The translations under genes were made by a program, and so were the position numbers. A stretch of 64,000 nucleotides of DNA from Deltaproteobacteria bacterium. Its GTDB lineage: Bacteria; Myxococcota; Myxococcia; Myxococcales; Anaeromyxobacteraceae. Shown here one piece after another: positions 1 to 64,000 of the stretch. Where the stretch lies: positions 62,001 through 126,000 of the forward strand of contig JACRMN010000013.1 in the NCBI GenBank assembly GCA_016214955.1. The letters run 5' to 3'. Below the pieces are notes generated by a model that saw nothing but the letters and a program-made list of their open reading frames with translations, was not told the origin of the DNA and ran no database searches. Numbering within the stretch: the stretch's first letter is position 1; each line of letters opens with the position of its first letter.

Positions 1-542
1 CAGCCGGCAAGGCGACGGTGGTCGATCGCCTTTCCCTTCGAGGGCGGCCATTCGCACTGTGCACGCTTCATCGCGCCGAGAACACGGATGACGCGGGCCG
101 CCTGGCATCCATCGTCGCCGCCCTTCATGAGATCGCTCGGGAGCTACCCGTCGTCCTGCCGCTCCATCCCCGGACCGCCGGCGCTATCCGCCGGCAGGCC
201 ATTGCCATCGACCTCCAGGTCATCGAGCCGGTCGGCTACATCGACATGGTGGCCCTGCTCCAGGCGGCCCGGCTGGTGCTGACGGACAGCGGCGGCCTGC
301 AAAAGGAGGCCTACTTCTTCGAGCGGCCCTGCGTGACCCTCCGCGACGAGACCGAGTGGGTCGAGCTCGTGCAGGGGGGCTGCAATTGGCTCGCCGGCGC
401 CACCACGCAAGGGATCCTGGCTGCGTACCGCAGTGCAGCCGCCGCTCGGCCGGACTTCTCGACCAAGCTCTACGGAGGCGGCGCGGCCAGCAGTGCCATC
501 GTCGCCGCCATTGAAGACTACTTCGCTGCCGACAGGCAGTGA
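1..542 (+). CDS. wecB: UDP-N-acetylglucosamine 2-epimerase, C-terminal part (5' truncated by window edge)
   Basis: Catalyses interconversion of UDP-GlcNAc and UDP-ManNAc, an entry step for ManNAc-containing surface polysaccharides; cytoplasmic. The visible part carries the family signature LHRAENTDD near the start, LPLHPRT (a loop of the C-terminal Rossmann-like domain), the VEPVGYIDM stretch, and the UDP-binding segment LTDSGGLQKEAYF followed by LRDETEWVE. These are the hallmark motifs of the WecB/MnaA fold (GT-B-like). The frame is open from the first base, so the N-terminal half lies upstream of the window. It converges on the phosphohexomutase gene with 29 bp between the stops. The context of glycosyltransferases and sugar-nucleotide genes supports a polysaccharide role. 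The family assignment is confident; which polysaccharide it serves cannot be told. Confidence 0.93.
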   Translation, partial: AGKATVVDRLSLRGRPFALCTLHRAENTDDAGRLASIVAALHEIARELPVVLPLHPRTAGAIRRQAIAIDLQVIEPVGYIDMVALLQAARLVLTDSGGLQKEAYFFERPCVTLRDETEWVELVQGGCNWLAGATTQGILAAYRSAAAARPDFSTKLYGGGAASSAIVAAIEDYFAADRQ

Positions 543-571
543 GGCGCCGGCTGGTTTGCCCGCCGGCCCAC

Positions 572-2005
572 CTACCTCCCCACCCTCTTCCCCGCCTCCC
601 GGAGCCCCCAGGCAGCGAGCTCACCGGCGCGCGCCAGGCTGTCGGCCTCGGCGTAGCAGCGCAGCTCGGCGGCGTTGCCGGAGGGGCGCAGGTGCACCAC
701 CTCGCCGCTCGCGAGCGTGACGCGCAGCCCGTCGGTCTGGTCGAGGCCGGCCACGGGCCCGAGCCCGGCGAAGAAGATGGAGAGCTGCTCCCGCGAGCTC
801 GAGAGCGCCGCCAGCAGGCTCTTCGAGTCGGCGGTGGGCACGTCCTGGATGCGGTCGCTGGCGGTGAAGCGGCGCGGCAGGCTGGTGAGCAGCCCCGAGA
901 CCGGCACCCCGGCCCGGGCGGCGGCGTCGAGCACCGCCAGGGCCGGCAGCACGGCGTCGCGCGTGGCCAGCGGCGCGAGCCGGCGGCCGTCGCGCTCCAC
1001 GGGGCTCCCCAGCAGCAGCCCGCCGTTGGCCTCGAAGCCCACCACCGGCCCGCGGGCGCCGGCCACCGCCCCCTGCATGGCCTCGATGACGTAGGGCGAG
1101 CCGATGCGGGTCCGCACCACCCGGCGGAAGCGGCCGCACTTCTCGAGCGCGCTGTTGCAGCTCACCGGTGCCACCACGGTGTCGGCGCCGAGCGCCGCGG
1201 CGCACAGGAGCCCCACGATGTCCCCGCGCAGCCAGGTGCCGGCCTCGTCGCCCACCAGCGGCCGGTCGCCGTCGCCGTCGGTGGACACCAGCGCGTCGAG
1301 CCGGTGCTCGGCCGCCCAGGCCCGCGCCTGCCGCTGGTCGGCCTCGGCCACCGCCTCGGTGTCCACCGGGACGAAGGCGTCGGTGCGGCCCAGGGCCACC
1401 GGCTCGCCGCCGAGGCGGGCCACCAGCTCGGCGAGGAGATCGCGCGAGGCGCTGGAGTGCTGCCAGATGCCCACGCGCTTCCCGCGCAGCATGCCGGGCG
1501 CGAAGAAGTCGAGGTAGCGGCGCAGGTACCCCTCGGCGGCCGCCGGGCTCGCCGGCGGAAGGGGCGTGGCGCCGAGCCCCTCGGGCCGCTCGACCTCGCG
1601 GGCGAGGATGGGCGCCTCGTCGGCCTTCAGGATCTCGCCCTGGGGCTTGTAGAACTTGATCCCGTTCCGGTCGAACGGGATGTGGCTGCCGGTCACCATC
1701 ACCGCGGCGGCGCCGGCCTGGCCGGCGTGGAGCGCCAGCGCCGGCGTTGGCACCACACCGCAGAAGCGGACCTCCCGGCCGGCCTGCCGGATGGCGGCGG
1801 CGCAGGCGGCGGCGATGCGGGGGCTGCTGGGTCGCAGGTCGTGGGCCAGCACCACGGGAGCCGCCGGTCCGGCGGCGGGCAGGGTCCGGAGGAAGGCCAG
1901 GGCGAAGGCGTGGCAGACCTCGTCGGTCATCGCGGCCACCAGGCCGCGCACGCCGCTGGTGCCGAAGCCCACGCCGCTCGATGCACTCAGCTCGCGAAGG
2001 GTCAC
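572..2005 (-). CDS. Phosphohexomutase (phosphomannomutase / phosphoglucosamine mutase family)
   Basis: Alpha-D-phosphohexomutase of about 477 residues, interconverting sugar 1- and 6-phosphates through an enzyme phosphoserine. Landmarks in order: GTSGVRG near residue 15 (domain 1), the catalytic loop MVTGSHIPFDRNG with the phosphoserine at about S107, the metal loop STDGDGDRPLV, the sugar-specificity loop GFEANGG, and the phosphate-binding loop RPSGNAAEL near the C-terminus (the usual consensus is RxSGTEP, so the last part has drifted). The frame is open upstream to 2290, but similarity to the family begins at the GTG at 2005 (protein start TLRELSASSGVGFGTSG), so that start is chosen. It probably supplies mannose-1-P, glucose-1-P or glucosamine-1-P to the polysaccharide locus. 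Substrate preference cannot be read from sequence. Confidence 0.88.
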   Translation of the reverse strand: MTLRELSASSGVGFGTSGVRGLVAAMTDEVCHAFALAFLRTLPAAGPAAPVVLAHDLRPSSPRIAAACAAAIRQAGREVRFCGVVPTPALALHAGQAGAAAVMVTGSHIPFDRNGIKFYKPQGEILKADEAPILAREVERPEGLGATPLPPASPAAAEGYLRRYLDFFAPGMLRGKRVGIWQHSSASRDLLAELVARLGGEPVALGRTDAFVPVDTEAVAEADQRQARAWAAEHRLDALVSTDGDGDRPLVGDEAGTWLRGDIVGLLCAAALGADTVVAPVSCNSALEKCGRFRRVVRTRIGSPYVIEAMQGAVAGARGPVVGFEANGGLLLGSPVERDGRRLAPLATRDAVLPALAVLDAAARAGVPVSGLLTSLPRRFTASDRIQDVPTADSKSLLAALSSSREQLSIFFAGLGPVAGLDQTDGLRVTLASGEVVHLRPSGNAAELRCYAEADSLARAGELAAWGLREAGKRVGR

Positions 2006-2096
2006 GGGGTGAGTGTAGTGCGGTTCGGGTGCCGGGGCCGTCCCGCGCGGCGCATGCCTCGCCTTCGGTGGGAGGACGCCCTCCGGGCACCTCTCG

Positions 2097-2125
2097 TTGA
2101 CCTGACGGATATCAGGAATGATACT
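2097..2125 (+). promoter_or_regulatory. Sigma-70-type promoter for the RHH/PIN toxin-antitoxin operon
   Basis: TTGACC at 2097-2102 and GATACT at 2120-2125 are separated by exactly 17 bp, on the strand and in the place expected for the operon starting at 2181. The match is 5/6 for the -35 and 4/6 for the -10. The stretch is visibly more A/T-rich than its surroundings. Predicted only. Confidence 0.5.
2101..2123. promoter_or_regulatory. Candidate autoregulatory operator: two overlapping inverted repeats inside the promoter spacer
   Basis: CCTGA-N6-TCAGG spans 2101-2116 and TATCA-GGAA-TGATA spans 2110-2123. Both are perfect inverted repeats and lie between or over the -35 and -10 boxes at 2097-2125. 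A regulator bound here would block RNA polymerase. Candidate binders are the RHH protein (2181-2462) and the XRE domain fused to the PIN toxin (2449-3069). Inference from position and symmetry. Confidence 0.45.
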
Positions 2126-2180
2126 GACGGCCACGGAGCGGCCGGCGAACGCGCGGCCTGCCCCGCACCGGGGGCCTACG

Positions 2181-2462
2181 ATGTCACACGCTCGCCGCAA
2201 GTCGCCGGACCTCCGCATCCGCCTTTCGGCCGCGGAGCGCGCTCGCCTGGAGCGGGCCGCCCGGAAGGCGGAGGTGCGGGGCGTGAGCACCTGGGCGCGG
2301 ACCGTGCTGCTGCGGGAGGCCCTGGTTCAGGAGCCCGAGGCGGCGCGCCGCGCTCGCACCGAGCGGCTCATCGCCGCCATGCGGCAGGGCTTCCCTGGCG
2401 ACGCGGAGCACGCCGACGAGGTGGAGCGCAACCGGGAGCGCTGGCGCAATGCGGATCGTTGA
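2181..2462 (+). CDS. Ribbon-helix-helix antitoxin-like protein
   Basis: A 93-residue basic protein directly upstream of, and overlapping by 14 bp, the PIN-domain toxin gene, the standard VapB/VapC arrangement. The N-terminal part has the pattern of a ribbon-helix-helix DNA-binding domain: a short beta strand (DLRIRLS) followed by the helix AAERARLERAARKA and a second helix (STWARTVLLREAL). The charged C-terminal tail rich in Arg, Glu and Asp would be the toxin-neutralising part. The ATG at 2181 is chosen because the RHH pattern starts right after it; the frame is open back to an ATG at 2118, but that codon overlaps the promoter boxes at 2097-2125 and so lies upstream of any transcript from them. 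It probably binds PIN toxin and represses its own operon through the palindromes at 2101-2123. Exact subfamily not recognised. Confidence 0.66.
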   Translation: MSHARRKSPDLRIRLSAAERARLERAARKAEVRGVSTWARTVLLREALVQEPEAARRARTERLIAAMRQGFPGDAEHADEVERNRERWRNADR

Positions 2463-3069
2463 CACCACCGTGTGGATCGACGCGGAGCGGCTGCGCTCCC
2501 CTGCCGTGGACCGGCTTTCCGGGCTCGTGCGTGAGGGTGCCGCGGCCGTCTCGACCGTCACCGTCTACGAACTGACGTGCGGGCCCAGCACACCGGCGTC
2601 GCGCCTCGACTACTACGCGGAGCTGTTCGCCACCTCCGTGCAGGTCCTTCCGCTGGGCGTGGAGGAGGTCGAGGCTGCGGCCCGGCTGGCGCGGCTGGTG
2701 GGGCGGAGCCTGGGTGCACCGGACGCGCTCATCGCCGGCACCGCCCTGGCCAACGGGATGCCGCTCGTCACCTGCGACGGCGGCTTCCGGGGCCTGCCGG
2801 GGCTCACGGTGGAGCTGGTCCCGCGCACCCCGGTGGTCCACGAGCCGGTCGCGCCCTGTGCCGCGCCGGCCGTCCCGGCGACCCCGGGCGCCCGCCTGCG
2901 CGCCCTGCGCGCCGCGGCCGGGCTCAGGGCCCACGAGGCGGCCCAGGCCGCCGGCATGGCGCCTTCCAACTGGGCTCGCCTGGAGTCGGGCCGCCACGCC
3001 CCCGCGCTGGCCACGCTCGCGCGGGCGGCCCGGGCGCTCCGCGTGCCGATCTCGGCGCTCCTGGGGTGA
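2449..3069 (+). CDS. VapC-like PIN-domain ribonuclease toxin fused to a C-terminal XRE helix-turn-helix
   Basis: 206 residues in two parts. Residues 1-126 form a PIN nuclease: D5 in IVDTTVWID, E41 in VYELTCG, D92 in GAPDALIAG and D110 in TCDGGF are the four acidic residues that bind Mg2+/Mn2+ in VapC toxins, which cut tRNA or rRNA. A Pro/Ala linker (about 127-146) leads to residues 147-203, with an XRE-type HTH: RLRALRAAAGLRAHEAAQ, then AGMAPSNWARLESGRHAP and LARALRVPISALL. VapC proteins normally end after the PIN domain at about 130 residues, so the added HTH is unusual. The ATG at 2449 lies inside the antitoxin gene. The HTH could take over part of operon autoregulation. Alternative reading: the fusion acts as repressor with a residual nuclease; all four acids are present, so activity is expected. 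Confidence 0.82.
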   Translation: MRIVDTTVWIDAERLRSPAVDRLSGLVREGAAAVSTVTVYELTCGPSTPASRLDYYAELFATSVQVLPLGVEEVEAAARLARLVGRSLGAPDALIAGTALANGMPLVTCDGGFRGLPGLTVELVPRTPVVHEPVAPCAAPAVPATPGARLRALRAAAGLRAHEAAQAAGMAPSNWARLESGRHAPALATLARAARALRVPISALLG

Positions 3070-3106
3070 GGCCTCGCCTGGCTTGCGCCGCGCCGCGAGG
3101 GGACGC

Positions 3107-3544
3107 ATGCTCGCTTCCGTGAACCCTCCCGCCGACGCCCTCGTTGCCGCGCTCACCCGGGCGCTCGAGGCGCAGCCCGAGGTGCTGGAGGCCTACCTCT
3201 TCGGCTCGCACGCTCACGGCACCGCGCGGCCACACAGCGACGTGGACGTGGCGGTCTACGTATCGGCGGTGCCCGACGCGCCCTTCGGCTACGAGGCCCG
3301 GCTCTCGGCGGACCTCATGGCCGCGCTCGGCGAGAGCCGGGTGGACGTGGTGCTGCTCAACCGGGCCCCGCCGGTCCTCTACCGCGAGGCCATCCGCGGC
3401 ATCCGGCTGCTGTCCCGGGACCTGCGGGCTACCACCGTCCGCGAGGGCCAGGCGCTGTCGCGGTACTGCGACTACCTCCCGCAGCTCGCCAAGATCGATC
3501 GCGTGCTGCAGCGCCGGCTCGACGGCGGGGAGTTCGGAAGGTGA
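3107..3544 (+). CDS. mntA: MntA-type minimal nucleotidyltransferase antitoxin
   Basis: 145-residue stand-alone nucleotidyltransferase of the MNT/HEPN system. The GSX10DXD signature is intact: G33-S34 followed by D45 and D47 (LFGSHAHGTARPHSDVDVAV). In characterised MntA/HepT pairs the MNT protein transfers AMP onto a tyrosine of the HEPN toxin and so inactivates it. The ATG at 3107 has a GAGGGGA ribosome-binding site just upstream, 37 bp after the PIN-toxin stop. Its TGA stop overlaps the GTG start of the next gene (GTGA), giving translational coupling, as usual for this pair. Confidence 0.87.
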   Translation: MLASVNPPADALVAALTRALEAQPEVLEAYLFGSHAHGTARPHSDVDVAVYVSAVPDAPFGYEARLSADLMAALGESRVDVVLLNRAPPVLYREAIRGIRLLSRDLRATTVREGQALSRYCDYLPQLAKIDRVLQRRLDGGEFGR

Positions 3545-3978
3545 GCCCGGGCTCTCTCGACGCCGGCCTGGTGAGGCGCCACCTGGCCGCCATCGACGCC
3601 GCCGTGCAGCAACTCCGCTCGCACGCGGGCAGGCCGCTCGATGCGCTCCGCCAGCTGGACGAGGCCTGGGCCGTGGAGCGAGGCCTGCAGGTGTGCGTCC
3701 AGAGCTGCATCGACGTCGCCACGCACCTGGCCGCCGCCGCCGGCCGCGACGTTCCCGACTACGCCTCGGCGTTCGACCGGCTCGCGCAGATGGGTGCGCT
3801 GCCCCAGGACTTCGCGTCGTCGTTCCGGGCGGTGGCCGGCTTTCGCAACGTGCTGGTCCACGGCTACCTGGAGGTGGACCTGGCGCTCGTCCACCGCGTG
3901 CTCAACGAGCGGCTCGGAGACTTCGAGCGCTTCGCGCGCCTGACCGCGGAGTACCTGGCGAGGGCTGCGGGTCCGTGA
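3541..3978 (+). CDS. hepT: HepT-type HEPN ribonuclease toxin
   Basis: 145-residue all-helical HEPN-domain protein (DUF86/HepT family). The catalytic and regulatory motif RX4HXY is perfectly present as R102-NVLV-H107-G-Y109. R and H form the RNase site at the dimer interface, and Y109 is the residue that MntA adenylylates in studied homologues. It starts at a GTG overlapping the mntA stop by 4 bp. It ends 37 bp from the convergent Wzi gene. With the preceding RHH/PIN pair it makes two consecutive toxin-antitoxin modules of different classes inside a polysaccharide locus. Confidence 0.88.
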   Translation: MSPGSLDAGLVRRHLAAIDAAVQQLRSHAGRPLDALRQLDEAWAVERGLQVCVQSCIDVATHLAAAAGRDVPDYASAFDRLAQMGALPQDFASSFRAVAGFRNVLVHGYLEVDLALVHRVLNERLGDFERFARLTAEYLARAAGP

Positions 3979-4015
3979 GGCTCTGGCTCGAGCCCTCGCC
4001 GCGCCGCGCCATCCC

Positions 4016-5659
4016 TCACGGCCCCGGCAGGCTCGGGGGCTCTCCCCGCCCCGGCCACCAGGCCACGCGGAGCGCGGCGTCCAGGCCCGCGTCGGGGCTC
4101 ACGAAGTCCCGGTTGTACCGGTGGGTGATCCCCAGCTCCCAGGAGAGGCTCCACTCGCGCAGCGCCCAGCTCCCCCGCGTGCCGTAGGTCATGGCCAGGT
4201 CGTGGCGCGGCCTCTCGGTGACCGGCACCACCCGGTCGTGGAACCAGCGCTCGTGGCGCTGCACCCGCTCGACGAAGAGGCCGAGTGAGCGGGGGCCGCG
4301 CAGCCAGTCCAGGGCCAGGAACTGGGTGTCGCCCTGGGGCCCGAGCCCGGCGCCCAGCATCTGCCCGCGCTGGGTGTAGCCCTGCCGCTCGTCGCCGTGG
4401 GTGTAGAAGATGGGCGTCGGCCGGGTGGGGTTGGCGGCCGGCAGCTCGAAGGTGTGGGCCGCCTCGAGCTGCACCCGCAGCCAGCCGGGCGGCGCGCGGA
4501 AGAGCTTCTGCAGGCCGAGCAGCCAGGCCTGCGCGTGCCCCGGCTCCATGAGGAGGTCGGTCAGGCCGAAGGCGTGGTCGTCGCGCCCCCACTCGCCGTG
4601 GAGCTCGAAGCGGGCCTCGGGCATGGCCCAGCGGAAGAAGAGCGAGGTGAGCTGGTTGTCGGGCGAGGAGCCGTCGCTGGTCGAGGTCGTGAGCAGGCTC
4701 TTGAAGAGCGGCTGCCAGAGCGGGTCGAAGTAGTGGTGGAAGGCGACGCTGGCGGTGGGAAAGAGGAAGGCGCGCGCGTAGCCGAAGGTGAGCCCGCGCG
4801 CCGCCGCCGGCTCGAAGGTGACGACCAGGGCCTCGAAGAGGCGGCTGTCGTTCTTGCGGTCGCCGTCGAACCAGCGCGACTCGGAGAGCCGGCCCCACGT
4901 CACCTCGGCCTCCAGGAACCCGAGCCAGGCATCGAGCGGCCGCGAGGTGGCGAGGAACAGGTGCGGGAACCCGGCGGCGCTGCTGGACATGAGGAGCGCG
5001 TTGCGCAGCCCCGGCCCCCACCACAGGTTCTCGGTGGAGAAGCCGAGCGCCAGGTTCCAGGCGTCGAGCCGAACGAAGCTCTGGCCGGGATCGAAGGTGG
5101 CGAAGGCCCGCGGCCCCATACGCAGCGGCAGGTCGATGCCGCCGCCGTTGTACGGGTTGGCGAAGCTCGACTGGCCGGGGAAGGTCCCGGCCGGCAGGCG
5201 GTAGGCCCGGTTCTCCTGCCAGGCGGCGAGCGGCGCCACCTGCACCGTGAGCCAGCGCCAGCGGGCCCGGAGGCCGGGGGTGAGCGAGGCGGAGAGGCCG
5301 CGCCCGGCCCAGAGGGCGCCGTCGTTCCGGTCGTCGGCCCAGCCGGTGTGGAGCTTCACGAGCGCCACCGGCGGCACCAGCTCGAGCCGGAGCCCGGGGA
5401 GCGGCTGCGGGTCGGCCAGCGCCTCTCGGGCCGGCGCGCCGCCGTCGCAGAGCCAGAGCGGCCGGGCGCCGGAGGGGCGGCGCAACAGGCCGGGCCAGAG
5501 CGGCGCCGCGCCGGTGAGGCCGGCGGTGCGCGCCAGCTCTTCCTCCAGCGAGCCGATGCCGGCGAGCGAGAGATCGAACGAGGCGCAGCGCGGCGCGGGG
5601 GGCTCGGGCGCGGCGAGGAGCAGTGCGAGCGCTGCCGGGAGCACGCGCGACGATAGCAC
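4016..5659 (-). CDS. Wzi-family outer-membrane capsule assembly protein, copy 1
   Basis: 547-residue protein with an N-terminal signal peptide (SSRVLPAALALLLAAP) and the features of the Wzi/capsule-assembly beta-barrel family: alternating aromatic/polar strands and the conserved blocks DDRNDGALW, WQENRAY, SFVRLDAW, STENLWWGPGLRN, FELHGEWGRDD, GAGLGPQGDTQFLALDW and DLAMTYG. In Escherichia coli Wzi is an outer-membrane lectin that anchors capsule to the surface. A GTG at 5659 is chosen because it gives a proper signal peptide; a GTG at 5644 is an alternative. Divergent from the gene at 5706 (46 bp apart). A clear paralogue lies at 13328-15013, sharing block order and several identical motifs. 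Role inferred from family and locus. Confidence 0.85.
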   Translation of the reverse strand: MLSSRVLPAALALLLAAPEPPAPRCASFDLSLAGIGSLEEELARTAGLTGAAPLWPGLLRRPSGARPLWLCDGGAPAREALADPQPLPGLRLELVPPVALVKLHTGWADDRNDGALWAGRGLSASLTPGLRARWRWLTVQVAPLAAWQENRAYRLPAGTFPGQSSFANPYNGGGIDLPLRMGPRAFATFDPGQSFVRLDAWNLALGFSTENLWWGPGLRNALLMSSSAAGFPHLFLATSRPLDAWLGFLEAEVTWGRLSESRWFDGDRKNDSRLFEALVVTFEPAAARGLTFGYARAFLFPTASVAFHHYFDPLWQPLFKSLLTTSTSDGSSPDNQLTSLFFRWAMPEARFELHGEWGRDDHAFGLTDLLMEPGHAQAWLLGLQKLFRAPPGWLRVQLEAAHTFELPAANPTRPTPIFYTHGDERQGYTQRGQMLGAGLGPQGDTQFLALDWLRGPRSLGLFVERVQRHERWFHDRVVPVTERPRHDLAMTYGTRGSWALREWSLSWELGITHRYNRDFVSPDAGLDAALRVAWWPGRGEPPSLPGP

Positions 5660-5705
5660 GGGCGGAGGTGGCGCCGGCCGCCGGGCCGCGGTATGCACCG
5701 CCCTC

Positions 5706-6653
5706 GTGCCCCACCCCGCCCTCCTCGACGCCGTCCGCGCCCTCGCCGACTTCTCGGGCCGCACGCCGCTGCCCGACTGCGACCTCGCCGAGCTCGCCGA
5801 GGTCCTCGACGCCCACGGCCTGGCGCCGCTCGCCTCCTGGCAGCTGGAGCAGCGGCGCGCCGGCCTGCGGGTGCCGATGTGGTTCCGCGAGAAGCTCCTC
5901 CCTCTCTACCAGGGCGTGGTCAACGACAACGTCTTCCGCATGATGACGCTGAAGGGGCTGCTGCGCGGCGTCAGCTGCCCGGCGCTGGTGCTCGACGGCG
6001 CCGCCTACGTGGACTGGCTCTACCCGCACCTGGCCTGGCGGCCCGTGGGCGAGCTGCGGCTGGCGGTGCGCGGCGAGGACGGCGGCCGCTTCGCGGAGGG
6101 TGCCCAGGCGGCGGGCTTCGAGCCCACGGCCCAGGGGCCGGGCGGCCACACCGCCACCTTCTCCGACGGCCGGCTCTCGGTGCGGCTGCAGGAGGGGCTG
6201 GTGCCGGACCGCGGCGAGGCGCTGGGGCTCTTCGAGCGGGCCGAGCCCTACCGGGTGGCCGGCCCCACCGCGGCGCGCCCCTCGCCGGGCGACGCCCTGC
6301 TCTTCTCGGTGGCCGACGCCGCCGGGATGGGCCTGCAGGCCCCGCTGCTCCTCTGGCTCGACCTGCGGGAGCTGGTCCTCAGGGTGACCGAGGCGGGGTC
6401 GGAGGAGGCGGGCGCGGTGGTGGCGCGGGCCGCGACAGCCGGCCTCTCGCGGGCGCTCCACGGCGCCATGGCCCTCACCGCCCACTTCTTCCCGGCGGTG
6501 GCCGCCGGCTGCCGCGCGCTCACGCCGGCGCTGGGCGCCACCGAGGCGCTGGCGGTGGACGCGGTGGTGGACGCGGCGCGCGACCCGGCGCGCCTGCGGC
6601 GGCTGCGCGGCACCGAGGAGGCGGCGCGGCTGCTGCTCGAGCCGCACGGGTAG
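5706..6653 (+). CDS. Uncharacterised nucleotidyltransferase-fold protein (NTP_transf_5-like), probably catalytically degenerate
   Basis: 315-residue protein resembling the uncharacterised nucleotidyltransferase family often found in exopolysaccharide and lasso-peptide loci. The N-terminal helical region (LAPLASWQLEQRR) leads to VNDNVFRMMTLKGLL and then LVLDGAAYVDWLYPHLAWRPVGELRLAV, which corresponds to the family block LKGaa..lYp...R...DiDLLV. The family's catalytic pair of acids appears here as E-L-R, and the preceding Lys of LKG as Asp. This suggests lost nucleotidyl transfer and a structural or binding role. Starts with GTG at 5706. The next gene, a glycosyltransferase, follows after 44 bp. 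Family assignment is moderate; function unknown. Confidence 0.6.
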   Translation: MPHPALLDAVRALADFSGRTPLPDCDLAELAEVLDAHGLAPLASWQLEQRRAGLRVPMWFREKLLPLYQGVVNDNVFRMMTLKGLLRGVSCPALVLDGAAYVDWLYPHLAWRPVGELRLAVRGEDGGRFAEGAQAAGFEPTAQGPGGHTATFSDGRLSVRLQEGLVPDRGEALGLFERAEPYRVAGPTAARPSPGDALLFSVADAAGMGLQAPLLLWLDLRELVLRVTEAGSEEAGAVVARAATAGLSRALHGAMALTAHFFPAVAAGCRALTPALGATEALAVDAVVDAARDPARLRRLRGTEEAARLLLEPHG

Positions 6654-6697
6654 CGCTTCCTGGGCCGCCGCCTCGGCCCTACAATCGCCACCCGCGC

Positions 6698-7711
6698 ATG
6701 GCCGCCCCGCTCATCACCGTCGCCCTCTGCACCTACAACGGGGCCAGCTACCTGCCGGCGCAACTCGACTCGGTGCTGGGCCAGGACTACCCGAGCCTCG
6801 AGGTGCTGGCCTTCGACGACTGCTCGAGCGACGGCACCTTCGAACTGCTCCAGGCCTACGCGGCGCGCGACCCGCGCCTGCGCCCGGTGCGCAATCCGGC
6901 CAATCTCGGCTTCCGGCGCAACTTCGAGCAGGCGCTGCGCGCTGGCCGGGGCGAGCTGGTGGCGCCCTGCGATCAGGACGACGTCTGGCGGCCGGACAAG
7001 CTCTCGCGCATGCAGCGCGCGCTGGGCGAGAGCGCCGCCGTCTACTGCGACTCGGCGCTGGTCGACGGCGACGGCCGGCCGCTGGGCATCCGGCTCTCGG
7101 AGCGGCTGGCGATGCGCCGCTTCGACGACCCAGCGCCGTTCGCCTTCACCAACTGCGTCTCGGGCCACGCCCTCCTGCTGCGGCGCGCGCTCCTCGAGGA
7201 GGCGCTGCCGGTGCCCGCGCACGTCTACCACGACTGGTGGCTGGCCTTCGTGGCTGCCGGCCGGGGGGGCATCGACTACCTGGCCGAGCCGCTCGTCGCC
7301 TACCGGCAGCACGCCCGCTCCGTCACCGACATCGCCGGGCGGCGGCGCCGCACCGGCGTGCCGCGCCCCGCCGGCCACCGCATGGCCACCGCCCTGGCCG
7401 CGGGCCACCGGATCCGGGCCATGGCCGCCTTCCCCGGCCCGGCGCAGCCGCTGCTCGCCGCGCTGGCCACGGTCTGGGGCGGCTGGGAGCGCCAGGTGGT
7501 GGCGCCGCGGCTCACGCTCTTCCTCCTCCGCCACCGCCGGCGCCTCTTCGTCTTCCGCCGCGGCGAGGCGCGCCGCCGGATCACCCGCGCCCTGGGCTAC
7601 CTGGTGGGCCTCCGGGCCCGCCGGCTCCTGCGTCCGCGGGCCTATGCGTCGCCGGAGAGCGCCCACCCGGCGCTGGCCGCGGGCTCGACGCCCGGGAGCC
7701 ATCGCGGATAG
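6698..7711 (+). CDS. Family 2 glycosyltransferase
   Basis: 337-residue GT-A fold glycosyltransferase. N-terminal nucleotide-binding strand ITVALCTYNGASYLPAQLDS, then LAFDDCSSDGT, the metal-binding motif in PCDQDDVWRPDK (DxDD), and acceptor/catalytic region motif VYHDWWLAFVA. The C-terminal about 80 residues are Arg-rich and basic, as expected for association with the inner membrane. Overall it resembles rhamnosyl/galactosyl transferases of O-antigen clusters. A TACAAT hexamer 12 bp upstream of the ATG (6680-6685) may be a -10 box, but I see no convincing -35. Followed 46 bp later by the CDP-sugar operon, so it may transfer that sugar; this is inference. Confidence 0.87.
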   Translation: MAAPLITVALCTYNGASYLPAQLDSVLGQDYPSLEVLAFDDCSSDGTFELLQAYAARDPRLRPVRNPANLGFRRNFEQALRAGRGELVAPCDQDDVWRPDKLSRMQRALGESAAVYCDSALVDGDGRPLGIRLSERLAMRRFDDPAPFAFTNCVSGHALLLRRALLEEALPVPAHVYHDWWLAFVAAGRGGIDYLAEPLVAYRQHARSVTDIAGRRRRTGVPRPAGHRMATALAAGHRIRAMAAFPGPAQPLLAALATVWGGWERQVVAPRLTLFLLRHRRRLFVFRRGEARRRITRALGYLVGLRARRLLRPRAYASPESAHPALAAGSTPGSHRG

Positions 7712-7757
7712 ACTCCGCACGCTCCCGGGCCGGTACGCGTCCACCGGAGCATCGACC

Positions 7758-8549
7758 ATGAAAGCCGTCATCCTCTGCGGTGGGCAGGGCACGCGCATCC
7801 GCGATGCCAACGAGCTCCTGCCCAAGCCCATGCTGCCCATCGGGGGCAAGCCCATCGTCTGGCACATCATGAAGAGCTACGCCGCCCACGGCGTGACCGA
7901 CTTCGTGCTCTGCCTGGGCTACCGTGGCTGGGCCATCAAGGAGTTCTTCCTCAACTACCGGGCCATGACCAGCGACCTGACCGTCCACCTGGGCGCGAGC
8001 GGCCACGTGGAGATCATCGGCTCCGGGGCGCAGGAGGACTGGCGGGTCACGCTCGCCGAGACCGGCGAGTCCACCATGACCGGAGGGCGGGTGGCCGCCA
8101 TCCGCCGCTTCGTGGAGCAGGAGGACCACTTCTGTCTCACCTACGGCGACGGCGTTTCCGACCTGGACATCGCCGCCACCGTCGCCTTCCACCGGGCCCA
8201 GGGGAAGATCGCCACCGTCACCGCGGTGCGGCCGCCGGGCCGCTTCGGCGAGATGCAGCTCGAAGGAGGCCGGGTGGTCGAGTTCAACGAGAAGCCGCAG
8301 ACCACCGAGGGCTTCATCAACGGCGGCTTCTTCGTCCTCGACGCCAAGCGCGTCTGGCCCTACCTGGGCACCGACCCGCGCACCATCCTGGAGCAGGAGC
8401 CGCTGCGCGCCCTGGCCCGCGACGGGCAGCTGGTGGCCTTCCCCCACACAGGCTTCTGGCAGCCCATGGACACCGCCCGCGAGTACGCCCTGCTCAACGA
8501 GCTGTGGCAGAGCGGCCGGGCCCCCTGGAAGCCCCGAGGCGAGCGATGA
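7758..8549 (+). CDS. rfbF: Glucose-1-phosphate cytidylyltransferase
   Basis: 263-residue enzyme making CDP-glucose from CTP and glucose-1-phosphate, the first step to CDP-3,6-dideoxyhexoses. Signature [19 protein letters not shown] (nucleotide binding, GGxGTR), [30 protein letters not shown], the [15 protein letters not shown] block and a C-terminal [12 protein letters not shown]. The length is typical for RfbF/DdhA/AscA. A GGAG ribosome-binding site lies 8 bp before the ATG. Its TGA overlaps the next ATG (ATGA at 8546-8549), the first of four such overlaps in this operon. Confidence 0.95.
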
Positions 8550-9655
8550 TCCACCCCGGCCTGGACGAGCTGCAGCGCGCCTACCGCGGCCGCCGCGTCC
8601 TCCTCACCGGCCACACCGGCTTCAAGGGCGGCTGGCTCACCCTGTGGCTCGCCGACCTGGGCGCCGAGGTCCACGGGCTGGCGCAGCCGCCGTCCACCGA
8701 GCCCTCGCTCTTCGAGTCGGCCGGAATCGGCGAGGTGTGCCGCCACCGCCAGGCCGACGTCCGCGACCTGGAGGCGGTGCGGACCGCGGTGCGCGAGGCC
8801 CGGCCCGAGGTGATCTTCCACCTGGCGGCCCAGCCGCTGGTGCGGCTCTCCTACGAGGAGCCGCTGCGCACGCTCCAGACCAACCTCCTGGGCACGGCCC
8901 ACCTGCTCGAGGCCCTGCGGCTGGAGCGGCACCCGGCGGCCGTGGTGCTGATCACCAGCGACAAGTGCTACGAGAACGTCGAGTGGCTGCACGGCTACCG
9001 CGAGGGCGAAGCGCTGGGCGGCAAGGACCCCTACTCGGCCAGCAAGGCGGCCGCCGAGGTGGTGGCCTCCGCCTGGCGGCGGAGCTTCTTCCCGCCGGCG
9101 CGCCTCGCCGAGCACGGCGTCGCCGTGGCCACCACCCGGGCCGGCAACGTGGTGGGCGGCGGCGACTGGTCGCGCGATCGCATCGTCCCCGACGCCGTCC
9201 GCGCCCTGGCGGCGGGCGCGCCCATCGCGGTGCGCAACCCGGCCGCGGTCCGGCCCTGGCAGCACGTGCTGGAGCCGCTCTCCGGCTACCTGCTGCTCGG
9301 CGCCCGGCTCCGGGATGGCGCCGATCGCGCCTCCTTCTGCGAGGCCTGGAACTTCGGCCCGCGCTTCGAGGACGCGCGCACGGTGCGGGAGGTGGCGGAG
9401 GTGGCTATCCGGGCCTGGGGCGGCGGCAGCTGGGAGGACCGGGGCGAGCCCGGGGCGCCGGCCGAGGCCGGGATCCTCCGGCTCGGCATCGAGAAGGCCC
9501 AGGGCCGGCTCGGCTGGGCGCCGCGCTGGCGCTTCGAGGAGGGCGTGACCCGCTCGGTGGCCTGGTACCGGGCCCACCACGACGGCCTGCGCGGCGAGGG
9601 GCTGCGGGCGCTCTGCCGGAAGCAGATCCGCGACTACCTGGAGACGGCGGCGTGA
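8546..9655 (+). CDS. rfbG: CDP-glucose 4,6-dehydratase
   Basis: 369-residue extended short-chain dehydrogenase converting CDP-glucose to CDP-4-keto-6-deoxyglucose with bound NAD+. The Rossmann glycine motif reads [13 protein letters not shown], followed by [21 protein letters not shown], and the catalytic Tyr-Lys motif in [33 protein letters not shown] and the [10 protein letters not shown] segment are typical of RfbG/AscB. Starts at the ATG overlapping the rfbF stop, and its own TGA overlaps the GTG of rfbH. Translational coupling fits a single polysaccharide-precursor operon. Confidence 0.95.
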
Positions 9656-11010
9656 GCGACTGGAAGGACGAGGAGCGGCGGCTCACCGCCGAGATCGTGG
9701 AGCGGGCCCGACGCATCGGCCGGCTGCGCCGCGAGAACCAGGAGCCCTTCGTCCCCGGCAAGACCCCGGTGCGCTACGCCGGCCGCGTCTACGGCGAGGA
9801 GGAGCTCGCCAACCTGGCCGAGAGCGCGGTGGAGTTCTGGCTCACCGCCGGCCGCTGGCACCGCCGCCTGGAGGAGGAGCTTGCCGCCTGGTACGGCGTG
9901 GCTCACGCGCGGATGGTGAACTCGGGCTCCTCGGCCAACCTGCTGGCGGTGGCCGCCCTCGGGAGCCACCTGCTGGGCGACCGGGCGCTGCGCCCGGGCG
10001 ACGAGGTGATCACCGTCGCCGCCGGGTTCCCCACCACCGTGGCGCCCCTCCTCCAGCTCGGCCTCTCCCCGGTGTTCGTGGACGTGACGCTGCCCGGCTA
10101 CAATCTCGACGTCTCGCGGCTGGAGGAGGCCCGCTCCCCGCGCACCCGCGCGGTGATGGCCGCCCACACCCTCGGCAACCCCTTCGACCTGGCGGCGGTG
10201 AAGGCCTTCTGCGACAGGCACGGCCTCTGGCTGGTGGAGGACAACTGCGACGCCGCCGGCTCGCTCTTCCAGGGCCGGAAGACCGGCACCTTCGGCGATC
10301 TCGCCACCCTCTCCTTCTACCCGCCCCACCACATGACCATGGGCGAGGGGGGCGCGGTGCTCACCGGCGACGACACGCTGCAGCGCGCGGTGGAGAGCAT
10401 CCGTGATTGGGGGCGCGACTGCTGGTGCCAGCCCGGAGTCGACAACACCTGCAAGCGCCGCTTCGACTGGCAGCTGGGCGACCTCCCCCGCGGCTACGAC
10501 CACAAGTACGTCTACAGCCACCTCGGCTACAACCTGAAGATCACCGACCTGCAGGCCGCGGTGGGCGTGGCCCAGCTCGGCCGGCTCGACGAGTTCGTGC
10601 GCATCCGGCGGGAAAACTGGGCCTGGCTGCGCCGGGAGCTCGACGACCTCTCCGACGTGCTGCTCCTGCCGGAGCCCACCCCGGGGACCGAGCCTTCCTG
10701 GTTCGGCTTCATGATCTCGGTGCGCGAGGGCGCGCCCTTCACCCGCGAGGCGCTGGCGCGCCACCTGGAGGGCCGGCGCATCCAGACGCGCATGCTCTTC
10801 GCCGGCAACCTGCTGCGCCAGCCGGCGCTCACCGGGCTGGCGGCCCGCGAGCAGGCGGCGGGCCGGGGCCTTCCCTGGCGGGTGGTGGGAGAGCTCACGG
10901 CCACCGACGCGGTGATGAACCGGGCGCTGTGGGTCGGCGTCTATCCGGGCCTCACCGCCGAGATGCGGGCCTACGTGGCCGACGAGATCCGGAGGTTCGC
11001 GAGGCGATGA
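9652..11010 (+). CDS. rfbH: CDP-4-keto-6-deoxyglucose 3-dehydrase (E1), PMP- and iron-sulfur-dependent
   Basis: 452-residue member of the aspartate-aminotransferase-fold sugar enzymes that removes the 3-hydroxyl. The usual PLP lysine is replaced by histidine: the segment [15 protein letters not shown] (about residues 221-235) shows the His-His in its place, the hallmark of E1 dehydrases. Cys residues at about 199 (EDNCDA), 257, 259 and 267 ([12 protein letters not shown]) match the family's [2Fe-2S] cluster ligands. E1 needs an NADH-dependent iron-sulfur flavoprotein partner (E3, AscD type), and none is seen in this window. GTG start overlaps the rfbG stop; the stop overlaps the next ATG. Confidence 0.95.
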
Positions 11011-11456
11011 TCGACGGCGTGGTGGTGAAGCCGCTGCGGCAGATCCTGGACGAGCGCGGCAAGGTCATGCACCTGCTGCGCTGCGACGACCCGGTCTTCG
11101 AGAAGTTCGGGGAGATCTACTTCTCCGTGGTGCAGCCCGGCGCCATCAAGGCCTGGCACCTGCACAAGGAGATGGCCCTCAACTACGCGGTGCCGGTGGG
11201 CAACATCAAGATGGTGCTCTACGACGACCGCGAGGGCTCGCCCTCGCGGGGCCAGCTGCTGGAAATCTTCACCGGGCCCGACGACTACAAGCTCATCCAC
11301 GTCCCGGCCCGGGTGTGGAACGGCTTCAAGGGCATCGGCACCGTCCCGGCCCTGGTGGCCAACTGCGCCACCATCCCGCACCGGCCCGACGAGATCGTCC
11401 GGCTCGATCCCCTGGGCGGCTCCATCCCCTACGACTGGGCGCTGCGCCACGGATGA
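11007..11456 (+). CDS. RmlC-like cupin, probable CDP-hexulose epimerase
   Basis: 149-residue single-domain cupin related to dTDP-4-dehydrorhamnose 3,5-epimerase but shorter and with its own motif set: [20 protein letters not shown], the His-containing [13 protein letters not shown] (equivalent to the catalytic His region of RmlC), [24 protein letters not shown] and [13 protein letters not shown]. Lying between rfbH and an RmlD-like reductase, it occupies the position of the 5-epimerase of the CDP-ascarylose pathway (AscE). The predicted action is epimerisation of CDP-4-keto-3,6-dideoxyglucose; the nucleotide and the carbon changed are inferred, not seen. Overlaps both neighbours by ATGA. Confidence 0.78.
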
Positions 11457-12340
11457 GCGGGGGCGCGGGCCGCGTGCTGTTGGTGGGCGCCTCGGGCCAG
11501 GTCGGGCAGGCCTGCGCCCGGGCCTTCGCCGCCGCCGGCTGGGAGGTGGTGGGGACCCGCCACGCCAGCGCCTCCCCGGAGCTGCGCTCCCTCGACCTCG
11601 CCGACGAGCCCGCCCTGCGGGCCGCGGTGCGCGAGGTCGCGCCCTCGGTCTGCGTCGTCGCCGCCGGCATGACCAACGTGGAGCGGTGCGAGGCCGAGCC
11701 GGCGCTGGCCGAGGCGCTCAACGCCCGGGCGCCGGCGGTGCTGGCCTCCGCCTGCGCCGCGGTCGGCGCCCGCCCCGTCTACCTCTCCACCGAGTACCTC
11801 TTCGACGGCACGGCCGGCCCCTACCGCGAGGAGGATCCGCCCCACCCCATCAGCGCCTACGGCCGCAGCAAGCGGGCGGGCGAGCAGGCGGTGCTGGCGG
11901 CGCCCGGCGGCCTCTCGGTGCGCACGACCGTGGTCTACAGCTGGCAGCCGGGCGGCATGAACTTCGTCATGCAGCTCCTGGCGACGCTCGGCGCCGGGCG
12001 GCGCATGCGCGTCCCCGCCGACCAGCGCTCCTCGCCCACCTACGCCCCCGACCTGGGCGAGGCCATCCGGCTCCTGGTCGAGGCCGGGGCAACCGGGCCG
12101 GTGAACGCCGTCGGCCCGGAGGTGCTCGATCGCCACGCCTTCGCCCTGCTGGCGGCGCGGGTCCTCGGGCTCGACGCCTCGCTCCTCGATCCGGTGGAGA
12201 CCGCCGCCCTCGGGCAACGTGCCGCCCGCCCGCTGCGGGCCGGGCTGCGGATCGAGCGGCTGCTGCGGCTGGTGGGGCCGGTGATGCGCCCGCCGGCCGA
12301 GGGGCTGGCCGAGGTGGCCCGGCTCGCCGGGCGCCGCTAG
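11453..12340 (+). CDS. RmlD-like NAD(P)H-dependent sugar-nucleotide 4-ketoreductase
   Basis: 295-residue short-chain dehydrogenase of the RmlD type. Rossmann motif LLVGASGQVGQACA (GxxGxxG) at the N-terminus, CVVAAGMTNVERCE, LSTEYLFDGT (Ser/Thr of the catalytic triad), and the Tyr-x3-Lys motif in ISAYGRSKRAGEQ. The end of a five-gene overlapping operon. With the epimerase before it, this would finish synthesis of a 3,6-dideoxy-L-hexose such as CDP-ascarylose, or a stereoisomer, by reducing the 4-keto group (role of AscF). RmlD itself works on dTDP-sugars; the CDP context makes that less likely here. Ends 16 bp from the convergent glycosyltransferase. Confidence 0.8.
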   Translation: MSGGAGRVLLVGASGQVGQACARAFAAAGWEVVGTRHASASPELRSLDLADEPALRAAVREVAPSVCVVAAGMTNVERCEAEPALAEALNARAPAVLASACAAVGARPVYLSTEYLFDGTAGPYREEDPPHPISAYGRSKRAGEQAVLAAPGGLSVRTTVVYSWQPGGMNFVMQLLATLGAGRRMRVPADQRSSPTYAPDLGEAIRLLVEAGATGPVNAVGPEVLDRHAFALLAARVLGLDASLLDPVETAALGQRAARPLRAGLRIERLLRLVGPVMRPPAEGLAEVARLAGRR

Positions 12341-12356
12341 GCCGCTCGCCGGTGCG

Positions 12357-13331
12357 TCACCCCCGCAGCCGCCGCACCAGCCCCTTGCGCAGCACGCGGG
12401 CGGTGAAGCGAGGCAGGGAGAGGCTGTAGCCGCGGTCGCGCGGGTAGGCGTAGGCCGCGCGGAGGGTCTCGCGGATGCCCAGCGCCGGCAGGTACTGGGT
12501 GAGCAGCCGCTGCTGGTACTCGCGGCGCAGGAAGCGCTCGAAGCCCCGGGTGAGCGTCCGGCGCACCGCGGGCTCGAGCCCGGCCAGCCGCTCGGCCACC
12601 GCCGCGTTGCTCGCCAGCCAGGCCTTGGCCTGGCCCGAGGCCTCGGCCAGCCGGGTCCAGGGCGCGGCCCGGTTGGCGCTCTCCGGGTAGACGCGGTAGC
12701 GGAGCAGCGCATCGCCGGCGTAGGCCACCCGGCCGTGGAGCGCCAGGGCCACGGCGCAGGCGTTGTCGGCGTGGAGCCCGTCGGTGAAGGCCGGGTAGCC
12801 GCCGAGCCGCCGCAGGAGCGCGGTTCGCGTCCCGGTCGAGACCATGGTGGGCACGGGGAGCAGGGCGTCCTGGCAGAGCCAGTCTTCGAGGAACTCGGGC
12901 CCCTCGCGCAGCTCTCGCCCGGGCGCCGGAAGCTGGCGCAGCGCCTTGCCCTGGCGATCGATGAGCTCGGAGCGGGTGAGCACCAGGGCCACCCTCGGGT
13001 CGGCGCGCAGCACCCGGATCAGCGCGGCGGCGAAGCCCGGGTCCACGAGGTCATCGTCGGAGACCAGGGTGAAGAGGTCGCCGCGGGCCTCGGCCAGGAT
13101 CTGGTTCCAGTGCTCCACCATGGGCACGGTGGCAGGGTTCCGGCGGAAGCGCACCCGCGGGTCGGGGTGGCGGGCCACCACCTCGGGGGTCTCGTCGCCC
13201 GAGCCGTTGTCGGAGACCAGGATCTCCAGCGACGCCTCGGTCTGGGCCAGGAGCGAGCGCAGCGTCTCGGCGAGCAGCGCCGGCCGCCGCAGCGTCGGGA
13301 GGGCGATGGTGAGGGCTGGCGGGGCGCTCAT
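12357..13331 (-). CDS. Family 2 glycosyltransferase
   Basis: 324-residue GT-A transferase. ALTIALPTLRRPALLAETL begins the nucleotide-binding fold; LVSDNGSGDET follows, and TLVSDDDLVDPGF holds the DxD metal motif. GLHADNACAVALALHG is the later acceptor-side segment. The C-terminus is basic, with Tyr/Arg-rich helices (FERFLRREYQQRLLTQY), likely at the membrane. Its ATG overlaps the TGA of the upstream Wzi paralogue (ATGA at 13328-13331), so transferase and outer-membrane protein are translated together. No homology to the other glycosyltransferase here beyond the shared fold. Confidence 0.87.
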   Translation of the reverse strand: MSAPPALTIALPTLRRPALLAETLRSLLAQTEASLEILVSDNGSGDETPEVVARHPDPRVRFRRNPATVPMVEHWNQILAEARGDLFTLVSDDDLVDPGFAAALIRVLRADPRVALVLTRSELIDRQGKALRQLPAPGRELREGPEFLEDWLCQDALLPVPTMVSTGTRTALLRRLGGYPAFTDGLHADNACAVALALHGRVAYAGDALLRYRVYPESANRAAPWTRLAEASGQAKAWLASNAAVAERLAGLEPAVRRTLTRGFERFLRREYQQRLLTQYLPALGIRETLRAAYAYPRDRGYSLSLPRFTARVLRKGLVRRLRG

Positions 13332-15013
13332 CGCGCGGCGGGGGACGGCGGGGGAAGCACCGGCGCGTCCCTGCGCCCCGGCCACCAGCGCACGGTCAGG
13401 CGGGCGTCGGTGCCCGTGTGGCCGTTCGAGAAGTTGGCGTTGAACCGATCGGTGAAGCCCGCCTCCGCGGAGACATCCCACTCCCCCCGCGACCAGGTGG
13501 CGCTGGCGCCGTAGGTCATGGCCACGTCGTGCCGGATCCCGCGGCGGATGCTGGTCATGACGTCGTAGTAGTACCGCTCGTTCCGCAGGACCCGCTCCAC
13601 GAAGAGGCCGAGGCGGCCCGCCGGGTGGAACCAGTCCACCGCGACGTACTGCGTGTCGCCCTGCGGGCCCAGGCCGGCGCCCAGCATCTGGCCGGCGTTG
13701 GTCATGCCGGTGCCATCGCTGTGGGTGTAGAAGGTGGCCGTCTGGTGCTCCGGGTGCACCGGCGGCATCTCGAAGGTGTGGGTCATCTCGGCCCGGAACC
13801 GGAACCAGCCGTGCCGGCTCGGGAACAGCTTCCCGAGCCCGAAGGCGAAGGCCTGCGAGTAGCCGGGCTCCTGGATTCCGGCGAGAACCCCGGCGGGCCA
13901 GTCGTCCCTCCCCCACTCCCCGTAGAGCTCGAATTGCACCCGGGGGAAGGCCCAGCGAAGGAAGATCACCGAGACCTGGTTGTCGACGTCGTGGCTCCGG
14001 AAACGAAGGTCGGCGAGCTGGAGCACCGGCGGGAGGAGCGCCGAGATGGCGCGGTCGAAGTTGACGGTGGTCTCGGGGAAGACCACCACCCTGCCCATGC
14101 CCAGCGTCAGGTTGGGCTCGAAGCGCGGGGCGAAGGTCAGGCCCGTCGCCGTGATCAGCCGGCGCTCGACGTGCCCGTCGGCGTGGAGCCACTTCGAGTC
14201 GCGGACCTGGCCCCACACCGCGTCCATCTCCAGCCAGCCCAGGTAGACGTCCACCGGCCGGGTGGTGCCGACGAAGAGGTGCGGGAAGCCCGGCGCGCTG
14301 TTGGTGAGCAGCAGCGAGTTCCGCAGCCCCGGCCCCCACCACAGGTTCTCGGTGGAGATCCCCGCCGCGAACGCGCCCCCGTCGATCCGGACGAAGCTCT
14401 GGCCGGGGTCGGGCGTCCAGAAGCTGCCCGGGCCCATGCGCAGGGGCAGGTCGATGATGTCCACGTTGAAGGGGTTGGCGTAGGGCGACCAGGGCGCCGG
14501 TGCCGGCGGGACGACGAAGAAGCGGTTCTGCTGCCACGCCAGCGAGGGTGCCGCCTGGGCGGTGAGCCGCCACCAGCGCAGCCGCAGGCCGGTCGAGACC
14601 TGGGTGGAGAGCCCCTTGCCCCCGAAGAGCGCGCCGTCGTTCCGATCGTCCGACCAGTTGTAGTGGAAGGTCGAGAAGGAGGTGGGTGGCACCAGGTCCC
14701 AGCGCGGCACCTCCTCGGGCGCCGGGTCGGCGACGGCCTCGCGCTCGGGCACGGGGCCCAGGCACAGGGAGAGGGGGCGCGCGCCGGAGGCCCGGCGCAG
14801 CAGGCCGGGCCGGACGGCCGCGTTGCCGGTGAGGCCTGCGGTGCGGGCCAGCTCCTCCTGCCAGCTGCCCAGGCCGGCGAGGCCCAGGTCGAGGACCTGG
14901 CAGCCCGCGGAGGGCGCGGGCGGGGCGGGCTCGGGAGCCGCCTCGCCTGCGCCTGCCCGGCCTCCCGCCAGGGCAGCCAGCGCGAGGAGAGTTCCGATCG
15001 CTCGGGCTGCCAT
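13328..15013 (-). CDS. Wzi-family outer-membrane capsule assembly protein, copy 2
   Basis: 561-residue paralogue of the protein at 4016-5659. Signal peptide MAARAIGTLLALAALAGG then an Ala/Pro/Glu-rich spacer; the same block order follows: LDLGLAGLGSWQEELARTAG, WSDDRNDGALFG, WQQNRFF, GQSFVRIDGG, STENLWWGPGLRN, FELYGEWGRDDW, GAGLGPQGDTQYVAVDW, VERVLRNERYY and HDVAMTYGA. Alternating beta-strand pattern with terminal aromatic residue (VRWWPG) supports an outer-membrane barrel. The ATG at 15013 is chosen as it starts the signal peptide; upstream codons (to 15043) do not add a sensible leader. Together the two copies bracket the sugar-nucleotide operon. Confidence 0.85.
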   Translation of the reverse strand: MAARAIGTLLALAALAGGRAGAGEAAPEPAPPAPSAGCQVLDLGLAGLGSWQEELARTAGLTGNAAVRPGLLRRASGARPLSLCLGPVPEREAVADPAPEEVPRWDLVPPTSFSTFHYNWSDDRNDGALFGGKGLSTQVSTGLRLRWWRLTAQAAPSLAWQQNRFFVVPPAPAPWSPYANPFNVDIIDLPLRMGPGSFWTPDPGQSFVRIDGGAFAAGISTENLWWGPGLRNSLLLTNSAPGFPHLFVGTTRPVDVYLGWLEMDAVWGQVRDSKWLHADGHVERRLITATGLTFAPRFEPNLTLGMGRVVVFPETTVNFDRAISALLPPVLQLADLRFRSHDVDNQVSVIFLRWAFPRVQFELYGEWGRDDWPAGVLAGIQEPGYSQAFAFGLGKLFPSRHGWFRFRAEMTHTFEMPPVHPEHQTATFYTHSDGTGMTNAGQMLGAGLGPQGDTQYVAVDWFHPAGRLGLFVERVLRNERYYYDVMTSIRRGIRHDVAMTYGASATWSRGEWDVSAEAGFTDRFNANFSNGHTGTDARLTVRWWPGRRDAPVLPPPSPAAR

Positions 15014-15031
15014 GGCGAGACTGGGCGGCGC

Positions 15032-15054
15032 CCTCGGCGGCAATGCGGCCGAGG
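15032..15054 (-). terminator. Weak stem-loop downstream of hppA
   Basis: CCTCGGC at 15032-15038 pairs with GCCGAGG at 15048-15054 across a 9-base loop, in the 48 bp between hppA and the Wzi gene on the same strand. No U-tract follows, so it could be a partial terminator, an RNA-stability hairpin or chance in G+C-rich DNA. Confidence 0.25.
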
Positions 15055-15061
15055 CCCGGCC

Positions 15062-17452
<2,391 letters not shown>

Positions 17453-17529
17453 GACGAGAACGCTTCCCTCCGGAAAAGCCTTGGTTTTTCGGGCCGGCCC
17501 GGGCTGGGCCAGGAGATCGGAAAGCGCGG

Positions 17530-17558
17530 ATACTACGGATCGGAGGGGGGGTTTGCAA
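17530..17558 (-). promoter_or_regulatory. Sigma-70-type promoter upstream of hppA
   Basis: On the minus strand TTGCAA (17553-17558) and TAGTAT (17530-17535) are 17 bp apart, each 4/6 to consensus, about 78 bp upstream of the hppA ATG and in the gap after the TolR-like gene. Suggests hppA has its own transcript. Confidence 0.42.
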
Positions 17559-17582
17559 GGGCGGCCGCGGAGGGCCGCGGGG

Positions 17583-18173
17583 TCACTTCGCGGCGGGGAC
17601 CGGGGCGCGCTCCGGCTGGGGCGCGCTGCCCGAGACCTCGAGGGCGGCGAAGTTGATGTTGTAGTAACCGGCCTGGGCGGCCGAGAACATCACCCGCTTC
17701 AGGATGCGGAAGGGGACCTTCACGTCGGCCTGGATGTTGACGTCGCCCTTCCAGTTCTTCTCCCTGTCGGGATCGTTCTGGTGGATGAAGTCCCAGCGCT
17801 TCTTCTCGTCGCGCAGCCGCTCCTCGAGCGGCTGGATGCTGAGGATCTGGTCGGCCTCCAGGTCGCGGACGTCGGCCACCTTCTGCCCGGTGACCACCAC
17901 GCTGTCGCCGTTGACGGCGATGACCGGCGCCACCTCGATGGCCTGGCCGTGGGCGGCGTCGGGCAGCTTGATGTCCTTCTGCATGTACAGCACCTCGCCG
18001 GTGGCGCTGAACTGCTGCAGGAGGAAGATGACCAGCATCGTCATCATGTCCACCATGGGCACCACGTTGAGCTCGGCGTTCACCGACTTGCGGCCGTGGC
18101 CCATCTTGCCGCCGAAGACGCGGCTCTTCGCGAAGCGGCGGGCGGGCCTCTTGCCGGGCTGGACGATGGGCAT
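17583..18173 (-). CDS. TolR/ExbD-family motor subunit (AglS/AglQ-like), second copy
   Basis: 196-residue inner-membrane protein with one transmembrane helix near residues 38-55 (VVPMVDMMTMLVIFLLQ). D42 in this helix is the proton-carrying aspartate of the ExbD/TolR/MotB-like family. A basic cytoplasmic N-terminus precedes it and a periplasmic domain of about 130 residues follows. Third gene of a TolQ-TolR-TolR set, 2 bp after the preceding ExbD-like gene. The same one-plus-two arrangement is known for AglR-AglQ-AglS, the gliding motor of Myxococcus xanthus. It could equally serve a Tol-Pal or TonB-like energiser. Pro/Glu/Ala-rich tail at the C-terminus. Confidence 0.82.
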   Translation of the reverse strand: MPIVQPGKRPARRFAKSRVFGGKMGHGRKSVNAELNVVPMVDMMTMLVIFLLQQFSATGEVLYMQKDIKLPDAAHGQAIEVAPVIAVNGDSVVVTGQKVADVRDLEADQILSIQPLEERLRDEKKRWDFIHQNDPDREKNWKGDVNIQADVKVPFRILKRVMFSAAQAGYYNINFAALEVSGSAPQPERAPVPAAK

Positions 18174-18175
18174 GG

Positions 18176-18667
18176 TTATCCCGCCGCCGTCACCGACACC
18201 GCGGTGAGGCCGGCGCCGACGCAGGTGTCGATGGTCTTCACGAGATCCTGGTAGAGCACCTGGTCCTCGGCGGCCACGGTCACGGCCGCCTGGTCCGGGT
18301 AGTCGGCGCGCAGCGCCTTCAACCGCTCGGCCAGGCCCTTCACGTCGTAGGTGGCCTGGCCGTCGCTGCCGCGGCCCAGCGGCGGGATCTCCCAGGCGCC
18401 GCCGGCCGAGGTCTGGAGCACGAAGCCGCGCGCCCCCACCACCAGGGTGACGGTCAGCGACTTCTGCTGCTCGGTCTGCTGGTCGGAGGCGGTGCCGAAC
18501 TGCTGCGCCTGGAGGCGGGAGATCTGCGTCCAGACGGCGGTGAAGAGCAGGAAGGAGATGCAGCAGGAGAGCAGGTCGATGGCGGGGACGACGTTGATGA
18601 TGGCGTCGAGCGACTTGCGCTTGCGCTTGCCGCCACCGCCGCCCTCGGGCATTGCGCCGCCGCCCAT
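18176..18667 (-). CDS. TolR/ExbD-family motor subunit (AglQ-like), first copy
   Basis: 163-residue protein; Gly/Lys-rich N-terminus (GGGGGKRKRKS), then a single membrane helix about residues 25-46 with the essential Asp at D31 (VVPAIDLLSCCISFLLF), then a periplasmic domain. It has two adjacent Cys in the membrane helix. The start at 18667 is favoured because GAGGAGG stands 5-6 bp before it; an ATG at 18652 is the alternative. Between the TolQ-like gene (33 bp upstream) and the second TolR-like gene. Two different TolR-type partners for one TolQ-type channel is the feature that recalls Agl/Glt motors. Confidence 0.82.
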   Translation of the reverse strand: MGGGAMPEGGGGGKRKRKSLDAIINVVPAIDLLSCCISFLLFTAVWTQISRLQAQQFGTASDQQTEQQKSLTVTLVVGARGFVLQTSAGGAWEIPPLGRGSDGQATYDVKGLAERLKALRADYPDQAAVTVAAEDQVLYQDLVKTIDTCVGAGLTAVSVTAAG

Positions 18668-18700
18668 GCCGTCCTCCTCGCGAAGCGAAGCGCCGGGCCG

Positions 18701-19372
18701 CTACTCGGCCACCGGGCCGGTGGGCATCCGCATCTTGTCGCGGTTGGCGACGATGAGGTTGAGCACGCCCACCGCCGACTCGTTGATGTCGTCGAGCATC
18801 GACTGGGTGCGCCCCTGCAGCACCGAGTAGAGCACCAGCGCCGGGATGGCGACGCCCAGGCCGAAGGCGGTGCAGTTCATGGCCTCGGAGATGGAGCGGG
18901 AGAGCAGCGTGGCCTTGTCGGCCGGGTTGGCGTTGGCCACGGCCGCGAAGGCGCCGATGAGGCCGACGATGGTGCCGAGCAGGCCGAGCAGGGTGGCCAC
19001 GTTGCCGATCATGGCCAGGTAGCCGGTGCGCCGCTCCAGCGCCGGCGACTCGCGCAGGGTGGCCTCGTCCATGGCCGCCTGCACGTCGTCGTCGCCCTTG
19101 GGCACGTTGAGCAGCCCGGCCTTGATGACGTTGACCAGCGGCGTGCGCTTCTGCCCGGCGCAGTAGCTGATGGCCTTGTCCAGCTCCCCCGCGTAGATGT
19201 GCTTCTTGAGGCCCTGGAGGAAGGCCTCCTTGTCGATGGCGGCGCGGAAGTAGAGGACGGTGATGCGCTCGATCATGATGGCGAGCGCGAAGGTGAGCGA
19301 GACGAGGATCGGGTACATGCCCGGTCCACCGTCCGTGAAGGCCTTGGCGATGCCCGCGAAGAGTTCACCCAT
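18701..19372 (-). CDS. MotA/TolQ/ExbB proton-channel protein (AglR-like)
   Basis: 223 residues, three membrane helices: MYPILVSLTFALAIMIE near the N-terminus, then after a cytoplasmic loop of about 80 residues GYLAMIGNVATLLGLLGTIV and AFGLGVAIPALVLYSVL. The GTIVGLIGAF and MNCTAFGLGVAIPAL stretches match the conserved MotA/TolQ/ExbB core that lines the proton path. It forms the stator ring with the two TolR-type proteins that follow. The ATG at 19372 is chosen: it gives a compact N-terminus before the first helix and has GGAGG upstream, whereas upstream codons add an Arg/Pro-rich stretch unlike the family. The untranslated leader contains a CCGGCG-AAG-CGCCGG hairpin (19405-19419). Confidence 0.86.
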   Translation of the reverse strand: MGELFAGIAKAFTDGGPGMYPILVSLTFALAIMIERITVLYFRAAIDKEAFLQGLKKHIYAGELDKAISYCAGQKRTPLVNVIKAGLLNVPKGDDDVQAAMDEATLRESPALERRTGYLAMIGNVATLLGLLGTIVGLIGAFAAVANANPADKATLLSRSISEAMNCTAFGLGVAIPALVLYSVLQGRTQSMLDDINESAVGVLNLIVANRDKMRMPTGPVAE

Positions 19373-19600
19373 GGGACCCTGGTCCTCCGGTTCGCCTCCC
19401 GCGGCCGGCGAAGCGCCGGACCCCCGAGCGGGCCGCGTGATGCGACGAGTGCCCGCAAGGCGTACCACCGGAAGGAAACCGAGTCAACGCGGCGGCTTAC
19501 GCACCTTGGCGCACCCCGCCGTGGCGCGCACCCCGCCCCGGCCCGGGGTGGCGGCTGCCCCTGGCCCGCCCCCGGGGCGCCGGTGTACCGTCGCGGCCGC

Positions 19601-21259
19601 GTGGCCGGACCCGCAGCCTTCGCCCCCTACCGCCTGCCCGCCGGCGCGCTCCCGGAGGAGGGGGTGCGCGCGGCGCTGGAGGCCGGCGCCGAGCCGCTGC
19701 TGGCGTCGCTCGACGACCCGCTGCCGGCGCCGCTCCTCGCGCAGGCCTTCGCCTCCATCCCCGCCGGCCACGCCGCTGCGCCGGACGAGGCCTGCCGTGG
19801 CGCCGACGGCAGCCCGGCCGGCGTGCCGGGCGCGCCGCGGGCCTGCTACCACTCCGAGCGCCACCGCGCCCGCCTCGAGGCCGCCATCCGCCGCGCCTAC
19901 GAGGCCGGCTACGCCGGCGTCTGCCTGGAGCTGCCCGACGCGCCGCTGGCGCTGGGCATCCTCGGCGCCGGCTTCTGCGCCGACTGCCAGCGCGCCTTCG
20001 CGCGCGAGCTGGCGCGCGAATACGGCGACCACTTCCAGCCCCTCGACTTCCTGGCCCTGGCGCGCGAGGCCCTGGCCTCGTCGTCGGGCGCGCTCGGCCA
20101 CCAGCAGCTCCCCTTCGGCCGCGAGTTCTGGCGGGTCCGCTCCGCCTGGCTCGACAGGGCGATGGTCGCCTGGGTCCGGGCGGCACGCGACGCCGCCCGC
20201 GCCGGCCCCCGGCCCTTCCAGGTGGCCGCCCGCTTCGAGGCGGTGGGGCCGGCGCAGCTGCGCGCCGCGCGGCTGCTCGACGCCGCCGTCTTCCCGGTGA
20301 CCGCCGGCGTGCAGGCCACCGGCGCCGGCCTCTTCCGCCTGCTGCGCGCCGTCATGGGGCGCCGCCCCTGCGCCGCCGAGCTGCGGGGCGAAGGGCCGCT
20401 GGCGCGCCTTGCGGGCGTGGCCGCGTCGAGCGGCGTGGAGGTGGCGCTGGCCGAGCCCTCGGCCTCGCTCCCGGCGCTGCGGCGCTTCGCGCGGGCCGCC
20501 GCCGCGCGCGACCGCGGCCCGGCGCTGGCCGAGCCGCTCGCCGAGGTGGCGGTGCTCTACTCGCCCGAGTCGGACCTGTGGACCGGCGGCGAGCACCGCG
20601 CCCAGGTGGAGCGGGCCGGCGACGCGCTGGCGGGCCTGCAGGTGCAGGCGCCGGTGGTGCTGCGCGTGGCCGAGGCGCGGCCGGGCGTGGCGCTGGTGCT
20701 GGCGGGCGCGAGCGCGCTCTCGCCGCTGGAGGTGCAGGAGGTGCGGCGGCGGCTCGACGCCGGCGGCGGCGTGCTCTGCCTGGGCGAGCCCGGCGCGGTG
20801 GACGAGGCCGGGCGGCCGGCGCCCCTGCCCTTCCCGGCCGGCAAGCCGGCGGGCGTGAAGGCCACCGGTGGCGGCCTGGTGGTGCGGCTTCCGCCGCTGC
20901 CGGCGCCGCGCCCCGGCGCGCTGCCCGACCCGCACGGGCTCGAGGAGCTCGCCCGGACGCTGCAGGCGCTGCTGGGCCGCGGCCGCCGCGCCGCCTCGTC
21001 GGCCGGGCGCAGCCCGCTCCACGTGGCCCTCTACCGCCAGAAGGACAGGCTCGACGCCCACGTGGTCTCGCTGGCGGACGGCCCGGTGCTGGGGGCCACG
21101 CTGTTCGTGGGGCTGCAGGTGGCCGGCGACTTCCGGCGCGGCCGCTTCAAGTCGTCGAGCGGCGCCGACGAGCGCATCCCCATGAACCCGTCCGGCTACG
21201 CCATCTCCACGGTGCTGCCGACGTTCGAGGGGTACGGGATCCTGAGCCTGCCGGGGTAG
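19601..21259 (+). CDS. Hypothetical protein with a GH42-like (beta-galactosidase-type) architecture
   Basis: 552 residues, not a recognised characterised family. Around residues 105-175 it has ELPDAPLALGILGAGFC, CADCQRAFARELAREYGD and GREFWRVRSAWLDRAMVAWV. This pattern (CxxC, then FRxWLxxxYG) is typical of the (beta/alpha)8 barrel of family 42 glycoside hydrolases. From about residue 305, AEVAVLYSPESDLWTGGEH resembles the trimerisation/glutamine-amidotransferase-like domain that follows in that family. I do not see the usual catalytic Glu contexts clearly, so an active hydrolase is uncertain. No signal peptide. GTG at 19601 is chosen; GTG 19583 is the alternative. It stands alone, convergent with larC (4 bp between the ends). 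Extremely Ala/Arg-rich. Confidence 0.45.
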   Translation: MAGPAAFAPYRLPAGALPEEGVRAALEAGAEPLLASLDDPLPAPLLAQAFASIPAGHAAAPDEACRGADGSPAGVPGAPRACYHSERHRARLEAAIRRAYEAGYAGVCLELPDAPLALGILGAGFCADCQRAFARELAREYGDHFQPLDFLALAREALASSSGALGHQQLPFGREFWRVRSAWLDRAMVAWVRAARDAARAGPRPFQVAARFEAVGPAQLRAARLLDAAVFPVTAGVQATGAGLFRLLRAVMGRRPCAAELRGEGPLARLAGVAASSGVEVALAEPSASLPALRRFARAAAARDRGPALAEPLAEVAVLYSPESDLWTGGEHRAQVERAGDALAGLQVQAPVVLRVAEARPGVALVLAGASALSPLEVQEVRRRLDAGGGVLCLGEPGAVDEAGRPAPLPFPAGKPAGVKATGGGLVVRLPPLPAPRPGALPDPHGLEELARTLQALLGRGRRAASSAGRSPLHVALYRQKDRLDAHVVSLADGPVLGATLFVGLQVAGDFRRGRFKSSSGADERIPMNPSGYAISTVLPTFEGYGILSLPG

Positions 21260-21263
21260 CGCC

Positions 21264-22427
21264 CTACCGCTTCCAGTACGCCGCGGCCGCCGCGTCGAGC
21301 ACCCGCTTCACGGGCACGCCGTGCTCGCGGGCGCGCACTGCGCAGTCGTCCCACTCCGGGTGGGCGTTCAGCACCTCGCCGCCGAGCCGCCCCACCTTGA
21401 CCCGCACCGGCCCGTAGGGCGTCTCCACCGGCAGGAGCTCCCGCTCCGCCTCCAGCCGCTCCACGGCGCGGAAGCGCACGCCCAGCGTGGTGGTCTCGCG
21501 CAGGAACACGTGCGCCACCGCCTCACGGCGCGCCGCCGGCGCCAGCGCCCCGAGGATGAGCCCCGGCCGGCCCTTCTTCATGGTGACCGGCGCCGCCCAG
21601 GCGTCGAGGGCGCCGGCCAGGAGCGCCGCCTCGATGGCCCGGGCCACGAGCTGCCCCGGGCAGTCGTCGAGGTTGGCCTCCAGCAGCCAGAGCTCGCCGC
21701 CGGCCGGCGAGCGGTCGCCCGAGGTGAGGCGCAGCACGTTGGGCCTGTCGCTCCAGCGCGAGGTGCCCACGCCGTAGCCGGTGCGCCGCGGCACGAAGGG
21801 CGGCGGCGTCCCGATCTCGAAGAGCTCGCGGAGGATGGCGGCGCCTGTGGGGGTGACCGCCTCGCCCTGCGGGCCGCCGGGCCGGACCAGCGCGCCCTGC
21901 ATGATCTCCAGCACCGCCGGCGGCGGCACCGGCAGGACGCCGTGGTGGGTCTTCTGGAAGCCCTGGCCCAGCTCCGGCGGGCTGGCCACCGCCCGCGGCC
22001 AGCCCAGCAGCTCCAGCACCAGCGCCGCGCCGCAGAGGTCCACGATGGAGTCCACCGCCCCCACCTCGTGGAAGTGCACCTGCTCGAGCGGCACGCCGTG
22101 CACCCGCGACTCGGCGCGGGCCACCCGCTCCAGCATGGCGAGCGCCGCCTGGCGCGCCCGCGGCGGCAGCGGCGCCTGGCGGAAGAGGGCGGCGATCTCG
22201 GTGAAGCCGCGGCCGTGCGGCTGCGGCCCCTCCAGCTCGACGTCGAGGTGAAGGCCGTGGATGCCGTTCGCCTCGGCGTCCCGCACCTCGAGCCGCCAGC
22301 CCGGCACGCCCAGGGCGCCGAGGTGACGCGTCAGCTCGTCTCGCGGCACGCCCAGGTGCAGCGCCGCCGCCAGGAACATGTCGCCGGCGGCGCCGCCCAC
22401 CGGCTCGAGCCAGAGCAGGTCAGCCAC
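21264..22427 (-). CDS. larC: Nickel-pincer cofactor biosynthesis protein LarC (CTP-dependent nickel insertase)
   Basis: 387 residues. Inserts nickel into the pyridinium bis-thiocarboxylate mononucleotide to finish the nickel-pincer cofactor first found in lactate racemase. Conserved blocks: [20 protein letters not shown] at the N-terminus, [20 protein letters not shown], the [14 protein letters not shown] and [11 protein letters not shown] segments, [11 protein letters not shown], and [10 protein letters not shown]. In Lactobacillus larC is split into larC1/larC2 and expressed by frameshifting; here it is one uninterrupted frame. Overlaps larB by 8 bp. LarE (sulfur transfer) and a LarA-type enzyme are not in the window. 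Confidence 0.92.
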
Positions 22428-23184
22428 CCGTCACCTCGCGGGCGATGAGCCCGGCCACGAAGCCGGCGCCGAAGCCGTTGTCGATGTTCACCGCGGTGAC
22501 GTTGGGGGCGCAGGAGTTGAGCATGCCCAGCAGCGCGGCGATGCCGCCCAGGCTGGCGCCGTACCCCACGCTGGTGGGCACGCCCACCACCGGCCGGCCC
22601 ACCAGGCCGCCCACCACCGAGGGCAACGCCCCCTCCATGCCCGCCGCCACCACGAGCGAGACGCAGCGCGCCAGCTCCGGCCGCCGCGCCAGCAGCCGGT
22701 GGAGCCCGGCCACGCCCACGTCGTAGATGCGGATCACCTCGGCGCCCATCACCTCCAGGGTGACGGCCGCCTCCTCGCACACCGGGATGTCGCTGGTGCC
22801 GGCGCAGCAGACGCCCACCGGCCCGCGCATGGGCAGCTCCATGCGGCCGCGCCGCAGCGTGCGCGACACCGGGTCGTAGCGGGAGCCGCGCACCGCGCGC
22901 TTCACCGCTGGCGCCTTCTCCTCGCCGAGCCGGGTGACGAGCAGCGGGCCGTGGGCCGCGAGCCTCCTGGCGATGGCGGCCACCTGGGCCGCGGTCTTGC
23001 CCTGGGCGAAGATCACCTCCGGCATCCCCACCCGCAGCGCCCGGTGGTGATCCACCGTGGCGAAGCCGCCCAGCGGCTCGAAGGGCATCCCCTCGAGCTG
23101 CCGCACCGCCTGGTCCACGCCGGTGGTGCCGGCGGCCACGCCGGCGAGCAGCTTGCGAAGGCGCTTCTCGTCCATGTGCTTCAC
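22420..23184 (-). CDS. larB: LarB, nicotinic acid adenine dinucleotide carboxylase/hydrolase of pincer cofactor synthesis
   Basis: 254 residues. The C-terminal half is the PurE/AIR-carboxylase-like domain: [53 protein letters not shown] and [15 protein letters not shown]. The N-terminal part ([24 protein letters not shown]) is the LarB-specific helical region. It carboxylates and cleaves NaAD to give the dicarboxylated mononucleotide used by LarE. The GTG at 23184 overlaps the cheC stop (GTGA), so translation follows directly from cheC; ATG 23175 is a possible alternative start. Confidence 0.92.
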
Positions 23185-23783
23185 TCTCCGAGCGGCAGGG
23201 CGGCGAGCAGGCCGGGGATGCGGGCCGGCAGCGGCAGCACCAGGATGAGCCCCTCCAGCGCCGGCGCGTCGCAGGAGAAGCGGGCCGCCAGCGCCACCCG
23301 GGCGGCGTCGCGGGGCACCAGGCTGTCGAGGCAGTGGCGGCCTCCGCCGCGCGCCAGCGAGGGCACGCTGAGCAGGAGCTTGCGGCCCACCAGGCCGGCC
23401 ACCGCCGAGACGAAGGCGCTGCCGACGATGTTGCCCGACTCCATCATGGCGCTCTCGGCCAGGGTGGAGAAGGTGCCGCCCGGCGGCACCGGCCAGCCCA
23501 GCAGCCCGGCCAGCACCTCGGCGTCGCGCGCCGGCAGGGCCAGCACCAGGTGGCCCTCCAATAGCTCGCTGAGCCGGACCTCCACCGCCACCAGCTCCTG
23601 GCCCAGCGCGCCCAGGAAGTCGGCGATGGCGCCGGGCCCGTCGCCCACCCAGGCCTCGGGCACGTCCATGCGCAGCGTCCGGCCCGAGAGCTTGCCCAGC
23701 GCGCTCACCGCCCGGCCGCAGCCGATGGTGGCCAGCTCCTGGAGAGCGTCGATCTCGCGCGGGCCGAGCAGGGAGCGGACCAT
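23181..23783 (-). CDS. cheC: CheC-type CheY-P phosphatase with one intact and one altered active site
   Basis: 200-residue pseudo-symmetric CheC/FliY-family protein. The phosphatase signature [D/S]X3EX2NX22P occurs twice in CheC. Copy 2 is perfect: S111, E115, N118 and P141. Copy 1 has D12, E16 and P42 in register, but the Asn is Thr (T19). The protein should therefore dephosphorylate CheY-P through one half only, or use copy 1 for binding. It starts one base after the cheA stop and its own TGA overlaps the larB GTG. CheC closes the adaptation part of the operon; no cheD, cheB or cheR is in the window. Confidence 0.86.
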   Translation of the reverse strand: MVRSLLGPREIDALQELATIGCGRAVSALGKLSGRTLRMDVPEAWVGDGPGAIADFLGALGQELVAVEVRLSELLEGHLVLALPARDAEVLAGLLGWPVPPGGTFSTLAESAMMESGNIVGSAFVSAVAGLVGRKLLLSVPSLARGGGRHCLDSLVPRDAARVALAARFSCDAPALEGLILVLPLPARIPGLLAALPLGE

Positions 23784-25745
23784 CTAGGGCCCGAGCCGGG
23801 GGACGTCGAGGATGAAGACCGGGCGCCCGTTGCCGAGCACGGTGACCGCCGAGAGGCCGGAGACGAGGTCGAGCGGGCGGCCCAGCGGCTTCAGCACCGC
23901 CTCCTCCTGCCCGAGCAGCGCGTCCACCGCCAGGCCCACGCGGGCGCCGTCGCCGTCGGCCACCACCACCTGGCGCGGGCCGCTGCCGGCGTCGCGCGGC
24001 AGGCCCAGCAGCGCCGAGAGCTCGCGCACCGGCACCAGGCCGCCGTCGTAGGGGAGCATGGGCTCGCCGCGGCTGCGCTCCAGCGCCCCGGTGTCGGCCT
24101 GGGCGGCGCCGTGCACCTTGGCGATGGGCAGCCCCAGCACCTCCTCGCCCACCCGCACCAGCAGCACCGGCTGCACCGCCACGGTGAGCGGCAGCCGGAG
24201 GGAGACGCGGGTGCCGTGGCCGCGCACGCTCACCAGCTCCAGCGCGCCGCCCACCGCCTCCACCACCCGCTTCACCGCGTCCATGCCCACGCCCCGGCCG
24301 GAGATGTCGGTGACGCGGTCGGCGGTGGAGACGCCGGGCAGGCAGGCGAGCTGCAGGGCGTCGCGGTCGGAGAGGGCGGCGGCCGCCGCCGCCGAGATGG
24401 CGCCGCGGGCCACCGCCGCCTGGCGCAGCGCCTCCGGGTCCATGCCGCGGCCGTCGTCGACGACGTCGAGGATGACGCGGTCGCGCTCGCGCCGGGCCGA
24501 CACCGACAGCCGGCCGGTGGCCGGCTTGCCGGAGAGCTCGCGCAGGTGCGAGGGCTCCAGGCCGTGGTCCACGGCGTTGCGCACCAGGTGGGTGAGCGGG
24601 TCGGCCAGCTCGTCGAGGATGGCGCGGTCGATCTCGATCTCCGCCCCCTCGACCTCCACCTCCACCTGCTTGCCGACGCGGCGGGCCAGGTCGCGGGCCA
24701 CGCGCGGCAGCCTGTCGGTGAGCAGGGCCAGCGGCGTCATGCGCGCCGTCATCACCTTGTCGTGCAGGTCCTTCACCGCCGACTGGAGCCGGTCCACCCC
24801 CTCGTCGAGCGCCGGGCGCACCGCCTCGGGGATCGACTTGCCCACCTCGCGGATGCGGGCGGTGGCCAGGATGAGCTCGCCCACCGCGTCGAGGAAGCTG
24901 TCGAGGAGCTCCACCCGCACCCGCACGGTGCGGCCGCCCACCTCCGGCTCCCGGGGCTGCGCCGTGGCCGCCACCGCCGGCGGCGGCGTGGGGTGGTGCA
25001 CCTCCTCCTTCACCTGCACGGTGGCGATGTCGGAGATCTGGGAGAGGGCCTTCTCCACCGCCGCTGGCGGCTCGCCGCTCTCCAGGAGCGCCTTCACCCG
25101 CCTGTCGGGGATGCGGCCGGCGCGCAGGTCCTCGGCCGCCGGCGTGGCCTCCAGCACCGCCCCCAGGGCCGAGAGCTTCTTCAGCACCAGGAAGCCGCGG
25201 ACCGCCGGCACCGGGCAGGTCCCGGCCACCTCCACCTCGATGGTGTAGCGGCGGCGGAGCCCGAGGGGCACCTGCTCGGCGGCGGGCGTGGGCCGGTGTG
25301 GCGCCGGCGTCTCGGGGCGCGGCGGGGCGGGCGCGGCGCCGCCGTGGATCCGGGCCACACCGGCGTCGAGGCGCGAGAGCAGCTCGGCCGGAGCGGCCGG
25401 GTTCTCGCCCGCGCCGGAGCGCTCCACCATGCCGGTCATGGCGTCCACCGCCGCCAGCAGGAGGTCCACCGAGGCCGGGTCCAGCGCGTCTCCGGTCTTG
25501 CGGAAGTGGTCCAGCAGCCCCTCGGCGCGGTGGGCGATCTCCTTGATGCCCTCCAGCTCCATCGACGCCGACATGCCCTTCACGCTGTGGGCGTGCCGGA
25601 ACATCTCGTCGACGATGGGGGCCAGCGGCTCCTCGCCGCGGCCGGCGGCCTCCAGCCGGACGAGCCCCTGGCCCAGCTTCTGGAGCTTGTCGGTCGACTC
25701 GGAGACGAAGAGGCCGAGGTAGCGCTGGAGGTCCTGGGAAACCAC
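23784..25745 (-). CDS. cheA: Chemotaxis histidine kinase CheA
   Basis: 653 residues with the usual order. P1/Hpt at the N-terminus with phospho-acceptor H53 (MFRHAHSVKGMSAS). A Pro-rich linker to about residue 155 precedes a region (about 160-245) containing RRYTIEVEV and repeated LEATPAAEDL, which replaces a standard P2. P3 dimerisation (VELLDSFLDAVGELILATAR), P4 ATPase with LTHLVRNAVDHGLE (N box), VVDDGRGMD (G1) and SGRGVGMDAVK (G2), and a CheW-like P5 ending FILDVPRLGP. Phosphorylates the CheY encoded next to it (28 bp upstream). Cytoplasmic, in receptor arrays with the MCP and CheW of this operon. Confidence 0.94.
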   Translation of the reverse strand: MVSQDLQRYLGLFVSESTDKLQKLGQGLVRLEAAGRGEEPLAPIVDEMFRHAHSVKGMSASMELEGIKEIAHRAEGLLDHFRKTGDALDPASVDLLLAAVDAMTGMVERSGAGENPAAPAELLSRLDAGVARIHGGAAPAPPRPETPAPHRPTPAAEQVPLGLRRRYTIEVEVAGTCPVPAVRGFLVLKKLSALGAVLEATPAAEDLRAGRIPDRRVKALLESGEPPAAVEKALSQISDIATVQVKEEVHHPTPPPAVAATAQPREPEVGGRTVRVRVELLDSFLDAVGELILATARIREVGKSIPEAVRPALDEGVDRLQSAVKDLHDKVMTARMTPLALLTDRLPRVARDLARRVGKQVEVEVEGAEIEIDRAILDELADPLTHLVRNAVDHGLEPSHLRELSGKPATGRLSVSARRERDRVILDVVDDGRGMDPEALRQAAVARGAISAAAAAALSDRDALQLACLPGVSTADRVTDISGRGVGMDAVKRVVEAVGGALELVSVRGHGTRVSLRLPLTVAVQPVLLVRVGEEVLGLPIAKVHGAAQADTGALERSRGEPMLPYDGGLVPVRELSALLGLPRDAGSGPRQVVVADGDGARVGLAVDALLGQEEAVLKPLGRPLDLVSGLSAVTVLGNGRPVFILDVPRLGP

Positions 25746-25773
25746 GGCTGCCGCGCCCGGGGGCGCGCTCCTC

Positions 25774-26142
25774 CTAGGCGCCGCCGAGGACCTTCTTCAC
25801 CACCGCGAGGACGTCCTCGGACTTGAAGGGCTTGACGATGAAGTCGCTGGCGCCGGCCTCGATGGCCTCCATCACCAGGGACTCCTGCCCCAGCGCGCTG
25901 CACATCACGATCACCGCCCGGGGCTCCTGCTTGATGATCTCGCGGGTGGCCTCGATGCCGCTCTTGAACGGCATGACGATGTCCATGGTGGTGAGGTCGG
26001 GCCGCAGCTCCTTGAACTTCTCGACCGCCTCCAGGCCGTTGGCGGCCTCTCCCACGACCTCGAAGCCGCCGCCGGCGAAGATGTCCTTGATCATGTTGCG
26101 CATGAAGATCGCGTCGTCGACGATGAGGACTCGCTTCGCCAT
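25774..26142 (-). CDS. cheY: CheY-type single-domain response regulator
   Basis: 122 residues, a receiver domain only. Acidic pocket D9-D10 (VLIVDDAIF), phospho-acceptor D54 (TTMDIVMP), switch Ser S82 (VMCSALGQE), and K104 (FIVKPFKSED). It is most like the CheY proteins that pair with CheC in Thermotoga/Bacillus-type systems. Between cheA (28 bp) and cheW (97-bp gap upstream). Expected to accept phosphate from CheA and lose it to CheC; its output target, flagellar or other, is not encoded here. Confidence 0.94.
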   Translation of the reverse strand: MAKRVLIVDDAIFMRNMIKDIFAGGGFEVVGEAANGLEAVEKFKELRPDLTTMDIVMPFKSGIEATREIIKQEPRAVIVMCSALGQESLVMEAIEAGASDFIVKPFKSEDVLAVVKKVLGGA

Positions 26143-26239
26143 GCTCGAGGGCTCCGGGTGACGCGGGGCGCCGCGCCTGCGGCATCGCCCGCGCGGAAAG
26201 CTATCACCCTCTCCCGCCGCGGAACAACAATCCCGGGCC

Positions 26240-26677
26240 CTAGCCCTGCCCGAACTGTGCGGCCGAGTGTGCTGCCACGGCGTCGGGATCCAGGAGGGTG
26301 ATGGCCCCGCCGTCGATCTGGCCGATTCCGCGGACCATCGACCCGGGCGGCTCCTCCCTGTCGGGCCGGAGCGGCCCGACCCCGAAGACCTGTGCCACCA
26401 GGAGCCCCAGCGAGCGCCTGTCGCGATCGAGGATGACCACCTGGCCGCGTCCCGCCTGCAGGGTCTCGCTCCCCACCCCCACCAGGGCGGCCAGGTCCAC
26501 CACCGCCACCACCCGGCCGCGCAGGTTCATGGCGCCGCGCACCGCGGCGCCGGCGCGGGGCACGCGGGCGAAGGGCGACTGGGGGATGACCACCTCGCGG
26601 ACGCTGTCGAGCGGGAGGGCGAAGCGCTCGCCGCCGGCGCGGAAGAGGACGTGCCGGACCGGGTCCACGCCCGTCAC
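26240..26677 (-). CDS. cheW: CheW-like coupling protein
   Basis: 145-residue CheW domain linking receptors to CheA. Landmarks: [20 protein letters not shown] at the N-terminus, [20 protein letters not shown] (the RG-Nl-RG-VvPViDL core) and [17 protein letters not shown]. The C-terminus [12 protein letters not shown] fits a shortened CheW end. GTG start at 26677 overlaps the TGA of the receptor gene (GTGA), so receptor and coupling protein are produced together. Confidence 0.9.
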
Positions 26678-28071
26678 CCGCGGTCGAGGAGGCGGAAGCG
26701 GGACACCACGCTCTGCAGCTCCAGCGAGAGGTTGGTCAGCTCCTGGGCGGCGCTGGCCATCTGCTGGACCGCGGCGGTCTGCTCGCTGGTCACCTTGCGC
26801 ACCTGCTCGGTGGCGGCGGCGTTGGAGGTGGCCACGTCGGAGATGTGGTCCATGGCCTGGACCATGTCGGCCGAGCCCTTGAGCTGGTCGCGCGCCGACT
26901 GGGTGATGCCGCCGACCTTCTCGGCGCCGGCGGTGGCGGTGTGCGAGATGTCGCCCAGGGCGCGGATGATGGCGTTGAGGTCGTCGCGCCCCTCGCCCAG
27001 CACCGCCACCGACTCGCGCATCGTGCCCACCACCAGCGCGGCGCGGCCGGAGATGTCGGCGGCCACGCCGGAGATCTGCTCGGCGGAGCGCCCGGCGCTC
27101 TCGGCCAGCTTGCGCACCTCGTCGGCCACCACCGCGAAGCCGCGGCCGTACTCTCCGGCGCGGGCCGCCTCGATGGTGGCGTTGAGGGCCAGGAGGTTGG
27201 TCTGCTGGGCCACGGCGGTGATGGCCTCGACGATCTTGGAGATCTCCTTGATGCGCTCGCCGAAGGCGAAGACCTGCTCCGAGGCCGCCTCGATGCGAGC
27301 GAAGACCCGCTTCAGCTTCTCGCCGGCGAGCCGGGCCGCGTCGCCGCCGCCCCCCGCCGCGGCCGAGGTCTCGGTGGAGGCGCGGGCCGCCTCCTCGGCG
27401 CTGCGGGCGGTGCGCTCGATGGAGGCGGCGATCTCGCCGATGACCTTGGAGGCCAGCTCCACCAGCGCCGACTGCTCCTCGGCGCCCTTGGAGATGTTCT
27501 CCATGGAGCGGGCCACCTCGTCGGTGGAGGCGTTCACGTCCTCGGCGCTCTGCTGCAGCTCGTTGGCGCTGTCGGCCACCGACTGGGCGGTGCGCTGGAT
27601 GCGGGAGACCAGGTCGCGCAGGTTCTCCTGCATGGTGCGGATGGCCTCGGTGAGGTCGTCGATCTCGTCGTGCAGCCGGGTCTGCCCCTCGGCGCTGACG
27701 GCGCGGGAGAGGTCGCCCGAGGAGATCTCCTGGGCCGAGGCCTTGAGCCGCACCAGCCGGTTGACGCGGGCCAGGGCCGCCGTCAGCCCGTAGCCGATGG
27801 CCAGGGTGAGGAGCAGCACCACCCCGCCGGCCGCCAGCCGCCCCTCCACCCTGTCGAAGACGATGGGCACCGCGAAGAGCAGCACCAGGCCCAGCACCAG
27901 GTAGGAGACCAGGATCTTGGTCTGGAGCGAGACCGTGGCCTGGCTCTCGGGAGGCGGGCGGAAGGTGGGCGACTCGGACGGGCGGCCCCGCAGCGCCAGC
28001 AGGTGGGGCGCGCCCTCGGTGCCGCGGGCGCTGGGGCGCTGCCGGTCTTCCCTCGGACTCCGCGCCACCAT
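26674..28071 (-). CDS. Methyl-accepting chemotaxis protein without a periplasmic sensor domain
   Basis: 465 residues. A 50-residue basic cytoplasmic lead precedes two close membrane helices ([20 protein letters not shown] and [19 protein letters not shown]), separated by only about ten residues. There is therefore no extracytoplasmic ligand domain. A HAMP segment and a coiled-coil signalling domain follow, with the conserved tip [19 protein letters not shown] and [18 protein letters not shown]. It may sense membrane state, ions or an internal signal, or act through a partner protein. The only ATG giving this layout is at 28071. Promoter at 28106-28133. First gene of mcp-cheW-cheY-cheA-cheC-larB-larC. 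Confidence 0.92.
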
Positions 28072-28105
28072 CGCCTCCCGCTGCTGGCCGTTCTCCCGCC
28101 GCGCG

Positions 28106-28133
28106 ATCCTACGTCCGCCCCGCCCCCTGTCAA
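28106..28133 (-). promoter_or_regulatory. Sigma-70-type promoter for the chemosensory-lar operon
   Basis: A perfect TTGACA (28128-28133) is followed 16 bp on by TAGGAT (28106-28111, 4/6), minus strand, in the 81-bp gap between thiL and the receptor gene. The predicted transcript starts near 28098. It separates mcp-che-lar from the mglA-kinase-thiL genes upstream. Confidence 0.6.
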
Positions 28134-28152
28134 AGGCGGCGTCGCAGATATC

Positions 28153-29103
28153 TCAGCCCTGGCGCAGGTGGTCGTGGCCGGCCCGGCGCGGCTGCCAGGG
28201 ACGCCCGGCGAGGTCGCGCAGGCGCAGGCCGCTCCCCGCCGTCACCTCGCCCACCACCGAGAGCGGCACGCCCAGCGCCGCGGCGGCCGCGAGCGCCCGC
28301 GGGACCCGGCGGCGCGGCACCGAGGCCAGGAGCTCGTAGTCCTCGCCGCCGGTCACCAGCAGCTCGAGGCGGAGCGCCGGCGGCAGGCGGGCGCGGTCGA
28401 AGGCGCGCGAGGTGGGGAGGTCGAGCGCCCAGACCTCGGCGCCCACGCCCGAGGCCTGGCACAGGTGGCCCAGGTCCTGGGCCAGCCCGTCGGAGACGTC
28501 GATGCAGGCCGAGGCCAGGCCGCGGAGCGCGAGCCCGAGCGCCACCCGCGGCTCGGGCCGGCGCTGGCGGCGAATGCAGGCGGCCGGGGCCCCGCGGCGC
28601 AGCCCCAGGGCGGCGTCTCCGAGCGCGCCGGAGGCGAGGAGCAGGTGGCCGGGCCGGGCGCCGTCGCGGCGCAGCGCCAGCCGCGGCGGCACCTCGCCGA
28701 GCGCGGTGACGGTGAGGGAGAGCTCGCGGGCCCTGGTGACGTTGCCGCCCACCAGCGCCACGCCGAAGCGCCGGGCGCAGGCGGCCAGGCCCCGGCCCAC
28801 GCCCAGGAGCCGGGCCGGCGCCGCGCCGCGCGGCAGCGCCAGCGCGCAGAGCGCCCAGCGGGGCCGGGCCCCCATGGCGGCCAGGTCGGAGAGGTTCACC
28901 GCCAGCGCCTTCCAGCCGACGTCCTCGGGCCGGAAGCGGGCGTCGAAGTGCACCCCCTCCACCACCGCGTCCACGGTGGCCACCAGGGCCTGGCCGCGTC
29001 GCGGCCGGAGCAGCGCGGCGTCGTCGCCGATGCCCAGCAGCACGCCGGCGCCGGCGCGGGGCGCCGGGCGGGTGAAGCGCCGGATGAGCTGGAACTCGTC
29101 CAC
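28153..29103 (-). CDS. thiL: Thiamine-monophosphate kinase
   Basis: 316 residues. Phosphorylates thiamine monophosphate to the active diphosphate with ATP; PurM-like fold. Motifs: LLGIGDDAALL and ATVDAVVEGVHFD (Mg-ATP binding Asp residues), AVNLSDLAAMGA, VGGNVTRA, CIDVSDGLAQDLGHL and LVTGGEDYELL near the C-terminus, all in family order. GTG start at 29103, 12 bp after the PocR kinase stop, so it seems co-transcribed with mglA and the kinase. No other thiamine genes nearby, so the placement looks incidental. Confidence 0.93.
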   Translation of the reverse strand: MDEFQLIRRFTRPAPRAGAGVLLGIGDDAALLRPRRGQALVATVDAVVEGVHFDARFRPEDVGWKALAVNLSDLAAMGARPRWALCALALPRGAAPARLLGVGRGLAACARRFGVALVGGNVTRARELSLTVTALGEVPPRLALRRDGARPGHLLLASGALGDAALGLRRGAPAACIRRQRRPEPRVALGLALRGLASACIDVSDGLAQDLGHLCQASGVGAEVWALDLPTSRAFDRARLPPALRLELLVTGGEDYELLASVPRRRVPRALAAAAALGVPLSVVGEVTAGSGLRLRDLAGRPWQPRRAGHDHLRQG

Positions 29104-29115
29104 GCCCCGGACCCG

Positions 29116-30485
<1,370 letters not shown>

Positions 30486-30489
<4 letters not shown>

Positions 30490-31148
30490 CGCGGCGCCCC
30501 GGAGATGTGGCTGAAGATCTGGCCCAGGAACTCGCGCTCCGGCAGGTGCCAGTTGCGCTCCAGACCCACCGCGGCGTCGAGGTTGCGGTAGCAGAGGGTG
30601 AGGAGGATGTGGAGCGTCTCCACCACCCCCTCCCCGCGGATGGCCACCGCCGGGACGACCAGGGGCTTGCCGGCGCCGCGCAGGTCGACCAGGTCGTCGT
30701 CGCGCGAGTCGGGCAAGTCCTTCTTGTTGGCCTGGATGACGATGGGCAGGCTCCTGGGGTCGAGCCCGTTGGCCTCCAGGTTCTTCAGCATGTTGTTCCA
30801 GTAGGCCAGCGTGGCCGCCGACTCGGCCTTGCGGCTGTCGGCGACGAAGACCACCCCGTCCGATCCCTGGAGGACGATGCGCCGGGTGGACTCGTGCATC
30901 ACCTGCCCGGGCACGGTGTAGAGCTTGAGCTTCACCTTGACGCCGGCCGGGGTGCGGAAGAACACCGGCATCATGTCGAAGAAGAGGGTGCGGTCGTCCT
31001 TGGTGTCGAGCGTCATCAGCCGCCCGCGCACCTTGGGGTCGATCTTCTTGAACAGGGCGTCGAGGTTGGTGGTCTTCCCGGACAGCGCGGGGCCGTAGTA
31101 CACGACCTTGAGCGCCACCTCGCGCGTTTCTTGGTTGAACTGGACCAT
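30486..31148 (-). CDS. MglA-type small Ras-like GTPase
   Basis: 220 residues, small-GTPase fold of the MglA subfamily that sets cell polarity in Myxococcus. P-loop YYGPALSGKTTNL (residues 19-28), the MglA-style switch TVPGQ (78-82) in place of DxxG, NKKDL (141-145) for guanine binding, and AIRGEGV (169-175). Length and the leading MVQFNQETREVALKVVYYG match MglA closely. The usual partner and GTPase-activating protein MglB, normally encoded just upstream, is absent; instead the stop overlaps the start of a PocR histidine kinase. So it is either the polarity MglA with MglB elsewhere, or a paralogue tied to the kinase. The start ATG at 31148 gives the standard N-terminus. Confidence 0.88.
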
Positions 31149-31552
31149 TCCCGGGGCAGCGAGTGTAGCCTTCCGCGTCGGGTGAGATCCAGAATCGGGG
31201 ACCGGCCGCGGGCCCTTCCGGCCAGGACTCGGGCCCCGCGGCCCGCGCACCGGCTCCGTTCCGCCGGAGCGCGCGGGGGACGCCGCCGAGAGGTCCGGGC
31301 CGGCGCGCTGTACCCACCTTGGCCGCGGTGCCCCCTCCGGAGCCCGTCGCGGACAACCCGTGTAGAGTCGGTAGCTTCCGGGGCCGGAACCGGGCTTGGT
31401 AAGGGCGTGCACCCCTTGCGCCTGGGACTGGCCGTGATGGGGCACTCTCGCCGAAAATCCTTTGCGAGATCGCGGCACCTTGGCAGAGGTGGCACCGCGT
31501 CTGCACCCCGCTGTCAGAGGTCGCCGCGCACCCAGCCTCGATTCCACACCAC
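31149..31552. other. 404-bp divergent intergenic region between mglA and the membrane histidine kinase
   Basis: No convincing coding sequence in either direction. It holds a sigma-54-like site (31490-31505, plus strand) near the kinase gene, a G+C-rich inverted stretch around 31200-31300, and a TACACT hexamer on the minus strand 13 bp before the mglA ATG for which I see no -35 partner. Promoters for mglA therefore remain unidentified. The size suggests more regulation than the usual short gaps of this window. Confidence 0.6.
31490..31505 (+). promoter_or_regulatory. Sigma-54-type (-24/-12) promoter
   Basis: TGGCAC (31490-31495), 5 bp, CTGCA (31501-31505): the invariant GG and GC are exactly 10 bp apart as in TGGCAC-N5-TTGCW. 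The only departure is C for the first T of the -12 box. It lies about 48 bp upstream of the kinase GTG at 31553, giving a transcript start near 31516. An activator (enhancer-binding protein) site is not recognised. Confidence 0.55.
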
Positions 31553-33310
31553 GTGATCGAACGCACGACAGAGCCCCAGGACGCCGAGTTGCTCGCGCGG
31601 ATGCGCTGGCTCCTGCGGTTGCGCTGGGTGGTGGTGCCGGCCTTCGTGGCGCTGCTGGCCGCCGGCGAGCTGGTGCGGGGCGGGAGCCCCTGGGCCATCC
31701 TGCTCCTGGGCGCGGCGCTCCTCGGGCTCAACGGCCTCTTCGCGCAGGTGCTCTCCCGGCCGAGGCCGCGCCGGACGCTGCTCTGGTGGGCGCGCGCCGA
31801 GGCGGCGGTGGTGGTGGCGGTGCCGGCGCTGGTGACGGCGCTGCAGGGCGATCCGACGAGCGCGGTGCGCTTCGGCGTGGTGGTGGGCGTGGTGGGCGCT
31901 GCCGCGGTGCTGCCGCGGCCCGGCGAGGTGGTGGCGCTGGCCATCTGGGCGGTGGCGGCGCTGGTGGCCGCCGACGCCGCGCCCGCTGGGCTGGCCCGCG
32001 CTGCCGGGGCGCACGGCCAGGCGACCCGCTGGGCCATCGAGGCCGGGGTGATCCTGGCGGTGGCGGCAATCGCCGGGCTGCTGCACCGGGAGCGCGGCAC
32101 CGCCGCGGCGCGGCTGCGGCTGCTCTCCGACGGCGCCGACAGGGCCCGGGTCGAGTGGGAGACCACCTTCGACCAGGTGGGCGAGATGGTGCTCATCACC
32201 GACCTGGACGGCCTGGTGCTGCGCGGCAACCGGGCCTTCGCCAAGGCGGTGGGGCTGCGGCCGCACGAGCTTTCGGGGCGGCGCCTGGCGTCGCTGCTGG
32301 CCGGCCACCCGGATCGCTGGTGGACGGCGCGGAGCGACGGCATCGTCTCCATCGAGGACCCGGTCTTCGACTCCACCTTCGAGGTCACCATCTCTCGCCT
32401 GCCCGACAGGCTGGTGCGCGTGGCCCGCGACGTCGGCGAGCAGCGCCGGCTCTACGCCCGGCTGGTGCAGGCCGACAAGCTGGCGGCGGTGGGCACGCTG
32501 GCCACCGGCCTGGCCCACGAGATCAACAACCCCACCGCCTTCATCGGCTCCAACCTCACCGAGCTGCGCCGCTACCTGGCGGCCTACGAGAGCGCCTTCG
32601 CCGAGCTGGCGGAGGCCGCGCTGGAGGCCGGCGTGGCCGAGCAGGTCACGGCGGTGCTGCACCGCACCGAGGTGGCCTTCGCGCGGCGCGAGGCGGCCTC
32701 GGCCATCTCCGAGAGCCAGCAGGGCATGGAGCGCATCCGCCAGATCGTGGCCAGCCTGCGCTCGGTGGCCCGCCGCGACCAGGCCGGCGAGCCCATGCAG
32801 CCCGTCTCGCTCCCCGAGGTGGTGGACGCCGTCATCCGCACCGCCGCCCACGACCTCAAGGCCGCCAGCGCCCGCATCGACGTGCGCGACCCGGTCCAGG
32901 TGCTGGGCCACCGCGGAGAGCTCGTCGACGTGGTGCTCAACCTGGTGGTCAACGCCATCCAGGCCCGCGACGAGGGGCGGCCCAACCACGTCACCGTCGA
33001 GCTGCGCCGCGAGGGGCTGGCGGCGGTGGTCCGGGTTTCCGACACCGGCAAGGGCATCAGCCCCGGCCACATGCGGCGGCTCTACGAGCCGTTCTTCACC
33101 ACCAAGGGGCCGGGCCAGGGCACCGGCCTCGGCCTCTCCCTGGCCCGCAACGTGGTCGTGGCGCACGGCGGCACCATCGACGTGCAGACCGAGGTGGGGG
33201 TGGGCACCACCGTCACCGTGCGGCTGCCGGCGCTCGAGTTCGAGGCGGCGCAGGCTGAGCCGCCGCCGGCGCGCCCGCCGGACCGGGCCGCCGGGCTCCG
33301 TTCCTACTAG
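31553..33310 (+). CDS. Membrane histidine kinase (N-terminal multi-helix domain, PAS, HisKA, HATPase_c)
   Basis: 585 residues. Residues about 20-178 contain five to six membrane helices without a large loop, so signal detection is in or at the membrane. A PAS domain follows (about 198-298: TTFDQVGEMVLITDLDG), then HisKA with H322 (ATGLAHEINNPTAFIGSN, the NtrB/ATP-dependent N-box-adjacent type), an insertion of alpha helices (about 345-385), and HATPase_c with VVLNLVVNAIQA, VSDTGKGIS and GTGLGLSLARNVV. GTG at 31553 follows a sigma-54-like promoter. Its last six codons (GLRSY, stop) lie within the 55-bp sequence duplicated at 34709. No response regulator is next to it. Confidence 0.92.
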   Translation: MIERTTEPQDAELLARMRWLLRLRWVVVPAFVALLAAGELVRGGSPWAILLLGAALLGLNGLFAQVLSRPRPRRTLLWWARAEAAVVVAVPALVTALQGDPTSAVRFGVVVGVVGAAAVLPRPGEVVALAIWAVAALVAADAAPAGLARAAGAHGQATRWAIEAGVILAVAAIAGLLHRERGTAAARLRLLSDGADRARVEWETTFDQVGEMVLITDLDGLVLRGNRAFAKAVGLRPHELSGRRLASLLAGHPDRWWTARSDGIVSIEDPVFDSTFEVTISRLPDRLVRVARDVGEQRRLYARLVQADKLAAVGTLATGLAHEINNPTAFIGSNLTELRRYLAAYESAFAELAEAALEAGVAEQVTAVLHRTEVAFARREAASAISESQQGMERIRQIVASLRSVARRDQAGEPMQPVSLPEVVDAVIRTAAHDLKAASARIDVRDPVQVLGHRGELVDVVLNLVVNAIQARDEGRPNHVTVELRREGLAAVVRVSDTGKGISPGHMRRLYEPFFTTKGPGQGTGLGLSLARNVVVAHGGTIDVQTEVGVGTTVTVRLPALEFEAAQAEPPPARPPDRAAGLRSY

Positions 33311-33347
33311 CTCGCCCCCTCCTCCCACCAGACCCGCACCTCGTCCA
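33293..33347. repeat. 55-bp direct repeat, left copy (end of kinase gene plus copy of the dinG 3' end)
   Basis: Matches 34709-34763 base for base except one position (A at 33306 against C in the other copy). It contains the last 18 bp of the histidine kinase gene and, on the minus strand, a duplicate of the last twelve codons plus stop of the DinG-type helicase (DEVRVWWEEGAS). The two copies bracket the transposase and its repeats. Confidence 0.9.
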
Positions 33348-33351
33348 TCCC

Positions 33352-33450
33352 CGCGACGCCCCCCCGTCCGAGAGTACCGCGCGGCGACCGCCCGGCTCCG
33401 CCGCGGACGGGTACCGCTCGCCAACCTCGCGGCCTTCCTCGCCCCCACGG
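33352..33450. repeat. 99-bp direct repeat, copy 1
   Basis: Identical to 33471-33569 except C/T at one site (CCCGGCTCC against CCCGGTTCC). Contains CCCGTCCG (33363-33370) and its inverse CGGACGGG about 35 bp on, so the unit can fold. Starts just after the left 55-bp repeat. Function inferred as transposase recognition or REP-like sequence. Confidence 0.85.
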
Positions 33451-33470
33451 GCCCCCCCGTCCGAGAGTAC
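33451..33470. repeat. Partial third copy of the repeat start
   Basis: The 20 bp between the two 99-bp copies repeat only their first portion (ending GTCCGAGAGTAC), so CCCGTCCGAGAGTA occurs three times in 133 bp. Points to stepwise duplication from the left end. Confidence 0.8.
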
Positions 33471-33569
33471 CGCGACGCCCCCCCGTCCGAGAGTACCGCG
33501 CGGCGACCGCCCGGTTCCGCCGCGGACGGGTACCGCTCGCCAACCTCGCGGCCTTCCTCGCCCCCACGG
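33471..33569. repeat. 99-bp direct repeat, copy 2
   Basis: Second copy, period 119 bp from the first. It ends 30 bp before the transposase ATG, so the transposase promoter or a self-binding site may lie within it. Confidence 0.85.
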
Positions 33570-33598
33570 CGGCACGGCGCGTGCCCGTGCCCCCCCCC

Positions 33599-34477
33599 AT
33601 GACCGCCCCGCGCCAGGTTCTCCCCGGAGCCACCTACCTCGTCACGCGCAGATGCACCCAAAGGCAGTTTCTGCTCCGCCCGGGACGCCTGGTCAACGAG
33701 GTCTTCCTTTACCTCCTGGCGCTCGGCGCCAAGCGTTACGGCGTCCGCGTCCACGCCTATTGCGTCCTCTCCAACCACTACCACCTCCTCGTCACCGACC
33801 CCGGAGCTCGCCTCCCCGCGTTCTGCCAGTACCTAGACGGCCTCGTCGCCAGGGCCCTCAACGCGCTCCGCGGGCGCTGGGAGAGCCTCTGGGCTCCCGA
33901 TTCCTACAGCGCCGTCTCCCTCGCCACGCCACAGGACATCATCGACAAGGCCGTCTACGTCCTCGCCAACCCCGTCGCTGCCGGGTTGGTCCGCTCCGGC
34001 CGAGCTTGGCCCGGGCTCTGGTCCGGGCCCGAGCTCGTGGGCACCACCGTCACAGCCGCTCGCCCCACCCACTTCTTCTCCTCCGAGGGCGCGTTGCCCG
34101 AGTCGGTCGCTCTCCATCTGACCGCTCCCCCCGGCTTCGCCTCCGTGAAGGCCTTCCGCGACGCCCTGGCGAACGCGCTCGCGGAGAGGGAGGCCTCCGA
34201 GAGGAGTGGCAGGAGCTTCCTCGGCGTGGCGCGGGTGCTGAAGCAGCGCCCTACCGGCCAGCCGGCGCCCGGCGAGCCGAGGCGGGCGCTCAACCCACGG
34301 GTGGCGGCGCGCGACAAGTGGAAGCGCGTCGAGATGCTAGGAAGGCTCACCGGGTTCCTGGTCGCCTACCGGGAGGCCTGGGAGGCGAGGCGCGCCGGCA
34401 AGCACGGCGTGGCGTTCCCGTTCGGCACCTACCTCCTGCGCGTCCTTCACGGCGTTCCCTGCACGGCCTGCGGGTAG
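33599..34477 (+). CDS. REP-associated tyrosine transposase (Y1/HUH, IS200-like)
   Basis: 292 residues. The Y1_Tnp fold is seen in TYLVTRRCTQRQFLLRP (first strands), the HUH metal motif H60-Y61-H62 in CVLSNHYHLLVTD, and the candidate catalytic tyrosine Y120 in KAVYVLANPVAAGLV, which matches the Y-x3-NP-x2-AGLV segment of RAYTs. Such enzymes cut and rejoin single-stranded DNA at REP hairpins. The C-terminal region is basic and ends LHGVPCTACG. An ATG at 33599 is chosen; a GTG at 33581 lies in a C-run without homology. The frame is intact, so the gene may be active. Codon and G+C bias look like its neighbours, hence an adapted resident rather than a recent import. Confidence 0.88.
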   Translation: MTAPRQVLPGATYLVTRRCTQRQFLLRPGRLVNEVFLYLLALGAKRYGVRVHAYCVLSNHYHLLVTDPGARLPAFCQYLDGLVARALNALRGRWESLWAPDSYSAVSLATPQDIIDKAVYVLANPVAAGLVRSGRAWPGLWSGPELVGTTVTAARPTHFFSSEGALPESVALHLTAPPGFASVKAFRDALANALAEREASERSGRSFLGVARVLKQRPTGQPAPGEPRRALNPRVAARDKWKRVEMLGRLTGFLVAYREAWEARRAGKHGVAFPFGTYLLRVLHGVPCTACG

Positions 34478-34507
34478 CGCGCTCCTCGACCAGCCCGGAG
34501 TCACAGT

Positions 34508-34552
34508 AGCCAGGGCGCAGGCTCAGGCGGAGGTCTGCCTCCGGCTCTGGCT
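34508..34552. terminator. Stem-loop after the transposase gene
   Basis: Nested inverted repeat: AGCCAG (34508-34513) with CTGGCT (34547-34552), and CGGAGG (34528-34533) with CCTCCG (34538-34543) around TCTG. It starts 31 bp after the transposase stop. Could be a terminator without U-tract or a REP-type hairpin recognised by the transposase. Confidence 0.4.
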
Positions 34553-34678
34553 AGCTCGCCTCCCTCCCCGTTCCGAGGACCCCGAGGGGCCTCGCACTCC
34601 GGTGGATCTGCTCGCCGTCGCTCCCGCCGAGGAGTCCGAATGATTGCTCAGGCCGCGGGTACGCGCTGGCACCAGGGC

Positions 34679-34692
34679 TACTCTCGGACGGG
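34679..34692. repeat. Right inverted copy of the element end sequence
   Basis: TACTCTCGGACGGG is the exact reverse complement of the CCCGTCCGAGAGTA found three times at the left side of the element (first at 33363-33376). It lies 16 bp inside the right 55-bp repeat, so both element ends carry the same 14-mer facing inward. Confidence 0.8.
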
Positions 34693-34708
34693 TGTCCCCA
34701 TCCCCAGA

Positions 34709-34763
34709 GGGCTCCGTTCCTCCTAGCTCGCCCCCTCCTCCCACCAGACCCGCACCTCGTCCA
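34709..34763. repeat. 55-bp direct repeat, right copy (functional dinG 3' end plus remnant of kinase 3' end)
   Basis: Right partner of 33293-33347. Bases 34723-34763 are the true 3' end of the DinG-type gene, including its TAG. Bases 34709-34726 still read as the last codons of the kinase (GLRS, stop) although the kinase now ends at 33310. Confidence 0.9.
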
Positions 34764-36717
34764 GGCTCCGATAGAGCGGGGCCGGCGGCAGCGTGGCCAG
34801 GAAGGCGCGGCCGTAGCCGCGGCCGGTGAGGCGAGGGTCCAGCACCGCCACGATGCCGCGGTCGGTGCGGGTGCGGATGAGCCGGCCGAAGCCCTGGCGC
34901 AGTGCCAGCGCCGCCTGGGGCACCGACAGCTCCGAGAAGCCGTCGCGGCCCTCGGCCTCCAGCGCGCGCAGCCGCGCCGCCAGGACCGGGTCGCCGGGCG
35001 GCGCGAAGGGCAGCTTGTCGATGATCACCAGCGAGAGCGCCTCGCCGGGCACGTCCACGCCCTCCCAGAAGCTCTGGGTGGCGAAGAGCACCGAGGGCTC
35101 GCGCCGGAACTCCGCGAGCAGCCGGTGCTTGGGCAGCTCGCCCTGGAGGAGCAGCGGGTAGGGCAGGCCGCTCGAGAGGTCGCGCAGCGCCCGCATCATC
35201 CGCAGGCTGGTGCAGAGCACGAAGGCACGCCCGCCGGTGATGGCACACAGCTCCTCCACGGCGCGGGCCGCGGCGGCGGGAAAAGCGGGCGAGGCCGGCT
35301 CGGGCATCCCGGCCGGCACCACCAGCGCCGCCTGGCGCCGGTAGTCGAACGGGCCGGCGAGCCGCAGCTCGGCCACCTCGCGGCCGGCCAGCCCCACCTG
35401 GTCGCGGAAGTAGCCGAAGCTGCCCTGGGCCGCCAGGGTGGCGCTGGTGAAGACGGCGGTGTCGAGGAAGCCGTAGAGCCGCTCGGCCAGCTCCTCCCCC
35501 ACCTCCACAGGCACCGCCCGCAGGAAGAGGCCGCGGCCGCGGGCCTCGGCGAAATAGACGCGGCTGGGCTCGGCCATGGCGGTCACGGCCTTGAGCTCCA
35601 CCCGCAGCTCGGCGGCGCGGCGGGCGATGGCGAGGAGCGGCGGCGCCTCGGCGTCGGCCAGCATCCCCCGCACCTCCTCCAGCGCCTCGTCGAGGGCCCC
35701 CTGCTCGGCCGAGAGCGGCGCGAGCAGCTCCTCGGAGAGGGCGGCGCGCACGTCGGGCTCGGCGGAAGGGCCGCGGCGCCCGCGCCCGCCGCGCCCCCAG
35801 CCGTCGGCGGGCCTGCCGCGCACCGCCGCCGAGAGCGGCGCGAAGAAGCGCTCGCCGGCGCGGGTGAGCTCGGCGGTGCGGGCCCGGAGCAGCGCCGCCA
35901 GGTCGGGCCGGTCGCCGGCGGCCCGCTCGGCGTCGCGGGCCAGCTCCTCGATGCGCCAGGAGGAGACGGAGAGGCCGAAGTAGTCGCCGGCCACGTCGGC
36001 CAGGGCGTGGGCCTCGTCGAAGATCACCGCCTCGTAGCTGGGCAGCACCTCGACGCCTGCGCGCGAGGTGCGCATGGCCAGGTCGGCGAAGAAGAGGTGG
36101 TGGTTCACCAGCACCAGGTCCGCCTCGGCGGCCCGGGCCCGCGCCTGGGTGACGAAGCACTCGTCGTAGCGCTCGCACTCGCGGCCCAGGCAGGTCTCCC
36201 CGGTGGCCGAGACCTCGCGCCATGCGGCGTACTGGTCGGGCAGGTCCACCTCGGCCCGGTCGCCGGCGGTGGTGCGGCGCGCCCAGGCGAGCAGCGAGGG
36301 CCAGAGCGCCGCCTCCTCGCGGGTGGCGAAGGTGGGGGCGGCGGCGAAGCGCTCCCCGCGCAGCAGGCACCAGTAGTTGGCCCTGCCCTTCAGGTAGGCG
36401 GCCCGCACCTCCACCCCGCAGGCGCCGGCCACGAGCGGCAGGTCGCGGAGCCAGATCTGCTCCTGCAGCGCCTTGGTGGCCGTGGAGAGGATCACCTTCC
36501 GGCCGGAGAGGGCTGCGGGCAGCAGGTAGGCGAGGGTCTTGCCGGTGCCGGTGCCGGCCTCGGCCACCAGGTAGCTGCGGTCGAAGAGGGCCACCGCCAC
36601 CTCGCGCGCCAGCTTGAGCTGGTCCTCGCGGTGCTCGTAGGCCGGGAGCGCGCGGGCCAGCGCGCCGCCGGGACCGAGGATGGCCTCGACCGCTTCCCTG
36701 GGATCGCCCGGGGCCAT
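34723..36717 (-). CDS. DinG/XPD-family ATP-dependent DNA helicase
   Basis: 664-residue superfamily 2 helicase. Q-motif region EHREDQLKLAREVA, Walker A VAEAGTGTGKTLAYLLP, motif Ia ILSTATKALQEQIW, Fe-S cluster cysteines in the insert (YWCLLRG, then ETCLGRECERYDEC), Walker B VIFDEAHALAD (DEAH), TSATLAAQGSF, and C-terminal QSFWEGVDVPGE and RQGFGRLIRTRTD. It unwinds forked DNA, R-loops or quadruplexes 5' to 3'. Fe-S cysteines present: C-x-n-C-x4-C-x4-C. A Gly/Arg-rich stretch ([10 protein letters not shown]) interrupts the arch domain. ATG at 36717 overlaps the stop of the previous gene by one base (TGATG). Its 3' end is the source of the 55-bp repeat. Confidence 0.9.
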   Translation of the reverse strand: MAPGDPREAVEAILGPGGALARALPAYEHREDQLKLAREVAVALFDRSYLVAEAGTGTGKTLAYLLPAALSGRKVILSTATKALQEQIWLRDLPLVAGACGVEVRAAYLKGRANYWCLLRGERFAAAPTFATREEAALWPSLLAWARRTTAGDRAEVDLPDQYAAWREVSATGETCLGRECERYDECFVTQARARAAEADLVLVNHHLFFADLAMRTSRAGVEVLPSYEAVIFDEAHALADVAGDYFGLSVSSWRIEELARDAERAAGDRPDLAALLRARTAELTRAGERFFAPLSAAVRGRPADGWGRGGRGRRGPSAEPDVRAALSEELLAPLSAEQGALDEALEEVRGMLADAEAPPLLAIARRAAELRVELKAVTAMAEPSRVYFAEARGRGLFLRAVPVEVGEELAERLYGFLDTAVFTSATLAAQGSFGYFRDQVGLAGREVAELRLAGPFDYRRQAALVVPAGMPEPASPAFPAAAARAVEELCAITGGRAFVLCTSLRMMRALRDLSSGLPYPLLLQGELPKHRLLAEFRREPSVLFATQSFWEGVDVPGEALSLVIIDKLPFAPPGDPVLAARLRALEAEGRDGFSELSVPQAALALRQGFGRLIRTRTDRGIVAVLDPRLTGRGYGRAFLATLPPAPLYRSLDEVRVWWEEGAS

Positions 36718-37100
36718 CAGCCCGCCCGCGGGAAGCGCGCCACCACCCAGGCGGTGGCGGCGGCCATGGCCAGCACCACCACCAGCAGCAGGGCCCGCCG
36801 CACCCCGGGCGAGACCTGGCGCGGCGGCGGGGTGCGGGGCAGCTGGGCCATCGCCAGCGCGGTGGCGCGCTTCAGCACCTCGTCGCGCCAGCGAAGGGCC
36901 ACCGGGTCGCCGGGCCGCTTCTCGAGGGCCTCGCGGTAGCGCCGGCCGGCCTCGGCCAGCCGCGGGAGGTCGGCGTGGCGCGCCAGGAAGGCCTTGTGGA
37001 CCTCCTCCTCCAGCCAGCGGGCCTCGACCTCGGCCCAGGCGGCGGCGTCCTCCTGCTCGGCCGCGCCGGCTCCCGGGGTGGCGGTCGGTTCCGCTTCCAT
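36717..37100 (-). CDS. Hypothetical small membrane protein with a TPR-like soluble part
   Basis: 127 residues, not recognised. An acidic N-terminus (EQEDAAAWAEVEARWLEEEV), then helices with a TPR flavour (LAEAGRRYREALEKRPGDPVALRWRDEVLKR, here only described), and one C-terminal membrane helix about residues 99-120 (RALLLVVVLAMAAATAWVV) ending in a short basic tail. This is a tail-anchored topology with the N-terminus in the cytoplasm. 27 bp after the M50 protease gene and overlapping dinG, so part of one operon. It could be an adaptor or a substrate of the protease. Confidence 0.6.
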   Translation of the reverse strand: MEAEPTATPGAGAAEQEDAAAWAEVEARWLEEEVHKAFLARHADLPRLAEAGRRYREALEKRPGDPVALRWRDEVLKRATALAMAQLPRTPPPRQVSPGVRRALLLVVVLAMAAATAWVVARFPRAG

Positions 37101-37127
37101 GCGGCGCAGTGTAGCCCAGCCCTGCCG

Positions 37128-38090
37128 CTACACCGACACCGGCACCGGCACGAAGGTGAGCGCGAAGAGAACCAGCGCCAGGATCGCCAGCACCACCCGG
37201 CCGCGGTCGAGCCCCTCCTCCTCGAAGGTGGCGGGCGGGTGGCGCAGCCTCACCAGGAAGCGGGCGATGAGCCACCAGACGAGCCAGGTCCAGGAGAGGG
37301 TCAGGCCGGCCAGGAGCAGCGCCCAGGAGAGGAGGCGGGAGGCCCGCTCGGCCCGCTCACCGCCCAGCCAGGCGTAGAGCACGTGGCCGCCGTCGAGCTG
37401 CCCGATGGGGAGGAGGTTGAGGGTGGTGACCAGGAGGCCGATCCAGCCGGCGAAGGCCACCGGGTGGAGCACCACCTCGTGGCCTGGCGGCAGCGGCCCC
37501 AGCAGCAGCCGCTGCATCCCCCAGGTGAGGAGGCTGTCGCCCATGAGCTGCGCGCCGCTCACCTCGCCGAAGAGGTCCCTCCCGGCGAGCCAGCCCCGCA
37601 GGAGCGCCAGCGGCGACTCCAGCCCGGCCCCCTCCAGCAGGGCGTCGCCCATGGGGCGGACCTCGGAGCGGGAGAGCCCCAGCGCCAGCAGCGGCAGCGC
37701 CACCACCAGCCCGGCCAGCTGCCCGGCGATGCCGATGTCGAGCACGGCGCGGCGCGAGGGCATGGGGGAGCGGATCCGGATCACCGCGCCGAAGGTGCCG
37801 GCCGGCCCGGGGCCGGGGATGAAGTGCGGCAGCGTCGAGTCCACGCCCCAGGTCCGCCCCATGAGCCAGTGGCCCATCTCGTGGGCCCCGAGGATGGCGA
37901 GCAGGGCGCTGGCGTAGGGCAGGCCGGCCAGGAGACGGCCGAGGGCGTCGGCGGTGGCCGCCCGATCGCCCAGCGCCAGGTCGGCGCCGGTGGTGACGGT
38001 GGTGTAGGCGGTGGCCAGGAGCAGCAGCGCTGGGAGCCAGCGCCAGCGGCGCCGCGCGGGCGCGTGCGCGGCCAGGGCCTCCGGCTCCAT
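37128..38090 (-). CDS. Site-2-protease-like M50 family metallopeptidase
   Basis: 320-residue inner-membrane zinc protease. HEMGH motif at H70-E71-M72-G73-H74 in membrane helix 2 or 3 ([19 protein letters not shown]) and the second metal ligand at D233 in [18 protein letters not shown]. Conserved [20 protein letters not shown] and [16 protein letters not shown] match the group of S2P relatives without PDZ domain. Such proteases cut membrane-bound regulators or signal remnants inside the bilayer. ATG at 38090 overlaps the stop of the preceding lipoprotein gene (TGATG). The partner substrate is unknown; the downstream tail-anchored protein is a candidate. Confidence 0.88.
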
Positions 38091-40150
38091 CAGCGCCCCG
38101 GGGCCGCGGGTGCCGGCGGGCCGGCCTCCGGGCCCGCCACCTCGGCGGGGGTGAGCTCGCGCACCGCCCGTCCCTCGACGGTGAGGAAGAAGAGCTGCTT
38201 CTGCACCTCGCGGCGCGCGTCGAAGGAGAGGTCGCCGGTGGCGCCGGGCACCTCCTTCACCCGCGAGAGCTCGGAGCGCAGCGCGTCGCGGCTGCGGGCC
38301 CCGCGCTCCAGGGAGAGCCGCACCAGCCGGGCGGCGTCGTGGGCGCTGGCCTCGAGGATGGTGGGCGAGTGGGCGTACTTCTGGTGGAAGGCCTCGACGA
38401 ACCTGCGGGTCTCGGGCCGCTGCGAGGCGGCGTAGAAGCCGTCCACGAAGACGGCGCACTCGACGTACCGGCCGGCCCGCTCCAGCAGCTGCGGGTCGTT
38501 CCAGCCGTTGGTGCCGATGAGCTGCACCGGCATCAGGTCCTCGCGGCCGGTGGTCTTGCGGATCTTCTCCACCTCCCGCGAGTCGCAGGTGGCGGTGACC
38601 ACGTCTTCCACCGCCAGCGCCGGGGCCACGTAACCCACGTTCTTGGCGAAGTCGGGGACGAAGACGGCGTCGAAGTCGGTGATGGGGGCGATGCGGTCGC
38701 GCAGCTTCTCCAGCGCCTTGCGGCGGCGGAAGGGGTCCTTTTCCTCCTTGGCGAGCTCCTTCACCTGCTCCACGTAGTCCTGCCGCTCGTCGAGCCAGAG
38801 CTTGCCCACCATGCCCTTCACCAGCGGCGCGAAGCTGGTGCGGTCGTGGTCGTAGCTCTCGGCGCCGCGGATCTCGCCTCCGCGGGCCTCCACCTCGTCC
38901 CAGAAGGCGCTGGCCAGCTCCAGGCCGTAGGGGATGTTGGGGTAGAGCAGCGCGAAGCGGCGCATGCCTCGCTTGCCCATGGCCCAGCTGGCGATGGCCC
39001 GCGCCTGGGCCTCGGCCGTGAGCATGACGCGGAAGACGTAGGGGCCGGCGTCGGTGACCCGCTCGGTCTTGGCCAGGGAGAGGAAGGGCAGCTCCAGCTC
39101 CTGGGCGGCCTGGGCGGCGCGGGGCGCCTCGGCGTTGGCCACGCCGCCGATGACGGCGATGGCCCCCTCGGCCAGCGCCAGCTCCTCCAGCGCCTGGGCC
39201 GCGCCGTCGGGCTCGCCGCGGGTGTCCTTCACCACCAGGCGGAAGCCCTCGCCCAGCCCCATGGCCACGCCCTCGAGGATGGCCTCGCCCCAGGCCTTGA
39301 AGCGCCCGGAGAGCGGCACCGCCACGCCCACCACGTTGGGCAGGACGCGGGAGCGGCGCGAGAGCCTGTCGAGGAGCGCCTGTGCCTCGGCAGCCCAGCT
39401 CGTGCCCGGGTAGCGCCCCGTGAGCTCCCTGGCCTCGGCCTGTGCCCCCTCGGCGTCGCGGAGGTGCCAGCGCACCTTGGCGAGCTTGAGCAGGAGCGGC
39501 GGCAGGGCCGGCGAGTCGGCCGGCAGCTCCTCGCGGAGCCGGGCCACGTCGAGGAAGGGGAGCTGGTCCACCGCGTCGGCGAGCAGGAGCTGCTCGTGCT
39601 CCCGCTCCGACCCCTCGGTGAGGCGCACCGCCTCGGCGCGGAAGCGGACCGCCTGCACCGGCTGGCCGGCCCGCTCGGCGGCGCGGGCCGCGGCGCGGGC
39701 CACCGGCAGCCGCTCCTCCGGCGCCAGCTTGTCGTAGAGCGACGAGAGGGTGGAGAGCGCGTCCTTGGGGCGCCCCTCCTCGAGCTGCGAGAGCCCCAGC
39801 TCCCGCTTGGCCGCGAGCGCCTGGGGCGCGAGCGGGAAGCGTGCCAGGAGCTGGCCGAACGCGGCGGAGGCGCGATCGGGCCTGCGCTGGCCGCGCCAGG
39901 CGATGCCGGCCTGGAACCAGGCCTCGGCCGCCTCGGGGGTCTCGCCGAGCCGGGCGGCCACCGCCTCCCAGCCCTCCGCCGCCTTCTCCGGCGGAGCGCG
40001 GGCCAGGTCGGCGCGGGCCCGCGCCAGCTCCTCCAGGCCGCGGGAGCGGGCGTCGGCCTCGCTCATCTCCTGGCCGTTCACCACCACGCGCTTCGGGCAG
40101 CCGGCGGCGACGAGGCAGAGCGCCACCAGGATCCGCGAGAGGGGTCGCAT
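38090..40150 (-). CDS. TPR plus periplasmic-binding-protein-fold lipoprotein (LpoA/LppC-like or branched-chain amino acid-type)
   Basis: 686 residues. Lipoprotein signal [18 protein letters not shown] with the lipobox cysteine at C18, so anchored in a membrane. Residues about 30-265 are helical TPR-like repeats ([29 protein letters not shown]). Residues about 290-650 form a type I periplasmic-binding fold: [20 protein letters not shown] at its start, [16 protein letters not shown] and [20 protein letters not shown] later. This layout is that of LpoA, the activator of penicillin-binding protein 1A, but also of myxobacterial ABC-type substrate-binding proteins. ATG at 40150. First of the four-gene operon ending in dinG, 66 bp after dnaJ. 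Confidence 0.82.
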
Positions 40151-40216
40151 CGGTCCTCTGTGTAGCAGCCGCCGCGGGACGGCGGAAGGGCGTCGCGCCC
40201 TCGCCAGGCCCAACCG

Positions 40217-41356
40217 TCAGGCCTTGCCCTTGTTCCCGAGCAGGTCGGAGACCGCCGACCAGAAGCTCTTCGACTTGGGGTTGGTCTCCTCGCCCGAGAG
40301 GGCGGCGAACTTCTCCAGGAGCTCCCGCTGCTCCTTGGAGAGGTGGGTCGGGGTCTCCACCACCACCCGCACGTGCTGGTCGCCGCGCCCCGAGCCGTTG
40401 AGGGCCGGGATGCCGTGACCGCGCATCCGGAAGACCTTGCCGGACTGGGTGCCGGCCGGGACCTTCATCTTCACCGGGCCGTCGAGGGTGGGCACCTCGA
40501 CCTGCGCCCCCAGCGCCGCCTGGGTGATGCTGATGGGCATCTCGCAGACCACCTCGGTCTCCTCGCGGCGGAAGATGGGGTGCTCGCGCACCTGCACCAC
40601 CACGTAGAGGTCCCCGGCCTGGCCGCCGGCGACGGGGGCGGGCTCGCCCTCGCCCGAGAGCTTGAGCCGGGTACCGGTGTCCACGCCGGGCGGCACCTTC
40701 ACCTCCACCTCGGCCTCGGAGCGGATGGCGCCGGCGCCGCCGCAGCCCTTGCACTTCTCGGCGATCACCTTGCCGGCGCCGCCGCAGGAGTGGCAGGTCC
40801 GGGCGATGGAGAAGAAGCCCTGGGTGACGCGCAGCTCGCCGGAGCCGCCGCAGGTGTTGCAGGTCTTGGGGCCGGTGCCCGGCTTGGCGCCCGAGCCCTC
40901 GCAGACGTCGCAGCGCTTGGGCCGCGGGATCTGGATGCGGGAGGTGGTGCCGAAGGCGGCCTCCTCGAAGGAGAGCTCGAGGTGGTAGCGCAGGTCGGAG
41001 CCGCGGGGCCGCCCACGGCCGCGCTGGCGTACGCCCCCGCCAAACATCTCCGAGAAGATGTCGCCGAAGATGTCGTTGATCGACGCGCCCCCGGCGCCGA
41101 AGGGGCCACCGGCGAAGCCGTCGAAGGGATTGCGGCCGGCGCCGTGGCCGAAGCGGTCGTACTGGGCCCGCTTCTCGGCGTCGGAGAGCACCGCGTAGGC
41201 CTCGGAGACCTCCTTGAAGCGCTCCTCGGCCTTCTTGTCGCCCGGGTTCTTGTCGGGGTGGAACTGGTGGGCGAGCTTGCGGTAGGCGGTCTTGAGGTCG
41301 GCCTCGCTCGCCTCGCGGGAGACGCCCAGCACCTCGTAGTAGTCTCGTTTTTCCAA
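40217..41356 (-). CDS. dnaJ: Chaperone DnaJ (Hsp40)
   Basis: 379 residues, type I DnaJ. J domain with HPD ([15 protein letters not shown]), Gly/Phe-rich linker ([19 protein letters not shown]), the zinc domain with four CxxCxGxG repeats ([32 protein letters not shown]), and C-terminal substrate-binding domains. Stimulates DnaK ATPase and delivers clients. The TTG at 41356 gives the standard N-terminus ([15 protein letters not shown]) and lies downstream of a promoter at 41401-41428; the in-frame GTG at 41428 would fall inside the -35 box. Both facts support the TTG. Confidence 0.95.
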
Positions 41357-41400
41357 GTGGTGTCCGGGGGTTCCTCGGCCTGGGCCGGCCGGCTCGGGCC

Positions 41401-41428
41401 AATATAAGGCCGGTCCGGCCGCTGACAA
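41401..41428 (-). promoter_or_regulatory. Strong sigma-70-type promoter for dnaJ
   Basis: TTGTCA (41423-41428) and TATATT (41401-41406) on the minus strand, 16 bp apart, each 5/6 to consensus, in the 81-bp gap after dnaK. The start would be near 41394, about 38 bp before the TTG start codon. The TATATT stretch is the most A/T-rich spot in the region. Confidence 0.62.
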
Positions 41429-41437
41429 CCGGCCAGG

Positions 41438-43273
<1,836 letters not shown>

Positions 43274-43276
43274 CGG

Positions 43277-43918
43277 TTACCCCGCGTTGCCCTTGCCGTC
43301 GCCGTCCTGCGCCGGCGGCGCGGCCACCGCCACCAGCGCCGGCCGGACCAACCGGTCGTTGAGGAGAAAGCCGCGCCCGTGCTGGATCACCACCGTGCCC
43401 GGCGGCTTGTCGCCGGCGGGCACCGCCATGATGGCCTCGTGCACCTTGGGGTCGAAGGGCTCGCCCAGGGCGTGGAAGCTCCTCACGCCGTTGCGCCCCA
43501 GCGCCTCCTCCAGCACCTTCAGCACCAGCTTCACGCCGCCGGCCAGCGGATCGTCCGCGGCCGCCGCCGCCAGCGCCCGGTCGAGGTTGTCCACCACCGG
43601 GAGGATGTCCTTGAGGATGCGCTCGTTGGCGAAGCGCTCCAGCTCCTCCTTCTCGCGCTGGACCCGCTTCCGGTAGTTCTCGAGGTCGGCCACGGCGCGC
43701 AGCCGCCGGTCGTGCTCCTCCTTCAGCTTCTCGAAGGCGTCCTTGCCGGCGGCCATCGACAGCTCGAGCTGCGCCCGCAGCTTGTCCAGCTCCGAGGGCT
43801 CGGCGCCTGCCGGCGGCGGCTGCACCTCTTCCTTCTTCTCCACGGCGTCGAGGGCCTCGTCGAGGAGGCTCTGCGGGATGTCGGCGGAGAAGGAGCCTTT
43901 TCCGTTGTCCTGGGCCAT
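43277..43918 (-). CDS. grpE: Nucleotide exchange factor GrpE
   Basis: 213 residues; releases ADP from DnaK. N-terminal acidic segment, a long coiled coil ([24 protein letters not shown]-like region, about residues 75-130) and the beta domain with [20 protein letters not shown] and [19 protein letters not shown], the signature end of GrpE. ATG at 43918 is chosen ([15 protein letters not shown]); the frame is open 20 codons further, but that region contains a leader hairpin and promoter. Three bp before dnaK. Confidence 0.94.
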
Positions 43919-43933
43919 GGTTCCTGGGAAGAA

Positions 43934-43958
43934 GGCCCGGGCGCCGTGGCGCCGGGCC
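43934..43958 (-). promoter_or_regulatory. G+C-rich hairpin in the grpE leader
   Basis: GGCCCGGGCGCC and GGCGCCGGGCC can pair over 11 bp with one bulged base and a 2-base loop, 16 bp upstream of the grpE ATG and just downstream of the predicted transcript start. Position in a heat-shock operon leader suggests control of translation or mRNA stability. Could also be chance in G+C-rich DNA. Confidence 0.4.
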
Positions 43959-43968
43959 GGAACTGAGC

Positions 43969-43997
43969 ATTTTGGCACCCCGCCCGGGGCCGTACAA
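43969..43997 (-). promoter_or_regulatory. Candidate promoter for grpE-dnaK
   Basis: On the minus strand TTGTAC (43992-43997), 17 bp, CAAAAT (43969-43974); matches to consensus are 3/6 and 4/6. The A/T-rich -10 stands out in very G+C-rich DNA. No CIRCE element (TTAGCACTC-N9-GAGTGCTAA) is visible here. Confidence 0.35.
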
Positions 43998-44039
43998 GGC
44001 GGTTGGGGCGGGCGAAACGCCTCGGGAATCGCGGGGGGG

Positions 44040-45089
44040 TCAGTCCTCGGCGGCGAGGGCCCGGGAGATCTCCCGGGCGGTGAAGTCCACCAGGGGAATG
44101 ACGCGCGCGTAGTTCATCCGGGTGGGGCCGACCACCGCCAGCGTCCCCAGCAGCTTGTCGCCCCGCCCGTAGGGCGCCGCCACCACCGAGACGTCCGGCA
44201 CCTCGGCGAACTCGCTCTCGGCGCCGATGAAGATCCGCACCTCCCGGGCCCGCATCACCCGGTCGAGCATGCGCAGGATGCGGTCCTTCTCGGCGAAGGC
44301 GCGGAGCAGCGAGCGGGCCTTCTGCACGTCGGCGAACTCGGGCGCCTCCAGGAAGCTCGCCTGCCCGTCGACCAGCACGCCGGCGGCCTCCTTGCCGGGG
44401 GCGAAGGCCTGCTCGGCGAGCCGGAGCGCCTTCTCCACCAGGGCGTGGAGCGCCGAGCGGTCCTCGCGCATCTCGGCCAGGATGTGGTCGCGCAGCGCCT
44501 CCACCGGCACCTGGCGCAGCTTCTCGTTGAGGTAGCTCTGCACCCGCTCCAGCTCGCTCGCCTCCATGGGCGCGTCGAGGGAGAGGAGCTTGTTGGTCAC
44601 CAGCCCGGCCTCGGAGACGAAGACCACCAGCAGCCGGCTCTCGCGCAGCTTCACGAACTCGAGCTGGCGGATGGGATCGGCGAGCGGCCGCGGGGTGGTG
44701 ACCACGCCGGTGTGGTGCGAGAGGGAGTGGAGGAGCTGCACGGTGCCGCCCAGCGTGGCGTCGAGGTCCTGGCCCGCCTCCTGGGCCACCCGCTCGATGC
44801 GCTCCCGCTCGGCGCCCTGCGGCGGTCGCACCTTGAGGAGCGCGTCCACGTAGAGCCGGTAGCCGGCCTCGGTGGGGATGCGGCCCGAGCTGGTGTGGGT
44901 CTTGGCGAGGTAGCCCAGGGCCTCCAGGTCGGCCATGACGTTGCGGACGGTGGCCGGCGAGCAGTCGAGCTCGTGGCGCGCCAGCAGCGGCTGGCTGGCC
45001 ACCGGCTCTCCGGTCTGGATGTAGTCGTGCACCAGGGCGCGGAGGATCTCGCGCTCGCGCTTCCCCAGCTCGGGCACCTCGGCCGCCAT
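44040..45089 (-). CDS. hrcA: Heat-inducible transcription repressor HrcA
   Basis: 349 residues. N-terminal winged helix: [42 protein letters not shown] and the wing [18 protein letters not shown], all HrcA signatures. The rest holds the GAF-like dimerisation/GroEL-sensing domain and the [20 protein letters not shown] and [20 protein letters not shown] blocks at the C-terminus. It represses genes carrying a CIRCE operator. No CIRCE is seen in this window, so its targets (often groESL) would be elsewhere. Upstream of grpE by 121 bp. Confidence 0.95.
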
Positions 45090-45159
45090 GGGGGTGATCC
45101 TAGTCCAAGGAGCGCCGTCTCGCCGAGGCCAGGGGCGACCGGCTCCACCACGGCTCCCG

Positions 45160-45858
45160 TCAGGGAGCGTCCAGGTGCAGCCGAGCCGCGTGGGCCAGCA
45201 CCGGGAAGCGCCCGGCGAGCAGCTCGCGCCACCGGGCCGCGGCCGCCTCGCGGTCGCCGCGCGCCTCGGCGAGCAGCGCCTGGAGGTGGAGCCGCTCCTC
45301 GGGCGCCAGGAAGGCCAGCGCCGCGCGGGCCGCCCCGCCCTCGTCGAGCCGCACCGCCTCGCGCGCCAGCCCGAGCGCCTTCTCGCGCTCGCCGCGGGCG
45401 CTGGCGAGCAGCGCCTGCGCCAGCACCGGCTCGGGCCGCAGCGGGTCGATGGAGCGGGCGGTGTCGAAGTGGGTCTGGGCCGCGGCCAGGTAGCCTTCGA
45501 GGGCGTAGAGCTCGCCCAGGTTCACGAGCGCCAGCTGCTGCTCCCGCGGGCCGCCCTGGGCCACGACCGCGTCGAGGAGCGAGCGGGCGGCGTCGCGCCG
45601 GTCGTCGAGGGCGTAGGTCACCGCCAGGTCGGAGAGCGCGCCCAGCCGGTCGGGATCGGCGGCCAGGATGGCCTCGAACCTGGCCCGCGCCGCCCCGCCC
45701 TGCCCCTGCCGCAGCTCCGCCACGCCCGGGCCGGAGGAGGCCGAGAGCACCGCCAGCACCGGCGCCGCCTCGGGCCGGCGGGTGGCGGCCGGCTCGGCTC
45801 CTCCGCAGGCGGCGGCGGCCAGCAGGAAAAGCGCAGAAAGTGCGAGGCGTTGGGGCAT
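45160..45858 (-). CDS. TPR-containing lipoprotein, uncharacterised
   Basis: 232 residues. Lipoprotein signal [18 protein letters not shown] with lipobox cysteine at C18. Helical TPR repeats fill the rest ([60 protein letters not shown]). Probably a scaffold at the periplasmic face. A good 17-bp-spaced promoter precedes it. No partner gene nearby; function unknown. Confidence 0.72.
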
Positions 45859-45899
45859 GGGGCGCTGGGGAGTCTCGCCCGGAACGGGGCGCTGTGGGG

Positions 45900-45928
45900 A
45901 GAATAGTCACCCCCCGCCAGGCGATCAA
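45900..45928 (-). promoter_or_regulatory. Sigma-70-type promoter for the TPR lipoprotein gene
   Basis: TTGATC (45923-45928) and TATTCT (45900-45905) on the minus strand, 17 bp apart, 4/6 each, in the divergent gap before the lipoprotein ATG at 45858. Confidence 0.5.
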
Positions 45929-46020
45929 GGAACGCGGTCTGGGGACGGGTCCATGCCGCACCGCCCTGCCCCTCCCTTTTTCCCGCAAGCCGCGCCGCAG
46001 ACGCTTAGACTCCGCGCCCC

Positions 46021-49635
<3,615 letters not shown>

Positions 49636-49680
49636 ACCGCCGGGATCCTTGATCCTTCCGCCACCTTGTGCTTTCTAGAG

Positions 49681-49716
49681 CCGGCCTCCCGGGGCCGCCT
49701 GGCCGGAAGAGGCCGG
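49681..49716 (+). terminator. Stem-loop downstream of mfd
   Basis: CCGGCCTC (49681-49688) pairs with GAGGCCGG (49709-49716); a second G+C-rich arm lies between. It starts 46 bp after mfd and is 60 bp before the next ATG. No U-tract, so a terminator role is only possible. Confidence 0.35.
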
Positions 49717-49775
49717 GAGCCCGGCGCGTTCCTCGCCGGAGGCACTCGACGCCCCACCACAGGAGTCACCTTCCG

Positions 49776-50771
49776 ATGCGCAGACTCGTCCTCTCTCTCT
49801 CCCTCGCCGCGCTGGCCGCGGCCTGCTCCCCGAAGTCCGGCTCCGAGAAGAAGGGGCCCTTCGTCGCCGAGGGCAACGGCGTGGCCGTCTCCGCCGAGGA
49901 GTTCAAGGCCCGGCTCGACGAGCAGTCCCCCTTCATCCGCTCGCGCTACACCACGCTGGAGCGGAAGAAGGAGTTCCTCGACAACCTGGTGCGCTTCGAG
50001 GTGCTGGCCAAGGAGGCCGAGCGCCAGGGGCTCGACAAGGACCCGGACGTCCAGAACACGCTGCGCAAGGTGATGGTGCAGAAGCTGGTGCAGAGGAGCT
50101 TCGGCGACCAGGAGGCGGCCGGCAAGCTGCCCGAAGCCGAGACCCGCGAGTACTACGAGAAGCACAGGGACGAGTACGTGAAGCCGCTGCGGCTCCGCGT
50201 CTACCAGATCCTGGTGAAGGCCCCGGCCTCGGGCGCCGAGCGGGCCAAGAAGCAGGACGCGGCCCGGAAGATCCTGGCCCAGCTCCGCGCCGAGGAGAAG
50301 AAGAACCAGCTGGCCTTCGTCTCGGTGGCCCGCGAGAAGAGCGAGGACGACGCCACCAAGGCGCTGGGCGGCGACCTCAACTTCCGCAGCCGCGACGACC
50401 TGGAGAAGCTGCTCGGCAAGGCCGCGGCCGACGCCGCCTTCGGCCTCAGGGACGGCGAGACCTCCGGCGTGGTCGAGTCGCCCCAGGGCTTCCTGGTCCT
50501 CAAGGTGGCGGGCCGCCAGGAGGCGGTGGACCGGCCCTTCGAGCAGGTGAAGGTCCAGATCTCGCAGAAGCTCTACCGCGAGCGGAAGACCAAGGAGTTC
50601 GACGAGTTCGTGAAGAGGCTCCGCGAGACCGCGGCGGTGAAGGTGAACGACGCCGAGCTGGAGAAGGTCGCCGTCCAGGGCCCTCCCGCCCCCGGCATGC
50701 CCGCCGGCGGCCCGCTCCACGGCGCCCAGCCCCCGGGGATGCCGCCGCCGGCCGCCCCGGTCGCGAAGTAG
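49776..50771 (+). CDS. PpiC-type parvulin lipoprotein (periplasmic peptidyl-prolyl isomerase)
   Basis: 331 residues. Lipoprotein signal MRRLVLSLSLAALAAAC, cysteine C17. An N-terminal SurA-like helical domain (SAEEFKARLDEQSPF) is followed by the parvulin core at about 135-240: LRLRVYQILVKAPASGAER, GGDLNFRSRDDL and GETSGVVESPQGFLVLKVAG. C-terminal helices (EQVKVQISQKLYRERKTKEF) and a Pro/Gly/Met-rich tail. AGGAG ribosome-binding site 10 bp before ATG 49776. First of three consecutive parvulin/SurA genes; likely folds outer-membrane proteins. Confidence 0.87.
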   Translation: MRRLVLSLSLAALAAACSPKSGSEKKGPFVAEGNGVAVSAEEFKARLDEQSPFIRSRYTTLERKKEFLDNLVRFEVLAKEAERQGLDKDPDVQNTLRKVMVQKLVQRSFGDQEAAGKLPEAETREYYEKHRDEYVKPLRLRVYQILVKAPASGAERAKKQDAARKILAQLRAEEKKNQLAFVSVAREKSEDDATKALGGDLNFRSRDDLEKLLGKAAADAAFGLRDGETSGVVESPQGFLVLKVAGRQEAVDRPFEQVKVQISQKLYRERKTKEFDEFVKRLRETAAVKVNDAELEKVAVQGPPAPGMPAGGPLHGAQPPGMPPPAAPVAK

Positions 50772-50774
50772 CCC

Positions 50775-51725
50775 TTGGCTCTCCGGGCGCTCACCCTCCT
50801 CCTCGTCCTCCCGCTCCTCGCCGGCTGCGCCCGCTGCGGCCGGAGCGAGAAGGTGGCGGAGGGCGTGCGCCCGGTGGCCGTGGTGAACGGCGAGCCCATC
50901 GGCGTCGAGGCGCTGCGGCGCGAGCTGGCGCTCGACCGGCCCGGCACCGAGGTGAAGGCCGAGCCCCCCACCGCGGAGCTGCGCCGCCGGGTGCTCGACG
51001 GCGCCGTGGACCGGCTGCTGCTCCTGCAGCAGGCCCGGGCCCGCCAGCTGGTCGCCGGGCCGGAGCAGGTGGAGCGGGCGCTCCTGCGCCTGCGCGCCGA
51101 ATACCCGGGCACCCACTTCGACGACCTGCTGGCCCAGGAGAAGCTCTCGGCCGCCGAGCTCCAGGCCCGGCTGCGCGACCAGCTCACGCTGGAGCGACTG
51201 CTCGCCGAGGAGGTCTTCCCGCGCATCACCGTCTCCGACGAGGAGCTGCGCCGCTGGTACGACGAGCACGCCGCCGAGTTCGACACGCCGGAGCAGGTGC
51301 GCGTGCGCCAGGTGGTGGTGCGCACCCGCGAGGAGGCAGTGCGGGTGCGCGACGAGCTGCGCCGCAAGCCGCAGGCCTTTGCCGAGGTGGCGCGCCGCGC
51401 CTCCATGGGGCCCGAGGCCAGGAACGGCGGCGACCTGGGCTTCTTCGGGAAGGGCTCGGGCATGCCCGAGGTCTTCGACGCCTGCTTCACGCTGCCGCTG
51501 CAGAAGGTGAGCGACGTCACCCCTTCGCCGTACGGCTTCCACGTCTTCCAGGTGACCGAACGGCGCCCTGCCGCCCGTCGCCCCTTCGCCGAGGCGGCAC
51601 CGGCGCTCAAGGAGAGGCTCCTGCGGGAGCGCCGCACCCGGGCCCAGGAGGAATACGTTGCCGCCCTGCGCCAGAAGGCCCAGATCACCGTGGATCAGAA
51701 GCTCCTCGACGCCCTCGCCCCCTAG
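50775..51725 (+). CDS. PpiC-type parvulin lipoprotein, second
   Basis: 316 residues. Lipoprotein signal ALRALTLLLVLPLLAGC (lipobox LAGC). SurA-N-like helices with VAVVNGEPIGVEALRRELAL, a central parvulin domain (VRVRQVVVRTREEAV; GGDLGFFGKGSGMPEVFDA; TPSPYGFHVFQVTERRPAAR) and C-terminal helices closing the fold. It begins at a TTG 3 bp after the previous stop, so is probably translated by read-on. Clear relative of both neighbours though the sequences are diverged. Confidence 0.86.
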   Translation: MALRALTLLLVLPLLAGCARCGRSEKVAEGVRPVAVVNGEPIGVEALRRELALDRPGTEVKAEPPTAELRRRVLDGAVDRLLLLQQARARQLVAGPEQVERALLRLRAEYPGTHFDDLLAQEKLSAAELQARLRDQLTLERLLAEEVFPRITVSDEELRRWYDEHAAEFDTPEQVRVRQVVVRTREEAVRVRDELRRKPQAFAEVARRASMGPEARNGGDLGFFGKGSGMPEVFDACFTLPLQKVSDVTPSPYGFHVFQVTERRPAARRPFAEAAPALKERLLRERRTRAQEEYVAALRQKAQITVDQKLLDALAP

Positions 51726-51741
51726 CCGCCGCGTTGCCGGG

Positions 51742-51782
51742 GGCCCCGGCCCCCGCCTCGCCGAGCGAAGCTCGCCGGGGCC
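51742..51782. repeat. Intergenic stem-loop between parvulin genes 2 and 3
   Basis: Outer arms GGCCCCGG (51742-51749) and CCGGGGCC (51775-51782), inner palindrome CGAGC-GAA-GCTCG (51762-51774). Situated in the 77-bp gap, 20 bp before the next ATG. May fix relative expression of the third gene or stabilise mRNA; no U-tract. Confidence 0.4.
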
Positions 51783-51802
51783 CCAACCCGGGAGAAACGG
51801 CC

Positions 51803-52783
51803 ATGACCTCCCTCCTCCTCGCCTCGCTGCTCCTCCTCGCCGCCCCCGAGCCCGCCGGAGAGGTGGTGAACCGCGTCGCCGCGGTCGTGAACGGCGACGT
51901 GCTCACCCTGCTCGACCTCGAGGAGAAGGCCGGCGCCGAGCTGCGCCGCGCCGACGCCGAGCCCGCCGGGCCGGCCCGCGACAGGGCCCGGGCCCGCGTG
52001 CTCAGGGCCGCCTTCGACGCGCTGCTGGCCGACAAGCTCATCGACGCCCAGGTGAAGGAGCTGGCGCTGGAGGTCTCCGACGCCGAGGTGAGCGCGGTCA
52101 TCGAGGACACCAAGAAGCGCTACGGCCTCGACGACGAGACCCTCGACCGGGCCCTCCTCAACGAGGGGCTGACCCGGCCGCTCTACAGGGCCAAGGTGAA
52201 GCGGGACCTCGAGTCCTTCCGCGTTCTCTCGCTCAAGGTGCGCTCGCGCATCAACGTCTCCGACGAGGACCTGAGGAACCACTACCAGCAGCACCTCTCC
52301 GACTACGCCTCCGGCCAGGAGATCCGGGTCCGCCACATCTTCCTCTCCCTCGCCCCCGGCGCCCCGGCGGCCGACGAGGCCAAGGTCCGCGAGAAGGCGC
52401 AGCGGGCCCTGCAGCGCGTCCGCGGCGGCGAGGACTTCGCCAAGGTGGCCCGGGAGGTCTCGCAGGGGCCGAGCGCCGCCGACGGCGGCGACCTGGGCTG
52501 GCTACGCCGCGGGGTGGTGCAGCCCGAGGTGGAGCGGGCCGCGTTCGCCCTCGAGACCGGCCACCTCTCCGACCTGGTGCGCACCCGCACCGGCTTCCAG
52601 ATCCTCAAGGTCGAGGAGCGGCGCGGCGGCCAGCCCCGCCCCTTCGACGAGGTGAAGGACGAGATCCGCGACCGGCTCACCAACGACCAGGCCGACGCGG
52701 CCAGGGCCCAGTACGTGGCCGAGCTCAAGAAGGACGCCTTCATCGAGGTGCGGCTGCCGGAGCTGAAGGATCCGAAGCCGTAG
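51803..52783 (+). CDS. SurA-like chaperone/parvulin (periplasmic)
   Basis: 326 residues. Plain signal peptide MTSLLLASLLLLAAPEPAG with no lipobox Cys, so soluble in the periplasm. SurA_N start VVNRVAAVVNGDVLTLLDLEEKA, then a helical domain (DEDLRNHYQQHLSDYASGQE), one parvulin domain (EIRVRHIFLSLAPGAPA; SQGPSAADGGDLGWLRRGVV; RTRTGFQILKVEERRGG) and a C-terminal helix. E. coli SurA has two parvulin domains; here only one. ATG at 51803 is chosen for the signal peptide and the GGGAGAAA site before it. Confidence 0.88.
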   Translation: MTSLLLASLLLLAAPEPAGEVVNRVAAVVNGDVLTLLDLEEKAGAELRRADAEPAGPARDRARARVLRAAFDALLADKLIDAQVKELALEVSDAEVSAVIEDTKKRYGLDDETLDRALLNEGLTRPLYRAKVKRDLESFRVLSLKVRSRINVSDEDLRNHYQQHLSDYASGQEIRVRHIFLSLAPGAPAADEAKVREKAQRALQRVRGGEDFAKVAREVSQGPSAADGGDLGWLRRGVVQPEVERAAFALETGHLSDLVRTRTGFQILKVEERRGGQPRPFDEVKDEIRDRLTNDQADAARAQYVAELKKDAFIEVRLPELKDPKP

Positions 52784-52790
52784 CGACGCC

Positions 52791-53774
52791 TTGATCCGCC
52801 TCGCCATCAGCCTGGGCGACCCCTCGGGCATCGGCCCGGAGGTGACCGCCCGCGCGCTGGCCCGGCTCGGGCGCCGGGCCTGCGCCCCCTACCTCTTCGG
52901 CGACCGCTCCTTCGCGGCCACCGCGGCTCGCGCCGGGCTGCGCCTGCCGCGGGTGGCGCCCGGCGAGCCGCTGCCGGCCGGCGGGGCCCTCGTCGAGGTG
53001 ACCCGCCTCGCCGCCGCCGATCGTCGCCCGGGCCGGCCCAGCCCCGAGGGCGGCCGCGCCCAGCTCGCCTACCTCACGGCGGCCTTCGCGGCGGTGCAGG
53101 ACGGCCGCTGCCAGGCGCTCTGCACCGCGCCGGTGTCGAAGGCCCAGGTGGCGCTGGCGCTGCCGGGCTTCGTCGGCCACACCGAGTGGCTGGAGGAGCG
53201 CACCGGCGGCCGCTCGGTGATGATGCTGGCCTCGGAGCGGCTCCGGGTGGCGCTGGTGACCAACCACCTGCAGCTCGCGCGGGTGCCGGCCGAGGTGGCG
53301 CCGGAGGCGATCCTGGAGGTGGTGGAGATCACCGCCCGCGCGCTCGCCCGCCAGTTCGGCATCCCCCGCCCGCGCGTGGCCGTCTGCGCCATGAACCCGC
53401 ACGCCGGCGACGGCGGCGCCTTCGGCGACGAGGAGCGGCGGCTGGTGGAGCCGGCGCTGGCCGCGGCCCGCGCCCGCGGCATCCGCGCCAGCGGCCCCTG
53501 GCCGGCCGACTCGGTCTTCTTCCGCGCCGTGGCCGGCGAGTTCGACGCCGTGGTGGCCCTGTACCACGACCAGGGGCTCATCCCGGTGAAGCTGCTCGAC
53601 GCCGTGAACGGCGAGTCGGCGGTGAACGTCACCTTGGGCCTGCCCATCGTGCGCACCAGCCCGGACCACGGCGTGGCCTACGACCGGGCCGGGAAGGGCG
53701 AGGCCAGCGCCGACAGCATGGTCGCCGCCATCCGGCTGGCGGTGCGGATGGCGGGCGGGCGGAAGCCGGCCTGA
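52791..53774 (+). CDS. pdxA: 4-hydroxythreonine-4-phosphate dehydrogenase
   Basis: 327 residues. Oxidises 4-phosphohydroxy-threonine in the DXP-dependent pyridoxal phosphate pathway; NAD+ and divalent metal. Motifs: ISLGDPSGIGPEV at the N-terminus, CTAPVSKAQVAL, FVGHTEWLEE, MNPHAGDGGAFGDEE, YHDQGLIPVKLL, and TSPDHGVAYDRAGKGEAS. Starts TTG at 52791, 7 bp after the SurA-like gene. As in E. coli, pdxA follows surA, a conserved linkage. Confidence 0.95.
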   Translation: MIRLAISLGDPSGIGPEVTARALARLGRRACAPYLFGDRSFAATAARAGLRLPRVAPGEPLPAGGALVEVTRLAAADRRPGRPSPEGGRAQLAYLTAAFAAVQDGRCQALCTAPVSKAQVALALPGFVGHTEWLEERTGGRSVMMLASERLRVALVTNHLQLARVPAEVAPEAILEVVEITARALARQFGIPRPRVAVCAMNPHAGDGGAFGDEERRLVEPALAAARARGIRASGPWPADSVFFRAVAGEFDAVVALYHDQGLIPVKLLDAVNGESAVNVTLGLPIVRTSPDHGVAYDRAGKGEASADSMVAAIRLAVRMAGGRKPA

Positions 53775-53787
53775 CCGACCCGCTGGG

Positions 53788-54897
53788 TCAGACGTTGAAC
53801 CGGAAGTGCATCACGTCGCCGTCCTTCACGACGTATTCCTTGCCCTCGATGCGCAGCAGCCCCTTCTCCTTCACCGCCACCTCGCTGCCGAGGGCGAGCA
53901 GGTCCTCGTAGCGCTGCACCTCGGCCTTGATGAAACCCTTCTCGAAGTCGGTGTGGATCACGGCCGCGGCCTGCGGGGCCAGCGCGCCCTTGTGGTAGGT
54001 CCAGGCGCGGCACTCCTCCTCGCCCACCGTGAAGTAGGTCTCGAGCCCCAGCTCCCTGTAGCCGGCGTGCACCAGCCGCTCCAGGCCCGGCTCCTCGAGG
54101 CCCAGGCTCTCGAGGAACTCGACCCGCTCCGCCTCGGCCAGCTCGGCGAGCTCCGCCTCCACCTTGCCGCACAGCACCACCGCCTCGGCCCCCTCGGCAG
54201 CGGCCATCTCCTTCACGGCGGCCACGCGCGGGTCGTTCGGGTCGGTGAGCTGCCTCTCGTCCACGTTCGCGATGTAGATGACCGGCTTGCCGGTGAGCAG
54301 GAACAGGTCGCCGATGGCGGCCCTGGCCTCGGCGTCCAGCTTCTGCAGCCGCACCGGCGTGCCGGCTTCCAGGCCGGCCTTCACCTGGTCGAGCACCGCC
54401 AGCTCGGCCTTGGCCTGCTCGCCCGGCTTCCCGGGGATCTTGGTGTTCTTCTGGGTGCGCTCGCGCCGCTTCTCCACCGACTCCAGGTCCTTCAGCATGA
54501 GCTCGGTCTCGACCACGTCGCGGTCGCCGCGGGGATCGACCTTGCCGCCCACGTGGACCACGTCGGGGTCGTCGAAGCAGCGGAGCACGTGGGCCACCGC
54601 GTCCACCTGGCGGATGTGGGAGAGGAACTGGTTGCCGAGCCCCTCGCCCTTGGAGGCGCCGGCCACCAGCCCGGCGATGTCCACGAACTCGATGGTGGTG
54701 AAGATGGTGCGCTTGGGCTTCAGGAGCGCGGCCAGCCGCGCCAGCCGCGGGTCGGGCACCGGCACCACGCCCACGTTGGGGTCGATGGTGCAGAACGGGT
54801 AGTTGGCCGCCTGGGCCTTGGCCGCGCCGGAGAGCGCGTTGAAGAGGGTGGACTTCCCCACGTTGGGGAGCCCGACGATGCCGATGGCGAGGGCCAT
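53788..54897 (-). CDS. ychF: Redox-regulated ribosome-binding ATPase YchF (Obg family)
   Basis: 369 residues. GTPase-fold ATPase: ALAIGIVGLPNVGKSTLFNAL (P-loop), DIAGLVAGASKGEGLGNQF (switch II), VIYIANVDERQL in place of NKxD, which explains ATP preference, and the TGS domain VKEKGLLRIEGKEYVVKDGDV-like C-terminus. ATG at 54897 with GGAAGGA upstream. Converges on pdxA, 13 bp apart. Sits directly after the atp operon terminator (54924-54960). Confidence 0.95.
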   Translation of the reverse strand: MALAIGIVGLPNVGKSTLFNALSGAAKAQAANYPFCTIDPNVGVVPVPDPRLARLAALLKPKRTIFTTIEFVDIAGLVAGASKGEGLGNQFLSHIRQVDAVAHVLRCFDDPDVVHVGGKVDPRGDRDVVETELMLKDLESVEKRRERTQKNTKIPGKPGEQAKAELAVLDQVKAGLEAGTPVRLQKLDAEARAAIGDLFLLTGKPVIYIANVDERQLTDPNDPRVAAVKEMAAAEGAEAVVLCGKVEAELAELAEAERVEFLESLGLEEPGLERLVHAGYRELGLETYFTVGEEECRAWTYHKGALAPQAAAVIHTDFEKGFIKAEVQRYEDLLALGSEVAVKEKGLLRIEGKEYVVKDGDVMHFRFNV

Positions 54898-54923
54898 GCT
54901 GCGTCCTTCCGATGCTGCGCGTG

Positions 54924-54960
54924 AAAAAGTCGGGCCCCGGCGGTCGCCCGCCGGAGCCCG
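54924..54960 (-). terminator. Rho-independent terminator of the Fo ATP synthase operon
   Basis: On the minus strand CGGGCTCCGGCGG, loop GCGA, CCGCCGGGGCCCG, then ACTTTTT. That is a 13-bp stem with one mismatch followed by a run of five T. Placed 24 bp after the atpF stop (54984). The clearest intrinsic terminator in the window; partial read-through into ychF cannot be excluded. Confidence 0.85.
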
Positions 54961-54983
54961 TTGCTTCGGGAGAGGCCGATCCG

Positions 54984-55511
54984 CTAGGCCTTTGCGTCGG
55001 GCAGCTGCTTCACGTAGTCGGCGACGAGAGCCCGGTGGGTCTTCTCGTCGATGGCCTGCGGGATGAGCTTCTTGGCCACCTCGATGGCCATGTCGGCCAC
55101 CTGGCCCCGGAGCTCGGCAACCGCCTTCGACTTCTCCTCCTGGATCTGCGCCCGCGCCTGGGCCACGAGGTCGTCGGCCTCCTTGCGCGCCCTGGCGGTC
55201 AGCTCCTGGCGGAGCTTCTCGACGTCGGCCTGGGAGCGCTTGGCGAGCTCGGCGGCCTCGCGCTGGGCCTTCTGGAGCGACTCCTTCTGCTCGGCCAGCA
55301 TGCGCTCGGCCTCGGCCCGCTCCTTCCTGGCCTGCTCGATGGCCTCGTGGATCGTCCGGCTCCGCTCGTCGAGCATCTTGACGATGGGGCCGAAGGCGAA
55401 CTTGGCCAGCACCAGGATCAGGAAGAGGAAGGTGATGGCCGTCCAGAGCGTGAGCCCCGGGTTCAGGTCCATGATGCCGGCGGCCAGCACCGGCGTGGCG
55501 AGGATGTTCAT
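54984..55511 (-). CDS. atpF: ATP synthase Fo subunit b
   Basis: 175 residues. Peripheral stalk: one membrane helix near the N-terminus (LTLWTAITFLFLILVLAKFAF) then a long charged helix from about residue 50 (EQARKERAEAERMLAEQKES, repeated Ala/Glu/Lys pattern), the usual right-handed coiled coil. Shows the ARKEADDLVAQARAQIQ pattern. Ends DYVKQLPDAKA. 34 bp after atpE. Short N-terminal lead LATPVLAAGIMDLNPG, possibly a cleaved peptide. Subunit delta is not next to it. Confidence 0.93.
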   Translation of the reverse strand: MNILATPVLAAGIMDLNPGLTLWTAITFLFLILVLAKFAFGPIVKMLDERSRTIHEAIEQARKERAEAERMLAEQKESLQKAQREAAELAKRSQADVEKLRQELTARARKEADDLVAQARAQIQEEKSKAVAELRGQVADMAIEVAKKLIPQAIDEKTHRALVADYVKQLPDAKA

Positions 55512-55545
55512 CGAACGGCTCCGCGAGTGAGGGGACTGCCGGGAG

Positions 55546-55776
55546 CTACTTGTTGATGGCGAGGAGCAGGCAGACCACGATGGCGAAGAGCGTGGCGCCT
55601 TCGATGAGGGCGGCGGCGATGATCATCGAGGTGCGGATGTCGCCGGCGGCGGTCGGCTGGCGGGCCGAGCCCTCCATGGCGGCGGCGGCGAGCTTGCCGA
55701 TGCCGAGGCCGACGCCGAGGACGGACATGCCGGCGCCGAGGCCGGCGGCGAGGTAACCGAGCGAGAGAGCGTTCAT
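55546..55776 (-). CDS. atpE: ATP synthase Fo subunit c
   Basis: 76 residues, two membrane helices in a hairpin. Helix 1 has the glycine repeat AGLGAGMSVLGVGLGIGK; loop ARQPTAAGD; helix 2 has the ion-carrying Glu in IIAAALIEGATLFAIVV. The residues around this Glu (ALIEGAT) lack the Gln/Ser/Thr set typical of sodium-binding rings, so protons are the likely ion. Ring former of the Fo motor; between atpB (78 bp) and atpF (34 bp). Confidence 0.95.
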   Translation of the reverse strand: MNALSLGYLAAGLGAGMSVLGVGLGIGKLAAAAMEGSARQPTAAGDIRTSMIIAAALIEGATLFAIVVCLLLAINK

Positions 55777-55854
55777 GGTTGCTTCATCTCCGTTTGCAGT
55801 TGGGGCGGAGCGTGACGGGCCGCCCGTTGTTCCCGTGGCGCGTGCTGCGCTCGA

Positions 55855-56901
55855 CTACCCATGGCCGGGAGCGTTCCCGGCCACGTGAGAGGCGTGGTGG
55901 TCGCCGCCGTGCCCGGCGTGACCGTGATCGCCGTGCTCCCCGTGCTCGTCGTGACCGTGGTGCACGAGCCCGGCGCCGATGAAGAGCGCGGAGAGCATGG
56001 TGAAGATGTAGGCCTGCACGAAGGCCACGAAGAGCTCCAGCATGAAGATCGCCAGGGCCAGGGCCACCGAGACCGGGGCCACGAAGACCGAGATGGCGAA
56101 GATCAGGCCGAGCAGGGCCAGGATGACGAAGTGGCCGGCCACCATGTTGGCGAAGAGACGGACGGTGAGGGCGAAGGGCTTGGTGAAGAGGCCCAGGATC
56201 TCCACCGGGATCATGATGGGCCACAGCCAGGCCAGGCTCTTGGGCACGCCGCCGGTGAGGTGGGCCAGGTAGCCGCCGATGCCCTGGGCCTTGATGGCCG
56301 CGTACTGGGTGACGAAGAACGTGAAGATCGCCAGCCCCACGGTCACCGAGACGTTGGCGGTGGCGGTGGCCATGAAGGGCACCAGGCCCAGCAGGTTCAT
56401 GAAGAGGATGAAGAAGAAGGCGCTCGCCAGGTAGGGCACGAAGCGGTCGGCGTCCTTCTTGCCGATGTTGGAGACGGCGATGTCGCGGACGAACTGCACC
56501 AGCAGCTCGAAGAAGTTGTAGACGCCCCGGGGCACCACCGCGCGCCGCGGCACCACCACCAGCAGCAGCAGGACGAGGAGGAGGGCGGCCGCCACCCACA
56601 TCATCACCACGTGCTTCGAAGGCGTCATGTCGAGCTTGCCGTTGGCGAAGACCAGCGGGCCGGAGACGTGGCCCTGCGCGTCGACGTGGGTGCCGAAGAG
56701 GGCGCGGAGGTCGATCTCGCAGTTCCAGTGGAAGCCCTCGCAGAAGCCGGGCATCTCCAGCACGTAGCCGTTGGCCACGTGGTGCATCATCACCTCGGGC
56801 AGCGAGGCCTCGTGGCCCCCGCCGTGGGCGGCGGGCGCGGCGTGGGGATCGCTGGAGCCGAGGGCCAGGCCCAGGGCGAGGACGGCGGCGGTGACTGTCA
56901 T
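55855..56901 (-). CDS. atpB: ATP synthase Fo subunit a with a His-rich C-terminal tail
   Basis: 348 residues, longer than usual (about 240-270). The C-terminal core has about five membrane helices with the essential Arg in [18 protein letters not shown]. Added parts: an N-terminal extension of about 90 residues (signal-like [17 protein letters not shown], then [14 protein letters not shown] and two Cys in [14 protein letters not shown]) and a C-terminal tail with twelve His in 35 residues ([18 protein letters not shown] and so on). The tail suggests metal binding or pH buffering. ATG overlaps atpI stop (ATGA). Such His-rich tails occur in some relatives, but the extent here is notable. Confidence 0.93.
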
Positions 56902-57263
56902 GCGGTCTTTCCCGTGGTGCGGCCGAGGGAGTGGACGTAGCCCCCCTCGATGGCGGCGAAGACGAAGTAGGGCACGAAGAAGGCGATGACGAAGGCCAGC
57001 GGGCTCTGGCCGGCGCGCTGCACGGCCACGAGGCCCAGGGCCACGAGCACGAGGCGCACCAGGAAGGCGCCCACGAAGATGGCGAGGGCGCGCTGCATGG
57101 GCTTCTCGCCCTTGCCGAGCAAGGCGAAGGCGACCAGGGAGGCGATGGCGGTTCCGGCGGAGATCCCCGCGCCCAGCAGCGCCGCGCCCGAGGCGGGCAC
57201 CACCGCGGCGATGGCGAGCGCGGTGGCGGCGGCGATGGCGGCGAGGAGGAGGTAGCGGATCAC
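56898..57263 (-). CDS. Small membrane protein in atpI position (ATP synthase subunit I-like)
   Basis: 121 residues, three or four hydrophobic helices ([77 protein letters not shown]). Proteins of this kind precede atpB in many operons and help assemble the c-ring (AtpI). Start is GTG 57263, overlapping the previous stop (GTGA), and its stop overlaps atpB. Sequence is low complexity, so the family call rests mainly on position and topology. Confidence 0.68.
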
Positions 57264-57556
57264 TTGTTCTTCTTGCCCAGCACCGTTCGAAAGAAGCTGA
57301 TGAAGCCGCCCGTCATCCCCAGCGCTGCGCCCAGGAGGAGGAACCAGGGCGTCCTGTTCCCGACCTTCTGGTCCAGCCAGTGCCCCGCCCACGCGAAGAT
57401 CCCGACCGCCGCCACCAGCTGCGTCGAGGCCGCCATCAGCGGACCCGCCTTCTGGTAGGCCGAGGCCAGGTTCGAGAGCCCTTCCTCGTCCTGCTTCTGC
57501 TTCTCTTCGCGGCTGGGTTCAGCCGGGTCCCGGCGCTCTCGATCGCTCGGGTCCAT
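57260..57556 (-). CDS. AtpZ/AtpI-type ATP synthase accessory protein
   Basis: 98 residues. A charged N-terminal segment ([20 protein letters not shown]) precedes two membrane helices: [20 protein letters not shown], where the GxxxGxxLD pattern is the AtpZ/AtpI-family signature, and [20 protein letters not shown]. AtpZ with AtpI forms a Mg2+/Ca2+ channel or assembly factor in studied bacteria. First gene of atpZ-I-B-E-F, and a good promoter stands 67-95 bp upstream (57623-57651). Confidence 0.8.
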
Positions 57557-57622
57557 CCCTGCCTCCGCGAAGCGCTCGCACCGGGGAAATCCCGAAGGTT
57601 TTCCAGGGGCGAGGGGCAGAGC

Positions 57623-57651
57623 CTTTTAGCAGGCGCACATGGGTACGTCAA
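57623..57651 (-). promoter_or_regulatory. Sigma-70-type promoter of the Fo operon
   Basis: TTGACG (57646-57651) and TAAAAG (57623-57628) on the minus strand, 17 bp apart, 5/6 and 4/6 to consensus. Predicted transcript start near 57615, leader about 60 bp before the atpZ-like ATG. Confidence 0.55.
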
Positions 57652-57750
57652 TGGCGACCGCCCCGGCGGGAGCTGGTGCCGGACATGGTGGCGGCGCGGC
57701 TGTTTCCTGCGTGAGATCCGGTGCTTGGCCGTGTGCGAGCAGGCCCGGCG

Positions 57751-59037
57751 CTAGCCCTTCGACGCGGCGAAGGCGGGCCCGGCAGCGGCGATGGTCCGGT
57801 CGATGTCCTCGTCGGTGTGCGCCACCGAGACGAAGGCGGCCTCGAACTGGGAGGGCGGCAGGTAGACGCCCCCCTCCAGCATGGCGTGGAAGAACCGGCC
57901 GAAGGCCTTGGCGTCGGACTTGCGGGCGCTCTGGGCGTCGAAGACCGGCTCGCCCGAGAAGAAGACCGTGAGCATCGAGCCCACGCGGTTCACCTGCACG
58001 GCGACGCCGGCCTTCCTGGCCTCCGCCGCCAGCCCCTCGGCGAGCCGCGCCGAGAGCGCCTCCATGCGGGCGTAGCCGGCGGCGTCGAGCCGCTCCAGCG
58101 TCGCCTTGCCGGCGGCCATGGCCATCGGGTTCCCGGAGAGCGTGCCGGCCTGGTAGATGGGGCCGGCCGGCGCGATGCGGTCCATGACGTCGGCGCGGCC
58201 GCCGAAGGCGCCCACCGGCAGGCCGCCGCCGATCACCTTGCCGAAGGTGACGAGGTCGGGCCGCAGGCCGTAGAGGCCGCAGGCGCCGCCGGCCGAGAGC
58301 CGGAAGCCGGTCATCACCTCGTCGACGATGAAGAGGGCGCCGTGCCTCGTGCAGAGCGCCTGCAGCCCCTCGAGGAAGCCGGGCCTCGGCACCAGCACGC
58401 CCATGTTGCCCACCACCGGCTCGGTGATGACGGCGGCGATGGTGCCGCCGCGCTCGGCGAAGAGCCGCTCCACCGCGGCGAGGTCGTTCCAGGGCAAGGT
58501 CAGGGTGTGGCGTGCCAGGTCGGCGGGCACGCCCGGCGAGTCGGGCAGCCCCAGGGTCTCGACGCCGGAGCCGGCCTTCACCAGCAGGGGATCACCGGCG
58601 CCGTGGTAGCAGCCGTCGAACTTGAGGAAGTCGTCGCGGCCGGTGAAGCCGCGCGCCAGGCGGATGGCGGCGGTGGTGGCCTCGGTGCCCGAGGAGACGA
58701 AGCGCATCCTCGCCAGCCAGGGCATGCGGGCCTGGACGACCTCGGCCAGCAGGATCTCGCGGGGCGAGGGGGCGCCGAAGGAGGCGCCGGCCTTCATGGC
58801 CTCCTGCACCTCGCGCATCACGTCGGGGTGGCAGTGGCCCAGGATGAGCGGGCCCCAGGACCCCACGTAGTCCACGTACTCGTTGCCGTCCACGTCCCAC
58901 ATGTGCGAGCCGCGGCCGCGGGAGATGAAGCGCGGGGTGCCGCCCACGCCCTTGAAGGCGCGGACCGGCGAGTTCACGCCGCCGGGGAAGAGCTGCTGGG
59001 CGCGGGCGAAGAGCTTCTGCGAGAGGTCGGTCTTCAT
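57751..59037 (-). CDS. hemL: Glutamate-1-semialdehyde 2,1-aminomutase
   Basis: 428 residues, PLP enzyme of the C5 pathway making 5-aminolevulinate for tetrapyrroles. [19 protein letters not shown]-type start ([18 protein letters not shown]), [41 protein letters not shown] with the PLP-Asp, [18 protein letters not shown] with the Schiff-base Lys, and [16 protein letters not shown] overlaps the TGA of the preceding lipoprotein gene by 4 bp. Last gene of gyrA-TPR lipoprotein-hemL. Confidence 0.96.
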
Positions 59038-59918
59038 GGCTGCGTCTTCTCCTTCGGGACGGCGTGATCGAGGGCGGCGGCGCGGTCGCCCGGCCGGACG
59101 GTGCGGGCGGCGGCGATGCGGCGGCGGACGGCGTCGATGTTCTTCCGCACCGCCTCGGGGTTGGGGTGGGCGGGGAGCGCCTCCAGGTAGAGCTCCAGGG
59201 CCCGCTCCAGGCAGGGGCGGCCGGCGCACCTCTCGCCCGGCCCCTGCTGGGCGCAGATGTGGGCCTGGCCCTCCAGCGCCCGCGCGGTGATCTCGGGGCG
59301 CGGGTGGCGGTCGACCGCCACCTGGAAGGCGCGGGTGGCCTCGTCGATGCGGCCGTCGAGCGCCCAGGCCTGGGCGGCGAGGAGCTGGGCCTCGTCGGCC
59401 TCCGGGCTGCGCGGCCACTTCTCGCGGAGGATGCGGGCCTCGGTGCGCGCCTGGTCGGTGTTCTTGAGCTCCAGGTACTCGCGGGCCACCTTGAGCTGGT
59501 AGTGCGGTGCGCTGGGCGAGGGGCTCTGGGCGATGTCGGCCCACTGGGCGATGGCACCGAGCCGGTCGCCGAAGCGGTCGCGGAAGATGTCGCCGATGAC
59601 CGAGCGGGCCTGCCAGGCGTCGGGGCTGCCGGGGTGGAGCGCGATGATGCGGCGGTAGTAGGCCACCGCCTCCTGGTACTCGCCCAGCTCCAGGTAGGAG
59701 ACGTCGGCGGCGTACTGCAGGGCCCGCAGCCGCGACTCGGCGTCGTCGGGCGGGAGCCTACCCTCGCCGAGCGTCGCCAGGATGTCGCGGTAGAGGGCCA
59801 GCGCCTCGGCGGGGCGGCCGGCGTGGCGCAGGGCGTTGGCCTCGTCGAGCCGGCTCGCCGGGCTGCGGCAGCCGCACAGGGCGGCGAGCGCCAGGAGGGC
59901 TGTGGCTCGGCGGAGCAC
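59034..59918 (-). CDS. TPR-containing lipoprotein, uncharacterised
   Basis: 294 residues. Lipoprotein signal [17 protein letters not shown] (lipobox LCGC). TPR-like repeats: [80 protein letters not shown]. Four Cys near residue 225-240 ([20 protein letters not shown]). Possibly a periplasmic scaffold, similar to YbgF/BamD-type helpers. 24 bp after gyrA and overlapping hemL. Confidence 0.75.
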
Positions 59919-59942
59919 GGCGCGCTGCGGCCCGGCCGCGGC

Positions 59943-62630
59943 CTAGGCGCCCTCCCCGCCCTCGGGCTCCTCGCCACCCTCCGCCTCGCCCGCGCCCTCC
60001 TCGGCCTCGATCTCGCCCGGCACCGGCGTGAGGTCGGCGACGCCGGCCTCGCGGACCCCGGCCGCCTCGGCCTCCTGGCTGGTCTCGGCCACGCGGGCCG
60101 CGGCCATCACCTGCTCCTCGCGCGACTCGATGGAGATGAGCCGGACGCCCTGGGTGTTGCGCCCGATCACCGAGATCTGCCGGGCCGGCATGCGGATGAG
60201 CATGCCCTGGTTGGTGATGAGCATGACCTCCTCCGAGTCGAGGATCCGGAGGGCGGCCACCACCGGGCCGTTCCGCTCGGTGGTCTTGATGGTGATGATG
60301 CCCTTGCCGCCGCGGCTCTGGGTCCGGTACTCGCCCAGCACCGTGCGCTTGCCGTAGCCGTTGGCGGTGACGGTGAGGATGGTCGGCGCCCCCTCGCCCT
60401 CGAAGGGCTCGTGGAGCACGTCGGCCGAGACCACCAGGTCTCCCTCCTCCAGCGTCACGCCCTTCACGCCGTAGGCGGTGCGGCCCATGGCGCGGACGTC
60501 GGCCTCCTCGAAGCGGATGGCCATGCCCTGGGCGGTGGAGAGCAGCACGTGGCTCTTGCCGTCGGTGAGCCGGGCGGCGATGAGGCTGTCGCCCTCCTCG
60601 ATGGAGAGGGCGATGATGCCGGCCTGGCGGGGGCGGCTGAAGGCGTCGAGCCGGGTCTTCTTGATGAGCCCCTTCTTGGTGGCCAGGAAGACGAAGGGCT
60701 CACCCTCGCCGGTGGGCGCGGCGCTCTCCTCGGCCTCGCCCTCGTCGCCGGCCGGCGGGTCGGGCAGCTTCCGCACCGGGAGGATGGCGGCGATCTTCTC
60801 GCCCGGCTCCACCCGCACCAGGTTGACGATGGGCTTGCCGCGGGCGGCGCGGCCGGCCAGCGGGATCTCGTGGACCTTGAGCCAGTAGACCTTCCCCTTG
60901 TCGGAGAAGACCAGCAGGTAGCTGTGCGTCGAGGCCACGAAGAGGCTCTCGACGAAGTCCTCCTCGCGGGTGGCGGCGCCGGTCTTGCCCTTGCCGCCGC
61001 GCTTCTGCGCCCGGTAGGTCGAGACCGCGTTCCGCTTCACGTAGCCCATGTGGGAGACGGTGACCACCATCTCCTCCTCGGCGATGAGGTCCTCCACCGA
61101 GAGGTCGGCGGCGGCGCCCTGGATCTCGGTGCGCCGCTCGTCGGCGAAGAGCTTCTTCACCTCCTCGAGCTCGCCGACGATCACCTCCATCATCACCTTC
61201 TCGGAGGCCAGGATCTCGCGGAGCCGGACGATGAGCTTCTGCACCTCGCTGAGCTCGTCCAGGATCTTCTGGCGCTCCAGCCCGGTGAGGCGCTGCAGCT
61301 GCATCTCCAGGATGGCGCGGGCCTGGATCTCGGAGAGACCGAAGCGCTGCATCAGCCCCTCGCGCGCCGCCTCCCGGTCGCCGGCCTTCTTGATGAGCTC
61401 GATGATCTCGTCGATGTGGTCGAGGGCGATCGAGAGGCCGAGCAGGATGTGCTCGCGGGCCCGCGCCTGCTTCAGCTCGAAGCGGGTGCGCCGGGTGACC
61501 ACGTCGCGCCGGTGGGCGACGAAGCGCTCCAGCAGCTGCTTGAGATCGAGGATGCGCGGCTGGCCGCCGTCGATGGCCAGCAGGATGACGCCGAAGCCGG
61601 TCTGCAGCGCGGTGTGGGCGTAGAGGTTGTTGAGCACCACCTGGGCCACGGCATCGCGCTTCAGCTCGATGACCACGCGCATGCCCTCGCGCGAGGACTC
61701 GTCGCGCAGGTCGCTGATGCCCTCCAGCTTCTTGTCGCGGACCAGGTCGGCGATGTGCTCGACCAGCTTGGCCTTGTTGACCTGGTAGGGGATCTCGGTG
61801 ACGACGATCGACTCGCGCTCGGTCTTGGGGTGGACCTCGACGGTGGCCCGGGCCCGGACCTCGAGGGTGCCGCGGCCGGTCTCGTAGGCCTGCCGGATGC
61901 CGTCGCGCCCCAGGATGATCCCGGCGGTGGGGAAGTCGGGGCCGGGGACGAAGCGCATCAGCTCCGCCACCGTGGCCCTGGGGTTGGCGATGAGGTGGAT
62001 GGCGGCCTGGATCACCTCGCCCATGTTGTGGGGCGGGATGTTGGTGGCCATGCCCACCGCGATGCCCGAGGAGCCGTTCACCAGCAGGTTGGGGAAGCGG
62101 GCCGGGAGGACGGTGGGCTCGACGGTGGAGTCGTCGAAGTTGGGAACCCACTCCACCGTCTCCTTGTCGATGTCGGCCAGGAGGTAGTCGGCGAGCCTCT
62201 CGAGGCGCGACTCGGTGTACCGGTAGGCCGCCGCCGGGTCGCCGTCCACCGAGCCGAAGTTGCCCTGGCCGTCGATGAGCGGGTAGCGGAGGTTCCACTC
62301 CTGGGCCAGGCGGACCAGGGCGTCGTAGACGGCGGCGTCGCCGTGGGGGTGGTACTTCTTCAGCACCTCGCCGACCACGCCGGCGCACTTGGAGTAACGC
62401 TTGTTGTGGTGCAGCCCCTCGGTGTGCATCGCGTAGAGGATGCGGCGGTGCACCGGCTTCAGGCCGTCGCGCACGTCGGGCAGCGCCCGCCCGATGATGA
62501 CCGACATCGAGTAGTCGAGGTACGAGCGCCGCATCTCGTCCTCGATGCTGATCTGGGCGCGGTGCGGCTCGCCGCCGGGCGGCGGCGGGGGCTCGTTGGG
62601 CGGGGCGGGCGGGAGCGTCTCGTCGGACAT
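59943..62630 (-). CDS. gyrA: DNA gyrase subunit A
   Basis: 895 residues. Type IIA topoisomerase breakage-reunion subunit. [54 protein letters not shown] and catalytic Y138 in [15 protein letters not shown]; gate regions [15 protein letters not shown] and [13 protein letters not shown]. The GyrA box QKRGGKG (E. coli QRRGGKG), in the C-terminal pinwheel, marks gyrase rather than ParC, and repeated [12 protein letters not shown]-type blades follow. At the position of E. coli Ser83 the residue is Ala (A99), with Asp at the Asp87 position. An acidic tail rich in Glu/Gly ends the protein. Promoter candidate at 62666-62694. Confidence 0.97.
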
Positions 62631-62665
62631 GGAGGCTGGGCCGGAGGGGTCTCCGAGGAGCCTGT

Positions 62666-62694
62666 TACTTAGCCGAGAATCCCAGGATTTTCAA
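62666..62694 (-). promoter_or_regulatory. Candidate gyrA promoter
   Basis: TTGAAA (62689-62694, 5/6) is followed after 17 bp by TAAGTA (62666-62671, poor match) on the minus strand. A 12-base palindrome AATCCTGGGATT overlaps the spacer. The stretch is unusually A/T-rich for the window. The -10 is weak, so only tentative. Confidence 0.35.
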
Positions 62695-62812
62695 TGAGTT
62701 TGGCCTCGTCCGGCACCCGGAGTCGGAGGCGGAAAAGGCCCGTGATCCCGGGCCTGAGGAGGCCGCGGCGCAGGCCTCGCCTTGACTCGCGGTGAGGCTC
62801 CCGGAAGCGCGA

Positions 62813-62836
62813 GAGGGAGGCCCGGCGGCCTCCCTC
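62813..62836 (-). terminator. Perfect 10-bp stem-loop after atpC
   Basis: GAGGGAGGCC (62813-62822), loop CGGC, GGCCTCCCTC (62827-62836). Starts 27 bp after the atpC stop at 62864. No U-tract on the minus strand, so a terminator by position and strength rather than by full rule. Confidence 0.5.
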
Positions 62837-62863
62837 CCGGTGCCGGCGCGGAGGCGCGGCGGC

Positions 62864-63259
62864 CTAGCCGGCGACGGTGATCCGGGCCGTGGCCCGCTTC
62901 ACCCGGGCCGCCTCCAGCGCGTAGTTCCCGTCCTGCTCGGTGAGGCTGCGGAGCCTGTCGCTGGCGTCCTGGAAGGCGCGCCGGGCCCGCTCGACGTCGA
63001 TCTCGTCCCTGGCCTCGGCGGTGTCGGCGAGCACGATCACCTTGTCGTCGGCCACCTGCAGGAAGCCGCCGCCGATGGCGTAGTGGGTCTCCTGGCCGCC
63101 GGCGACGGCGGTGAGCCGCCCCGGCTCCAGCGCCGACAGGAACGGCGTGTGGCCCTTGCGGATGCCGAAGCCACCCAGGCTGCCCGGCGCCCGCACCTCG
63201 TCGCACTCCAGCCTGGCGACGCGCTTCTCCGGCGTGACGATCTCGAGGGTGAGGGCCAT
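62864..63259 (-). CDS. atpC: ATP synthase F1 subunit epsilon
   Basis: 131 residues. Beta-sandwich domain: LTLEIVTPEKRVARLECDEV, GFGIRKGHTPFLSALEPG, YAIGGGFLQVADDKVIVLAD; C-terminal helices ARRAFQDASDRLRSLTEQD. Central-stalk subunit that couples and inhibits F1. ATG at 63259, 3 bp after atpD. This F1 part of the operon is about 5.3 kb from the Fo operon start. Confidence 0.94.
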   Translation of the reverse strand: MALTLEIVTPEKRVARLECDEVRAPGSLGGFGIRKGHTPFLSALEPGRLTAVAGGQETHYAIGGGFLQVADDKVIVLADTAEARDEIDVERARRAFQDASDRLRSLTEQDGNYALEAARVKRATARITVAG

Positions 63260-63262
63260 GCG

Positions 63263-64000
<738 letters not shown>

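Follow-up and report, generated by a model that had tools for sequence, protein, structure and literature searches.

A RAYT-type transposase gene separates the 3′ ends of a sensor histidine kinase gene and a helicase gene in the 64,000-nucleotide stretch analysed here (the window), and on either side of it stands a copy of the same 55 bp (Table 1). This arrangement raises the question of whether the transposase segment was inserted into an ancestral gene junction and, if so, how its flank came to be doubled. The repeat search placed both copies exactly where a preliminary description of the locus had put them, with the single mismatch noted there (A versus C at repeat position 14; 98% identity). 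The copies start 1416 bp apart and enclose 1361 bp, and their longest identical run is 41 nt. At the window element the flank repeat scores 52, while flank pairs swapped between sister elements score 7.9 ± 1.2 with a maximum of 14, so a 55-nt match with one mismatch is not a product of chance.

Table 1. Features of the kinase-helicase junction and of the element within it (window coordinates)
Feature	Position	Strand	Content or basis
Sensor histidine kinase	31553..33310	+	ORF; HATPase_c E 5e-25
Left 55-bp copy	33293..33347	+	Kinase 3′ end and orphan helicase 3′ end; repeat search
Extra bases, left copy to first core	33348..33362	+	Absent beside this junction in relatives
Reiterated 5′ end	33351..33569	+	Three cores CCCGTCCGAGAGTA; repeat search
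RAYT-type HUH transposase	33581..34477	+	ORF; NCBIfam NF047646
3′ end core TACTCTCGGACGGG	34679..34692	-	100% complementary to 5′ core
Extra bases, 3′ core to right copy	34693..34708	+	Sequence and comparison with relatives' junction
Right 55-bp copy	34709..34763	+	Orphan kinase 3′ end and true helicase 3′ end; repeat search
DinG/YoaA-type helicase	34723..36645	-	YoaA model NF053712, 646 bits, cut-off 680; Helicase_C_2

The left copy contains the last 18 bp of the kinase gene, including its TAG stop codon at 33308-33310, and its helicase-end part is conserved in the helicase genes of relatives. The helicase ORF of the window runs on the minus strand and terminates within the right copy, at 34723; its true start lies near 36.7 kb, the open frame extending to 37275. 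Homologs of this helicase were found in 37 of 41 genomes. Named DinG in the preliminary description, it scores best with the model of the DNA repair helicase YoaA, under that model's cut-off, and not with DinG.

Kinase and helicase lie tail to tail with no RAYT gene between them in five relatives for which the retrieved locus takes in the kinase: G002, of the same genus, and G003, G017, G022 and G023, of the same family. The two genes are separated by ∼180 bp of other sequence in G022 and are a few bases apart or overlapping in the other four. In G002 the genes end in overlapping stop codons, CTAG, which is the product expected when 33348-34763 is removed from the window and is what the preliminary description had predicted for the ancestral junction. 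The comparison proposed there also came out in favour of insertion on the point named as telling against it; two tandem copies of the 55 bp occur in none of the relatives examined at this junction. These uninterrupted junctions indicate that the element is a real lineage-specific insertion between the kinase and helicase genes. The proteins of the relatives at the junction are only about 65-80% identical, and the ancestral 55 bp cannot be fixed base by base.

The transposase is at most 298 aa long (GTG start, with an alternative ATG at 33599) and carries NHYH and YVLANP motifs. Its only match among transposase models was the REP tyrosine transposase model NF047646 (REP_Tyr_transpos; E 1.4e-14, 54.3 bits, under the curated cut-off of 80), and the DDE type of enzyme that characterizes IS1549/IS1634 was not found. 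No Pfam profile matched, HTH profiles included, and a sequence comparison with solved structures gave no match. Profile and motif together indicate that the enzyme belongs with the RAYTs. The core CCCGTCCGAGAGTA occurs at 33363, 33456 and 33482, and its reverse complement forms the 3′ end, so that 14-nt terminal inverted arms (33363/33482 versus 34679) are 100% complementary, a layout also seen in sister elements. GTAC or GTAG follows the core. Compared with shuffled sequences, the window ends fold no better (z -0.9 and -1.0), while a sister 3′ end does (z -3.3). The left end carries a second duplication, in which 100 nt (33351-33450 and 33470-33569) are repeated with one mismatch and a short third piece lies between the copies. 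As a side observation, the 8-nt CCATCCCC flanks the element left and right, at the edges of the 55-bp copies (33345-33352 and 34699-34706); it is possibly a short nested duplication or a chance match, and is too short to be given weight.

We also searched for other copies of the element. The source genome (G000; 5.3 Mb in 30 contigs) contains a further two complete RAYT genes, at 69% identity, as well as copies broken at contig ends, among which four 5′ ends are 99-100% alike and five 3′ ends 93-100% alike. This amounts to about 7 further copies, two intact and about five near-identical and broken by the assembly, and most of the broken ones, to the extent that their surroundings are readable, adjoin unrelated gene ends. 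These copies show that the element multiplies as a unit with defined inverted ends. Such RAYT genes were found in 17 of 24 genomes of the family, with up to 16 matches per genome; one scan of genome contigs with the transposase returned no relatives. For L066, L078 and L067, joining the flanks did not reveal clean empty sites in sister strains, owing to differences in the adjacent genes as well. One RAYT insertion (L058/L061) is common to the same-genus genomes G001 and G002, with flanks 92% identical, and is an older, fixed one. Tandem RAYT genes or fragments with repeated end sequences between them were seen at L087, L092 and L103 (in G021, G011 and G009, respectively).

The preliminary description had considered a duplication of this length atypical for such transposases, and about 60 other RAYT loci without a comparable one bear this out. 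When 5′ and 3′ flanks were compared at 63 full-length matches (some loci being represented twice), no comparable repeat was found outside tandem RAYT arrays, and all 20 pairings of 5′ and 3′ flanks from the broken copies of the source genome gave no repeat scoring at least 14. In the 20 elements that have a core at either end, flank scores were 52 for the window, 18 for L047 and 17 for L051, with swapped pairs at 14 or less. The L047 repeat measures 31 nt at about 90% identity, and no empty site was found for it; it may be a second, decayed case of duplication, which we regard as doubtful. A 29-nt flank repeat at L051, L055 and L077 was rejected because it pairs, by chance, the beginning of an epimerase-like gene with the end of a pyruvate:ferredoxin oxidoreductase-like gene, both of them coding sequence (names read from translations). 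Judged by these flank comparisons, the long duplication is an exception among about 60 full-length RAYT loci of the family, with one clear case only.

Reiteration of the element ends, by contrast with this single case, recurs at many junctions, where several copies of a short sequence adjoining the core follow one another outwards, every copy being accompanied by an element-end piece of differing length. At the C22 junction, for instance, the order is GCGACC, GCGACCCC, GCGACCCC, GCGACCCCGTCC, followed by longer pieces and the full end. We compared the 14 nt next to the innermost core, on its outer side, with the 140 nt beyond them and took a score of at least 10 as strong reiteration. By this measure 17 of 79 junctions were strong, the left end of the window element with its repeated 100 nt among them, compared with 0.43 expected from flanks swapped between loci. 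Random window positions, which are mostly coding and not intergenic, reached a score of 10 in 1.7% of cases, equivalent to about 1.4 of 79. A single insertion common to two strains (L065 and L067; flanks 96-98% identical) differs between them in its arrays on both sides and also in its host edges; thus, ends change after or during insertion, with host bases lost and copied. GCGGCGACT is part of the left edge of L065, whereas L067 has it in the right flank alone, a pattern that copying primed by microhomology would produce. L065 also has a 5′ end and a 112-codon fragment of the transposase gene ahead of the full copy.

The preliminary description had left the origin of the 55 bp between a replication-based duplication and a REP-bearing segment brought in by recombination. 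The multicopy occurrence, the inverted ends and the templated-looking reiterations lean towards the former, that is, towards DNA synthesis, by what would be the following chemistry. An element ending in CCCGTCCGAGAGTA and TACTCTCGGACGGG entered the overlapping 3′ ends of kinase and helicase after the split from the sister genome G002. A single-strand cut by the transposase would leave a 3′-OH, and repair synthesis primed by it, with template switching, would duplicate stretches of both the element end and the flank. Such copying would yield reiterated ends at many junctions and, at the window junction, the 55-bp flank copy. There, with no spacer between the genes, the copy would rebuild both gene ends and so be kept; the duplication may have been retained because a copy on each side keeps both stop-overlapping genes intact. 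The divergence of the 55-bp copies (1/55) and of the 100-nt end copies (1/100) is similar, as if they had a joint origin. We give about an even chance to this reading, in which a RAYT/TIRYT-type element inserted via DNA synthesis and the 55 bp are a retained long copy of the flank. Against it, the sole clear long flank duplication in the family may be unrelated to transposition, and, once the element is in place, ordinary slippage of replication at hairpins can also give tandem arrays.

We consider it unlikely that the 55 bp represent a true target-site duplication, made by cutting opposite strands 55 nt apart and filling the gaps in the manner of DDE enzymes with a very long stagger. The geometry fits, since the copies adjoin the element on opposite sides, and long target duplications of variable length, 8-514 bp by copy, have been described for IS1549/IS1634 (PMC2266710). 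However, duplications are recurrent in the account of those elements, whereas about 60 sister loci of the window element lack a comparable one; their DDE transposases are unrelated to the HUH enzyme encoded here; and 15-16 bases between each copy and the core are left unexplained. The term flank duplication suits the 55 bp better than that of a fixed target-site duplication. Also improbable, in our view, is a prior tandem duplication of the 55 bp by slippage or unequal exchange, with the element landing later at the boundary or a segment recombining between the copies. Tandem duplications are common at these junctions and this history would give the same final sequence, but it requires two independent events at one point, its tandem intermediate was seen in no relative examined, and the end duplication and the 55-bp duplication are similarly diverged. 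Because the two copies are not identical, an artefact of the draft assembly is very improbable. The genome does consist of 30 contigs, other element copies break contigs and 55 is a common assembler word length, but a de Bruijn overlap would be identical, whereas these copies differ, share an identical run of 41 nt at most, lie 1.4 kb apart around a divergent, uniquely assembled element and leave both gene ends intact.

The favoured reading, insertion by DNA synthesis, draws on known chemistry, as a 3′-OH made by an HUH enzyme can prime replication or attack the enzyme-DNA bond, both of which are discussed for the spread of REP sequences (PMC8266576). Among known systems, the window element resembles the TIRYT/TIRtron group (PMC3733652; subclass 2.1 of PMC6006769) in its RAYT-like transposase, its NH[YF]H motif and its terminal inverted repeats around the transposase gene, in place of classical REPs. 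As far as the published descriptions allow comparison, it differs in being multicopy and near-identical and in having empty sites, reiterated ends and one 55-bp flank duplication. Subclass 2.1 is described as common in delta-proteobacteria, with a C-terminal HTH as a feature (PMC6006769). Many TIRtron inverted repeats, though not all, carry a GGGGWSAS motif (PMC3733652; PMC6006769), with which we compared, in the window only, GGGGACAC of the right tail, read inwards. RAYT/TnpA-REP REPtrons have in common with the window element the HUH-Y1 enzyme, repeats in inverted pairs and a site between convergent genes, and possibly the GTAG- or GTAC-tagged, hairpin-like nature of the repeats beside the gene. 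REPtrons are, however, described as immobile as a unit and mostly single-copy (PMC6006769), whereas the window element has empty sites and about 7 further copies and multiplies as a unit. IS200/IS605 elements use related single-strand HUH chemistry and move as units, but their transposase is described as shorter, and neither terminal inverted repeats nor larger target duplications are attributed to them (PMC2817692); inverted repeats and a larger duplication are both present here.

The way in which RAYTs disseminate REP sequences is, by one account, poorly understood (PMC8266576). The present lineage combines young, multicopy RAYT elements with clear empty sites and traces of the reaction at the junctions, which makes this question testable in an apparently active system, and the 55-bp case suggests a reason for the survival of some insertions where gene ends overlap. 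Tentatively, and with more doubt than confidence, we propose for RAYT elements of the family a copy-in mode by which they move as units, and in which the HUH-made 3′-OH primes repeatedly restarting synthesis and leaves graded, reiterated ends and occasional long flank duplications. If true, this would be an undescribed mode of transposition and would explain the formation of REP clusters; neither long duplications nor reiterated ends of RAYT elements turned up in a literature search that was itself incomplete. The source genome also has an isolated 37-nt 5′ end (L042; C26:25138-25174), with reiteration of its outer bases and without a neighbouring transposase gene, and its sequence suggests a remnant or a mobilised single end.
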